Part shown: piece by piece, positions 1 to 64,000 of the stretch
Layout: the number at the start of each line of letters is the position of its first letter
Position numbering within the stretch: the stretch's first letter is position 1
Origin: Amaurobius ferox
Taxonomy: Eukaryota; Arthropoda; Arachnida; Araneae; Amaurobiidae
DNA length: 64,000 nucleotides
Direction of reading: 5' to 3'
Assembly: GCA_951213105.1 (NCBI GenBank)
Contig: OX578147.1
Span: forward strand, 126,960,822-127,024,821
Notes under the pieces: generated by a model
The model's input: the letters and a program-made list of their open reading frames with translations, nothing else
Database searches by the model: none
Told to the model about the DNA's origin: nothing
Translations under genes and position numbers: made by a program

Positions 1-740
1 TTTAAATGCTAAAATACACGATTTTACTCAAGACCGCCAAAATACATGATTGTATTAAAAAGCTACAAAATTCGTGATTTTGTTTAAGAGCGTTAAAATT
101 GAAATGTTTGCTCCGATTTTTACAAATTTGGATTCCTAGGCCATGCTGTCAGATCCGTGAGCTAAAAGAAAATACATTTAGCGATAAATCACTCACTGGC
201 ATGATTTCGGGCGAAATTTCACAAATAATTAAAAAGAAAATCGTAAAAAATGAATCAGTTTTTTTAATAAAAAATTACGAAACATCCATAAAAGTTGGCA
301 GGTCTGCTATTGTGTTTGTAATAGAAGAGTTTGCTGTTCCAATTTTAGGAACGCCCTCTATTGATAGACGCGGAACTACGGTCGACAAGTTTGGGAATAG
401 AGGCTCTAGAGGGGAAAAAACTATTTTGTCTAAAGACAATTAACTCCCCTCACTCTTGCGGGGCATTAGGAAAATACATTTTACACGTTATAATGTTCTA
501 ATGTAAATAAAATATTATCGTAAAAATTGTACAATTAAAAAAAAAGAAAAGAAGAATAAAACGTTTTCTAGGTTATGTAGAATAAATAAACAACACTTTT
601 TCTTTTGCTTGGGTGAATCGCGTGGAATATACAAGAGTAATGCATTCAAACGGTGACAAGGACAAAATTAATTCGTCGTACAGTACGTGTTGCTTTTGTT
701 TTGATCTCCAAACAAGGAAAGCTCCTCTTTCTTCCAAATG
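1..740. other. Non-coding repeat-derived DNA
   Basis: No convincing gene is seen. A 114-codon open frame at 99-443 has no recognisable domain. Its central part (about 165-310) is clearly related, with indels, to about 61000-61175, so this is a dispersed repeat fragment and not a protein gene. Confidence 0.4.
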
Positions 741-1695
741 TTCAAACATGAAGAAAAAACAATATTTCAATAAGGTGTCTATAAGACACCTTATTGAAAT
801 ATTTTTTTTTTCTATAAGTTATCTTATGGTGTTTATTTTCTCATACTATCGTACAGAGAAAGCATTGTTTTCAAGTTCGAAATTTTGTGGAAGATACACG
901 TTTCAAAACCTGCTGGTCTCCAAACGCTAAAACATGAAAAAAATATTTCAATTAGGCGTCTTATAATAAGTTGTCTTATGATATTTATTTTCTCATACTA
1001 TCGTACAGAGAAAGCATTGTTTTCAAGTTCGAAATTTTGTGGAAGATACATGTTTCAAAACCTGCTGGTCTCCAAATGTTAAAACAGGAAAAAGATATTT
1101 CAATTAGGCGTCTTATAATAAGTTGTCTTATGATATTTATTTTCTCATACTATCGTACAGAGAAAGCATTGTTTTCAAGTTCGAAATTTTGTGGAAGATA
1201 CACGTTTCAAAACCTGCTGGTCTCCAAATGTTAAAACATGAAAAAAATATTTCAATTAGGCGTCTTATAATAAGTTGTCTTATGATATTTATTTTCTCAT
1301 ACTATCGTACAGAGAAAGCATTGTTTTCAAGTTCGAAATTTTGTGGAAGATACACGTTTCAAAACCTGCTGGTCTCCAAATGTTAAAGCATGAAAAAAAT
1401 ATTTCAATTAGGCGTCTTATAATAAGTTGTCTTATGATATTTATTTTCTCATACTATCGTACAGAGAAAGCATTGTTTTCAAGTTCGAAATTTTGCGGAA
1501 GATACACACTTTAAAACCTGCTGGTTGGTCTCCAAATGTTAAAACATGAAAAATATTTCAATAAGGTGTCTTATAGGTTGTCTTATCATATTTATTTTCT
1601 TATACTATTGTACAGAGAAAGCATTGTTTTCAAATTCAAGATTTTGCAGAATATACACGTTTTAAAACCTACTGAATATACGCTGCTGGACTTCA
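740..1695. repeat. 152-bp tandem satellite-like array (about 5-6 units)
   Basis: A unit containing the shared run TTCTCATACTATCGTACAGA recurs every 152 bp from about 835 to 1620. Units 2-5 are nearly identical and the first and last are diverged. The short open frames here repeat at exactly 152-bp spacing and are artefacts of the array. The array opens with a hairpin, arms 761-780 and 784-803, formed by a truncated unit in inverse orientation. Confidence 0.85.
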
Positions 1696-1712
1696 AAAGT
1701 TAAGCACGAAAC
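1676..1712 (+). repeat. Solo Tc1-like terminal inverted repeat fragment
   Basis: The stretch CTTCAAAAGTTAAGCACG closely matches the termini of the Tc1-type copy at 8911-10448 and is preceded by TATA. No transposase follows, so this is a relic end or an abortive copy. Confidence 0.5.
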
Positions 1713-2440
1713 AGTAAATCTTACATAATAAAAGACGATGTGTGCGAGTGTGTGTATGCAGTTTGTAACGGAAAATCTGAGCGGCATACAGCCTTGAAAT
1801 TTGGTACGTAAGTACTCCAGGACCCGGGAAAGTGCACCCAGCCATATTTTTTTTTTAATTCGAATTATAGTATCTGTATTATTTTATGTTTCAGCACGAT
1901 TTTGAGTGATATTCACAATTTCCACAACAATTTGGTTCCTAAGCGACTGAAAATATTATTGCTGTTTCCATCTTGACATCGTCTGAAAAATCTAAGAACG
2001 TTCTTTCCAACGGTGTTTAAGCCGCATTCGTAGAATAATCCCTTTATATTGATTTCTTTTTTAAATACATCAAAATTTGAATTTTTTATATTACGTAATA
2101 CTTATTTCGCCGCATCCGAAACGCTAAGATTCCCACAATTGTATAGTTTGGCAAAAAGTTCCGCGTATATCTTTGCATTCTAACAAAAAAAATTAATCTC
2201 ACTTGTAATTTTCATTTTGATGGGTTTTTGAGTGATCGCATTAAAACAACAAACGCTACCTCGCCCGCTTTCTCCGGCAGCAAAGGTTTTTCCCACTCTT
2301 GACTGCGCATGCTTAACTCTTGCGAGAATACTCCAAGGTTTATAGAGGTAGTATTCTATAAACCTTGGGATTACTCGGGGTGAGCTTTAGTCCCAACTTT
2401 TCACCTTCCGTTTCTTTATTTATTTACTAGCATTTGACGG
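1713..2440. other. Intergenic stretch with a hairpin
   Basis: No gene is seen. A perfect 13-bp hairpin lies at 2333-2345 / 2356-2368 (CCAAGGTTTATAG and its complement). Confidence 0.4.
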
Positions 2441-2900
2441 AATAAAATGACGGGCGGAGAAATGGGTTATTCATATAGTCGCTTATTACGTTATTTTCAA
2501 GATATTGAATTTTCATCGATTAGTCGTCATTTTCATTGATTTAATGTCAATTTTAGCAATTTGGCGACATTTTCTTCAATTTGGCAGCATTTAAAAAGAC
2601 TCGCCAAGTTGGCGATAGACCGCAAAAATCCGTCGGCAGAATTTCTCCAAGCATTACAGTTGGAGAAATACGTTATTCTTATAGTGGAGTCTTATATTTT
2701 TTCAAGGTATGGATTTTCATCAATTAATCGTCATTTTTACCAATTGGCTACATTTTTATCGATTTGGTGACATTTTTATAAATTTAGCGACATTTTCATC
2801 AATTTGATTACATTTAAATAATTTTGCCAAGTTGGTGATATTCTGCCAATTTCGACACCGAAATTTCGCCAAGCGTTAACCAGAGATAGGTAGATAAACA
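2440..2900 (-). repeat. Family A repeat, internal part, inverted
   Basis: This stretch carries the 20-bp-period block with TTTGGCGACATTTT-type units and the GCCAAGTTGGCGA palindrome typical of the 3' half of family A, here in minus orientation. Ends are missing. Confidence 0.6.
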
Positions 2901-3088
2901 GAGAGATAAATGAAGATGTTTATATGTATATAAATGTTTTTATTTGAACACATTTATATCAATGTTTGGCGGATCGCAGATGTATTTTTTAATTTTTCCG
3001 AAAAAAAAGTTTAAAATATTAAAATTATCTTATATATTCATAATCTGGACAGTATTTCCGATAAAACAAGAAAAATTATTCACATTTT

Positions 3089-3782
3089 TACTTTCATTAT
3101 ATACATAGTGTACTGTTTAAAAGGAAAGCATTGTGACGGGGTCGAAAATTTGAATTCGAGTTTTCGACGGGAGAGCATGTTTCAAGCATCCCTGAATACG
3201 AATCAGATGTTTTTGAGTTGAGGTGATGTGTGTGTGTGTGTGTGTGTGTATGTGTGTGAAAGTATGTGTGTGTGTGTGTGTCTATGTGTGAAAGTATGTG
3301 CGTGTGTGTGTATGTGTCAATGAGTCTGTGGAGACGATATCTCACGAACGAATCAAGCAATCCGAGTAAAATTTCGTACAAAAATCACAATCAGTAAATA
3401 CTGGAAGCCTATTGTTTTAACACGCACTCGAATGTTCAGAACCCTCCAAAATTTTGAAATGAAATTTTAAAAAAATTATCAAAAAATTAAAACATTCAAT
3501 AAAGTTGCGTAAACAATCATTTCTTATGTAATGTTTCATTAGAAAATGATTGACATAAACTTTAAAACGGTAGCATGAACCGTTCTCGAGATATTGCACA
3601 TTTTTCAAATAAATTTATCAAAAAATCACATAACATTAAAAAACTTAACTATTGTGAAATCTGTTCACTTTTCATGTGTAATATTATGCGATTAACTAAA
3701 TTTTAATGCGATATCATCATTCTCGTAGCTCGTTCTATTCACGAGAAAAGACACTTTGGATAATAGCTTTGTAATTTGACTC
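3089..3782 (+). repeat. Family A repeat, 5' part
   Basis: It begins with an ACTTTC...GGAAAGC palindromic start, followed by GACGGGGTCGAAAATT and a long (TG)n tract. It runs to the conserved block near TCTCGTAGCTCGTTC and is truncated before the 3' end. The 94-residue open frame on the opposite strand (His-Thr rich) is only the translated CA/TG microsatellite. Confidence 0.7.
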
Positions 3783-4780
3783 TGTGAGACCAGAAATTGT
3801 TTTCACATGAGACACTTTTATTTGTGAAATTTATGATGGCCAAAACGGCAAACAAAGCTGTAGTCTGGCTGGCACCAGGGTTTATGAGGACTTGAACTTT
3901 AAGGTCAAAAGACTATAAATTTAGGGGTGCAATACCAGAGGGGCTGAGCTGGGCCATACTAAATGTGCAATAGTGCAATTGGGTAAAGAAGAACCAATGA
4001 GCGCCAAAGAAGTAAAGGCGGAGCTACCCCCACCACCACCACCACCCACCCACCGAAGGAACCACAGCCTAGGAGAGAACGAGATTAGATGTAGACAAAA
4101 AGACATGGTGATCAGACTTTGACGAAGAAAGTAATGGAATATCAGACATTGGAGAAAACATTTGGATTTTGACTTAGGAGACGATTATGAGTTTTGACTG
4201 AAATAAGATGTGTGCAACGACTGCGACGTTATGACTTGTGCGGAGGCGTGCCTGCCATTATGATAGAACGACAATACTAAAGAAGCAGAATATTGCGTGG
4301 AAGTTCCCAAATAAGGGAGATCTAAGATGTGTTCACTGCAACCAAGTATTTGCAAGCATTATGGTCTATTGCAAAGGCCCAAATTGAAGGTATGTGTTCC
4401 TCAAATATCCACAGGTTATTAAGTACGCTAGATATATGGTTCAGGGTCTCACGTGCTCCCCTGTCACATTCTATCTTAATAAATAATTAATAGGAAGAGT
4501 AGTTAATGTATTGGAATTGAATAGGTATTTTGTGTCTTTAATAAATGTTATTGTTAAGTTTAAATTGGTCTAATCTTTATAATAATTAATAATATTCCTT
4601 TACAGGACTCACACGAAAGGTAAAATAATTGGAGGGTTTAATAGCGGCACAACATAGCAATGTACATTAAATATAATTCCACTAAATATGAATTTACGGC
4701 AATGTTAATGTGATTAAAAATAATGAATTTAATAATTAAAAGTGTAACTTCAAGTTCTATTTAATTTCGGTTGCCACAGA
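3783..4780. other. Intergenic, no gene recognised
   Basis: The region contains a CCACCACCACC tract near 4030 but no open frame with recognisable domains. The 61-codon minus frame at 3921-4106 depends on the simple repeat. Confidence 0.4.
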
Positions 4781-4785
4781 CTCCA

Positions 4786-5775
4786 TTAGTCGTTTATCTA
4801 CCATAAGACTAACCTATTTCTCCATAATCAATGCTTGGCGAAATTTTGGCAGCGAATTTGGCGAAATATCGCCAACTTGGCCAGTTTTTAAATGTTGCCA
4901 AATTGACGAAAATATCGCCAAATTGATAAAAATGTCACCAAATTGATGAAAATTATGCTAAATCAATGAAAATGAAGACTGATGAAAATCCAATATCTTG
5001 AAAAGAATAAGAATCTAGTATAAGAGAAGGTACTTTGGGTAATAGTTTTATATTTGGACATCATTAGTCATTTATCTCCTACAAGAATAACATATTTCTT
5101 CGGCCATAATACTTGACGAAATTTTAGCGGCTTTTTAAATATTGTCAAATTGACGAAACTGTTGCCAAATTTTATCAAATATATAAAAGTGTTATCAAAT
5201 TGATAAAAATATCGCCAAATTGATAAAAATGCCATCAAATAGGATGCAATATTTTGCAAATTTTTAATTCCGTCATATGATGGGCACACCTTTTATTATA
5301 TAAGAAATGCTCTTCTAAATATCGCCAACGTCGATATTTGGCCCTACATTGACGAAAATATCGTCAAAGTTGCAAAAATGACGCCAAGTTAATGAAAACG
5401 ACACCTAATTGATAAACCGGCCACACACAAAGCTGCAGTAAGCCCTCGGGTCTGCCGTGTGGTCTGGGTTTTCAACTTAATTGATGAATTTATTATTAAA
5501 ATACGAGTATTTAAATACTTGGCCTATATTGTTTATTGGAGATGTTATCAATTTTGATAATTGTTTATTTAGAGTTGCGTAAAATATAAGTTAATTGGAT
5601 ACGAAATAGTTTTAGATATTGTCATCCGGATGTACAATTTTCCGCGCCAAATGTATAATTTAACGTTACGAACACTGTGGTGTGGATCTTTCATCGCCTT
5701 TTCACCGTTAGAAAAGTAAATTCATTGCATTATAGAAGGAAAGTCATCTGCTGCTCACATCAGATTTTTTCTATG
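4786..5775 (+). repeat. Family A 3'-half fragments in series
   Basis: Successive segments each contain the CGCCAA...TTGGCG block with 20-bp-period units. They finish with GGAAAGTCATCTG...CACATCAGATTTTTT at about 5740-5772, the family's usual 3' end. A longer subfamily block (GATGTTATCAATTTTGATAA to the end) is shared with 10970-11209, 12480-12705 and, inverted, 34875-35110. Confidence 0.65.
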
Positions 5776-7025
5776 ACTATTTTAGAACGGCTATTTTAGA
5801 AATTTACAATCGCTTAACCTCTAATTTTAGTAGGATATATAAATTTATCTTCTTTGACGAATATTTTTAATTTACCGGAAAATAAATTATTCACTTTCAG
5901 TAAACTATATACATGAGTCTTTTTAAGAAAATTCGTTATATACCTTTCCTTTCTTTCTCGTATATGCACTGCAGAATTTAAAAGTAAATGCAATATAAAT
6001 CTTCATAACACTAGCTAGTGAAGTGACTACTATAAAAATGAGTAATAGTATACATTCACTTAAAATCACTTTAGCAAATGAAATTTTTAAACATATACTG
6101 TTGCTAAAGTGTTCTAAATACATTTTTTTTTCAGCACAAAGATAAATTTCGATGTTTAATGGGGTTAGTTCTAATTTTCATTTGAAATCACCTTCAGTTT
6201 AACATTACCCTCTATGGTAAAAATAATGCCGACGTTTCTGCGCATTCTATTGCGCAGGCTATGTATTTACGCCGATGGCCATGCTCATACTAAAGTTAGT
6301 GACCATTTACTGCGAGTACCACAGGCCGCAGCTAGTTATAGGTTGATTACATCATAGCCACCTTTATCTGGATAAAGGTGATTATGGTTACAGCTAGCAG
6401 TCGATGGGTTGATTAAGTTGATCTCAATGCAGAAAAGATTGAGCACTCTACTCAAAGGTGTGCTATATTTCATTTTATCTGCTTGGAGCGTCGCAACCAA
6501 AGACTTTTGTTATAGAATGAACACGAAAGGCAACGAAACGGAACGTTCTTGGTCATTTGTCGTTCCATTCAAGCGTTCAGAAACACTTTCGCAAACAATT
6601 TGCGGCACGATAGCTTTTTAATTGGATTGGGAACGCAGATAAACTATTGTGTCCAGATTTAAAATTAAAATAATCTGACGTATCTAACACATCCCCCTTC
6701 CTACTGATGAACACATTTCGATATTCAAGGGTAGAAAAAATATAGCTTTTCAAGCCGCAGAATATGAGTAATATTTATTTTTTAGTTACAGCAGAAACTA
6801 TGAAAATATTCTAAAATTTACCTCACGATTTTACATTCCTTGTCCTCACCTAATATATTCTTACCTACAATAAGGGTTAACGGTCGCATAAACTCTGTAT
6901 AAGAACGCCATTCAATTCAGAATTCCAGAAACGGCTAGAATTCCTGCTTTATTGATACACATCAAGGTGCTGTAGGGCACTGTTTTTATAAATCCTGAAC
7001 TGGTTCGTTTATTTATTTCACACAG
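5776..7025. other. Intergenic, no gene recognised
   Basis: Short open frames here lack recognisable domains. The short perfect hairpin at 6358-6381 (CACCTTTATC / GATAAAGGTG) is noted. Confidence 0.35.
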
Positions 7026-7316
7026 TGCCCGGTAGCTTATCATAAAAAATCGAAATCTGACATTTATGCCTATATTACGGGAGACATTGTGCCTTCTAGC
7101 AGTATAACAGTGCAGTGTCCTCTTTCTTTGCAAAAAAGAATAAAACTGGGAGTTTTCGTAGATAAGCAATCGTTTTCTTCTATTCCGTTTGCGCTAATAA
7201 CTCATTTGTGCGAAGCATTGCACAATCATAGCGTACAGCAGACGATTAACCCATTTCAAAACGTTGCCAAACAGAGGCAATTAAAAAAGCGAGTTTTTCT
7301 TGAGTTTTGTTCTTAA
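7026..7316 (+). CDS. Possible orphan terminal exon, unknown product
   Basis: An uninterrupted 96-codon frame ends in a TAA at 7314-7316. It opens directly after a good splice-acceptor context (a T-rich tract then CACACAG ending at 7025). The frame has balanced composition (e.g. ITGDIVPSSSITVQC, KKRVFLEFCS) and looks more protein-like than the surrounding AT-rich frames. No Met suits it as a start within the exon and no upstream exon was found. No family is recognised. It could equally be a chance frame or a decayed gene fragment. Confidence 0.3.
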   Translation, partial: CPVAYHKKSKSDIYAYITGDIVPSSSITVQCPLSLQKRIKLGVFVDKQSFSSIPFALITHLCEALHNHSVQQTINPFQNVAKQRQLKKRVFLEFCS

Positions 7317-7543
7317 TTTATATCGGAAATCGAAAGGTATTATAATTACGTTCACTTGTGTGTTTCATTATTTTGTGTTTCTCCCGATGAACAATTGCAC
7401 ATATCGTTTTTACAGATTTTAAAGAAAACTTTAAGTTAGATCTTTTGTGCCTTTTTTTTTCTTTTAACTCATAATCCGATGTATGACAATTTTGACCTGG
7501 GTGCAAAAGACCTTTAAAAACTTTATTTGTTTTTATTTATTTA

Positions 7544-8145
7544 CTGGCAGTATACCCGTTCTTCGTGCCGAATATACTATGATAATTAAAATTCATAATT
7601 ATACGAAAATTCCTAAAGTATTCCAAATGACGGTGTTATTAAAAACATTCTATTAAAATATTTAAATTAATACGCCTAAAAAGAAGCTCAAAAATCTCCA
7701 TTCTCGCTATATAAAATTATCTTCACAAGCAGATATGAAGAATAAAACATCCTGGTCCAGTTTGTAAACAAATTTACAAAAAATATGAAATTGAATCAAT
7801 ATATGTCAAAATGAAAACCCTAAAACTGTATGGGAAAATATACTCATACTACTTATATTCTTGAAGATTAGATTATATACCCGTGTATTAGTAGAAAATT
7901 ACCCTTAACAGATGACTTAACAAATTGAAAATACCAATAATCCTCGTGTTCTTTAAACCTGAAGACCGTAATTGATATAATCTAGCAAAAATGAAATGTC
8001 GATAAAATAAATTTTATATGCATAATTTTATATTTATTATTTTAAATAGGAAAAGATTTAATAAAAATCGTCTGCAGCATAAATATATTGGATTATTAGC
8101 TTTAAATTTGCTGCTAAGCAACATGTTATAATTTTCTTCAAATAA
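7544..8145 (-). mobile_element. Helitron-like non-autonomous element fragment (family D)
   Basis: Read on the minus strand it ends with CACGAAGAACGGGTATACTGCCAG, matching the ends of the copies at 58204 and 55094 (CTAG mutated to CCAG). Internally, about 8060-8130 (reverse complement) matches 54130-54230. The 5' end is missing. Confidence 0.55.
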
Positions 8146-8235
8146 ATTGGTGAAAAAGTATCATCTGCATAATGCTATCTTTAAGGAATGTTTTATTGTG
8201 TGTTTTTTTATAAAGATCTCCACAACTCCTGGTCC

Positions 8236-8305
8236 CCGGCCGTCCAAACGCTTACCTTACACCTTTCTGTTAGGTCGGACGGTCTGGGTCTCATCAACAA
8301 CAACA
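8236..8305 (+). mobile_element. Tiny hairpin retroposon with 14-bp target duplication
   Basis: A ~70-bp unit begins CCGGCCGTCC and ends GGACGGTCTGGGTCT plus a (CAA)n tail. The 14-bp sequence ACAACTCCTGGTCC occurs immediately before it (8222-8235) and after it (8306-8319), a classic target-site duplication of the size made by LINE-type target-primed insertion. The related copies at 16334, 31572 and 43128 have their own different duplications. Confidence 0.75.
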
Positions 8306-8732
8306 ACAACTCCTGGTCCTAGAAACTCGAGACATGGACTAAATTTTAAGTAGTTACACGACTACCCAAAAAATGTCATTAAATTCGATGCAGCCGTGCT
8401 CCCTTGATGATGAGACAAACACATATACATACAGACAGATAGACTTTCAATTTTATTTCTATAGATTTATTTATTTATCTTTATCTTTATTTTTTATTTA
8501 TTTATTTATTTATTGGAGGAGGAGGCATTTTTTGCACTTGCCTGCCTACAATTCAAATTTCTATACTCTCTTTACACTTTCTACACTCTTTCATATATAA
8601 TTTTCATATAGTTTATCAATAAGTTATAAATTAGTTATAAATTAGTTTTTAATTTAATATCTGTATATATTTTTTTCAGAAACACCTTTACTATAGAGTC
8701 TCTTTATAGATATTATATCTACATAAATATTA

Positions 8733-8910
8733 TATCTATATAAATTATCTGTATAAATCCTAAATATCTTATCTGTATAAATCCTAAATATTTTATCTGA
8801 ATACATTCTAAATATTTTACCTGTATAAATCCTAAATATCATATCTTTATAAATTCTCAATATTTTATGTCTATAAATCCTAAATATTTTATCTGCATAA
8901 ATCCTAGATA
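8733..8910. repeat. 24-bp minisatellite
   Basis: About seven degenerate units of CCTAAATATTTTATCTGTATAAAT type. The 24-bp period keeps an 89-codon minus frame open with an 8-residue repeat (IFRIYTDK-like). It directly abuts the left end of the Tc1-like element. Confidence 0.75.
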
Positions 8911-10448
8911 TACTGACTTCCAAAAGTTAAGCACGCAATGCAAATTTTTCATTTTTCGAAAGCGTATTTAAATTTGAGGGGCTGAAAATCGCAGCGGATG
9001 TAGATGGCAGTATGCAAATATCGTATATACAGCCAATCACTATTGACTGTCCGGTTATATGCTAATTGGGCAGTCGTTGAAGACGCCAGCATTCTGAAAG
9101 GTTTGAGGAAGTGCATTTAAATGCTGATACGAAGTGTTTATAACTTTTGTAGGATTATTTTTTATTATATTCGTGTTTCTATGGCTGTAAGAAGACGAAT
9201 AACAGATAGTAAGCGCTGTCGTGCTGTCGGACGTATTGAAGCAGGGCAATCAATCAAAGATGTCGCTATTTTCTTTGGCGTTGAACATTCGGTAATTTCT
9301 CGATTAGGGAAACAATTCCAAACAAGTCAAACAGTTGTCCGGAGACCTGTGCCCGGTCGTCTAAGCGTTACTATCCCCTCTGATGATCGGTATATTGCTA
9401 TAGTAGCCAAGACGAATCGACGAGCGACCTCCACAGCTGTTACATCCATGGTTACAGTAGCACTTGGTAAGACAATATCTGCCAGTACTGTGCGCTGAAG
9501 TTTCCACGTGAAGGGACTGTACGCCCGAGTACCACGTTTTTGTGTTCCACTAACCGTCCAAGCCAGAAGGGCAAGATTAAAGTGATGTCGTCAGCATGTC
9601 AATTTGACTGTCTCAGATTGGTGCAACGTCTTGTTCACAGACGAGTCCAGATTTGCCCTGGAATCAGGTGATAAGTGTGAAGGGTCTGGAGAGAACGAGG
9701 CACACGAAATCAGGTCAAGGACATCATCGAACATCACGCATTCAGAGGTGGCAGCGCCATGGTGTGGGCTGGATTTTCAATGGGATACCGCACAGAGCTG
9801 CACATCTTTAAAGGCGGTTCTGTGACGGCTGCGCGAAATCGGGATGAAGTCCTAGACCCCATTGCGAAACTCTAGACTGCAGCAGTTGGTCCTGATTTCC
9901 TCCTTATGGACGATAATGCCCGTCCCCATCGAGCTAACATCATTGACGAATACATGAAAAGTGAGGGTATTTCTCGTATGGAGTGGCTGGCGTATTCTCC
10001 CGACCTTAATCCCATTGGAAACCTTTGGGATGCTCTCGGGCGTGCTGTCTCTGCACGTTTACCTCCTCCAGTCAGTCTCGGAGAGTTGGAAACTGCTCTA
10101 TTGGAGAAATGACCATTACTCGCATCTGCGATGGTTGATCACCTCATTAAAAGCATTGAAAATCGTTGTAAAGTTTGTGTGAAGGTCTGGGGTGGTCACA
10201 TATTATATTAATGTAAGTTTTGTTCGGTTTGTTTGCCTTTAAACATCATTGTGTTAATGACCCAAACGTGACGTCATCATATAACTTACGAAAAGTAAAT
10301 ATTTTTTTCAACTTTGTACATAATTCTTGTTTTCTTTAATGCATAAACACATTTGCTACCTTCATGTACAATTTTGAGTTAATCAAAACTTTACTTTTCC
10401 ATTTTTGTTTATTTTACCGTCCGTGCTTAACTTTTAGAAGCCAGTGTA
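8911..10448 (+). mobile_element. Tc1/mariner transposon, inactive copy
   Basis: Imperfect terminal inverted repeats of about 28 bp (left CTGACTTCCAAAAGTTAAGC; right complement CACTGGCTTCTAAAAGTTAA) sit next to TA dinucleotides and bound a ~1.5 kb element. The broken transposase described separately lies inside. Confidence 0.85.
9181..10112 (+). pseudogene. Tc1-family DD34E transposase, frameshifted
   Basis: The enzyme would cut and paste the surrounding element. The N-terminal part (9181-9498) opens MAVRRRITDSK and carries the helix-turn-helix DNA-binding region (AGQSIKDVAIFFGV, HSVISRLGKQF). After a break, a second frame (9604 onward) holds the first catalytic Asp in LFTDESRFAL. A third (9906-10112) holds the second Asp in MDDNARPHRANI and the usual SPDLNP block. 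The third catalytic acid is lost: the family's NPIE(N/H)LWD reads NPIGNLWD. Frame changes, an in-frame TAG near 9872 and the missing Glu show a dead copy. Assignment to Tc1 is firm; the exact subfamily is not resolved. Confidence 0.85.
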
Positions 10449-10839
10449 TATTAGAATAAAAAGACCACTTTCCTTCTTTTTACAACGCCATCTGTAGTTA
10501 CATCAGAGCTACACTGGAGTTGGAGAGAGAATCATCAAGTGTGTTCGAAATGTTGACAGCCTTGCTCTAGTCCGAGTTCCCTGAAATATAATAGGCCTCT
10601 GACGTTTATCGATTCCAATAACCGTACTAAATTACATTCGATTTGCTTAATTTGTTCAAAAAATATCGCTCTCGCAGACAGATGTGGATAAGCAAATATA
10701 AGTGGTCTGCACGCACAAAACTTTCAAACACCTGCGGCCCAGTCCAGCAATAACAGTGCCTAAACCCAGAATTTCTTCTAAAAAAAAATTTCATACTGCA
10801 CAAGCAGGCGATAAATTTGACGAACATGGCGACTCATTA

Positions 10840-11209
10840 AGCGAAATATCGCCAACTTGGCGATATATCTCACCAAATTGAAGAAAACATCATTAAAATT
10901 GCTAGCATGACGCCAAATTAACGAAAACGACGCTAAATAGATGAATACATTTTTAAAATATTTTAATATATGGACTATTGCTTATTGCGGATACTATTAA
11001 TATTGATAATTGTCAATCTTGAGTTTCGAGAAATATAAGTTGATTGAATGCTTCGCTTCGAAACGGTTTTGTATGTTGTCATCCAAAAAAGTGGCAAATG
11101 TACAATTCAATATTAAAAACATTGTGCCGTTGATGTCATACATCACTTCTTCACCGTGACAGAAATCGATTTATTGCATTATGTAGGGAAAGACGCTACC
11201 CACATCAGA
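10840..11209 (+). repeat. Family A repeat, 3' part
   Basis: Runs from the CGCCAACTTGGCGA block to the standard end CCCACATCAGAT at 11209. The next copy starts three bases later. Confidence 0.65.
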
Positions 11210-11212
11210 TAT

Positions 11213-12705
11213 TACTTTCCTTATATACACAGTATAATGCGTAAAGAAAGTACTATGACGGGGTCGAAAATTCGAATTCGAGTTTACGACGCGGAAGAGC
11301 ACGTTTCAAGCATCCCTAAACACGAATCACACGTTTTTAAGGTGATGTCTGTGTGTATGTGTGAATCTGTGGAGACGATATTTCACGAACGAATGAAGCG
11401 ATTCGAACGAAATTTGGTACACAAAAATTACAATCCGTGAATACTGGAAGTCTGTTGTTTTTAAATGCAATCGAATGTTCAGACCATACCCTCCCCCCCC
11501 TCAACCCAAATTTTCGAGTGAAATTTTGAAAAAATCACCAAAAAACCAAAAGCTTTAATAAAGTTACGTAAATAGTAATTTTTTATTTAATTTTTCATTA
11601 AAAATCGATTGATACAAACTTTAGAACGTTAGCATAAACCGTTCTTGTGATATTGTACATTTTTCAAATAAATTTATTAAAAAATCACTTGAAATAAAAA
11701 AATTATTAACTATTGTGAAATATGTTCACTTTTCATATGTAGTATCACGCAATATATTTGGTGACATCATTCTCGTGGACCTATCTAGCTCGTTCTATTC
11801 ATGAGAAAAGGTACTTTGAAAAATACTTTTGTATTTGGACGCCAATAGTCATTTGTCTGTTATAAGAATAACTTATTTCTCCGTCCGTAACGCTTGGCGA
11901 GATTTTGACGACGAATTTGGCCGAATGTCGCCAACTTGACGACTTTTTTAAATGTTTCCAAATTAACGAAAATGTCACCAAATTAATAAAAATGACGCTA
12001 AATCCACGAAAATGACGACTAATTGATGAAGTTCAATATATTGGAAAGAACATAGGAGTAGATTATAAGAAAATCCCATCTCTCCGTCTGTCCGTAAGGC
12101 TTGACAGGAAATTTAGCGAGATGTCGCCAACTTGGCGATTATTTTACATGTTACCAAAGTAACAAAAATTTTGCCCAATTGTTAAAAATGACGCCAAATG
12201 GAAAATAATGTTTCGCAAATTTTGATTTCCGTCATATAACGGGGATACCTTCTAGTATATAAGGAATGCTCATCTCTCCGTTTGTATGAAACACTTGGTG
12301 ATGCATTTGACGGACTTGGTGAATAATTTAGCAAAGTATCGCCAACTTGGCGATATTTCGTCCCAGATTGACAAAAATAGCGTTAAAATTGCAAAAATTC
12401 CATTAAATTAATAAAAATGGTGCCTAATTGGTGAATTAATTATTAAAATATTTTTATATATGGACTCTACCGCCTATTGAAGATGCTATCAAGATTAATA
12501 ATTGTTTATTTAGAGTTGTGCAACATATAAGTCAAGTGGGTACTTTGAAATACTTTTACATGTTGTCATCCGGAAAATCGCCCAGTGTACAATTCAGCAA
12601 TAAAAATACAGTACCGTTGATCTTATACAGTATTTTTTGTCTGTAAAAGTAGTAAATTTATTGCATTATATAAGGAAAGTCATATGCTGCCACCATCAGA
12701 TTTTT
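11213..12705 (+). repeat. Family A repeat, extended copy
   Basis: Starts ACTTTCCTTATATACACAG, followed by GACGGGGTCGAAAATTCGAA and a TG-rich tract. Several CGCCAA/TTGGCG blocks follow, ending CACCATCAGATTTTTT near 12705. It is longer than the usual ~0.93 kb because the 3' block is repeated (about 11780-12060, 12060-12260, 12260-12705). Confidence 0.65.
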
Positions 12706-13019
12706 TTTTATTTTAGCATTCCTGAATATGACAGTCATTCGCAAATAACTCTGTCAAAATAAAATGACTTCTGTGACAATTTTAGATAGATTTCTGCTTA
12801 TTAAACAATACTTTGTCGCCACGTTCATTATCCAAGCTTCTGAAACTCTCCTCTAGGGTCGCTGCAATCGGTTTTATTCAATCGGAAACGATCAGCTCCA
12901 TGGCGCGAACTTCGTTGAGACCCTTTTTAAACACCCAATAATTTTGCTGGGGGTTCCTCGAAACCCTAATATTTTTGTAATTTATTTAATAGGAAAATTG
13001 CACACATAGACATAAATTT

Positions 13020-13850
13020 TATTACTTTCTCTTCAATACATGGTAATTAATGTATAGGGAAAGTATTGGAAACGTGTCGAAAATCGCAACTCGAGTTTTC
13101 GACGGATCTACACGTTTTGGGACCTCTAGAACACGAAAACACTATTTTAAGTGTGACATCTGTGTGCATTTGTGTCTGTCTGTGTGTCTGTCTGTGCAAT
13201 GTATGTATCCACTCAAACTCAAAAGCTAATCTACCGAATTCCATAAAATTTGGTAGGTAAATCACTCGTGTGTGACTCTGGTGTTGATTAGTTTTTGGTA
13301 CCGTTTGGGATAAAACAACCCTCCTTTTTTTTGCGAAATGGCCCACAAAAATTTCCTGTATGCATTCTAGCTAAAAAAACTATTAAATCAAATTCTACAA
13401 AATTAGGTAGATAAGTCACTTATGGATTGCTCTGGTGCTGATTAGATTTTGGTACGATTCGGAAAAAAATAACCAGCCTTTTTTTGCGAAATATCCTGCA
13501 AAAATCGTCAAAATTTAAAATGAAAAACTACGTATACTCAAATATATCAATTAAATGCTTGTTTTATACGTAATTTTTAACGATGAAAAAATTAGACCAA
13601 TCCCATTACACTAGGGCTAGCCGTTCTCGAGATATTTTAGTTTTTTGGCCTTTTTCTCTAAGCCACCGTTGAGAAAAAGTACAGTTGCCAACTGAAAACT
13701 AAAACTGAATTAAAAATGCAAATTCAGTGTCATTAATTACGGATGTTATTTTGCGAAATTAAACTCAGTATAATGAATTATTGAAGAAATAAAGAGAACG
13801 TGAATATGAGTCTGCAGGGAAAGTCGTGTGCTGCCCACATCAGAATTTTT
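13020..13850 (+). repeat. Family B repeat (relative of family A)
   Basis: Begins near ATACATGGTAATTAATGTAT with GGAAAGTATTGG and GTCGAAAATCGCAACTCGAG, and ends TGCTGCCCACATCAGAA. It shares both ends' style with family A but has a different middle. A related start occurs at 35610-36060 and a related end at 51700-51960. Confidence 0.65.
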
Positions 13851-14046
13851 TTTTTTTTTATAAAGTCGATTGTGTATAGAAATTTACCCCTTACCCCTCA
13901 AACTGTTTATTGTATTCTGAATACAAGATTTTAATTCTTCTAAGAAATGATTTAAAGAGAAATGTGTTGACAGCAGAAAAATAAATTTTGCATTTTTCTT
14001 ATTTTTATAAAGTTAATTCAGATGGAAATTCACACAGTATGTGTAT

Positions 14047-14050
<4 letters not shown>

Positions 14051-14123
<73 letters not shown>

Positions 14124-14217
14124 GTTATATATATATATATATTCGGCCGTTACTCCTGTCACTCTTCTAGATATTTACGAGTACATTGTTACTTGTCCTT
14201 TTTTGGGAATTTATATA

Positions 14218-14262
<45 letters not shown>
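14051..14262. repeat. (TA)n microsatellites
   Basis: Two TA runs, about 14051-14120 and 14207-14262, are separated by ~80 bp. Tyr-Ile open frames across them are meaningless. Confidence 0.95.
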
Positions 14263-14264
<2 letters not shown>

Positions 14265-14469
14265 CTGTACTTAAATATTATTTGCTCCATTTTGATTTTC
14301 AGACGTCTTATTGTGCCAGATAATCTGACTGAAAGAAATTTAATCTGACATAAATTCTTTGAAAAATTCATGGGTCATTCGATTTATAATTTCCGGAACC
14401 CTTAATAATTTTTCAAGTCGGCGTCTATTGTCAACTCTCACTACACATATACCTTGTAAAGAACATTGC

Positions 14470-14541
14470 TGCCCCAACCGGGAATCGAACCCTGGGTCTC
14501 CGAACTGGCCAGCAGACGCTCTATCGTTGAGCTACTGGAAC
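14470..14541 (-). repeat. tRNA-like sequence (tRNA pseudogene or SINE head)
   Basis: On the minus strand the 72 nt have tRNA layout: a 7-bp acceptor stem with wobbles (GTTCCAG / TTGGGGC), an A-box-like TAGCTCAACGATAGAGCG and a good B box GGGTTCGATTCCC. The anticodon stem (TCTGC / TTCGG) does not pair well, so a functional tRNA is unlikely. Confidence 0.6.
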
Positions 14542-14641
14542 GAAATTGCAAACTGTTATAATCGAGGTGGACTCTTCAACCTACCCTGTACTCTCATAGA
14601 CCTCTCCTTACAAAGTTATTGAGGTACTTATGACCATTCTA

Positions 14642-15430
14642 AAGGAACCCATTTTATTATAAGAAAAGTAAATCAAAGTAAGGAGATTAAAGAATTGCAT
14701 TCTCAATCAGCGTTACGCGAAAGAAAATAAAAGTAAACCATCTGTCAAAAAGTGAGAGTTTCAAAAGATGGTGCAACGCTTAGCAAATATTTTTACAGAG
14801 AAACTCAACGCCCGTTTAGGGTTTTTCCACATTTACGTCACAAAGGAATGAAAACTTCAAATACGTAATTTAAAATGTTGATTTAACAGAGAGGAAATAA
14901 TTCTCTTTTCTGGAGGAGAGGTGTAAAACTTTTGAAATATGCGAACCACGCCTGCTACGCACGTCAATCAGATATTGCTGAATAAATTCATTTAACGTCG
15001 AGGGCGTAACACAATGGCTTTGTTCTTAATTTTAGAATATTAGTGATTTAGTAACCCAGATCAGTTTTTTCGAGTCCTCTAATTATTTAAAAGATATATA
15101 ATTGTGCTGTTTGCTAAAGTTAACAGATATATATAAATGCAATTTTCTTAATGTATCCTTTTTTCATTTTTTCATTTTTTGATGCCTGTAGTCTGAGTTT
15201 AAGCATTTATAGTAATGTACTATTGCTTAATCTGAAACAGGCATTTGTTTGGGTTAATTAGAGTTAAATACTCAGACCTGAAGAGGAATTTAATTCTGAT
15301 TAATCATCGAATTTGGGAAGGTTCTGTTCTTTTCTCTTATCGGCATTATGGCCGTGAATTTGCTTCTATGGTGATGTTAATATTATTGAATTGTATTTTT
15401 ATTTTTTTTTATTTTTACATAATTCTTATT
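14642..15430. other. Intergenic, no gene recognised
   Basis: AT-rich sequence without supported coding features. A (TA)n tract follows at 15441-15478. Confidence 0.35.
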
Positions 15431-15439
15431 ATTACATTT

Positions 15440-15483
<44 letters not shown>

Positions 15484-15567
15484 ATAACTGTAAATTCAGG
15501 AATTATCAAAGTAAAAACAGCAATCACACTTAGATGACGCATAGCAGCTTATGAAAGAGGATTTAAA

Positions 15568-15849
<282 letters not shown>

Positions 15850-16333
15850 CATGTATACGTGTAAATTAAGCCTTTCACAATAACGCGCCCTTTTCTTTCA
15901 TAATTACTATTCCAAATTCCTATTTCATGTCCAGCACATATTGCAATTACATTAAATTTTGTCCCACGCCACTTATATGAACAAAGTCTGCCAACATTTC
16001 TTTTTCTCTTCGACCGTACCAGATATGGTCACTAATCTTAACCTGTACCTAAACTTTCTCAGATGAAACTGTTTCACCATCATTTTTTAAACCTAAAACG
16101 CGAAGACAGCATGTGCCCCATGCCTCATATCCCTCCCTCTCCGATGTAAATGCAATTTGTACTTGTGTGTGAACCAACGCAGACTGCCCTAAGATTTGGT
16201 GAGAGCCAGCTGGTCGATGATCAGGAGTCGTCCAGGATATGTAACTATATCTGTTTCGAATGTGATATAATAAAGTAGATTTTGGTAATGTGAACGTGCC
16301 TCGTTCATGGATTTTCTCAACACACGCACACAC

Positions 16334-16389
16334 CCGGCCGTCCAAATGGCTGCTCATGTCCTCAGGACGAGCCGGACGGTCTGGGTCTT
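16334..16389 (+). mobile_element. Tiny hairpin retroposon (56 bp) with 16-bp target duplication
   Basis: The core runs from CCGGCCGTCC to GGACGGTCTGGGTCTT. The sequence CAACACACGCACACAC stands directly before (16318-16333) and after (16390-16405). The 3' half matches the tail of the adjacent 5S-derived SINE. Confidence 0.75.
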
Positions 16390-16407
16390 CAACACACGCA
16401 CACACAT

Positions 16408-16525
16408 GCCAACAGCCATACCATGCTGAAAATACCGGTTCTCGTCCGATTACCGAAGTCAAGCAGCATCGGGCGCGGTTAGTACTTGGGAGGGTGACCA
16501 CCTGGGAACACCGCGTGCAGTTGGC
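16408..16525 (+). rRNA. 5S rRNA sequence, full length, likely retroposed
   Basis: The 118 nt read as a complete 5S rRNA. They start GCCAACAGCCATACC, contain GAAAATACCGGTTCTCGTCC and the internal control regions (AAGCAGCATCGGGC and TACTTGGGAGGGTGACC), and end CCGCGTGCAGTTGGC. The polymerase III A/IE/C-box promoter positions are preserved. The 51-bp extra tail and the flanking 16-bp direct repeats indicate the head of a SINE and not a genomic 5S array unit. Confidence 0.8.
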
Positions 16526-16576
16526 ACATTACTGTTACTCTAAGTCTTCGGACGAGTCGGTTGGTCTGGGCTTTCG
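16408..16576 (+). mobile_element. 5S-rRNA-derived SINE (SINE3-like)
   Basis: The 5S head is followed by a 51-nt body ending TCGGACGAGTCGGTTGGTCT plus GGGCTTTCG. ACACACGCACACACAT precedes (16392-16407) and follows (16577-16592) as a 16-bp target-site duplication. The 3' ~37 nt align with the tiny hairpin elements of this window, suggesting a common LINE-recognised 3' tail. Confidence 0.75.
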
Positions 16577-17039
16577 ACACACGCACACACATATATATAT
16601 TTATCCAAATGGAAAAAATGGAAATACAATACAAGATAAGTAAAGTACTACAAATTGACTTAGGAGTTTTTGACTCCTCCCCCCCCCCCCCCCACTTCAC
16701 GGTTAAGCATGCTTTACGTCGCGTCAACACTCCCGGGAGCCGTTACTTCACCTGCCAATTATCATTGACTGAAAACAACCAAGTAACAATAAATCCACTT
16801 GAAAAGAAATTTCGACAGGAATTCAAAAACACTAGATAAAAACCATACCAAAACAAATCCCCATACCTAAACGCACCCCATACCTAATCCCCATACCCGG
16901 GAACGAAATCCATACAAAAAAGCCTCTATCCTCCTACGTCTTATTTATATCGCTGATCGGTAAAAAAATCTAGAATAAAAATCTATTTATTCTAAAAATA
17001 ATATCTAGAATTAAAATAATAATTACACCTATATAATAG

Positions 17040-17465
17040 GAAGAGATCACGTGACCCACTTCATAATAAAATATGGCATCCATCTTTTTTCCCAGGGTAA
17101 AAATCGTTATTTTTAAAGTTCTATTAAATTTATATTTAGTGTTGTATCCGTCCTAAAACCGCTTTATTTTTGCGTATTTTCTGTGTATCTATATTCTGCG
17201 CCAACGTAATTACAATATTTTTTAGTTTAAATGATCAGCAAACTTTGATTATTTCTAGAATAAAGCCTAATTTTAATGGATGCAGAATGTAAACAAGTGA
17301 TTGTGAGATGAGTTGTATAAGAATTGCTGATTTTTTTTTAACGCAAAATTATTAAACTCGGAAGTCTGGAATAAAAGTGTATGAATGAAATAGTCACTAC
17401 CTCTACATACAGAGTCAGACGGCTTATATTTCGATAACGTCATTTGAATAAAGTTCATTTTTTAT
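17040..17465 (-). repeat. Dispersed family F fragment
   Basis: Reverse complement of this stretch matches 30030-30600, including the block around TTAGGACGGATACAACACTA and the GATCACGTGACC motif. A third copy is at 59700-60860. No coding content is seen. Confidence 0.6.
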
Positions 17466-17496
17466 TCAATGAAGTTTTAAGTTTTCAAATAAAAAA

Positions 17497-18442
17497 ATCT
17501 GATGTGGGCAACACATGACTTTCCTTATATAATTTAATGAATTTACTACTTTTACAGTATAAAAAAAGGTTTTTCTTATAGTAAATACTAATATTCTTTC
17601 CAAGATATTGAATTTTCGATAATTAGTCGCCATTTTCACTGATTTAGCGCCATTTTTATCCATTTGGCGAGATTTTCGTTAATTCGGCAACATTTCTAAA
17701 AAGTCGCCAAGTTGGGGAAATTCCGCCAAATCCGTCGCCAAAATCTCACCAAGCGTTATGGACAAAGAAATAAGTTGTTCTTACAGCAGATAAATGACTA
17801 TTGGCGTTCAAATACGAAAGTATTACTCAAAGTATCTTTTTTCATGAATGGAACGAGCTAGATCCACGAGAATGATGTCACCCAATTTATCGTATGGTAT
17901 TACATATGAAAAGTGAACATGTTTCTCAATAGGAAGTATTTTTTTTTTCATTTTATATAACTTTTTGATAATTTTCTTGAAAAAAGTACAATATCTCGAA
18001 AACGGTTCATATTAGTGCTCTAAAATTTATGTCAATCGTTTTCTAATGAAAAATTACATAAGAAATGTCTATTTGCGTAACTTTATTAGTGGTTTTGATT
18101 TTTTGACGATTTTTTCAAAATTTTATTCGAAAATTTAAGGGGGTTCTGGACGTTCGATTACGTATAAAAACAATAGGCTTCCAGTGTTTACGGATTGTGA
18201 TTTTTGTACCAAATTTGGTTCGAATCGGTCCATTCGTTCGTCAGTTCTCGTCTCCACAGGCTCACTGACACACACACACACACATACTTTCACACACACA
18301 CGCACACACACAGACATCACTTCAAAAATGTTTGATTCGTGATCAGGGATGCTTGAAACGTGCTCTCCCGTCGAAAACTCGAATTCGAATTTTCGACCCC
18401 CGTCACAATACTTTCCTTATACATTATATATATAAGGAAAGT
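17497..18442 (-). repeat. Family A repeat, full-length copy, minus orientation
   Basis: Runs from ATCTGATGTGGGCAACACAT (family 3' end, inverted) to the TATATATAAGGAAAGT 5' palindrome. It includes the 20-bp-period block and a TG/CA tract with GTCTCCACAGGCTCACTGAC. Length ~0.95 kb. Confidence 0.8.
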
Positions 18443-18476
18443 AATAAGTTACTGTAGTTCTGTTATAATTAAAAAA

Positions 18477-19554
18477 ATCTGATGTGGGTAACACATGACT
18501 TTCCTTATATAATGCAATAAATTTACTAATTTTACACTTAAAAAAAATATTATTCTTATAGTAGATGCTTATATTCTTTCCAAGATATTGAATTTTCTTC
18601 AATTAGTCGTCATTTTCATTGATTTAGCGTCATTTTTATCAATTTGGCGAGATTTTTGTTAATTTGGCAACAATTAAAAATGTCGCCAAGTTGGCGACAT
18701 TCCGACAAATTTGTCGCCAAAATCTCGTCAAGCGTTATGGACGGAAAAATAAGTTATTCTTACAGCGGATAAATGAATATTGGCGTTCAAATACAAAAGT
18801 AACTCAAAGTACCTTTTTTCATGAATGGAACGAGCTAGATCCACGAGAATGATGTCACTAAATTTATCGCATGGTATTACATATGAAAAGTGAACATGTT
18901 TCTCAATGGGAAATATTTTTTTTATTTTATATAACTTTTTGATAATTTTTTTGAAAAATGTGCAATATCTCGAGAATGGTTCATGTTAGCGTTCTAAAAT
19001 TTATGTTAATCGTTTTCTAATGAAAAATTACATAAGAAATGTCTATTTGCGTAATTTTATTAGTGGTTTTGATTTTTTGACGATTTTTTCAAAATTTCAC
19101 TCGAAAATTTAGGGGTGTTCTGAACATTCGATGGCGTATAAAAACAATAGGCTTCCAGTGTTTACCGATTTGTGACATCATTCTCGTAGATCTAGCTCGT
19201 TCCATTCATGGAAAAAGATACTTTGAGTAATACTTTTTTATTTGAACGCTGATAGTCATTTGTCTGCTGTAAAAATAACTTATTTCTTCATCCATAACGC
19301 TTGGCGAGATTTTGGCGACGAATTTGGCGGAATGCCGCCAACTTGGCGACCTTTTGAAATGTTGCCAAATTAACGAAAATCTCGCCAAATGGATAAATAT
19401 GACGTTAAATCAATGAAAATAACGACTAATTAACGAAAATTCAATATCTTGGAAAGAAAATAAATATCTACTATAAAAATAATCTATTTTTTTACTGTAA
19501 AAGTAGTAAATTCATTGCAGTATATAAGGAAAGTCATGTGCTGCCCACATCAGA
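18477..19554. repeat. Family A inverted composite (two 3' halves facing away)
   Basis: 18477-19171 is a minus-orientation copy lacking the first quarter. At about 19171 it switches without a gap to a plus-orientation 3' half (19172-19554, ending CCCACATCAGAT). The outer ~385 bp of each side are therefore inverted repeats. Confidence 0.7.
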
Positions 19555-19750
19555 TTTTTTTACATAAATTTAGCCTACTGTTTTATCCGGCAGTCATGCT
19601 GTGTACTACTATGATAGAGATCCGTTTCATATTGGGAAGATCACGCAAAAGTACAAGGCAATAAAGTTTGAGTAAAATTTCTTGAAAGATGAACTGGAAA
19701 TTTAAATCAACCTAAGCGAGATAGAATAAAAAACAAGCATTCAGTATATT

Positions 19751-20668
19751 ACTTTCCTTATCTACATAATGTATAAGGAAAGTATTGTGACGGGGTCGAA
19801 AATTCGAATTCGAGTTTTCGACGGGAGAGCACGTTTCAAGCATCCCTGATCACGAATCAAACATTTTTGAAGTGATGTCTGTGTGTGTGTGTGTTTGTGT
19901 CAGTGAGTCTGTGGAGACGATAACTAACGAACGAATGGACCGATTCAAACGAAATTTGGTACAAAAATCACAATCCGTAAACACTGGAAGCCTATTGTTT
20001 TTATACGTAATCGAATGTTCAGAACCCCCTAAATTTGCGAATAAAATTTTGAAAAAATCGTCCAAAAATCAAAACCACTAATAAAGTTACGCAAATAGAC
20101 ATTTCTTATGCAATTTTTCATTAGAAAACGATTGACATACATTTTAGAACGCTAACATGGACCGTTCTCGAGATATTGCACATTTTAAAAAAAATTATCA
20201 AAAAGTCATATAAAATGAAAAAAAAAATATTTCCTATTCAGAAACATGTTCACTTTTCATATGTAATACCATGCGATAAATTGGGTGACAGCATTCTCGT
20301 GGATCTAGCTCGTTCCATTCATGAATAAAGATACTCTGAGTAATACTTTTGTATTTGAACGCCAATAGTCATTTATCTGCTGTTAGAACAATTTATTTCT
20401 TCGTCCATAACGCTTGGCGAGATTTTGGCGACGAATTTGGTGGAATGTCGCCAATTTGGCGACTTTTTGAAATGTTGCCAAATTAACGAAAATCTCGCCA
20501 AATGGATAAAAATGACGCTAAATCAATGAAAATGACGACTAATTGTCGAAAATTCAATATCTTGGAAGGATTATTAGTATCTACTATAAGAAAAACCTAT
20601 TTTTTTACTGTAAAAGTAGTAAATTCATTACATTATATAAGGAAAGTCATGTGTTGCCCACATCAGAT
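19751..20668 (+). repeat. Family A repeat, full-length copy (918 bp)
   Basis: A clean copy with start ACTTTCCTTATCTACATAATG, a GACGGGGTCGAAAATTCGAA block, a short TG tract, the CGCCAATTTGGCGAC palindrome region and four ~20-bp units. It ends GTTGCCCACATCAGAT. No open frame of note is present; a non-autonomous element is inferred. Confidence 0.8.
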
Positions 20669-20970
20669 ATTTTTTCATGGACTCAGGATTTGCAAGGTAT
20701 TCATCCATTCACAATGAATGATTACGCAATAAATATTACTTATAAATATTACAAAAAAATTTTGTGGTAATTAGTTTTGTAGAGTGTAAGAATAAATCTG
20801 TTGTACATCAAATAAATTTGCATTTACACCCAAAATATAGCCAGTATGCTATTTCCTGCTATTTCCCCCTAATTATTAGACCAAAAAACCTTAATTTATT
20901 ATAATTCCTTTTAACCCTTTACCATAAATAATAAGTCAATATTTAATCTATTTGCGTCATAAAGGATGCT

Positions 20971-21080
20971 GACCGATAATTACCCCAGAAGTGACCAGTA
21001 ATTACCCCAGAAGTAAGCAGTAATTGCCCCAGAAATGCCCAGTAATTACCACAGAAGTGACCAGTAATTACCCTAATCCT
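20971..21080. repeat. 22-bp minisatellite, five units
   Basis: The unit GACCAGTAATTACCCCAGAA + GT repeats five times with few changes, then stops at ACCCTAATCCTGGGG. Confidence 0.9.
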
Positions 21081-21179
21081 GGGGCAATTCCAGGTTACAT
21101 AGAAAATATAATTATTCAAATTAATTACAAGTACATTTATATTGAAGTAAACATTTTATTATATGGACATCAGTACAAG

Positions 21180-21181
<2 letters not shown>

Positions 21182-21246
<65 letters not shown>
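21182..21246. repeat. (AT)n microsatellite
   Basis: About 65 bp of pure AT dinucleotides. Confidence 0.95.
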
Positions 21247-21248
<2 letters not shown>

Positions 21249-22735
21249 TTGCAGATTTATTTCGATACTGTAAGACTGAATCATATCCTGATAATTTTGT
21301 TAAATATCACTTTAGAAATTTTGAATACTATTTATAATATATTATTTATTGTTTTAGTCTAATTTGAAATTGCTATTGTATACTTTGAACATTAAAATAT
21401 TCTTTGAGATTTTATTGTCTCAGTAATAAGATTTGTATACATATTATATAATTGTTAATTATTAATTATTACTTAGTTCATTGCGTATATATATATATAT
21501 ATATATATTATTATTATTATTTTTTTTTTTTTTTATCTTTATATCTCTAATTTTTGGGTTTGAAACATAAATTTGTATAGTCATTTGGTAAAACATGCAG
21601 TAGTATTTCCTAAAATTCACATCAGATGGCGCTCTCTTGTACTCTTTCCTAATACTTTGTTTAGTGCGACGAAAATGTGTTTTGTATAATGGTGAAGAAA
21701 GGTATGATTTTAATTCTATCTGAATCATTGTGGATTGTTGGTTAGATTGCTTATATGTTTGCTTAATGCACTTTCATTATATTCCTTCCAATTTCCTTTT
21801 GCTCATTTTTGATATTTTCGTTTATGTTATTGTCTGGAAATGTGTCGGATCTTTTGACGTTATTTCAGCCATGTGGCTGTATCGTTGAGCGAAACACATT
21901 TGGAACCTCTGTGGATGCAAAGATCCTTGATAAGCTGGATTCACAGAGCTTCTATCCTATTTCATATTTTCGGATTGTATCTTTTCTCTTATTTTGTCAT
22001 TTTAATATTTTGAGCCTCCAGATTTTGATAATCCTTTGTTGTTTGTACTTGATTAGTATGCATCGCTCTTGCATGATGATAAATTCATGTGTATTATTCA
22101 TATTTAAAATTAAGATCATTTTGTCTTTTATGGTAGCATTGTTTTTCCTTTTGTCTGATATTTCCTATCATATCATATTTAATTAATTTTCCTCCGGATT
22201 GTTTTTGAACCAGGGTATGACACTGATCATGTTTTAAATTAGTATAACTATTTTATTTTTATTTTAAATTTTATCTTATTTATTATATATATATATATTA
22301 ATATATATATATATATATATTAAAGATGCTCACCCCCTACCAAAATTGGAAACATTAGTTTTGATAGTTGTTAAAATAAATGTTGTTGATTTTTGACTGA
22401 GAATTACTTCTGATGACTCTAGCTTTTTTTTTTGTTCCCTTTTCAAAATTTTCAAAAAACAATTAGAAAAATCGGTATTGTGGATTTAAATGATTGCAGG
22501 TGCTACCTTTCACTTTAAACGGCTTGAAAAAAATCACTCGATTTATACCATACTTGACGATGTACCCTGGGGCGGGGTGGGGGCTAATGACGTCACGAAC
22601 AAAAGAAATACTCGACTATTTTTCGCAACAATGACTGAAGCAATAAAATCTCGTGATTATGGAGTCATAAATAAACCCTTTTAATCATGATTATGCCAAA
22701 TTTTGTTCCATACTGCCATATTAAAAAATATATGT
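21247..22735. other. Intergenic, no gene supported
   Basis: A 125-codon frame at 21809-22186 is Leu/Ile/Phe-rich, as expected for AT-rich DNA, and has no recognised domain. Smaller TA tracts lie at 21487-21509 and 22286-22320. Confidence 0.35.
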
Positions 22736-22737
22736 AA

Positions 22738-23090
22738 TTTCGAAGTTTTCGCTCGGATTTGTAAAATTCTATCTAGTTCTAGATTTTTTGATAGCAAAGC
22801 CAATTTCGAAGATTTCGCTCGGATTTAGTAAAATTATATCTAGTTCTAGATTTTTTGATAGCAAAGCCGGTTATAAAGTTTCATAAAAATATCTTAATAT
22901 TTGTGGCCGCTATCGCGCACAAGAAATTGACCACAGCCATACAGACAGACAGATATCATTCCAGAAACAGCCACAACGTGTTTATGAGGTCCTAAAATAT
23001 ATATTGGCATCAAAATCTCGAATTCGAAAACATCACTTTCTCTATACAATGTTACATAGTAAAAAGAAAAAACTTTTGTATAGCTCCGAA
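22738..23090 (-). repeat. Dispersed repeat with a ~66-bp internal duplication
   Basis: Two adjacent units share TATCTAGTTCTAGATTTTTT and GATAGCAAAGCC (about 22738-22803 and 22804-22868). The segment after them (ACAGACAGACAGATATCATT, AATCTCGAATTCGAAAACAT) is a distant relative of family A/B 5' ends in reverse orientation. Confidence 0.5.
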
Positions 23091-24161
23091 CCTTGAATCT
23101 GGTCCTAGTTTGGCCAGTTACAAAACCTGTCCACATTATAATATCCACCACTTTTGCTTTCAATTCACGCAATTCCTCTTTGAGATAGCTTTTATCTTTG
23201 CTATCGGATTTTTACAGTAGTTTTCATTAAAGACTCGGCCTTGAAAAGGAGCAGAAAAATACATTTTCACGGCGCGTACTGAAAAATAAAATGATGATAG
23301 CAGGTCACCTTGGAATTGCATAGGTATTTTTTTTTTATAAAATTCTTGTTCTTTATAAAATTCTTGTATCAGAAAATCGTTGTGAAGAAAACTTTTTACT
23401 TTCATAAATTTTGCCAGAGAGTACAGACCTGAGCCGGTCAGGTCAAACCCGCAACAAATAAAATTGTGTTCTCAACAATCGACGAAATTATATTTTCAAA
23501 ATTTTATTCAGCAGATTTCAAATCTATAGCGCATATGCACAATTTTCAGCTGTTTACAGTTTGTCATATCTGTTTGCGCATTTATCCAGTTGCTTTCCTA
23601 ATAAAATGTGCATAGCCCCCACAAGGGGGTGGCTAGCACGGCTACACCCAGGGGGCCCGGGACGAACGGACGTGAAAGGGGGCCCGGCGGAGCCAGTCGC
23701 CTTTCAGGGTTTTTTCTAATTGACAGCTGCTAAAAAAAAAAAAAAGGGAGGAGGCACTGGTTTTTGTGTTTTGTGACTTTGAGAAATAACAACTGTAACA
23801 TGATTATTTTTTTTTATCAAAGAGGGCCAAATTCGTGGCTATGTCCACGGTCACTGTCCTTAAAAATATGGCGTGACAAAAAAGATCAATCACGATAGCC
23901 GTACCATCGCATCGTTTCCATTTTTCCAAGAAGAAACACTACTTGTACTCAGGGCCGTTGATAAAATTTCCGGGCCCCTATGCAAAATCTTAAGATCCTG
24001 TGAAACTCATGGTAGCGGCTCCTTACGGCCTCCATATATTATTAATGCTCAATTGTCCATGAATTTTTGGATGCTCGTTTTTTTTTTTCAAGGTCCGTCA
24101 TAAAGGGAGGGAGATAAGTGGAACTAATGTCCAAGGACCCGCAGCCCATAAGAGCCCTTAA

Positions 24162-24957
24162 GGGTGAGCGTCAGTAAATTTTCTGCCCTATCCGTCAGTA
24201 AATTTTCTGCCCTATCTTTGTTAACTTTCGCGACACACATATTTCGCCGAAATTCTGCTCAAACAGTTGCGAAATATTTTCTTATAGATAAAATGTTATG
24301 CTTAGATTATATTAAAACTAAATTTAATACCCAATAAAGCATAGAATATATGTTTTATTTTAATTTAAATAATTTTTGGTGCTGCCATCTGTTGTCGTAA
24401 TTTAATTCATACCGACTATTTTTATTTTTTAATGAACATTTTTAAATGTCTATTCCTTCTAATACGCTATTAAATACAACAAGAGATCATATATAATGCC
24501 ATAATCACGGAAACGTAATTGAACTTGGGCTTGAAGACAAAGGAACTTGAAGATAAAACTGCAGTCCTCAGTGATGTACATTCAGATCCTTTATCAAATT
24601 TATAGAATGATAAATTACCTTTCCGTGATTGTGACATTATTATATATGATCTGTTGTTGCATTTAACACTGTATTAGAAGGAATAGATATTTAAAAATGT
24701 TCATTAAAAAATAAAAATAATCGGTATGAATTAAATTACGACAACAGATGGCAGCACCAAAAATATTTTGGATTAAAATAAAAAATATATTCTATGTTTT
24801 TGGGGGCATTAAATTTTTAGTTTTAATATAATCTAAGCATTGCATTTTATCTTTCAGAAAATATTTCGCAACTGTTTGAGCAGAATTTCGGCGAAATATG
24901 TGTGCCGCGAAAGTTAATAAAGCGCGGATAGGGCAGAAAATTTAGTGACGCTCACCC
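24162..24957. mobile_element. TTAA-flanked foldback element, copy 1
   Basis: Two ~350-bp inverted arms begin GGGTGAGCGTCAGTAAATTT and end in the complement CTCACCC. TTAA is at each boundary (24158-24161 and 24958-24961), the duplication typical of piggyBac and Kolobok superfamilies. The left arm contains an extra tandem copy of GTCAGTAAATTTTCTGCCCT. No transposase is present, so it is non-autonomous. Confidence 0.8.
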
Positions 24958-24961
24958 TTAA

Positions 24962-26063
24962 AAGATTTATTCCAGGGGGCTCGTCCTAGGATGTGGGGGC
25001 CATGAAAATGTGATAAGGTATGAAAATAATAAATGGATAATGCACTAAGACTAAGAAGAACTCTATATTAAAAAATAAATAAAACGTTAAGTCCTAACCC
25101 TGAATCTGGTCCTTGTTTGGTCAATAACAAAACTTGTAAAAATAATTTTTATTGGTAGACCCGCAGTTTTAAAAATAAAGGAAAACCGAGTCACAACTTG
25201 AAAAATAAAGGTCCATCGGACTACTGATCTGTTTAGGCCTATCTGTATAATAAATCGATTATACCCGATAGCATAGTAGAGGTTACAGCGACCCCTAGTG
25301 GAGAATTTAAAAGTTTCGGACAACGAACACGACATCAAAGCGAAATAGATAAGAAAAACCAATCACAAAGTTGTAAAGTATTTTAAATATTAGGAATCGA
25401 CATTGGGAAAAAACGAAACACATACACACATAATCCGAAAGTCAAAAATATTTTTTTCGAAAAGTCGTATTATCAGAGCCCCCAACACGGTGATACCTGG
25501 CTACAATGATTATCAACGTAATTGAAGAATAATCAGACGAAATTGAAGAAGGGCTGGTGGGAAATTCAAGAGGGCAACAGTCTTAAGGGGGGGGGGGGGC
25601 TTACCAAAAACACAAGTAAGCATTAGTATTTATAAACCATAGTAGTTACTATTATACATTTCAATTCATATAAAATATTAACAAATACTTGCATATTTAT
25701 ATTTGCAAACTAGGAGCTAATTATTAATATCCATATAGCTACTATACATCAATATGAATATATAATAATTACAATGGATTTCAATGTAAGCATTAACTAG
25801 TAATACAGCTGTTAATAATTTGCAGAAACATTCTGAAAGTTAATACAAGTTAATGCCTAGTATTAACTCTTGCCTACTTATCAGTTGATCTTGACTCTAT
25901 CATGTACTATAACAGTGATGCCCACAATAATACAAAAGTATCCTGCATTCTATTGTCATAATTTTAAAATATTTTTAAATCAAATATGTAAATAAATGGA
26001 TCATTATAGTATAATCACATATTCAGCTAAAATAAAAAAATCTTTAAAATGAAGTAATTTATA

Positions 26064-26096
<33 letters not shown>

Positions 26097-27139
26097 AATT
26101 TTAATGACATTTTATGTGAAATTTCATATCACTACTAAAAATTTAATATTTTTATCAGGGGGGTTAAGTATACCTCTTAGAGGGGAACTTAGCCCCCTCT
26201 GGCTCTGGCTATACATTAGATTAGATCTCTGTTCATGTAAGTATTGCTAGGACATATCCTCTGGAATCGTGGGTGTACGCTCAGAGTACAAGAATGAGTC
26301 CAAATTTCTGGTCAACTAACACATTTATTTGCAAGGACAGCGTAAACAGGAACGATATGCAGTAAAACAACACCTAAATACTCCACTCGTTTCACGAAAC
26401 AGCGGATACAGTTCTCAAAACATTGACGAATATCACTGTTCAATGTAACACATATGATCAAGTCAACTACTCTCCAACTGCGCGATGACTCCTTTTGTAG
26501 ACTCTCCATAGAAACTTCTGGAAATCTCTCATATCTCATAGAATATTCGTTACTTCTAGGTGTTTCTCGACCCTTCGAAAAGTCGCCAAATGGGAGACAA
26601 AGTGTTAAATCTAGCAACACCCTTCCGAACTTCGGTATATGGCAACCCTAGATTCGCATCATAGGAGAGGTTGCATCCACGGGTATTTTCTCCGTCTGGT
26701 TTTCAAAAGAGACGCTAGTGAGGGCATTTTGCACGTTCGTAACAGTATTAGCTATTGTACCGTTCCTGTGTAGGACAGAAATTCGCCAACAGCCCTACTG
26801 TGTGAAACAAATGCCTTCTGTAGCAATTTTGTGAACGATTTCTACTTATCAGACAGTACTGTACAACTTTTTAATTGCCTTTTTTCGTCTATATTGCTTT
26901 GTTGCCACGTCCATTTCGGAAACTTTCAAAACGTACGATTTCGTACATTCGATAATCGTCGAAATTCGATCATTACTATAGATATAGACCTACCTAATGT
27001 GTACACTCATAGACTGTTCCTTACAAAGTTCTAGGCTGCTTGAGGACTTACTTGAAAACAGGAGCGTACCGCCATGGAGCAATCGCTCCAGGGTACCGAA
27101 CGAGAAAGGGGATCCTCTTGGGATGAACACATTTTGTGC
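24962..27139. other. Repeat-derived DNA between the two foldback copies
   Basis: No gene is supported. 25090-25380 (minus) shares blocks with 23085-23130, and CTAGTGGAGAATTTAAAAG is related to 52090-52120. Blocks near 26860-27035 are related to 12790-12900, 14590-14620 and 52060-52195, a low-copy dispersed family. Confidence 0.4.
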
Positions 27140-27143
27140 TTAA

Positions 27144-27901
27144 GGGTGAGCGTCAGTAAATTTTCTGCCCTATCCGCGCTTTGTTAACTTTCGCGGCACA
27201 CATATTTCGCCGAAATTCTGCTTAAACAGTTGCGAAATATTTTCTGAAAGATAAAATGCTATGCTTAGATTATATTAAAACTAAATTTAATACCCAATAA
27301 AACATAGAATATATGTTTTATTTTAATTTAAAATATTTTTGGTGCTGCCATCTGTTGTCGTAATTTAATTCATACCGACTATTTTTATTTTTTAATGAAC
27401 ATTTTAAAATGCCTATTCCTTCTAATACGCTATTAAATACAACAACAGATCATATATAATGCCATAATCACGGAAACGTAATTGAAGTTGGACTTGAAGA
27501 CCAAACTGCAGTCCTCAGTGATGTACATTCAGATCCCTTATCAAATTTATAGAATGATAAATTACCTTTCCGTGATTGTGGCATTATTATATATGATCTG
27601 TTGTTGCATTTAACACTGTATTAGAAGGAATAGATATTTAAAAATGTTCATTAAAAATAAAAATAATCGGTATGAATTAAATTACGACAACAGATGGCAG
27701 CACCAAAAATATTTTGGATTAAAATAAAAAATGTATTCTATGTTTTTTGGGGCATTAAATTTAGTTTTAATATAATCTTAGCATTGCATTTTATCTTTCA
27801 GAAAATATTTCGCAACTGTTTGAGCAGAATTTCGGCGAAATATGTGTGCCGCGAAAGTTAACAAAGCGCGGATAGGGCAGAAAATTTACTGACGCTCATC
27901 C
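27144..27901. mobile_element. TTAA-flanked foldback element, copy 2
   Basis: Closely related to the copy at 24162-24957, with the same arms, the same order, and TTAA at 27140-27143 and 27902-27905. It lacks the extra tandem duplication in the left arm, which gives the more regular structure. Confidence 0.8.
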
Positions 27902-28691
27902 TTAAACTTTAGATTTTGGATTCAACTCCGTCTAGACATGTGGGTCGGATAATTTTCCCGGAAATGGAATATTTTCGGAAATTTTTCCGCTATATTTTTC
28001 TGGAAATTTTTCCGCTTTTTATTTTCGCTTTAATTCCCTTAAAAATGAAATATAATATTCTTTCCACAGTGCTTTTGTAAATATAGGCAACTTCACAAGA
28101 AGTCTTTGATTATTTAGTTTTCTAATTTTGAAGAGGAAAGGGAATAATGTTTTATTTTTAAGAAAAGGGATAGGCAAAGACTAAAAGGGCACAAGTGACA
28201 TTTTACTCATTCTGATGAAACAGCAGGTAATGTATTTAGAAGACTTTTTTCTTTTTTCAAAAATTAATTGCTTAAAATTTATGAAAACATAATAAATATG
28301 GAATATTTTTTCAAGTGATTTGGCTGGGGGGAAATATTTTAAAACAGCACTAAAATATGCTTGACTCAATGTCCACCAAATTGTCTGTTTTATGTTATGG
28401 TACTCACTTATTCAATTATAAACAACTATTTTTTAAACAATTTTTAATATTGTATAAAGGAATTATTTTTAAAAAATGTTCAATTATAAGTTTTTTTTTT
28501 ATATTTTATATATTTCTTATGTCTTTAATAAACAGAGCAATTTATTTTCCTTTTTTTATTATTATTATTAATTACTTAGTAGTAATAGTAGAGAGTAGTA
28601 GTCATTCAAGAATGTGGTAGATTCGGGGCTCATCTTGGGCTAATTTCTTTTAGGATTAGTTGATTAAAATCCCATTAAGCTTATGCTTTTT

Positions 28692-29675
28692 ACTTTCCTT
28701 ATATACATAATGTATAAGGAAAGTATTGCGACGGGGTCGAAAATTCGAATTCGAGTTTTCGACGGAAGAGCACGTTTCAAACAACCCTAATCACGAATCG
28801 AACATTTTTGAGGTGATGTCTCTGTGTGTGTGGGAGTGTGTGTGTGTGTGGGAGTGTGTGTGTGTGTGTGTAAATGTGTGTGTGTGTGTGTGTAAGTATG
28901 TGTGTGTGTATCAGTGAATCTGTAGAGACGATAACTGACGAACGAATGGACCGATTCGAATGAAATTTGGTACAAAAATCACAGTCCATGAATACTGGAA
29001 GCCTATTGTTTTAAAGCCTATTGTCCAGAACCCCCCTACATTTACAAATGAAATTTTGAAAAAATCATCAAGAATTCAAAACCTTAATAAAGTTACGCAA
29101 ATAGACATTTCTTATGTAATTTTTCCTTAGAGAACGATTGACATAAACTTTACAACGCTATCGTAAACCGTTCTCGAGATATTGCACATTTTTCAAATAA
29201 ATTTATCAAAAAAAATCCCATAAATTAAAAAAAATATTAACTGTTGAGAAACATGTTTACTTTTCATATGTAATATCATGCGATAAATTGGGTGACATCA
29301 TTTTCATGGATCTAACTCCTTCCATTCACGAGAAAAGATACTTTGAGTAATACTTTTGTATTTGAACGCCTATAGTCATTTATCTGCTATAAGAATAACT
29401 TATTTCTCCGTCCATAACGCTTGACGAAATTTTGGCGACGAATTTAGCGAAATGTCGCCAACTTGGCAACATTTTTAAATGCTGCCAAATTAACGAAAAT
29501 ATCGCCAAATGGATAAAAATGACGCTAAATCAATGAAAATGGAGCCTAATTGAAGAAAATTCAATATCTTGGAAATAATATAAGTATCTACTATAAGAAT
29601 AACATTTTTTGAAACTGTAAAAGTAGTAAATTCATTGCTTTATATAAAGAAAGTTATGTGTTGCCCACATCAGAT
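28692..29675 (+). repeat. Family A repeat, full-length copy (984 bp)
   Basis: Start ACTTTCCTTATATACATAAT and end TTGCCCACATCAGAT. It is longer than the other copies mainly through an expanded TG/GTGTGTGGGAG tract at about 28825-28915. Confidence 0.8.
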
Positions 29676-29959
29676 TTTTTTTTTTGTTTACATCATGGAT
29701 TTTGGCTTTGAAAAACCCCACACATCCACCTTTTCTTTCCCAACCCTGGTCAACAGGCCTTTTTCAAACATTGTTAATATAATATTTAAGACTTATTTTT
29801 AAATCATAAGCATTTTTTGTTTTCTCTTATAATATTATATATCATAATAAACAAGAAAGATCAATCATGCATAAAACCTTGATTATGAAACACTTTCCAA
29901 CTGCAATGCAATTTTACTTAAGCATCTTTGAAATGAGATACATTTAGCGGTAATATTTT

Positions 29960-30985
29960 TAAAATTATCACAAACACTACAATAATTTATTATATTTGAA
30001 AACTTAAAACTTCATCGAAAAAAATGAGCTTTATTCAAATGACGTCATCAAAATATAAATCGCCTGGCTCTCTATGTAAAAGCAGTAAATATTCTATTCA
30101 TACATTTTTATTTCATCATCACAGTACTACAATAATTTATTTTACTTAAAAATTTAAAACCATGGAGGTAAAAGTACTTTAACTCTATGCTTAAAACTTC
30201 ATCGAAAAAATCTATTATAAAATCGTCTGCTTCTCTATGTAAAATAAATGAATGTTTCATTCATATCAGCTATATTGCAGACTTCAGAGCTAAATAATAT
30301 TGCGCTAAAGAAATTCAGCAATTCTTACACAACTCATCTTACAGCTTGGCGTGTTTACATTCTCCATAAGTGAAAATTAGGCTTCTTTGCAGAAATAATC
30401 AAAGTTGGATGATAATTTAAAATCAAATATATTGTAATTGCGTTGTTTTATGATATAGATGCACAGAAATTAAGCAAAAATAAAGCAGTTTTAGGACGAA
30501 TACAACACTAAATATAAATTAAAAAGTACTTTAAAAATCACAATTTTGACACAAGATGAATGCCACATTTTATTTTGAAAAGGGTCACGTGATCTCTTCA
30601 TATAATATGGGGGTCATTATTATTTTAATTTTTATTTAAAAAACTACCGAATATATTTTGTCGAAATTTTTTTCATATTTTTTATGGGATGATTTGAACA
30701 TTTCTTAAACTTCCGAAACAATTTGTGAATCTTAAGTTCGCTTAAAAAATGTTTGAAAATTTAGATCCCATAGGGTTCAATGTATTTCATTTTTTCAACC
30801 CGGTTCCAATCCAAAACTAATTGGGTGATATTATTCATTTATATTCCCATAGGTCCGACAGACCGTCTGAACAACATACTAAAATTTCATTTTCATAAAG
30901 TCATTTTTACGGCAATTATCGGGCGAACGGGCAGACAGAGAGACAGACAGAATGAACAAAGTCATAAACACTTTGCAACTAAGTT
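29960..30985 (+). repeat. Dispersed family F, near full-length copy
   Basis: It shares long collinear similarity with 59700-60860: TTCATCGAAAAAAAT, CAAATGACGTCA, CCCATAGGTCCGACAGAC, ending ACAGAATGAACAAAGTCATA and AACACTTTGCAAC. It has no TIR or coding content that I can see. Confidence 0.6.
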
Positions 30986-31558
30986 GTATAGTGTTAATAA
31001 AACTGCTGCTTTTGAGAGTAAAACTTTTTAATCTGTTCTGAAAAAAAGCAAGCCTATAAAAGCTATATATTTAATAATTTATTTCTTGCACCTATAATAA
31101 ACAGTAAATTACTTATGATTCAGAAAGGGTTTATCAATTTTTTTTATTTTTCATTTTTTTTTATTGCATTATTTTAAATTTATGATTTACAAAAATATTT
31201 TTTTTTATTGTCATAGACAAAATATTATCTTATAATTTTTCAATAGCACAGGTAATGAATAAAAATATTAAATTGCAGTAGCTGACTTCAATATATATGT
31301 ATATCCGTATAGAATATTTTCTATATTTCAACATTTAAATCCTTTGTTAAACATTTTATTTAATATATATATAACTGTAGCTCTAATGTAAGAGCAAATA
31401 CTTATTCTAGCTTAAATGTAATATTTAAGAATAAGTTCAAAATTTTCCGGCAGGCAAACCCACATCTTTTACTCAGTCTACTATTCCCATATCAGAAAGA
31501 GAGCATCAGAAAGAATACCACTCGGCACTCATCCCTATAATTAACCCCCCTTCCCTTC
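30986..31558. other. Intergenic, AT-rich
   Basis: Nothing recognised. Confidence 0.3.
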
Positions 31559-31571
31559 CCTTGTCTTTTGT

Positions 31572-31660
31572 ATTGTTGTTCTTGAGACCCAGTCTGTCGA
31601 ACCCAAATGTCGAACCTACCAAAAAGGTGTAGGGCGGGCAACTGTTTGGAAGGCCGGGAA
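31572..31660 (-). mobile_element. Tiny hairpin retroposon (89 bp), minus orientation
   Basis: The tail side reads TTGTTGTTCTTGAGACCCAG and the head ends CTTCC...GCCGGG in complement. CCTTGTCTTTTGT flanks it on both sides (31559-31571 and 31661-31673), a 13-bp target duplication. It is more diverged than the copies at 8236 and 16334. Confidence 0.7.
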
Positions 31661-31673
31661 CCTTGTCTTTTGT

Positions 31674-33266
31674 GTGTAACCGATTTCCCCTTCTGAAGCC
31701 CATCCCAAACTTTTTAAAATTAATACCTTGATTCCAAGGGTTTGCAAACAGGGATTAAAATTCTTGGAATCCCTTGCAATAGTATCTTAACTGTGGACAA
31801 TAGTTGTGTGTCATCCTAGAAGGAAGGGTGGGGAAGCTGTTATACCAGAGCCGTTGAGAAAAGCTTTTCTGTGGCACAAGTGCTATACCATAGCAGGGCT
31901 CTAACAGATGCTTCTGCAATCCTGAAAACGCAGTAGTTAGAAGCTAGAAGCACAAAATACTCACTACTCAGGGCTCTAACTATTAGAGCCCGGTAAAATA
32001 CCATACTTATATATTAGTCTTATATATATATACTATATACTATATTATACTTATATGCAATATATATGTGTATATATATTAGTCTGTGCGGTTAGTAGGT
32101 TAAGGACCAATACGTCACTGCTTATAGAAGCCATATACTGTATATTCTAAAAATCGATATTTTCTAAAACTTTCTTCAAGTGTTTAACTGTTCCTTTGTA
32201 GGTTCATGTTATGGAAGTTCCACTCCCGGAGCCTCATGTTTGCAGAGAGCTCCAAAATTTTGTACATTATTTTTACTGGACTAATTTCGAGTTTTTTTTA
32301 AAAAACTCATTAGTGCGCAATACATTGCAGCTAATCCAACGTTTTCTACGTCCCTACGTTTTATACCTAATCTAACGTTTTCTACGTCCAACATTATACC
32401 TAATCCAACATTACTATAATTCCCATGGTGCACTTTATTATATAACTAAGACCGGATTATCCATTGGGAGAAGGTAGTTTCGATAGTATATTATATTATA
32501 CAAAGATCTCCAATTGTTGAATCGGAGAGGTGTGACATTCGATTCCATAATACTGAAAGGAATAACACATATGTTTGTTTTTTAATAAATCTGTATTTTA
32601 TTATTATTATTATTATTATGAACTTGTAACAACAAAATAATTAAACTGTCGGATAATCGATTTTTCGGATTAACAATTTCGGATACGTGACGTTCTACTG
32701 TATAGAATATATTGTTCAGATTAGCCCTTTTTCTGAATTCGCTTGGGACCACAGGAAATCTCGGGACCCACCGACTACATTAAGAACACGCTCAAATATG
32801 AAGAGAAAGTCACATGAGATGTCTTGGATCAAATTTGCGTAATCCACATTCCAGCCGCCTTCATTGCTCCAATAAGGTTGCGCGATGTGAACCGATATGC
32901 CCATTCAGTCGATATTTATATCCATCTCCGACCGGATAACCGTTTTTACGACTTCAACATCTTCCTTTTCCGTCACTCCACCCTAGTTTCATCACAAGGG
33001 AAAGTATGAAATTCGGAATAGCGAGGTATCTCATGAATGGGAACAGCCGAAATCCTGTTACCATTTCAAGCGCTGTTGATTTAGCTTCTGGGACTCGGTA
33101 GAGCGTTGCGAGAAATCTGTGAATGCCACATGTGGATGCAGATGGACTGCAATGAAAGTGGAAATATTTTTTTTTTTTTACTCTCCCTACACTACCTTCA
33201 ATTCTACATTGCATAAAAATACTGGGTAATTATACTCATAATTAGGGTATCGTCAATTTAAAAAAA
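31674..33266. other. Intergenic with weak coding-like patches
   Basis: Minus-strand frames at 32716-32904 and 32954-33214 have higher GC than their surroundings and read like a decayed coding sequence broken by shifts. I recognise no family. (ATT)n lies at 32600-32618. Confidence 0.3.
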
Positions 33267-34188
33267 ATCTAATGTGAGCAACACATGACTTTCCTTATAT
33301 AATGTAATGAATTTAATACTTTTACATTAAAAAAATATATAGGTTTTTCTTATAGTAGATATTTATAGTCTTTCCAAGAAATTGAATTTTCGTCAATGAG
33401 TCGTCATTTTCACTGATTTAGTGTCATTTTTATCCATTTGGCGAGATTTTCGTTAACTTGGCAACATTTAAAAAGTCGCCAAGTTGGTGACATTCCGCCA
33501 AATTTGTCGCCAAAATCTCGCCAAGCGTTATGGACGGAGAAATAAGATATTCTTACAGCAGATAAATGACTATTGGCGTTCAAATACAAAAGTATTACTC
33601 AAAGTATCTTTTCTCATGAAAAGAACGAGCTAGATCCACGAGAATGATGTCACCCAATTTATCGCACGATATTACACATGAAAAGTGGACATGTTTCTCA
33701 ACAGTTAATATATTTTTTTTAATTTATGGGATTTTTTGATACATTTATTTGAAAAATGTGCAATATCTCGAGAACGGTTCATGCTAGCGTTCTAAAATTT
33801 ATGTCAATCGTTTTCTAAAGAAAAATTACATAAGAAATGTCTATTTGCGTAACTTTATTGAAGGTTTTGATTTTTTGACGAACATTTCAAAATTTCACTC
33901 GAAAATTTAGGGAGGGGTTCTGAACATTCGATTACGTTTAAAAACAATAGGCTTTCCAGTATTCACGGATTGTGATCTTTGTACCAAATTTCATTCGAAT
34001 CGCTCTATTCGTTCGTGAGATATCGTCTCCACAGACTCACTGACACATCCACACACACACACACGCATCACCTCAAAAATGTTTGATTCGTGATCAAGGA
34101 TGTTTGAAACGTGCTCTCCCGTCGAAAACTCGAATTCGAATTTTCGACCCCGTCACAATACTTTTCTTATACATTATGTATATAAGGA
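33267..34188 (-). repeat. Family A repeat, minus orientation
   Basis: From ATCTAATGTGAGCAACACAT to the 5' palindrome at 34160-34188, whose last bases (GGAAAGT) are altered. The internal blocks are all present. Confidence 0.75.
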
Positions 34189-34874
34189 TTATTTTCAAAT
34201 TAAAGGTACCCCTATTATGAGTATAATTAACCAGTACTTTTTCATAGTTGTAGGATAGAGGTCAGAATATAGGGAGATAAAAATAAATTGAAAGGTAAAA
34301 TCATTTTGAATACAGAGGAATATTTTCTATTCTTTCAGTTCTACTTTGCATTGCGTTAATAATTTATTTTTACAAAATGGACAGTTTAAATAAATATTTT
34401 AGACCTTTCGCCATAGAAATGCATGCAATGCAGGGCTCCTTATCTTATCCAAGCGCCACCTGAATTATTGTCCCAAACGATATTGGCGTTTTCTTAATAT
34501 GAAATTTTATCTTCTTACGTTTACCTCCATGTAATAGCCAGTAGGAATTTTTGTTATTTACTGTTATTTTGCATCTCTATATATTTTGATGTAGAACTAA
34601 AAGTGGGTAAAGAAATTTTGTATTTTCTACTCATATGAGAGATAAAGATAATATTGGAAGCAGCAGATTATAATTAGCAGCATATATAGAGTCAAAAATA
34701 TGAACACATGTTTGAGCAGAATGTGAAATACTGCAGAGCCCCGCTTAAACGGATCAGAACTGAGAGGATGACAGATGAATCTGACTGATTGGCGAAAATA
34801 TAAAAAAAAAATCTATTGTTTTTATATACAGTATGTACATAAATCTACTTATCCATGCGCAAAATTTATACAAA

Positions 34875-35525
34875 AAATCTGATGTGTGCAGCACACTACT
34901 TTCCTTATATAATGCAATGAATTTACTTCTTTAAAGGTGAAAAAGTGATGAAAAAATTCACAGCACAGTGTTTGTAACGCTAAATTGTACATTTAGTGCT
35001 TTTCCGGATGACAGCATGTAAAACTATGTCGTACCTAATTAACTTATATTTTACGCAACCCTGAATTAACAATTATCAATATTGATATCATCCTCAATAA
35101 GCAATATAGTTCATATATTTAAATATTTTAATAATAAATTCATTAATTAGTCGTCATTTTCATTAACTGGCGTCATTTCTACAATTTTGGCGATATCTTA
35201 GTCAATGTGAGGATAAACATCGCCAAGTTGACGATATTTATAAGAACATCACTTATATAATAAAATATATGTCCATCATATGACGAAATTAATTTAGCGA
35301 CATTTTTTATTAATAATTTAGAAACATTTTCAACAATTTGGCGGCATTTAAAAACTCGCCAAGTTAGCGATATTCCGCGAAATTCGTCAAACATTATGAT
35401 CGAAGAAATAGGTTATTCTTAAAGTAGATGGCGTCCAAATACTATTGCCCGAAGTATCTTCTCTTATAGTAGATTCTTATATTCTTTAAAAGGTATTGAA
35501 TTTTCATCAGTCTTCATTTGCATTG
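34875..35525 (-). repeat. Family A repeat, long-3' subfamily, partial
   Basis: Inverted 3' end ATCTGATGTGTGCAGCACAC, then the subfamily block shared with 5500-5772 and 12480-12705, then CGCCAAGTTGACGA and 20-bp-period units. Confidence 0.6.
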
Positions 35526-35539
35526 ATTTAACGTCATTG

Positions 35540-36060
35540 TTGAAAAACAAACAGAACTTGAATATGAGTCTGCAGGGAAAATTATGCTCTGCCCACATCA
35601 AATTTTTACTTTCACTGCAATACCTGGCAATATATGAAGAAAGTATTAGAATGGTGTCGAAAATCGCAACTCGAGTTTTAACAGGATCTACATGTTTTGG
35701 CACCTATAGAATACGAAAACACTATTTTTAGCGTAACGTCTATGTGGGTGTGGTTGTCTGTCTGTACAATGTACATATCCACTCTAACTCAAAATCTAAT
35801 AGACCAAATTTCAGAAAATTACATTGGTAAGACACTTGTGTGTGACTCTGGTGCTGATTACATTTTGAGAGCCAGCTTTTTCTTTTTTTTTTAATGACCC
35901 GCAAACTTTGGTAGATAAGTTGCTTGTGGGTGACGCTGGTGCTAATTAGATTTTGGTATGATTCAGAAAAAAGAATTGGCCGTTTTATGTGAAAAGGCCC
36001 GCAAAAATCGTCAAGATCTAAAATAGAACATTACGCATGCTCAAATGTATCCATTAAATG
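35540..36060 (+). repeat. Family B fragments (end then start)
   Basis: A family B 3' end (TGCAGGGAAAATTATG...CACATCAAATTTTT) is followed directly by a family B 5' part (GTCGAAAATCGCAACTCGAG) that runs to 36060, matching 13070-13560. Confidence 0.55.
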
Positions 36061-36066
36061 CTTGTT

Positions 36067-36542
36067 ACTTTCCTTATATACATAGTATAATGTGTAAAGA
36101 AAGTATTGTAACGGGGTCGAAAATTTGTTCCGACGGGAGAGCACGTTTCAAGCATCCCTGATCACGAATCGAACATTTTTTATGTAATGTCTGTGTGTGT
36201 GTGTCAGTAAGACTGTGGAGACGATATCTCACGAACGAATGGAGCGATTCGAATGAAACTTGGTACAAAAATTACAATCCATGAATACTGAAAGCCCGTT
36301 GTTTTTAAACACAATTGTATGTTCAGAACCCTCCTAAATTTTCGACTGAAATTTCAAAAAAGTCATCAAAAAATCAAAACCTTTAACAAAGATACACAAA
36401 TAGACATTTCTTATGTAATTTTTCCTTAGAAAACGATTGACATTATAAAACGATTGATTCCTTAGAAAACGATTGACTTTAGCATGAACCGTTCTCCAGA
36501 TATTGTACATTTCTCAAATAAATTTATCAAAACATCCCATAA
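36067..36542 (+). repeat. Family A copy, left half of the interrupted target
   Basis: Start ACTTTCCTTATATACATAGT, followed by the GGGGTCGAAAATT block. It runs to ATCAAAACATCCCATAA, where the palindromic element begins. The continuation is at 49442. Confidence 0.8.
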
Positions 36543-36791
36543 GTAGGGGATTAGGGAGAGTTCAGCGGCACTTCAGAGGCGGTGAATCCCTATACTTTGA
36601 CATGGGGGACCCTCCGAGACCAGAAAATGAGTGCATCAACAGAGGCGGTGGTAAAGTCCCATGCTTTAACATAGGGGTTCTCAGAAGTCGGTGTGAGGCA
36701 GCACAGTTCCATAAGGTGACGTCACAGAAGAGAGTGGAGTTTATGACGTATATTGTTTTTCCTTTTTAGTAACAAAATTTCGTAAATGTAA

Positions 36792-36822
<31 letters not shown>

Positions 36823-37289
36823 CAACAAGTTGGATTTTGAGGGTTGTTGGATTTCTCTATGGGAAATAACATGAATTTTAAGAAAGTGTCACTTTTAGCG
36901 TTTTTTCACAAAAAGTTTCAAAAACGTTAAAAAACAACAAAAATGTACGTTTTTAAAATAAATTGTGGTTTTTAGATTGTTTGAATTCTCTATGGGAAAT
37001 AACATGGGTTTTCGCACTTTTGTGTATTTTTTGTAAAAAAAATGTGCGTTTTTGCAAAAGTGTTACCATAAAAGCGTTTTTTGAAAAAAGTGACATTTTG
37101 CGATTTTTTTTCAAAATGCCGTTTTCTCTATGGGAATTAACATAGGTTTTCGCACTTTTACATTTTTTTTTAAAAAATGGGCGTTTTTGCAAAAGTGTTA
37201 CCAAAAATGCGTTTTTTGAAAAATGTGACATTTTGCGATTTTTTTCAAAAACATACTTTTTACTTGTAAAAACTAAGAAAAACACGTTT

Positions 37290-37445
37290 TAAAAGTAGCA
37301 GAATCGCGTGAATCGGTGTTTTAAAGTAGTAGAATCGCGTGAATTGGTATTTTAAAGTAGCAGAATCGCGTGAATTGGTGTTTTAAAGTAGCAGAATCGC
37401 ATGAATTGATGTTTTAAAGTAGCAGAATCGCGTGAATCGGGTGTA
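37290..37445 (+). repeat. 31-bp iteron-like repeats, left arm (five units)
   Basis: The unit contains TAGCAGAATCGCGTGAAT and TTTTAAAG with period 31 bp. Its mirror image is at 48523-48713. Position outside the gene's 3' end, between terminus and polymerase gene, suits a replication or protein-binding site; that role is inference. Confidence 0.85.
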
Positions 37446-37543
37446 TGGGAATCTCGAGAATCTCGGGGGTTTAAGGGTTGTGTTTCCCCAATCCTTTCGT
37501 CTTGGATTTCAAAATTTAAATGCAGTAATGTCTCTTTAAGAAA

Positions 37544-40500
37544 TTAGATGCTGTTAGAAAAATATATTATTTTTTTTATTGTGGTCCCACCTCCACCCGG
37601 TGTATAGGATACACCGCCACAATTTCTTTTTTTTTTTTTTTTTTTCCTATTTTTTCCTTCTTTTTTTTTTTCCTTCTTTCTCTTTTTTCCTTTTTTTATT
37701 TTAAAATGTCCGTAGGCATAACTTGTAATGCCGTCCTCGAGTAAATATCTTTTGTCATCAATGGGTGACAAAGCCACCTTGTTCTGGCATACAGTGAATA
37801 GTTTATGATGACTACTATCAATTCTAATCTGTTCTTCCATGGTAGGTCTAACACTCAACAGGCATTGTCTATAGTCATTATGTGTAATTTTCCGTGCAAC
37901 CACATGTGTAGAAACACCTTTAGCTCTTTTCTTTTCTCCAGCAGCTGATAGAATAGAGTACATTTTAGGTCTAAGTCCTATAAACTCTTGAATGGGGGTT
38001 GAATTCAGTTCATCTTTAAAATATCCAATACGCTTTTTATTGTCTTCACTGAAGAGGGGATGATCCTTGGGATAGTCAGAAAAATCATACAAGTGTTTAT
38101 GCTGGTTCATATCTTCATAAATATCAGCAGTTTGGATTTCATAAGCCAATGAATCAGTATCGGTGAAGAGAAGCGAAGCTTTTTCACCATATTGGCTTTT
38201 AATATGTTTATAATGAAACTCATACATCAGGAGTTTAGATAACTCCAAGATAGCAAAGCCAACGTATATAGGCCGGTTCATTAAAATGCAATTCCTTACA
38301 CGTTCAACACCCACCAGATCTTCGCTAAAAATCCTGATAGCTCTAAAAGCTGGAGATGCCACCACCTTCAGGGCCCGCTTTGAAGAATTCACTAGTTCAA
38401 TATTCACTCGATTTCGAAGATTCTCCATCGTTTTTCCAAACACAGCGTTATTAAGCAATTTAAAAAAGTCTTTCTCAAAATTAGTCTTTGCCTTCTTTCT
38501 TTCTTCTGTGTTAAATTGGATGTATTTCTCCAACCAGGGCTTCTGATTAAATTTTAAGGTCTTGTGAATTTTCTTGAGTCTTAAACCTAATGATAGGTAT
38601 AGCTGAAGGTTCCGATAGTGAACAATATAATGTTTCTTGTCATGCAGATTGGGTACCAATTTCGTAGTACTAACAAAATGTCCATGATGTAACTGTTGAA
38701 CTAGTCGTTCAGCATAGGGGGAGAGCATTTCTCGTTCAATCTTCACCCTTTCAGGGGCTAGAGGGTATTCATTATGATAATCATGTAAGGATTCAGGATA
38801 CTCCAGATCCACTTCAAATATATATCCCTCTTGGGTATTATCCTTTAGACTCATTATCCAGAATTCATTCAAATTTTCTGTAGATATCCATTCAAAGCCA
38901 CCATAGGGCAGTGGTTGAGACATGGCCCAACCATATAGGTTATTAGCATCAAGATAGATAATGTGCTTATCAGGCTTAGAAGAATCGTAATTTTCCAAAT
39001 AACGATTATTAGCCTCGGATCTACGCTGACTTATCATACATATGCTACCGCGGATTCCACGTTCTATAAACAGTAACATATTTTCATCTGTGAGTAGTTC
39101 CAGGGTTTGCTCAGTCATTTTCAAAGAGGCCTGCCAAGCCAGTCCAGGGGCGGTCATCATATGAGCGGCGTCTAAATCATAGTTCTTCTTGCAAATTTTT
39201 CGAAAATTCTCAAATACATCGGCTAATAGTAGCACATCTGTTTTCACATACAGGTCGTGATATTCTCCCAAGTTCGTTATGTTGAAGGTATCCCATACAG
39301 TTTGGGCATGCCGATAATCTTCACTCTTAATATCTTCTCCTTTAATATCATTATGAAATGCAGAAGGGGGAGGGAGTACATTTTCATCAAATTTTTGAAA
39401 GGATGTCATATAGCTATAGGGATATACTCCTTTCCTAATAAGAGCATTCTGTTGTACTATATCGGGGAAATGTTCTCTGAGAATATAAAATTTACTCAAG
39501 TCTAAATTGGAAACTAGCTTTTCCAGGGAAGCATTCAGAAACTGTAGGCTATCAATAAATTGTAAACAGACACGGGGCCCCTCTTTCTTTGAAATCTTAA
39601 AAGATATGTATTTTTCAATATTAGTGGCAATCACATCAATTTTATGGTCTTGCAATTTCCCAAAACTTAGCATAATATGATGAGAGTCATAATTTTTTAA
39701 ATTATGAAACACTACAGGAATATTAATACTTTGTCTATAGTTAAGATTACAGGCATTATGCAGGGCACCTCTATAGGCTCCAGTCACGTGATTGTGATCA
39801 CGCACACGATCTGTTTTCAGTTCACGATGGCACACGTTACAATGGGTAGCTCTTTCAAAGTCAACTTCATTCTCTTTAGTCATTCGTAGTGGTTTAACAT
39901 AACGTAATTTTTCTCCAAGATACTGTTTCTCCATTATCAAGTTGTTAAGAAAATGATTCACAGGGTCGATACCTCGATACACAGTAGCTTGTTTCAGGCA
40001 TTTTCCATCAGGCCCTATAATAACATAAGCATATCCACAAGGTTCATGAATCGCTAGTCTATGCGTGTAAGATCTAATATTCGAGGGTTTAGTAGTGTCT
40101 TCTTTAACGATCAGGGCTTCAAAGTCAGCATAAATGATGAAAGGGATAGAATGCTGATACTGTTTGTTCGTGAATTGGAGATATTTCTGATCTTCCGAGG
40201 GCATTTCAATGCGCTGAGGTGCATGTTCTTTGCAATATTGAGCATGATCTTGCAAAAGATCGTCTCTACTGTAACGATGTAAACATCTATAACATATATA
40301 TTGGGCTCCATTGTGCTTAGTTATATCTCCCAGCAAGCGTGACATATTCCTTATGAGAGTATAGTGTTGCTTATCTTCATCACTAATCAGCAGGAGATTC
40401 ACACAGTCTTCATCTTCACGTTTGGATATATGCAAAGGAAAAATATCTTCATCTTCGTATCCATATACATTTATTCGTATATTATTCAATTTTTCAATCT

Positions 40501-41503
40501 GAGGAATCTTCACAACTGAGATAGGGTATTGAATATCTCCAAGTTTAATGTCATTTTCAAAACTTTTATAATGTGACACTCTTTCAGGCTTATATTCACG
40601 GGATATATAGTATTTGTGGGCTAATAGGCACCACACCAGGCATTTCTCGTCTTCATTTCGAATATTGAGTAAAGCTTTCTTGGCTGCAAGTTTTGTTGGC
40701 AAGGGTATATAGCTAGAAGCTGCAAGAGGCTTATACTTTGCACAGAAAACATCTATCTTTCGCATCTTTTGTAAAGTCCATCCAGAGCCTCGGCTTACAA
40801 ATTCCTCGAATAACTTCAAGATTTGTGAAAAAGCTTCTTCAGCATTGTTGGGAGGGGTATCATCACGAAGTTCTGTCACAACATCTGTTCTAAAATATGA
40901 GCTGGATACCTGTTGGCCATTTGCAACGTCACGAATAAATTGCACATCCGCAATAAGATACCACTTAATAGATCTGTATGCATCAAGTTCGTCTTTTAAT
41001 ATCTTCAATAGCTGAGGGCGAATTTCATCAAAACATAGCATAAGATCCCTCTCTACACTTTCAGTAGGTTCCAGAGTGTGTACAGAGAATACATCTAAAC
41101 CCTTCTTCTTCTTCGCTGCAATCTTGGGGCGCTTATTAGAAGTTGAGGCTAAAGCAGGAGCTTTTCTCTTTTTAGAACCATGTTCAATACGCTGATGGCG
41201 CAGGGCATCACTTTTCTTGCTGAATATAAGTTCACAATGCATGCATTTCACACCATCCTTCAGATGAAGTAACAGGTGGCGCTTCAGGTTATCTCGTCTA
41301 GTAAACTGTATGGAGCATTGAGTGCATTCAAACACTTTAACGGGAGAATGCATATTCGCATGTCTAGCCAAGTCTTCCTTACGAACAAATGCACGTTCGC
41401 ATACTTTACATCGATAAGTCAAGGCATCATCGTCAGAATGAATCTTCATATGTCTTGCTAAGGCATCTTTTCTGGAAAAGTGCTTATTACAAGATAAACA
41501 CAC
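37544..41503 (-). CDS. Family-B DNA polymerase with zinc fingers, exon 2 (left arm)
   Basis: This is the main exon of the gene whose intact-looking twin is at 44466-48323, where domains are detailed. All exonuclease and polymerase motifs are present. Compared with the twin, four residues of exon 2 differ (R/L after the zinc fingers, T/K, S/G, and E/K just after polymerase motif B). An 11-T run here versus 12-A in the twin shifts the frame in the Lys-rich tail. The reading frame therefore continues ~35 residues further, through the AATAAA region, to a stop at 37544-37546. Which C-terminus is the original cannot be decided from the sequence, but the twin's shorter tail ends before its poly(A) signal and is the likelier one. 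The splice acceptor (CTTGCAG in sense) ends at 41504. Confidence 0.9.
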   Translation of the reverse strand: MCLSCNKHFSRKDALARHMKIHSDDDALTYRCKVCERAFVRKEDLARHANMHSPVKVFECTQCSIQFTRRDNLKRHLLLHLKDGVKCMHCELIFSKKSDALRHQRIEHGSKKRKAPALASTSNKRPKIAAKKKKGLDVFSVHTLEPTESVERDLMLCFDEIRPQLLKILKDELDAYRSIKWYLIADVQFIRDVANGQQVSSSYFRTDVVTELRDDTPPNNAEEAFSQILKLFEEFVSRGSGWTLQKMRKIDVFCAKYKPLAASSYIPLPTKLAAKKALLNIRNEDEKCLVWCLLAHKYYISREYKPERVSHYKSFENDIKLGDIQYPISVVKIPQIEKLNNIRINVYGYEDEDIFPLHISKREDEDCVNLLLISDEDKQHYTLIRNMSRLLGDITKHNGAQYICYRCLHRYSRDDLLQDHAQYCKEHAPQRIEMPSEDQKYLQFTNKQYQHSIPFIIYADFEALIVKEDTTKPSNIRSYTHRLAIHEPCGYAYVIIGPDGKCLKQATVYRGIDPVNHFLNNLIMEKQYLGEKLRYVKPLRMTKENEVDFERATHCNVCHRELKTDRVRDHNHVTGAYRGALHNACNLNYRQSINIPVVFHNLKNYDSHHIMLSFGKLQDHKIDVIATNIEKYISFKISKKEGPRVCLQFIDSLQFLNASLEKLVSNLDLSKFYILREHFPDIVQQNALIRKGVYPYSYMTSFQKFDENVLPPPSAFHNDIKGEDIKSEDYRHAQTVWDTFNITNLGEYHDLYVKTDVLLLADVFENFRKICKKNYDLDAAHMMTAPGLAWQASLKMTEQTLELLTDENMLLFIERGIRGSICMISQRRSEANNRYLENYDSSKPDKHIIYLDANNLYGWAMSQPLPYGGFEWISTENLNEFWIMSLKDNTQEGYIFEVDLEYPESLHDYHNEYPLAPERVKIEREMLSPYAERLVQQLHHGHFVSTTKLVPNLHDKKHYIVHYRNLQLYLSLGLRLKKIHKTLKFNQKPWLEKYIQFNTEERKKAKTNFEKDFFKLLNNAVFGKTMENLRNRVNIELVNSSKRALKVVASPAFRAIRIFSEDLVGVERVRNCILMNRPIYVGFAILELSKLLMYEFHYKHIKSQYGEKASLLFTDTDSLAYEIQTADIYEDMNQHKHLYDFSDYPKDHPLFSEDNKKRIGYFKDELNSTPIQEFIGLRPKMYSILSAAGEKKRAKGVSTHVVARKITHNDYRQCLLSVRPTMEEQIRIDSSHHKLFTVCQNKVALSPIDDKRYLLEDGITSYAYGHFKIKKGKKRKKEKKKEGKNRKKKKKKRNCGGVSYTPGGGGTTIKKIIYFSNSI

Positions 41504-41574
41504 CTGCAAGAGATAAAAAAATACAAGACCTTAGTATAAACACGCTATTCTCGGTAACAATGTAATACATTTCA

Positions 41575-41609
<35 letters not shown>

Positions 41610-41833
41610 TTACAGATGTATATAAAGTAATCGCTAATCCATTATACTATCCCCATTAGAAATAATAAAATTCCTGGATTAAAGAATATATCCATATACA
41701 AGACATTTCATGTAAAACCCCAATACATTTAATTAAATTCATAAAAACACTCGTTAAAAAAGTTGTTACGCATCATAAAAATACAAAGTTTAATAAAATG
41801 AGAGAATAAAATCACATTAAAACAAGTACTTAC

Positions 41834-41926
41834 ATGTCCAATCCTGTTCAAAAAAGGTGCATTACGCATAGGAACATCAGTAACGGTAGGGATAGTACCT
41901 CCGATATTACTTTCTAAGGCAAACAT
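41834..41926 (-). CDS. Family-B DNA polymerase, exon 1 (left arm)
   Basis: Thirty-one codons from an ATG at 41926-41924, ending at a consensus donor (GTAAGTAC, sense strand, at 41833-41826). The exon ends in phase 0, matching the phase-0 acceptor at 41503. One residue differs from the right-arm exon (F versus S). The intron carries a (TA)n tract at 41580-41606. Confidence 0.8.
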
Positions 41927-42743
41927 ACTCGCAGAGCAACTTCAAACACGACTTAACAGCACGAAACTCACAACAGAAATGATAAAATCGCTGCTTAAAG
42001 ACCACCTACATCCATTCATAAAAAATAGTTCCTGGTGTATCCTTCCACCAAGGTCACCCCAAGGTTATCTCTAAAGAGTTCTTGATGTATCCGTAAGCCA
42101 AGGGCATGCCAAGGTCACATGATAGTTATATCACGGTTACCGCTAGATTTACAACACGCGAATGTAATTATGCACACATCCGATAAAAAATAAACAATTC
42201 ATTCAACATCGCAATCGATTATATCCTTTTTTAATAATTGTAATCGATACATTAAATAGATTCACATCTTATAAAATAATAGATTTTAATAAAATAATGA
42301 AAGAAAATCCATTTGCGAGACCCCCTAAAACCTCCAATCGTTATGCAATACAACAACGCGCAAGCATAAAAACCCCCGAATAACATACTCCTCTCTCCCC
42401 CTCCCTCCCCGAGACACCAACACTCACTTCCCCATACACTAAACGTAACCCATAGCAACCGGAATCCATAATAAAACATTCACCTTCACCCCCAACGTAC
42501 ATCCAAATACACAGTCATTCAACGTGAAACCCGTATTTTTACAGTAAAAATCACTTTACAGGGATTCATAGAACAAAAATCCCTAAAAAATCAACAAATT
42601 CACCCAGAAACTAGCTAAAACCCTCAAATTACTTATAATTATCGTCTACATATGCTATATAACCATTTACAACCTTAAAAAGGTGAGTATGCTAGTAGTA
42701 AGGAAAGGTGGGTTCGCCAGAATGCGGTTAGAGCAATGCCGCC

Positions 42744-43219
42744 TAAAAATAGTTTCTGGAAAGAAAAAATAAATATTTTTTGGTATTTCCAGAAAGTATC
42801 CTCTATGTAATATTTTGGTAAAATTAAAAAGTTTTTAAAAAATTTTAAAAACTCAATTTTTTATTAATTTTCTCAAAATTCCTAATTTTCCTATTAGTAT
42901 CCCTTTTCGCCGCTAGGGGGCGGTTATGGTTCCATACCGCCTTCGCAGGTGTTGCCACCTCCAAAACCGTTTCTCCCATACTTAGAAAAAATCCCATTCC
43001 AAAAATTTATTTCCCCCTCAACCCCTCGTACAAGACTACGAGATCGTTGCCACCCGACAAAAAGTTTCTAAAAAATTTTCACCCCCACCTTTTTTCATTT
43101 CCCCCCCTTTTACACCCCCGTCCAGGAGGTCCGGCCGACTAATCGGTTGCTCATGTCCTTGCTGACGAGCCGGTCGGTCTGGGTCTTCAACCCCCGTCCA
43201 GGATTACAGAATTCAAGAT
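42744..43219. other. Asymmetric central spacer of the palindrome
   Basis: About 476 bp with no mirror symmetry. It is AT-rich at first, then rich in C runs and containing CCGCTAGGGGGCGG near 42910. It has no open frame of note. A tiny retroposon has inserted at its right side (43128-43189), so the original spacer was about 400 bp. Confidence 0.8.
43128..43189 (+). mobile_element. Tiny hairpin retroposon (62 bp) in the palindrome spacer
   Basis: The core is CCGGCCGACT ... AGCCGGTCGGTCTGGGTCTT. ACCCCCGTCCAGGA flanks it at 43114-43127 and 43190-43203 (14 bp). The middle (GGTTGCTCATGTCCTTGCTG) resembles the copy at 16334. Confidence 0.75.
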
Positions 43220-43229
43220 GGCGGCATTG

Positions 43230-44036
43230 CTCTAACCGCATTCTGGCGAACGCCCCTATTCTTACTACTAGCATACTCACCTTTTTAAGGTTGTAAATGG
43301 TTATATAGCATATGTAGACGATAATTATAAGTAATTTGAGGGTTTTAGCTAGTTTCTGGGTGAATTTGTTGATTTTTTAGGGATTTTTGTTCTATGAATC
43401 CCTGTAAAGTGATTTTTACTGTAAAAATACGGGTTTCACGTTGAATGACTGTGTATTTGGATGTACGTTGGGGGTGAAGGTGAATGTTTTATTATGGATT
43501 CCGGTTGCTATGGGTTACGTTTAGTGTATGGGGAAGTGAGTGTTGGTGTCTCGGGGAGGGAGGGGGAGAGAGGAGTATGTTATTCGGGGGTTTTTATGCT
43601 TGCGCGTTGTTGTATTGCATAACGATTGGAGGTTTTAGGGGGTCTCGCAAATGGATTTTCTTTCATTATTTTATTAAAATCTATTATTTTATAAGATGTG
43701 AATCTATTTAATGTATCGATTACAATTATTAAAAAAGGATATAATCGATTGCGATGTTGAATGAATTGTTTATTTTTTATCGGATGTGTGCATAATTACA
43801 TTCGCGTGTTGTAAATCTAGCGGTAACCGTGATATAACTATCATGTGACCTTGGCATGCCCTTGGCTTACGGATACATCAAGAACTCTTTAGAGATAACC
43901 TTGGGGTGACCTTGGTGGAAGGATACACCAGGAACTATTTTTTATGAATGGATGTAGGTGGTCTTTAAGCAGCGATTTTATCATTTCTGTTGTGAGTTTC
44001 GTGCTGTTAAGTCGTGTTTGAAGTTGCTCTGCGAGT
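43230..44036 (+). promoter_or_regulatory. Upstream region of the right-arm polymerase gene
   Basis: The ~800 bp between the spacer and exon 1 must hold the promoter. A TATATAG lies at 43302, but it is ~730 bp from the ATG and no start site can be fixed. A 75-codon frame (43484-43711) is present, identically, in both arms. Because the arms are near-identical everywhere, that is not evidence of coding. Confidence 0.3.
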
Positions 44037-44129
44037 ATGTTTGCCTTAGAAAGTAATATCGGAGGTACTATCCCTACCGTTACTGATGTTCCTATGCGTA
44101 ATGCACCTTCTTTGAACAGGATTGGACAT
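44037..44129 (+). CDS. Family-B DNA polymerase, exon 1 (right arm)
   Basis: Thirty-one codons starting at the ATG at 44037 and closing at the donor GTAAGTAC (44130 on). The exon length is a multiple of three and the acceptor TCTTGCAG ends at 44465, so the frame enters exon 2 at GTG 44466 in phase. This supplies the missing initiator: the long downstream frame has no ATG before its first zinc finger. The short leader has no recognised domain and no signal peptide. Confidence 0.8.
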
Positions 44130-44353
44130 GTAAGTACTTGTTTTAATGTGATTTTATTCTCTCATTTTATTAAACTTTGTATTTTTATGATGCGTAACAA
44201 CTTTTTTAATGAGTGTTTTTATGAATTTAATTAAATGTATTGGGGTTTTACATGAAATGTCTTGTATATGGATATATTCTTTAATCCAGGAATTTTATTA
44301 TTTCTAATGGGGATAGTATAATGGATTAGCGATTACTTTATATACATCTGTAA

Positions 44354-44394
<41 letters not shown>

Positions 44395-44465
44395 TGAAAT
44401 GTATTACATTGTTACCGAGAATAGCGTGTTTATACTAAGGTCTTGTATTTTTTTATCTCTTGCAG
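44130..44465 (+). other. Intron of the right-arm polymerase gene
   Basis: A 336-bp GT-AG intron with GTAAGT donor and a T-rich tract (GTATTTTTTTATCTCTTGCAG region) before the acceptor. It contains a (TA)n tract at about 44352-44389 that is longer than in the left arm. A spliceosomal intron means expression in a eukaryotic nucleus. Confidence 0.8.
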
Positions 44466-47400
44466 GTGTGTTTATCTTGTAATAAGCACTTTTCCAGAAA
44501 AGATGCCTTAGCAAGACATATGAAGATTCATTCTGACGATGATGCCTTGACTTATCGATGTAAAGTATGCGAACGTGCATTTGTTCGTAAGGAAGACTTG
44601 GCTAGACATGCGAATATGCATTCTCCCGTTAAAGTGTTTGAATGCACTCAATGCTCCATACAGTTTACTAGACGAGATAACCTGAAGCGCCACCTGTTAC
44701 TTCATCTGAAGGATGGTGTGAAATGCATGCATTGTGAACTTATATTCAGCAAGAAAAGTGATGCCCTGCGCCATCAGCGTATTGAACATGGTTCTAAAAA
44801 GAGAAAAGCTCCTGCTTTAGCCTCAACTTCTAATAAGCTCCCCAAGATTGCAGCGAAGAAGAAGAAGGGTTTAGATGTATTCTCTGTACACACTCTGGAA
44901 CCTACTGAAAGTGTAGAGAGGGATCTTATGCTATGTTTTGATGAAATTCGCCCTCAGCTATTGAAGATATTAAAAGACGAACTTGATGCATACAGATCTA
45001 TTAAGTGGTATCTTATTGCGGATGTGCAATTTATTCGTGACGTTGCAAATGGCCAACAGGTATCCAGCTCATATTTTAGAACAGATGTTGTGACAGAACT
45101 TCGTGATGATACCCCTCCCAACAATGCTGAAGAAGCTTTTTCACAAATCTTGAAGTTATTCGAAGAATTTGTCAGCCGAGGCTCTGGATGGACTTTACAA
45201 AAGATGCGAAAGATAGATGTTTTCTGTGCAAAGTATAAGCCTCTTGCAGCTTCTAGCTATATACCCTTGCCAACAAAACTTGCAGCCAAGAAAGCTTTAC
45301 TCAATATTCGAAATGAAGACGAGAAATGCCTGGTGTGGTGCCTATTAGCCCACAAATACTATATATCCCGTGAATATAAGCCTGAAAGAGTGTCACATTA
45401 TAAAAGTTTTGAAAATGACATTAAACTTGGAGATATTCAATACCCTATCTCAGTTGTGAAGATTCCTCAGATTGAAAAATTGAATAATATACGAATAAAT
45501 GTATATGGATACGAAGATGAAGATATTTTTCCTTTGCATATATCCAAACGTGAAGATGAAGACTGTGTGAATCTCCTGCTGATTAGTGATGAAGATAAGC
45601 AACACTATACTCTCATAAGGAATATGTCACGCTTGCTGGGAGATATAACTAAGCACAATGGAGCCCAATATATATGTTATAGATGTTTACATCGTTACAG
45701 TAGAGACGATCTTTTGCAAGATCATGCTCAATATTGCAAAGAACATGCACCTCAGCGCATTGAAATGCCCTCGGAAGATCAGAAATATCTCCAATTCACG
45801 AACAAACAGTATCAGCATTCTATCCCTTTCATCATTTATGCTGACTTTGAAGCCCTGATCGTTAAAGAAGACACTACTAAACCCTCGAATATTAGATCTT
45901 ACACGCATAGACTAGCGATTCATGAACCTTGTGGATATGCTTATGTTATTATAGGGCCTGATGGAAAATGCCTGAAACAAGCTACTGTGTATCGAGGTAT
46001 CGACCCTGTGAATCATTTTCTTAACAACTTGATAATGGAGAAACAGTATCTTGGAGAAAAATTACGTTATGTTAAACCACTACGAATGACTAAAGAGAAT
46101 GAAGTTGACTTTGAAAGAGCTACCCATTGTAACGTGTGCCATCGTGAACTGAAAACAGATCGTGTGCGTGATCACAATCACGTGACTGGAGCCTATAGAG
46201 GTGCCCTGCATAATGCCTGTAATCTTAACTATAGACAAAGTATTAATATTCCTGTAGTGTTTCATAATTTAAAAAATTATGACTCTCATCATATTATGCT
46301 GAGTTTTGGGAAATTGCAAGACCATAAAATTGATGTGATTGCCACTAATATTGAAAAATACATATCTTTTAAGATTTCAAAGAAAGAGGGGCCCCGTGTC
46401 TGTTTACAATTTATTGATAGCCTACAGTTTCTGAATGCTTCCCTGGAAAAGCTAGTTTCCAATTTAGACTTGAGTAAATTTTATATTCTCAGAGAACATT
46501 TCCCCGATATAGTACAACAGAATGCTCTTATTAGGAAAGGAGTATATCCCTATAGCTATATGACATCCTTTCAAAAATTTGATGAAAATGTACTCCCTCC
46601 CCCTTCTGCATTTCATAATGATATTAAAGGAGAAGATATTAAGAGTGAAGATTATCGGCATGCCCAAACTGTATGGGATACCTTCAACATAAAGAACTTG
46701 GGAGAATATCACGACCTGTATGTGAAAACAGATGTGCTACTATTAGCCGATGTATTTGAGAATTTTCGAAAAATTTGCAAGAAGAACTATGATTTAGACG
46801 CCGCTCATATGATGACCGCCCCTGGACTGGCTTGGCAGGCCTCTTTGAAAATGACTGAGCAAACCCTGGAACTACTCACAGATGAAAATATGTTACTGTT
46901 TATAGAACGTGGAATCCGTGGTGGCATATGTATGATAAGTCAGCGTAGATCCGAGGCTAATAATCGTTATTTGGAAAATTACGATTCTTCTAAGCCTGAT
47001 AAGCACATTATCTATCTTGATGCTAATAACCTATATGGTTGGGCCATGTCTCAACCACTGCCCTATGGTGGCTTTGAATGGATATCTACAGAAAATTTGA
47101 ATGAATTCTGGATAATGAGTCTAAAGGATAATACCCAAGAGGGATATATATTTGAAGTGGATCTGGAGTATCCTGAATCCTTACATGATTATCATAATGA
47201 ATACCCTCTAGCCCCTGAAAGGGTGAAGATTGAACGAGAAATGCTCTCCCCCTATGCTGAACGACTAGTTCAACAGTTACATCATGGACATTTTGTTAGT
47301 ACTACGAAATTGGTACCCAATCTGCATGACAAGAAACATTATATTGTTCACTATCGGAACCTTCAGCTATACCTATCATTAGGTTTAAGACTCAAGAAAA

Positions 47401-48323
47401 TTCACAAGACCTTAAAATTTAATCAGAAGCCCTGGTTAGAGAAATACATCCAATTTAACACAGAAGAAAGAAAGAAGGCAAAGACTAATTTTGAGAAAGA
47501 CTTTTTTAAATTGCTTAATAACGCTGTGTTTGGAAAAACGATGAAAAATCTTCGAAATCGAGTGAATATTGAACTAGTGAATTCTTCAAAGCGGGCCCTG
47601 AAGGTGGTGGCATCTCCAGCTTTTAGAGCTATCAGGATTTTTAGCGAAGATCTGGTGGGTGTTGAACGTGTAAGGAATTGCATTTTAATGAACCGGCCTA
47701 TATACGTTGGCTTTGCTATCTTGGAGTTATCTAAACTCCTGATGTATGAGTTTCATTATAAACATATTAAAAGCCAATATGGTGAAAAAGCTTCGCTTCT
47801 CTTCACCGATACTGATTCATTGGCTTATGAAATCCAAACTGCTGATATTTATGAAGATATGAACCAGCATAAACACTTGTATGATTTTTCTGACTATCCC
47901 AAGGATCATCCCCTCTTCAGTGAAGACAATAAAAAGCGTATTGGATATTTTAAAGATGAACTGAATTCAACCCCCATTCAAGAGTTTATAGGACTTAGAC
48001 CTAAAATGTACTCTATTCTATCAGCTGCTGGAGAAAAGAAAAGAGCTAAAGGTGTTTCTACACATGTGGTTGCACGGAAAATTACACATAATGACTATAG
48101 ACAATGCCTGTTGAGTGTTAGACCTACCATGGAAGAACAGATTAGAATTGATAGTAGTCATCATAAACTATTCACTGTATGCCAGAACAAGGTGGCTTTG
48201 TCACCCATTGATGACAAAAGATATTTACTCGAGGACGGCATTACAAGTTATGCCTACGGACATTTTAAAATAAAAAAAGGAAAAAAGAGAAAGAAGGAAA
48301 AAAAAAAAAGAAGGAAAAAATAG
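44466..48323 (+). CDS. Family-B DNA polymerase with C2H2 fingers and EndoVII-like module, exon 2 (right arm)
   Basis: Replicative-type DNA polymerase, probably replicating the element itself. Residue numbers are for the spliced product (about 1316 aa). Four C2H2 fingers lie at 33-53, 63-83, 91-111 and 118-139, then Lys/Arg-rich likely nuclear signals. A C2HC-type finger begins at ~435. The 3'-5' exonuclease has ExoI D491-x-E493, ExoII N632-xxxx-D637 and ExoIII Y783-xxx-D787. Between ExoI and ExoII sits a zinc/HNH module (C586-xx-C589, D600-H-N-H603, then H613-xx-C616-N) like T4 endonuclease VII. Polymerase motif A has D883 (DANNLYG), motif B K1046-LLNNAVFG and motif C D1146-T-D1148. The C-terminus is a Lys-rich run. 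All catalytic residues appear intact. The fold matches the viral/organellar PolB (DNA_pol_B_2) group; protein priming is inferred. Confidence 0.92.
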   Translation: MCLSCNKHFSRKDALARHMKIHSDDDALTYRCKVCERAFVRKEDLARHANMHSPVKVFECTQCSIQFTRRDNLKRHLLLHLKDGVKCMHCELIFSKKSDALRHQRIEHGSKKRKAPALASTSNKLPKIAAKKKKGLDVFSVHTLEPTESVERDLMLCFDEIRPQLLKILKDELDAYRSIKWYLIADVQFIRDVANGQQVSSSYFRTDVVTELRDDTPPNNAEEAFSQILKLFEEFVSRGSGWTLQKMRKIDVFCAKYKPLAASSYIPLPTKLAAKKALLNIRNEDEKCLVWCLLAHKYYISREYKPERVSHYKSFENDIKLGDIQYPISVVKIPQIEKLNNIRINVYGYEDEDIFPLHISKREDEDCVNLLLISDEDKQHYTLIRNMSRLLGDITKHNGAQYICYRCLHRYSRDDLLQDHAQYCKEHAPQRIEMPSEDQKYLQFTNKQYQHSIPFIIYADFEALIVKEDTTKPSNIRSYTHRLAIHEPCGYAYVIIGPDGKCLKQATVYRGIDPVNHFLNNLIMEKQYLGEKLRYVKPLRMTKENEVDFERATHCNVCHRELKTDRVRDHNHVTGAYRGALHNACNLNYRQSINIPVVFHNLKNYDSHHIMLSFGKLQDHKIDVIATNIEKYISFKISKKEGPRVCLQFIDSLQFLNASLEKLVSNLDLSKFYILREHFPDIVQQNALIRKGVYPYSYMTSFQKFDENVLPPPSAFHNDIKGEDIKSEDYRHAQTVWDTFNIKNLGEYHDLYVKTDVLLLADVFENFRKICKKNYDLDAAHMMTAPGLAWQASLKMTEQTLELLTDENMLLFIERGIRGGICMISQRRSEANNRYLENYDSSKPDKHIIYLDANNLYGWAMSQPLPYGGFEWISTENLNEFWIMSLKDNTQEGYIFEVDLEYPESLHDYHNEYPLAPERVKIEREMLSPYAERLVQQLHHGHFVSTTKLVPNLHDKKHYIVHYRNLQLYLSLGLRLKKIHKTLKFNQKPWLEKYIQFNTEERKKAKTNFEKDFFKLLNNAVFGKTMKNLRNRVNIELVNSSKRALKVVASPAFRAIRIFSEDLVGVERVRNCILMNRPIYVGFAILELSKLLMYEFHYKHIKSQYGEKASLLFTDTDSLAYEIQTADIYEDMNQHKHLYDFSDYPKDHPLFSEDNKKRIGYFKDELNSTPIQEFIGLRPKMYSILSAAGEKKRAKGVSTHVVARKITHNDYRQCLLSVRPTMEEQIRIDSSHHKLFTVCQNKVALSPIDDKRYLLEDGITSYAYGHFKIKKGKKRKKEKKKRRKK

Positions 48324-48387
48324 GAAAAAAGAAAAAAGAAAGAAATTGTGGCGGTGTATCCTATACACCGGGTGGAGGTGGGACCAC

Positions 48388-48393
48388 AATAAA
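48388..48393 (+). terminator. Poly(A) signal of the right-arm polymerase gene
   Basis: AATAAA about 65 nt after the stop at 48323, with an AT-rich downstream context. The mirrored copy lies inside the frame-shifted tail of the left-arm gene. Confidence 0.5.
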
Positions 48394-48522
48394 AAAAATA
48401 ATATATTTTTCTAACAGCATCTAATTTCTTAAAGAGACATTACTGCATTTAAATTTTGAAATCCAAGACGAAAGGATTGGGGAAACACAACCCTTAAACC
48501 CCCGAGATTCTCGAGATTCCCA

Positions 48523-48713
48523 TACACCCGATTCACGCGATTCTGCTACTTTAAAACATCAATTCATGCGATTCTGCTACTTTAAAACACCAATTCACGC
48601 GATTCTGCTACTTTAAAATACCAATTCACGCGATTCTGCTACTTTAAAACACCAATTCACGCGATTCTACTACTTTAAAACACCGATTCACGCGATTCTG
48701 CTACTTTTAAAAC
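48523..48713 (-). repeat. 31-bp iteron-like repeats, right arm
   Basis: Mirror of 37290-37445, with ATTCACGCGATTCTGCTA and CTTTAAAA units at 31-bp spacing. Confidence 0.85.
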
Positions 48714-49441
48714 GTGTTTTTCTTAGTTTTTACAAGTAAAAAGTATGTTTTTGAAAAAAATCGCAAAATGTCACATTTTTCAAAAAACGCATTTTTGGTA
48801 ACACTTTTGCAAAAACGCACATTTTTTAAAAAAAAATGTAAAAGTGCGAAAACCTATGTTCATTCCCATAGAGAAAACGGCATTTTGAAAAAAAATCGCA
48901 AAATGTCACATTTTTCAAAAAACGCTTTTTTGGTAACACTTTTGCAAAAACGCACATTTTTTTTACAAAAAATACACAAAAGTGCGAAAACCCATGTTAT
49001 TTCCCATAGAGAATTCAAACAATCTAAAAACCACAATTTATTTTAAAAACGTACATTTTTGTTGTTTTTTAACGTTTTTGAAACTTTTTGTGAAAAAACG
49101 CTAAAAGTGACACTTTCTTAAAATTCATGTTATTTCCCATAGAGAAATCCAACAACCCTCAAAATCCAACTTGTTGAAAAAAAAAAAAAAACTTACATTT
49201 ACGAAATTTTGTTACTAAAAAGGAAAAACAATATACGTCATAAACTCCACTCTCTTCTGTGACGTCACCTTATGGAACTGTGCTGCCTCACACCGACTTC
49301 TGAGAACCCCTATGTTAAAGCATGGGACTTTACCACCGCCTCTGTTGATGCACTCATTTTCTGGTCTCGGAGGGTCCCCCATGTTAAAGTATAGGGATTC
49401 ACCGCCTCTGAAGTGCCGCTGAACTCTCCCTAATCCCCTAC

Positions 49442-49845
49442 TCCCATAAATTAAAAATATATATATTAACTGTCGAGGAACATGTTCACTTTTCATATGT
49501 AATATCGTGCGATAAATTGGGTGACATCATTCTCTTGGATCCAGCTCATTCCATTCATGAGAAAAGATACTTACAGTAATACTTTTGTATTTGAACGCCA
49601 ATATTCATTTATCTGCTATATAAGAATAACTTATTTCTCCGTTCATAACGCTTGGCGAGATTTTGACGACGAATTTGGCCGAATGTCACCAACTTGGGGA
49701 CTTTTTCTTAATGTTGTCAAATTAACGAAAATCCCGCCGAGTGGATAAAAATGACGCTAAATCAATTAAAATGACGACCTATTGACGAAAATTCAATATC
49801 TTGGAATGACTATAAATATCTACTATAAGAATAACCTATATATTT
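49442..49845 (+). repeat. Family A copy, right half of the interrupted target
   Basis: Resumes with TCCCATAAATTAAAA exactly where the left half stops (36542) and continues through CATATGTAATATCGTGCGAT to the 20-bp units. It is 3'-truncated by the start of the next family A copy. Confidence 0.8.
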
Positions 49846-49847
49846 TT

Positions 49848-50776
49848 ACTTTCCTTATATACATAATGTATAAGGAAAGTATTGTGACGGGGTCGAAAAT
49901 TCGAATTGAGTTTTCGACGGGAGAGCACGTTTCAAGCATCCCTGATCACGAATCAAACGTTTTTGAAGTGATGTCAGTATGTGTGTGTGTGTGTGTGTGT
50001 CAGTGAGTCTGTGGAGACGATAACTGACGAACGAATGAACCGATTCGAACGAAATTTGGTACAAAAATCACAATCCGTAAACACTGGAAGCCTGTTGTTT
50101 TTATACGCAATCGAATGCTCAGACCCCCCCCCCCCCCCTAAATTTTCGAATGAAATTTTGAAAAAATCGTCAAAAAATCAAAACCACTAATAAAGTTACG
50201 CAAATAGACATTTCTTATGTAATTTTTCATTAGAAAACGATTGGCATAAATTTTAGAATACTACCATGCACCGTTCTCGAGATATTGCACATTTTTCAAA
50301 AATATTCTCAAAAAGTCATATAAAATAAAAAAAAATATTTCCTATTGAGAAACATATTCACTTTTCATATGTAATACCATACGATAAATTGGGTGACATC
50401 ATTTTCGTGGATCTAGCTCGTTCAATTCATGAAAAAAGATACTTTGAGTAATACGTTTGTATTTGAACGCCAATAGTCATTTGTCTGCTGTAAGAATAAC
50501 TTATTTCTTCGTCCATAACGCTTGGCGAGATTTTGGCGACGAATGTGGCGGAATGTTGCCAACATGGCGACTTTTTGAAATGTTGCCAAATTAACGAAAA
50601 TCTCGCCAAATGGATGAAAATGACGCTAAATCAATGAAAATGACGACTAATTGTCGAAAATTCAATATCTTGGAAAGAATATAAGTATCTACTATAAGGA
50701 AAACCTTTTTTTTTACTGTAAAAGTACTAAATTCATTGCATTATATAAGGAAGGTCATGTGTTGCTCACATCAGAT
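49848..50776 (+). repeat. Family A repeat, full-length copy (929 bp)
   Basis: Clean start ACTTTCCTTATATACATAAT and end GTTGCTCACATCAGAT. It includes a 14-15 base C run near 50126 and the CGCCAAATGGATGAAAATGA-type units. Confidence 0.8.
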
Positions 50777-50780
50777 TTTT

Positions 50781-51697
50781 ACTTTCCTTATATACATAAT
50801 GTATAAGGAAAGTATTGTGACGGGGTCGAAAATTCGAATTCGAGTTTTCGACGGAAGAGCACGTTTCAAGCATCCCTGATCACGAATCGAACAGTTTTGA
50901 AGTGATGTCTGTGTGTGTGTGTGTGTGTGTCAGTGTGACTGTGGAGACGATAACTGACGAACGAATGGACCAATTCGAACCAAATTTGGTACAAAAATTA
51001 CAATCCATAAACACTGGAAGTCTATTGTTTTCATACGCAATTGAATGGTCAGAACCCCCCAAAATTTTCGCGTGAAATTTTGAAAAAATCGTCAAAAAAT
51101 CAAAACCTCTAATAAAGTTACGAAAATAGACATTTCTTATGTAATTTTTCATTAGAAAACGATTGACATAAATTTTAGAACGCTAACATGAACGTTCTCG
51201 AGATATTGCACATTTTTCAAAATAATTATTAAAGTTCGTATAAAATAAAAAAAAATATTTCCTATTGAGAAACATATTCACTTTTCATATGTAATACCAT
51301 TCGATAAATTTGGTGACATCATTCTCGTGGATCTAGCTCGTTCCATTCATGAAAAAAGATACTTTGAGTAATACTTTTGTATTTGAACGCCAATAGTCAT
51401 TTATCAGTTGTAAGAATAACTCATTTCTACGACCATAAAGCTTGGGGAGATTTTGGCAACAAATTTGATGGAATGTCGCCAACTTGGCGACTTTTTAAAT
51501 GTTGCTAAATTAACGAAAAACTCGCTAAATGGATAAAAATAACGCTAAATCAATGAAAATGACGACTCATTGACGAAAATTCAATATCTTGGGAAGAATA
51601 TAAATATCTACTATAAAAATAATCTATTTTCTTTTACTGTAAAAGTAGTAAATTCATTGCGTTATATAAGGAAAGTCATGTGCTGCCCACATAAGAT
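50781..51697 (+). repeat. Family A repeat, full-length copy (917 bp), tandem to previous
   Basis: Begins four T's after the previous copy ends. Ends CTGCCCACATAAGAT. Very similar to 19751-20668 and 49848-50776. Confidence 0.8.
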
Positions 51698-51699
51698 TT

Positions 51700-51970
51700 T
51701 TTACTTAATTTTGGACGATGGATAGAATAAATCAACGCCCATTACTGGGTTGGCGATTCTCGGGATATTTTAGTTTTTTTGCATTTTTACTACGCCGCCT
51801 TTGAAAATACGCCCAATTACCAAATGAAAATGAAAATTGAATTAAAAGTGGAAATTCAGTTTAATTTCAAATAATTATGCGTGTTCCTGTAATTAAGCTC
51901 AATTTAGTGAAAATGAATATTAATTTGGGTCTATAGGGAAAGTCATGTGAAACAACACAAATGAGAACTA
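51700..51970 (+). repeat. Family B 3' fragment
   Basis: Shares GGCGATTCTCGGGATATTTTAGTTTTTT-type sequence (about 51752-51780) with 13620-13650, and ends GGGAAAGTCATGTGA. Confidence 0.5.
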
Positions 51971-53984
51971 AATACGCGAATTTGAAAAACGCTGTTCTAG
52001 ATAATTAGATCCGATTGAATGATTGGACAGTGTTCAACGTCACTGGATTTTTCGTCTATCTCGCTTTGTTGTCGAGTTAATTTTTTTAACTTTTAAATTC
52101 TCCACTAAGGGGCGCTACAGTCTCTTCGATTGAGTATGGTCACTTTACAATAGATAACCTAACATGAACATTCATCGATCTTTCTTTACAAAGTTACATG
52201 GTGTTTAAGAACTTCCCTAGCACGCTGTATTCAGTGAAGTCTCCAGGAGTGGATTTGAGCGTCATAACCCCCAGAAACCCATTGAATTTCAATGAAATGA
52301 TATATGAAGAAATGGAAAACGAAATATTTGGTTACCCCCTCCTCCCCCCACCAAGAAAATTTTCCTGGCGATTCTATTGTCTGTATTACAGCAAAGATCA
52401 AATACTTAAATAAATACCTTAAAAGATCAAATACATAAATATATACTATATAATTACAGATCAGAGTCTTATTGATTATAAGCACTTGATATAAATCAAA
52501 TAATGTTTTAAGAAATCATATTTTTAGTTTTTTCCCCCTATTTTAAAATCATCAACTTGAATTTGATTCTGTGAAAGAACGAGAAGTTATTGAGGCATTT
52601 CTTACCTGCAAACTTATATGTCTGAAGTCTGAGTTGGGATTCGAAGACCTGTTTAAAATTTTTAAAATTGCCTTTCTGTTTAAATAATTCAAAGTAAAAT
52701 TGTTTCAGCTTTATTGCTCAATACAAAACGTTATTATTAAAAAAAAAAGCGAAAACAATTAACAATATTTTTACTATAATTATATATTAATTGAAAATTT
52801 TTATTTCAAAATAACAAATGTGGGCATCGTTTGGATTACCAATGCGACGAATTATTTTGATATATTCAGAAAAATTTCTTTCCACTATTAGTATTTATAC
52901 CCACATTAAAGACAATCTTGCACCACAAAACTAAAATGTACGTAGTTTACTGATTAAATGAAATTTTTTGTACGAAATCCTATTAAAATAATATTGGTAG
53001 TTGATTAATATCAGAACCATAAAGTGAGTGAAATTAGTGTTGCGTTAAAATACGAAACTTGCTATTTTCTCGTATAAATTGAACGTACTTTATTTTCATG
53101 AGAATGACATTAATGAACATTGCACAATATTGCACGTGGAAAACCAACCCTTTAAAAGATACTTTACGAGGGGCGATTTCATGGAATTTTTCAGAGTGTC
53201 ATATTGAGACGAAAAGCTGGGAGGGAGCTATCTCGAGGGGGGGGGGGGGATCAATGGAACTCGACGGTAACACTGTTTTCATTTTATACATTTGTTAATA
53301 AATGTATTCTGAAAATGTGCAATATTTCTCTAATCGCCTCTCTAAAAGCGGAGTGTCAATATGTCAAAGCACCCAATACTACGCCGAAGGCTGAAAAAAC
53401 TCATGTGTGAAAACTCGTGCTGAATCCAAATCTGAAATCGGTTTATTAAATGACCCCCTGATGGAGCGGGAGAAATAGCCTCTCAGAGTGTGGCTATTCC
53501 TGCTATTTTTTGTGAAGAGTGCTCTAGAAAAATTAAACCCAGGCCATTTCACGAGCAGAAAAAACTCATGCCAGTTATCTGAATAAATGCTGAATCCAGT
53601 ACAAAACCCCGTTTCATATTTTATTTATTTTTTGAATGAATTGAAATTGATTTATTTTCCGTGGAAACTTATAACGTGGAATAACTTTTCTCAAAATTCG
53701 ACCCGTCGAAAAGTGAATGGTCGACGGCGGTCGATGGCCGGCGGTTCCTGTTTCCCATGCATGGCCGTAGGTGTACATCCTGTGTCCAAATTGTTCAGAA
53801 CGCCAATCACACAATCAGATATTACTGCTGTCCAATAAAAATAAAAAATTACCATTCAGTCAGATGCACACAAGCTTCCATAGCAAATTTGAAAGCTTCG
53901 ATATATCGTTGAGAATAAGTCTCCCACGCAATCAAGTTGATTTAAATCAACGAACCTTCTAAAACGCTGTTAATATCATTTTCA
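51971..53984. other. Intergenic, no gene recognised
   Basis: Repeat-like pieces near 52060-52195 are related to 26860-27035. A G run lies near 53237. Short open frames have no domains. Confidence 0.35.
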
Positions 53985-55094
53985 ATGCATATAAAAGTAA
54001 AATAAATACATTTTTATTTCAACTTCCAAGGGTTGTCGAGATATTAATTAAACATAAAAACTCACAATAAACCTTCTATAGAATTAGCATTATGCAGACG
54101 ATATTTTTCTGCAATTTATTTAAAGAAAAATGCATCATGTTGCTTAGCATCAGAATTAAATATAATGGGTTTATACAGCAAGCGATTTTTATTAAATTTT
54201 GTCCGATTTAAATAATTAAGAACTGCATATAAAAACAATTTTGACTGGATTATATCAATTACGGACTTCAGATTAAAAGATTACGGGAATTATAGATATT
54301 TATAACTTTTCACATAATCTGTTTTATTTTGGCAAAGATTTTCCAAACTCATATATTGGGTTAAGCCAATTGTTGAAACAGAAAAAAAAATGGTACTGGC
54401 ATATATCTTCTAATACCATTTTAACGCTTTCATTTTGGCATATATTGATATATAAATTTGTTTGCAAACGGGACCAAGATGTTTCATTCTTCAGATCTGC
54501 CTTTAAAGAACGCAAATTCTTATAATCAAGATGAGTACACTTTTCTTAAAAGAAATTTCAAGCACTTTTCAAGGACTTTCAAGTACCATGCAATTATTTT
54601 TCAAGGACATCATTTCTTCCATATTATATTGTATGCGTTTCTGGGAGGAAAAATCATAACAAAGTAACATTATTGTTTATTGTTGAAACCGTTGAGGAAA
54701 TTTTTGAGAAAAAACATTATTTAAGAACATTTTAGCGACAGAGTAACTGCAAGGGAAATATCCAGAGAAAGCAGAACTTCTCAGAAAAAACACAATGTGA
54801 ATCTGCAGAACATATTCAACCCTACCTTTTTCAAGCACTCAACCAAGAAAATTGGAATTTTCAAGTACTTTCAAGGCCTTGAAAATGCTAATCTAAACTT
54901 CAAGTACTTTCCCAATTTTCAAGCACTCGTATGTACCCTGCATAATTATTTTTAGAAAAATTAAATTAAACATTTTAATAGAATGCTTTGAATAACAAAT
55001 GTCATTTAGAATACCACAGGAATTTGCGCATAATTGTGAATTTTAAGTTTCTTTTACAGCATGCATTCCGTACGAAAAATGGTTATACTGCTAG
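53985..55094 (+). mobile_element. Helitron-like element, family D, 5'-truncated
   Basis: Matches 57500-58204 and, inverted, 7544-8145. The end is CCGTACGAAAAATGG...ACTGCTAG. An unrelated insert rich in TTTCAAGCACT / TTCAAGTACTTTC lies at about 54530-54950. Confidence 0.5.
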
Positions 55095-55170
55095 TATTAT
55101 CATAAAATGAAATATAAAAATCATATATTATCATGAAATAAAATACAAAATCTTATATTTATGTCACGAT

Positions 55171-55176
55171 TTTATT
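55171..55176 (-). terminator. Poly(A) signal for the SOCS-box gene
   Basis: AATAAA on the minus strand, ~70 nt past the TGA at 55245-55247, in a TGAATAAAATCG context. Confidence 0.5.
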
Positions 55177-55244
55177 CAAAAATACGTAATCTATACATTT
55201 AGGGGTGACATATGTGTCATATATGTGCGTGTTGTTTCAGCCTA

Positions 55245-55698
55245 TCAACGGGCACGTGAAATATACCTTATCAATTTATTTGGAAAATTCAGGCGTTTAA
55301 GACCGGCCGGATACTCCTGGGCCGCCCTTAAAGAATCTCTGATGCTACACCTGCATAAATGCTGCAGGGGTCTGGTGTTGAGGTCGTAGCTGCTTTCAGG
55401 AAACTGTCTTTCAATTTCTGCCCAGATTCTTTGCACGAAGACCTCCAGGTATGTGCTTGGCTCCAGGAATAATTGCAAGCACTCTATGATCTCTGAGAGT
55501 GACAGGTACGGTTCTACTGTTGACTCAAACAAAATGTCCAAGTACTGCGTGTGAGTTCTGGTCGTGCTATATTGCAGAGTCAACTTCTCCCAGGTCAAAG
55601 CCCCCAGACATTCCAAAATTATGAAAAATCTCCTTGTTTTTAGGTCGTAAAAATGGCGCATTTGCTTCAGCAAGGAAAAGACTTTGAGCCTCGTTTTT
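55245..55698 (-). CDS. SOCS-box protein, terminal exon
   Basis: The exon follows an acceptor GTTTTCAG (sense, ending at 55699) and starts with the last base of a split codon. It encodes 150 residues and ends at TGA 55247-55245. The C-terminal ~40 residues carry a SOCS-box pattern (PLQHLCRCSIRDSL, then LNFPNKLIRYIS; the usual box reads as an L-x-x-L-C-R helix followed by a P-rich/L-x-x-Y-L segment). SOCS boxes recruit Elongin B/C and Cullin-5 ubiquitin ligases, so an E3 substrate-receptor role is likely. The preceding ~100 residues are helical-looking and hold no ankyrin or SH2 motif. It joins in phase to the exon at 61218-61822. Confidence 0.75.
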
Positions 55699-56499
55699 CT
55701 GAAAACAAAAAAATACAATTTATAAACAGATTGCAAACTAAGTACAAAATATCTGGAGTATGAGAAGTATATCTTTCAAGACTTTTTGACCGAGGGGGGG
55801 GGGGGATAAAATTTTAAGGAGGCAAGTTTTCTATTTACCATATATAAATATATCTAAATGCTGTGTCACATAAATAGGAAATAGGTTAATATAAAATGCC
55901 TCCGGGAGGGGGGTAAATACTCGTCTTCGGGGGCTTCCCCCCCCTCGGAAGTATGCCTGAAAGAAACAAAGTATGAGTCTCCACACTCGTCTTTTTCATA
56001 CACTCATATTCATACTTGAGGGTGGTTAACACCCTCAAAGTATTTTTAAGTTATTATGTTTTTTACATAATTTTCTTTGCCGAAAAATATTTTCTTTAGT
56101 CCATTAATTAGATCATTAGTCCATCCACTTTTTTCCGCTTCTCCCCAAGAAATGTTTTTGCCCCCCCCCCCCCCCCACCCGAAACGATTATTTAAGTGAC
56201 GCCCCGTTCATGTTTGATTCAATTTGGTTGTATCAAAATCTTCACCAGGATGAACAAACAATATTATTTCAGTTTTGATTCGTGAGTTATTCTTTTGAAA
56301 TATATCGTAAAAATCAATTTTAAAATTTCTTTCGTAAGATGGCAACAGTATTGTGGCTGATGGATGTAGTTGATTTATCTGTGTTAATTCGTATAAACAA
56401 TTTTGATAGCATTAAAAATAACCATAGAGAAATTTAAATTAGCAATTTTCTCCATATTCTGTATTGTGCATGTCATTGGTACAAAAATTATCATTGTTT

Positions 56500-56655
56500 T
56501 CCATGGGAAACAATGCTACGAAAATTCCATGAAAATTCAAATAGTTCGGGTTCTAATTATATGAATTATTGAAAACTACCTAGTACACAGATTTTTTTTT
56601 TTCTGAGAAAAATTTTGTACTATACAAGAGGGCACTTCCAGTAACATATATAATT
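56500..56655. repeat. Duplicated segment (other copy 58590-58740)
   Basis: TAGTTCGGGTTCTAATTATA through AATTTTGTACTATACAAG is shared nearly verbatim by both positions. Confidence 0.7.
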
Positions 56656-56671
56656 TGCAACAGAGGAGAGG

Positions 56672-56743
56672 GGAGGATTGTTGTTGAGACCCAGACCGTC
56701 CGACCTACCAGAAAGGTGTAAGGTAACTGTTTGGACGGCCGGG
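56672..56743 (-). mobile_element. Tiny hairpin retroposon, minus orientation
   Basis: TTGTTGTTGAGACCCAGACC through TTTGGACGGCCGG, closely similar to the complement of 8236-8305. The flanking duplication is weak (GCAACAGA, 8 bp, with extra bases on the left). The paralogous segment at 58740-58780 shows that the left flank GGAGGGG-type sequence pre-existed. Confidence 0.6.
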
Positions 56744-56777
56744 GCAACAGAATACTACATGTGTACTGCATGCATAC

Positions 56778-58204
56778 TATATCTATATAAATAAAATTGA
56801 AAATATGTATGTCTGTCTGTCCCGTCATCACTAGAGAACGGCTGAACCGAATTTGATGAAATTTTGTGGGTAGCCTGGAAATTGTCCCACTTAAAATTTA
56901 GTCTATGTTTGGAGTTTCTACGATCAGTGGTTCTCGAGATATTAGTGAAAAACTACATTTTCGTTTGTTTCATTATCACGGGAGAACGGCTAAACCGATT
57001 TTGATGAAATTTTGTGGATAGCCTTGAAATAGCCCCCCATAAATTTATCCCAAGTTTCGAATATCTAAGACCAGGGGTTGTCGCGATATTAATGAAAAAC
57101 GAAACTTTTTCCTAGGAGTTCTGCTTTTTAACTCCGTGGTTTATCCAAACGAAAAGTTTGAAAAACGTTTGAAAGTGAATTAAAATTTAATCTCTGAGTT
57201 TGATGGGAGATTTTTTACGCTAATTAGTCACTTTCTGGTTCTGAAAAGATGAATTGTTTGAAACATGGTTTAAATAGGAAATCTATCTCCATCGTTTATT
57301 TTAAACAAGGTTTTACTGAACAATCAAAAGTATAAAGAAATCAATATGGTTATTTAATTTCGCAGTTTATGAGGAAGATTCTATCTTATATCATGTTACT
57401 TAGAAACGCAATTAAATTAAATCTGTCTGTTAATTTTAATAATTATTTTTTCGATTTGAATAATAAATAAATAGATATAAAAATATATTTTAGAAAAGAA
57501 CGATTTGATTTTTCTTATAGCATTTTTGACTGGATAACATTAATTACGGTCTTCAGGTTTAAAGATTATTATTATTGATATTTTCGGGGATTATTGATTC
57601 AGGGATTATTGATATTTTCAAGTTATTATGCCATTGTTTTATTGTGACAAAAATTGTTTAAACTCATATATTGTACGTTGTACGAGTAATCTTCTACAAA
57701 TACACGGGTATATCTTTTAATCTACGAGAATATAAGTAGTACAGGTATATTGGCATATGTTTTGATATATATTGGCATATATTGAAATAAATTACGACCT
57801 TCTGGTATAAAGAGTACGGGGATTATTGATATTTTCAATTTATTACGTCATCTCTTTTATTTTGGCAAATATTTTTTAGACTTATATTGTAATATACGGG
57901 TAATCTTCTACTAACACACTCGCATATTTTCTAATCTGCGACAATATAAATAGTGCGGGGTTGCATGTTGCATATATTGATTAAATTTCTTTTTTTGTTG
58001 TTGTTAAATTTGCTTACAAAAGGGGCCAGGATGTTTTATTCTTCAGATCTGCCCGTGAAGATAATTTTGCATAGTGAGAACATATATTCTTAAACTTCTC
58101 TTTAGGAGCAATAAATTTAATATTTTAACAGAATTTGCACATGATTGCGAATTATAAGTTTCTTTATATTATATACTCCGTACGAAGAACGGGTATGCTG
58201 CTAG
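56778..58204 (+). mobile_element. Helitron-like non-autonomous element, family D
   Basis: Starts near ATCTATATAAATAAAATTGA with ATGTCTGTCTGTCCCGTCAT, contains two ~135-bp related units with GAACGGCTGAACCGAATTTG, and ends in a short hairpin (CCGT-ACGAAGA-ACGG) 10 nt before CTAG followed by T. A 3' hairpin plus CTRR-T without TIRs or target duplication is the Helitron signature. No Rep/helicase is encoded. Confidence 0.55.
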
Positions 58205-58466
58205 TACTTTATATTCAGAAGGTTCACTCCCATACGAGCCTATGGCAACATCGTTAACATAGGATTTCGCATAGATACTAGCGTTCACGGAGCCAACCAT
58301 CGCAGCTATGACGTAAAAACGCTCGACTAGATTTGGCAACTATGGCTCAATTGGCGATTTTTGGTTAATGCGGCAAAAAAAAAATAAATAAATAATTTTG
58401 GTTGGCGGTTGAGTGAAACATCTGTATATATCAGTCTGTGCTCCGCGTGAACACAGCGGAAATTTT

Positions 58467-58535
58467 GGCAGTGGCGGGAATCGAATTCGGGCCTACATAT
58501 AACTCCCGCGCGCTAACCACTGGGCTACCGCGCCC
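58467..58535 (-). repeat. tRNA-like sequence (degenerate, SINE-type)
   Basis: The minus strand reads GGGCGCGGTAGCCCAGTGGT plus TAGCGCG (A-box-like) and AATTCGATTCCCGCC (B-box-like). Acceptor and T stems pair poorly, so this is a tRNA-derived relic rather than a tRNA gene. Confidence 0.55.
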
Positions 58536-58769
58536 TGGAGGGGGAAGGGTGTGTCTCTGCTAGATGATTGAGAAAATTTCAAAGTTTTCCATGAGAAACA
58601 ATGCTACGAAAATCCTCGAAAATTCCACGAAAATGCGAATAGTTCGGGTTCTAATTATATGAATTATTGAAAACTATCTAGTACACAGATTTTTTTTTTC
58701 TGAGAAAAATTTTGTACTATACAAGCTGGCACTTCCAGTAACATATAGAAATTGCGACGAAGGAAGGGG

Positions 58770-59270
58770 GAGGGTGTATCTCCGCTGGATAATTGTGAAA
58801 ATTTCAAAATATGACTACTTTTAGTATATTTGGAAATTTTGCATCTTGTGCCGAGGGAGGGGGGGGGGGGGGTATGCCGCTTTCCCGTAGATAACTTGGC
58901 CATGAATTCTAAACTCCCAGAATTGTCCGACTGGAGTCCCTCAAACAAGGATAAGGCTTAGATAACATATTTATAATTAACACAATCACTTAAACTCATT
59001 TTAAAATGGAATAAATATTTATTGAAATACATAACTGTAATAACATGAGATACATAAATATTACAAAAATATTTTTCAGCAGCAGTAGTAAAAAGTGTGG
59101 TTATTTGACTAATTTTGTGCGAGGGGGGGGGGGGGATATGCCACTTTTCCGCAGATAACTTGGCTATGAATTCTAAGCTCTCAGAATTGCCCGACTGGCG
59201 CCCCTCGAATAAGAGTAATGCATATTTAAAATTAACAAAATCGCTGAAACATGTTTCAGAAAAAAACAAA
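58770..59270. repeat. Imperfect tandem duplication (~280 bp unit)
   Basis: Two adjacent blocks each contain a long G run, a GCAGATAACTTGGC / GTAGATAACTTGGC segment, AATTCTAA and a GAATTG(C/T)CCGACTGG segment, about 280 bp apart. Confidence 0.7.
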
Positions 59271-59699
59271 TATTTACGTAATTATAATAAAATATGACGC
59301 ACCACTATTACAAAATTATTTTCCGACAGCAGTCATTAGAAAAGTCATAATCGAAAATTTCTTTCTGTATTCTATGGAAGTTGAACCCCGTTTTTCTTTT
59401 TGCCGCCAAGAATGGCGCCAACAAGTACGATGTTTGAAAAGTCCTGACGGACGCCATCTTGGGCTTTATGCGTAACAAATATAAACATATATAATTAAAA
59501 AGCATAAAAAGTTAATACATAAATAAGTATAAAATAATGTTAAAGTATTAAGAAAAGTCGATACTTAGAAAAACGATTGTACTTTAACGAAATTTCAAAA
59601 GAACGATGCTTAGCAAAAATATTACACTTTAACAAAATTTTAAGAAACAATACTTAGAAAAAAGATTGTACTTTAAAGAAATTTAAAAAAACGATACTT

Positions 59700-60860
59700 A
59701 GAAAAAAACTTAAACCTTCATTCAAAAAAATGAACTTCATTCAAATGACGGCATTGAAATATAAATTGCCTGGTTTAAACATCTCTAAAATGCGATACAT
59801 TCCTCAGTAATAATTTTAGAATTATCATAATACTACGATAATTTATTATATTTGAAAACTTCATCGAAAACAACCGAAATTCATTCAAATGACGTTATAG
59901 AAAAAATAACACGCCTGGCTCTCTTTATAAAATAAGCATTTCATTCATAAATAATTTCCCATTCATGTCATTCATCACAATATCATAATAATTTATTTTA
60001 TTTAAAAATGAAGACCATGGAGCTACAAGTAATTAAACTCTATGCTTAAAACTTCATCGAAAAAAATCGTCCTTCCCTTTATAAAATCACTTAATATTTC
60101 ATTCATATCAGCCATGAAGACTCCATGGACTAAATTATTTTGTGTTAAAGAAATACAGCAATTCTAATACAACTTATTCTACATATTTTGCTGTTTACAT
60201 TTTACATAAGTGAAAAATAAGCTTCGTTGCAGAAAAAATCAAATTTGGATAAGCATTTAAACTCAAATATATTGTATTTGCGTTTTTTCAGTATATAGAA
60301 GCACAGAATTTAAGCAAAAATAAAGTGGTTTTAGGACGGATACAACTCTCAATATGAATTAAATAGAACTTAATAAATCACGATTTTGAGACAAGATGGA
60401 TGCCATATATCATTTTGAAGTGGGTCATGTGATTTTTTCATATCATGGTCACGTGATCGCTTCATATGAAAGGTGTAATTATTATTTTAATCCTTATTTA
60501 AAAAATTACAGAATATATTTCACTGAATTTTTTTTTATGTATTTTATGGAACAATTTGAATATTACCTGAAATTTTCGAAGCAATTTGTGAATTTTAAAT
60601 CGGCTTAAAAAATGTTTGAAAAATTAGGTCCCATAGGGCTCAGTGTATTTCATTTTTTCAACCCGGGTTCAATCCAAAACTAATTGGATGATATTATTCA
60701 TTTATATTCCCATAGGTCCTACAGACTGTCTGAACAACATGCTAAAATTTCATTTTGATTAAATCATTTTTACGGCAGTTATCGTGCTAACGGACAGACA
60801 GAATGAACAAAGTCATAAACACTTTTCAACTTTGTTGTAAAGTGTTAAAAATAAAGTGGC
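59700..60860 (+). repeat. Dispersed family F, full-length copy
   Basis: Collinear with 29960-30985, including the end ACAGAATGAACAAAGTCATA and AACACTTTTCAAC. It contains two related halves, each opening with a TTCATCGAAAA motif. Confidence 0.6.
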
Positions 60861-61217
60861 CGGAGCCGAAGATAACAGAAAGCTAAAATGGGTTACCAGA
60901 AAAAAACTTTTTCGGATATTTCGCGCCACATTTGACGATTTATCTCTTCAGAAAAAGCATCAAAAACCAAATTCTTTATATCCACAATCTGTACCCTAAA
61001 TTAAAATATACTTAGCGGTAAATCGCTCATTGGCTTAATTTTGGACGAAATTTCACTTATAACTAAAAAATCGAATGAAATATATTCCGTACGTAAAATC
61101 TTAAAAATGGAGCAGTTTTCATAAAAATCAAGAACATTTCGCAAAAGTTGGCAAGTCTGTTAATATATTTATCGGTACATAAATATATTACCCTGAAAAA
61201 ATCTAAATGTTACTTAC

Positions 61218-61822
61218 AGGCAGTTCATAAAGAGTAATAGTTCTTTATCTAAAAAGGAAGTCAACCAATTACCCATCGCTGGAGGTAACAACCAGACATG
61301 TGCGATAAGGTTAAAGCAGTCATCAGATAAGCTTAGTATTTCATAAAAACGATGGAGCTCAAGACGCAAATCGTTTATTCCATTTTTTAGGGCATCATAC
61401 GTCAGATGGCTTGGGTAGATGGGGATATACTGGAAGCTCGAGGAAAAGCCCGTCAGGTTAGGTTTAGTACCCCGTCTATTCATATGTGCAGTTCCAAAAT
61501 TCTGGATGAATTCTAAATATCTCACTGACAAAGAAATATACTTGATTGCCAGGAGGGGGGCGACGACGAGCAGCAATCTAGAATCATTCCCACTTTCGTA
61601 TCTGAAATCATTCTCCTTGTCGCTTGATAAATAATTCTTCAAAATGGTACTCACAAAGCACGAGTATTTTTGATTCACTTGGTGGCGGTCCAAAATACGC
61701 AATTTAGCTACCATTTTGCTGAAATTCTTCCAAGTCCACTGTCTACCTCGGCGAACTCGAAAGATCTCTTCATCGAAAATTTCGAAGAAGAATTCTCTCT
61801 CGGTTACAAAATCGGTAGGCAT
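61218..61822 (-). CDS. SOCS-box protein gene, 5' coding exon
   Basis: The ATG at 61822-61820 is the first Met after an in-frame TAA four codons upstream. The frame runs 201 codons plus two bases to a donor CTGTAAGTAA (GT at 61217-61216). Those two bases complete a codon with the first base of the exon at 55698, so the phases agree. The joined product would be about 352 residues, with a 5.5-kb intron. The exon has no motif I recognise; it is rich in Leu/Phe with segments such as HLTYDALKNGINDLRLELHRFYEIL. Additional exons inside the intron cannot be excluded. Confidence 0.65.
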
Positions 61823-61929
61823 CTTGCAAAGTTATCCGTTTTTATCCGAAATTATGATCCGTCCCAGACAGGAGCAACAAGTAGCAATCTTGACTGTATG
61901 TGTATCCAAAATGAGGCGCTATCTGGGCT

Positions 61930-61940
61930 CTATATAAGTA
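61930..61940. promoter_or_regulatory. TATA-like element upstream of the SOCS-box gene
   Basis: CTATATAAGTA reads as a good TATA box on the plus strand, and as CTTATATAG on the minus strand about 108 bp from the SOCS-gene ATG. Direction is unresolved. Confidence 0.3.
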
Positions 61941-61989
61941 CAACTGTACGGAGAGAATATGCAAGGTTGCAACGATGTCAGAGGTGAGC

Positions 61990-63725
61990 GCCGCGAACTA
62001 CGAGACCACTGATAAGACTCGATAGAATACAATATATTAGTCTGTGTACAGACCGCTGATACTGTGATACTGCACTGCACAGAATACTATATTACTGCCG
62101 GCTACCATGAGTTGGCAAATGACCTTGGATGAGTCCACTTCGCTATAGGGAAGAAGGCTGGTAAATGGGCGATTTGTGCAAAGAATGCACATATAAAGAA
62201 GGGAAGTTTCCATTGGGCTAATGTAAACGCGAAAACCGGTTCATTCGCTATGAGAATTTGACGGAGGTATGCGGAGAAAACAACATTCCTGGGCCGCAAC
62301 GCGTTGCACTTACGCTTTTTCTCCTGTTTTTTTTTTGTTTTTTTTTTTTCTTAATGCCTACGAAATCTTTTTGTACAAGACTTTGTAACATAAAATAGTT
62401 TTTTTTTTTGCGGTATTGTAATAGTAATAATACTGATGTGATTTTATTATAGACTATTCTTTCAAAGGTTATATAAAACTGATCACGTTACATATTCCTT
62501 TCTCATAAATTTTGTATAACGTGATTTGTTAAATTTACCAAACAAACACATTTAGTTTTTCCTTAAAATTAGTAAAAATCAAAAATATTACAGTACTGTA
62601 TGAATAAACTGCTTTGCTTTAAATGATTGAGAGGTTAAAATTGTTCGTATAACATGGAAAAGTATTTTATGTCATGAAGAAATTCAAGAAAGAGTATGGA
62701 ATGTATTTGTTTTTCAAATGCCTAAAATTTAAAATTAAATTTATATTTTCTGAATTTGTTTTAATATTTTAAAATATATATATAATATATAAATATAAAT
62801 ATAGTTTTAATTTATTTTTAAATATTCACATAAATTTCATATTGATAAAAAGTTAATTTTTTCACAGATTGTGAAATATATTAAAAACAGATGTTATTTA
62901 CTTATTGATAAAAAAATTAGAATAAAATTTTCATATTAGTCAAATATGTGAATTTTTCGTTAATGAAAAAGGAAACCTAATCAATCCCTTGCCTTCACTT
63001 ATGAAATGGTATAAAAATTATTTTTAACAGATTATTATTTTATATATATATATTCCTTAATTTTAATAAATGTAGAGAAAAAAAATTAAGGGTATAAACA
63101 TATTTCAAGAGATAATTTTAATTCATTATCAAATTAGTTATGCAAGGATAACTCAAATTTGTATTCGTGAAGGAATCAAAGAAATAACTCATTTCCTCCC
63201 CCCCCCCCCTTCCTCCTCCTTGGTACACAACTATTTTCCCCCCGAGTGAAGATTTGCTAATGCGCATGCGTTACGGGAGTTGGAGTGAAATTGTGCTGGA
63301 GCAAATTCGCCTGTAAGTTTGCTTCACCTTTACACACCAAACAATGAATGTTTGAGGGTGCTCTTGAAGTCTTTCGTAGCTTTCCCCCGTTTGATTTGTG
63401 CATTACAGGGAAAGGGTTGCTGAACGCAGAAACCTGTTTGGCGATCGCGTTTGTCGAGAGTATTTCGCCAATAATTTGGAATTTAGAATTGTTGGAACGC
63501 ATTTAGAATCGTTGTGTTGGACTAGCATTGTGCTTGCGACTGAAAATCTGTCAAACCTCTGTTCCAACTTCTAACATCTGTTTATTTAGTTAATCGGAAT
63601 ATGATATTTGTGATATAATATTCAGAATATATATCACAAATAAGGCTTGGGCTTCTATTCAGAGGTATGTGTTAGAAAGGAATGTTAATGTTGAACTTAA
63701 CAACAATGAAAAATCTAACTTCTGA
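61990..63725. other. Intergenic, no gene recognised
   Basis: Long T runs lie at 62326-62350 and 62400-62409, with AT-rich DNA and a C run near 63201. Short frames lack domains. Confidence 0.35.
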
Positions 63726-63944
63726 AGCCATTGCCAGTGTAATACTACAAAGGAGCAGTGGGATACATATTGTGAGCACATAGTAAAAGTTAATAAATAT
63801 TGGAAAATTTACAATTTAGTGAAAGAAACTACAGAGGAAATAAGTTTTGTGGTAGGAGCCGATTCCTCTTCAGAACGGGACTCAGACTCAACTGAAAGTG
63901 CAGAATTAGATTTCGAGAATGGCAATAATGATACAATTTTTTAA
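63726..63944 (+). pseudogene. C-terminal coding fragment, possibly a DDE transposase tail
   Basis: A 72-codon frame ends at TAA 63942-63944, with a better protein-like composition than its surroundings. It has a WDTYCEHIVKVNKYW segment, then a Ser/Asp/Glu-rich acidic tail (SSSERDSDSTESAELDFE). Many pogo/CENP-B-type DDE_1 transposases end in such a Trp/His-containing helix plus acidic tail. That resemblance is from memory of the family and not proven. Upstream is an in-frame TGA; AG at 63734-63735 could be a splice acceptor. Confidence 0.35.
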
Positions 63945-64000
63945 ATATTTTATATATAAAATACATATATGAAATAAATAAATAAATATATATATATATA

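Follow-up and report, generated by a model that had tools for sequence, protein, structure and literature searches.

Palindromic elements of probable Polinton origin with a DNA polymerase gene in each arm in the spider Amaurobius ferox

The window, which is the whole 64,000-nucleotide stretch of DNA analysed here, carries a 12,901-bp palindromic element (36542..49442). The first-pass annotation, made from the sequence alone, was right to describe a mobile element built of giant inverted arms, each with its own replicase. We put at roughly 60% the probability that the element represents a Polinton/Maverick-derived family whose gene content was cut down to the polymerase and whose terminal inverted repeats (TIRs) grew to nearly the whole element, with arms equalised through a snapback form and an integrase acting in trans. 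The ends, target site duplication (TSD), and polymerase are Polinton-like but the defining gene content was not found, so it is not a Polinton proper and is best called a Polinton-derived palindromic element.

Structure and ends of the palindromic element

The left arm (36542..42743, + strand) is a giant TIR that starts with AGTAGGGGATTAGGG, and the right arm (43220..49442, - strand) mirrors it and finishes with CCCTAATCCCCTACT. They are separated by an asymmetric spacer of 476 bp (42744..43219). The first-pass annotation had described a 12.9-kb palindrome with arms of ~6.2 kb around a ~0.48-kb asymmetric spacer, and only its borders (36543..49441) needed moving, by one base on each side. The arms align as four inverted pairs, each 99% complementary (37628-41607/44362-48341, 41576-42743/43220-44387, 36808-37437/48562-49191, and 36542-36807/49177-49442), and are 99.4% identical over the inner 5.5 kb and 97.2% over the outer 0.9 kb. 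The host repeat is collinear without the insert, as had been claimed, when compared with a related unoccupied copy outside the element (aligned region 33331-34177, 86% identical). The junction falls near 33721..33780 (- strand), the part that aligns over the insertion point and serves as a proxy for the empty site.

The TSD in the window is the 6-bp sequence CCCATA, located at 36536..36541 on the left and 49443..49448 on the right. The initial reading was an 8-bp duplication, TCCCATAA, which does flank both sides, but in the window alone: by eye, all eight positions match in 0/10 further elements. In all 10, an A precedes the end motif and a T comes after its mirror, and these constant outer bases are therefore part of the element. 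The 6-mers match fully in 13 of 15 elements (14 of family A, to which the window copy belongs, and one of family B) and at five of six positions in the other two. One of the 13, L025, matches at 4/6 at its nearer terminus and at 6/6 when a second terminus 4.8 kb further on is used, a choice of true end that was made after the fact. The comparison with the 10 further elements rules out an 8-bp TSD. A classical DNA transposon with such a TSD (of the hAT, P, or foldback type) and a captured polymerase gene is accordingly very improbable, and Pfam detected no hAT/P-type transposase family in PolB or 10 small open reading frames (ORFs), the latter yielding nothing over the cut-off. Family-A elements start with AGTAGGGG and end with CCCCTACT, and the one family-B copy read has AGTAGATAAG ends. 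Both families thus have the AG/AGT...ACT termini within inverted repeats by which Polintons/Mavericks are recognised, together with the 6-bp TSD.

Copies are dispersed across the genome

We searched the genome assembly (3.56 Gb, 276 contigs, with the window on contig C16) for the termini, as the first-pass annotation had proposed. Two copies of the end motif lie in the window (up to 2 mismatches; 0.12 expected by chance), and exact copies number 394 in the genome (200 forward, 194 reverse), compared with five occurrences (0 and 5) of a reversed control pattern. Among 100 ends listed, 76 form 38 inward-facing pairs and 24 are unpaired. The pairs have a median length of 12.67 kb, and 30 of the 38 fall within 12.3-13.4 kb. 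The end counts and inward pairs indicate a dispersed family rather than a one-off product of assembly, and the arms are 6.0-6.4 kb long in all 11 full-size elements measured.

That the palindrome is an assembly artefact, a snapback chimera, has very little probability. L025 does contain an inverted duplicate of ~3.0 kb of its own flank (2,670 bp at 99.85% and an adjoining 299 bp at 100% identity), a possible assembly fold-back. However, besides the many inward pairs, the elements have different flanks with TSDs that match on both sides, their arms are not quite identical (a few bases apart, and 3.7% in L027), the spacer is asymmetric, and a second family has the same plan.

One of the unpaired ends is the second terminus of L025. 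At the expected partner places of 20 of the other 23, we found a degenerate partner end (5/20), mirror-oriented arm sequence (3/20), only a simple repeat (1/20), or nothing (11/20). For five of the 11 empty places we examined 0.9 kb at ~6 kb from the end: one held a mirror end (a copy of ~6.7 kb), one held inner arm and spacer, and three held nothing. No clean single-arm insertion was found in this small search among the unpaired ends of the 100 listed. Versions of 7.8 and 8.1 kb (L032-L035), candidates for single-arm forms, are in fact two deletion copies with one PolB and arms of 2.0-2.4 kb (0 mismatches in 1,965 and 21 in 2,361 aligned columns). A 20.8-kb version (L029/L030), considered as an autonomous long form, is a palindrome with a nested LTR retrotransposon. 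There is also a 19.2-kb version of the element on C5.

The two arms are nearly identical in most elements

Among 11 elements, the two deletion copies not counted, 10 have arms that differ from each other at 0.02-0.39% of aligned bases, compared with 2.0-6.6% between elements. The nearest relative of an arm is its own partner in 20/22 cases, a number equalled by none of 10,000 random pairings, and left-left, right-right, and left-right distances across elements are about equal. The two sides are therefore not separate lineages, and the arms are equalised anew. The spacer is one homologous asymmetric segment in the 11 family-A elements compared (three partly read), which implies that palindrome and spacer are inherited together as a unit.

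The exception is L027, whose arms come from two branches of the tree and differ at 217/5,911 bases (3.7%), with an intact TSD (6/6). Here an unequal molecule was apparently inserted, consistent with recombination or annealing between two elements that replicated together. The near-identical arms and this one hetero-arm copy are both compatible with the earlier suggestion of an inverted dimer of a linear self-replicating element, which is a sensible model. In L029/L030, the LTRs of the nested element have one difference in 898 positions and the surrounding arms have 8/3,197 and 7/1,247.

Each arm encodes a PolB under purifying selection

The two outward polymerase genes that had been noted are ORFs of 1321 and 1287 aa, one per arm, on opposite strands. 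The predicted gene has two exons. In the left arm (- strand), exon 1 comprises 31 codons with the donor GTAAGT (41834..41926), and exon 2 (37544..41503) encodes predicted zinc fingers followed by terminal-protein-like, OTU-like, exonuclease, and polymerase parts. The corresponding exons of the right arm (+ strand) are at 44037..44129 and 44466..48323, with the predicted intron at 44130-44465.

Pfam reported no DNA-polymerase family for the protein at E values up to 1, and we based its identity on homologues, motifs, and fold. The motifs are conserved among homologues, the polymerase part matches phi29, and the closest folds among viral models are polymerases labelled densovirus, adintovirus, and bidnavirus. 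The N-terminal part has modest LF/PAD and OTU matches; its structural model resembles Y-family LF/PAD weakly by Foldseek (best E 3e-3), and the phi29 terminal protein is absent among the matches listed for this model. Judged by sequence and predicted structure, PolB is a family B DNA polymerase of the Polinton/adintovirus protein-primed type with putative terminal-protein and OTU parts, as expected of a Polinton. Polinton PolB is likewise divided into terminal-protein-like, OTU-like, exonuclease, and polymerase parts (excerpt of PMC11071308). The best named relatives are from spiders (54-57% identity). A scan of IMG/VR with the single protein gave no match, and a scan with the PolB alignment gave one relative (L031).

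Pairwise dN/dS among 11 intact frames has a median of 0.18 (range 0.08-0.52, 55 comparisons); by part of the protein, it is 0.59 for the zinc fingers and 0.09-0.17 elsewhere. Between the arms of seven elements it is 0.62, based on only 27 changes. This comparison leaves out L027, whose arms are unlike, L029, with one arm read, and the three elements with broken frames (L009, L021, and L025). Synonymous and nonsynonymous counts are 8:19 between arms versus 171:97 in four disjoint pairs of elements (p 7.6e-4), under counting rules slightly different from those for dN/dS. These substitution patterns indicate that PolB is under purifying selection and kept through transposition cycles, with the arms drifting after insertion. 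A replicase gene alone, accompanied by neither integrase nor capsid gene, can thus stay under purifying selection in a dispersed element. The alignment of the window frame crosses one or two stops in 33/36 genome matches, and in the arms read most PolB frames stop earlier than that of the window.

Identical PolB breaks occur in both arms of L009 and L021, and L025 has a break in one arm. The breaks common to both arms suggest that defective frames were copied to both sides and inserted with the help of other copies, though they could also have spread by conversion after insertion. Arm-to-arm conversion is known from long palindromes, and the arms of a Polinton-derived element might be kept alike by the host through gene conversion of the chromosomal palindrome. 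The likeness of arms in 10/11 elements agrees with this and the shared breaks fit it equally, but we consider it unlikely. Between-arm changes are approximately unselected and between-element changes strongly selected, as expected of arms that entered the site equal and diverged by drift afterwards, L027 retained different arms with an intact TSD, and the nested LTR element of L029/L030 is younger than the arms around it, an order that makes sense if no recent conversion took place; none of these three points is decisive.

Other Polinton genes were not detected in the element but have matches in the genome

Two rve-type integrase queries matched neither the window nor three other elements, except within the LTR element nested in L030. 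Queries for ATPase, protease-like, and candidate capsid genes had no tblastn match at E 0.01 in the window, where tblastn and Pfam searches could miss very diverged genes. Elsewhere in the genome we found A32-type ATPase matches (144/144 scored; 1,881 first-look candidates; 23-31% identical; one confirmed by Pfam) and rve integrase matches (129/129 scored, which may include retroelement integrases), and the two are no more than 15 kb apart at seven places. L041/L042 comprises an ATPase and an integrase; the integrase has a chromodomain-like stretch at its end and a LINE after it. It reads as a Polinton-type gene set, several of whose gene names are read from ORFs. We detected no long inverted repeat within the 20 kb examined there and no DNA in common with the window element, and all 61 listed element ends on C1-C5 are more than 25 kb away from the ATPase/integrase places used.

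The claim that the element does not match standard Polintons therefore holds for the undetected genes and fails for the 6-bp TSD, AGT...ACT ends, and Polinton/adintovirus-type polymerase. Intact vertebrate Mavericks have (AGT)2//(ACT)2 ends, 6-bp TSDs, and TIRs of 46-1,447 bp (PMC8097293, in part), and rve integrases typically generate 6-bp duplications (partial text of PMC12220804). The element shares with Polintons/Mavericks the TSD length, AGT...ACT ends, TIRs, and PolB domain set. Unlike them, it has no detected integrase, ATPase, protease, or capsid gene, and it has two PolB genes, a predicted intron, and N-terminal C2H2 fingers. Its TIRs of 6.0-6.4 kb are far longer than those given for vertebrate Mavericks in the same excerpt (PMC8097293), but TIR length is not a strict criterion; TIRs of algal polinton-like viruses span hundreds to thousands of bp and were screened at 100 bp to 8 kb (partial text of PMC12220804).

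The adintovirus L031 (15.7 of 17.4 kb of the IMG/VR contig examined) has a PolB 38% identical to the window protein, and the best matches by fold include adintovirus polymerases. Unlike the window element, it has an A32-type ATPase and an rve integrase (both by Pfam), as well as a 477-aa ORF that we read as the major capsid protein (no Pfam match); no long inverted repeat was found in the 15.7 kb. The element could be a polintovirus/adintovirus satellite whose palindrome is the packaged linear genome, replicated by its own PolB, while complete relatives in the shared cell supply the integrase and perhaps capsids. The similarity of the PolB fold to those of viral polymerases and the Polinton-type genes in the genome are in line with this, and a packaging limit could explain the narrow length range of the pairs, but that range may merely reflect recent common descent. 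We regard the satellite scenario as improbable, more so than host conversion.

Bidnaviruses such as Bombyx mori bidensovirus are similar in their suggested PolB-type replication, linear DNA, and repeats that form a panhandle (excerpts of PMC4938981 and PMC4061559). They differ in being packaged as single strands and in having helicase and capsid genes, and the excerpts describe a 53-nt common terminal sequence rather than genome-spanning arms. The foldback element Galileo also has long, internally repetitive inverted repeats (PMC3573991, in part); it is grouped with P elements via its transposase, whereas the ends, TSD, and enzyme of our element are of Polinton type. A palindromic, polymerase-only relative of Polintons was not found in the literature, as covered by titles and the starts of abstracts of mostly open papers, outside Repbase reports.

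A snapback model for arm equalisation

In protein-primed replication, synthesis begins at the termini of linear DNA, displacing a single strand, and a 1988 paper reportedly dealt with a panhandle in adenovirus. In the Polinton-derived family that we favour, the terminal-protein-like domain of PolB would itself prime replication of a linear extrachromosomal copy from its AGT ends. The single strand displaced in this way could then fold into a ~6.2-kb hairpin with the ~0.5-kb spacer as its loop. The terminal repeats of the bidnavirus single strand can likewise anneal into a panhandle (PMC4938981, in part), and protein priming with a single-stranded stage has been suggested for Polintons, largely by analogy with adenovirus and phi29 (PMC4061559, in part). 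In our case almost the entire genome would form the panhandle, with 6.2 kb of duplex closed by a loop of ~0.5 kb. Any difference between arms would become a mismatch inside one molecule that could be fixed either way before insertion, and copying or mismatch repair of the snapback form would make the two arms identical within a replication cycle. An rve-type integrase acting in trans, probably from complete Polintons of the same genome, would insert the linear product and leave the 6-bp TSD. As these elements are nearly all repeat, with arms mostly equal and once unequal, they make the protein-priming model directly testable by sequence and extrachromosomal DNA.

A second family has a different PolB on the same chassis

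With the L031 polymerase as query, we found a second PolB group in the spider genome (family B). Its 36 scored matches include 10 divergent pairs, 4.8-7.2 kb apart, and 16 unpaired matches; the window PolB gave 14 divergent pairs and eight unpaired among 36. Neither list of 36 scored matches contains convergent or same-strand neighbours within 12 kb. The one family-B member read (L039/L040) has arms of 6,409 bp with 0 mismatches and one gap, and the TSD GACAAG.

The PolB body of L039/L040 has 45% protein identity to that of the window, and the inner arm, part of the spacer, and the subterminal repeats are ~85-94% identical in DNA over aligned pieces. This strong similarity ends no more than 7 bp from the intron/exon-2 border and restarts ~20 bp past the stop codon, with only short, weak DNA matches across exon 2. 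The breaks at the exon-2 borders indicate that different PolB bodies can occupy one shared chassis. A bolder and still tentative reading, which we hold to be possible but well short of likely, is that the elements form a lineage of their own, made up of protein-primed replicons that are obligately palindromic. These would be linear snapback molecules that carry only a replicase, twice, re-create the palindrome in each cycle, swap PolB cassettes while keeping a common chassis, and depend as parasites on complete polintoviruses for integration and perhaps for packaging.

The window spacer is 88-95% identical, over its main aligned pieces, to those of the 10 further family-A elements compared (3/10 partly read). 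It contains the motif CTAGGGG[G/A]CG (42913..42922, + strand), which is found in 10/11 spacers of family A as well as in the single family-B spacer, and which may resemble a CTCF core.

Possible exchange of the PolB coding region on a common chassis

The second palindromic family (family B), read at G000:C13:102559000-102576000, carries a PolB that is 45% identical to that of the window element on the same chassis as the dispersed elements sharing the window element's end motif (family A), the chassis comprising the inner arm, part of the spacer, and the subterminal repeats. Strong DNA similarity between the two families ends no more than 7 bp from the intron/exon-2 border and restarts approximately 20 bp beyond the stop codon. 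These breaks around exon 2 resemble those of a putative cassette exchange.

The spacer is marked by a CCGCTAGGGGGCGCT-like motif, which occurs once in the whole window (at 42913). The family-B spacer shares this conserved motif, as do 10 of 11 family-A spacers, three of the 11 having been read incompletely. The motif may resemble a CTCF core.

Rearranged and nested copies

Next to one family-A copy (G000:C2:88413016-88438324), ~3.0 kb of the left flank of that copy recurs beyond it in inverted orientation (99.85% identity over 2,670 bp and 100% over 299 bp) along with a third, partial arm, and a 6-bp duplication (CATATT) is found at the outer ends. This structure arose either when the inserted palindrome drove a rearrangement or as a fold-back introduced during assembly. 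In another copy (G000:C1:112728895-112750286), one arm contains a nested LTR retrotransposon whose LTRs differ at one position in 898 bp; the retrotransposon is younger than the divergence between the surrounding arms.

Genomic surroundings

Among the matches listed, 13 of the 30 end-motif places on C5 fall within a 2.6-Mb stretch (G000:C5:113.58-116.14 Mb), an unusual cluster. Host DNA flanking the window element (13956-15916 and 814-1674) contains a repeat family with a spacing of mostly 8 bp and a 152-bp tandem repeat array. ORF reading points to a Polinton-type gene set elsewhere in the genome (G000:C14:94167500-94187499), in which a predicted LINE-like reverse transcriptase directly follows the integrase reading frame.
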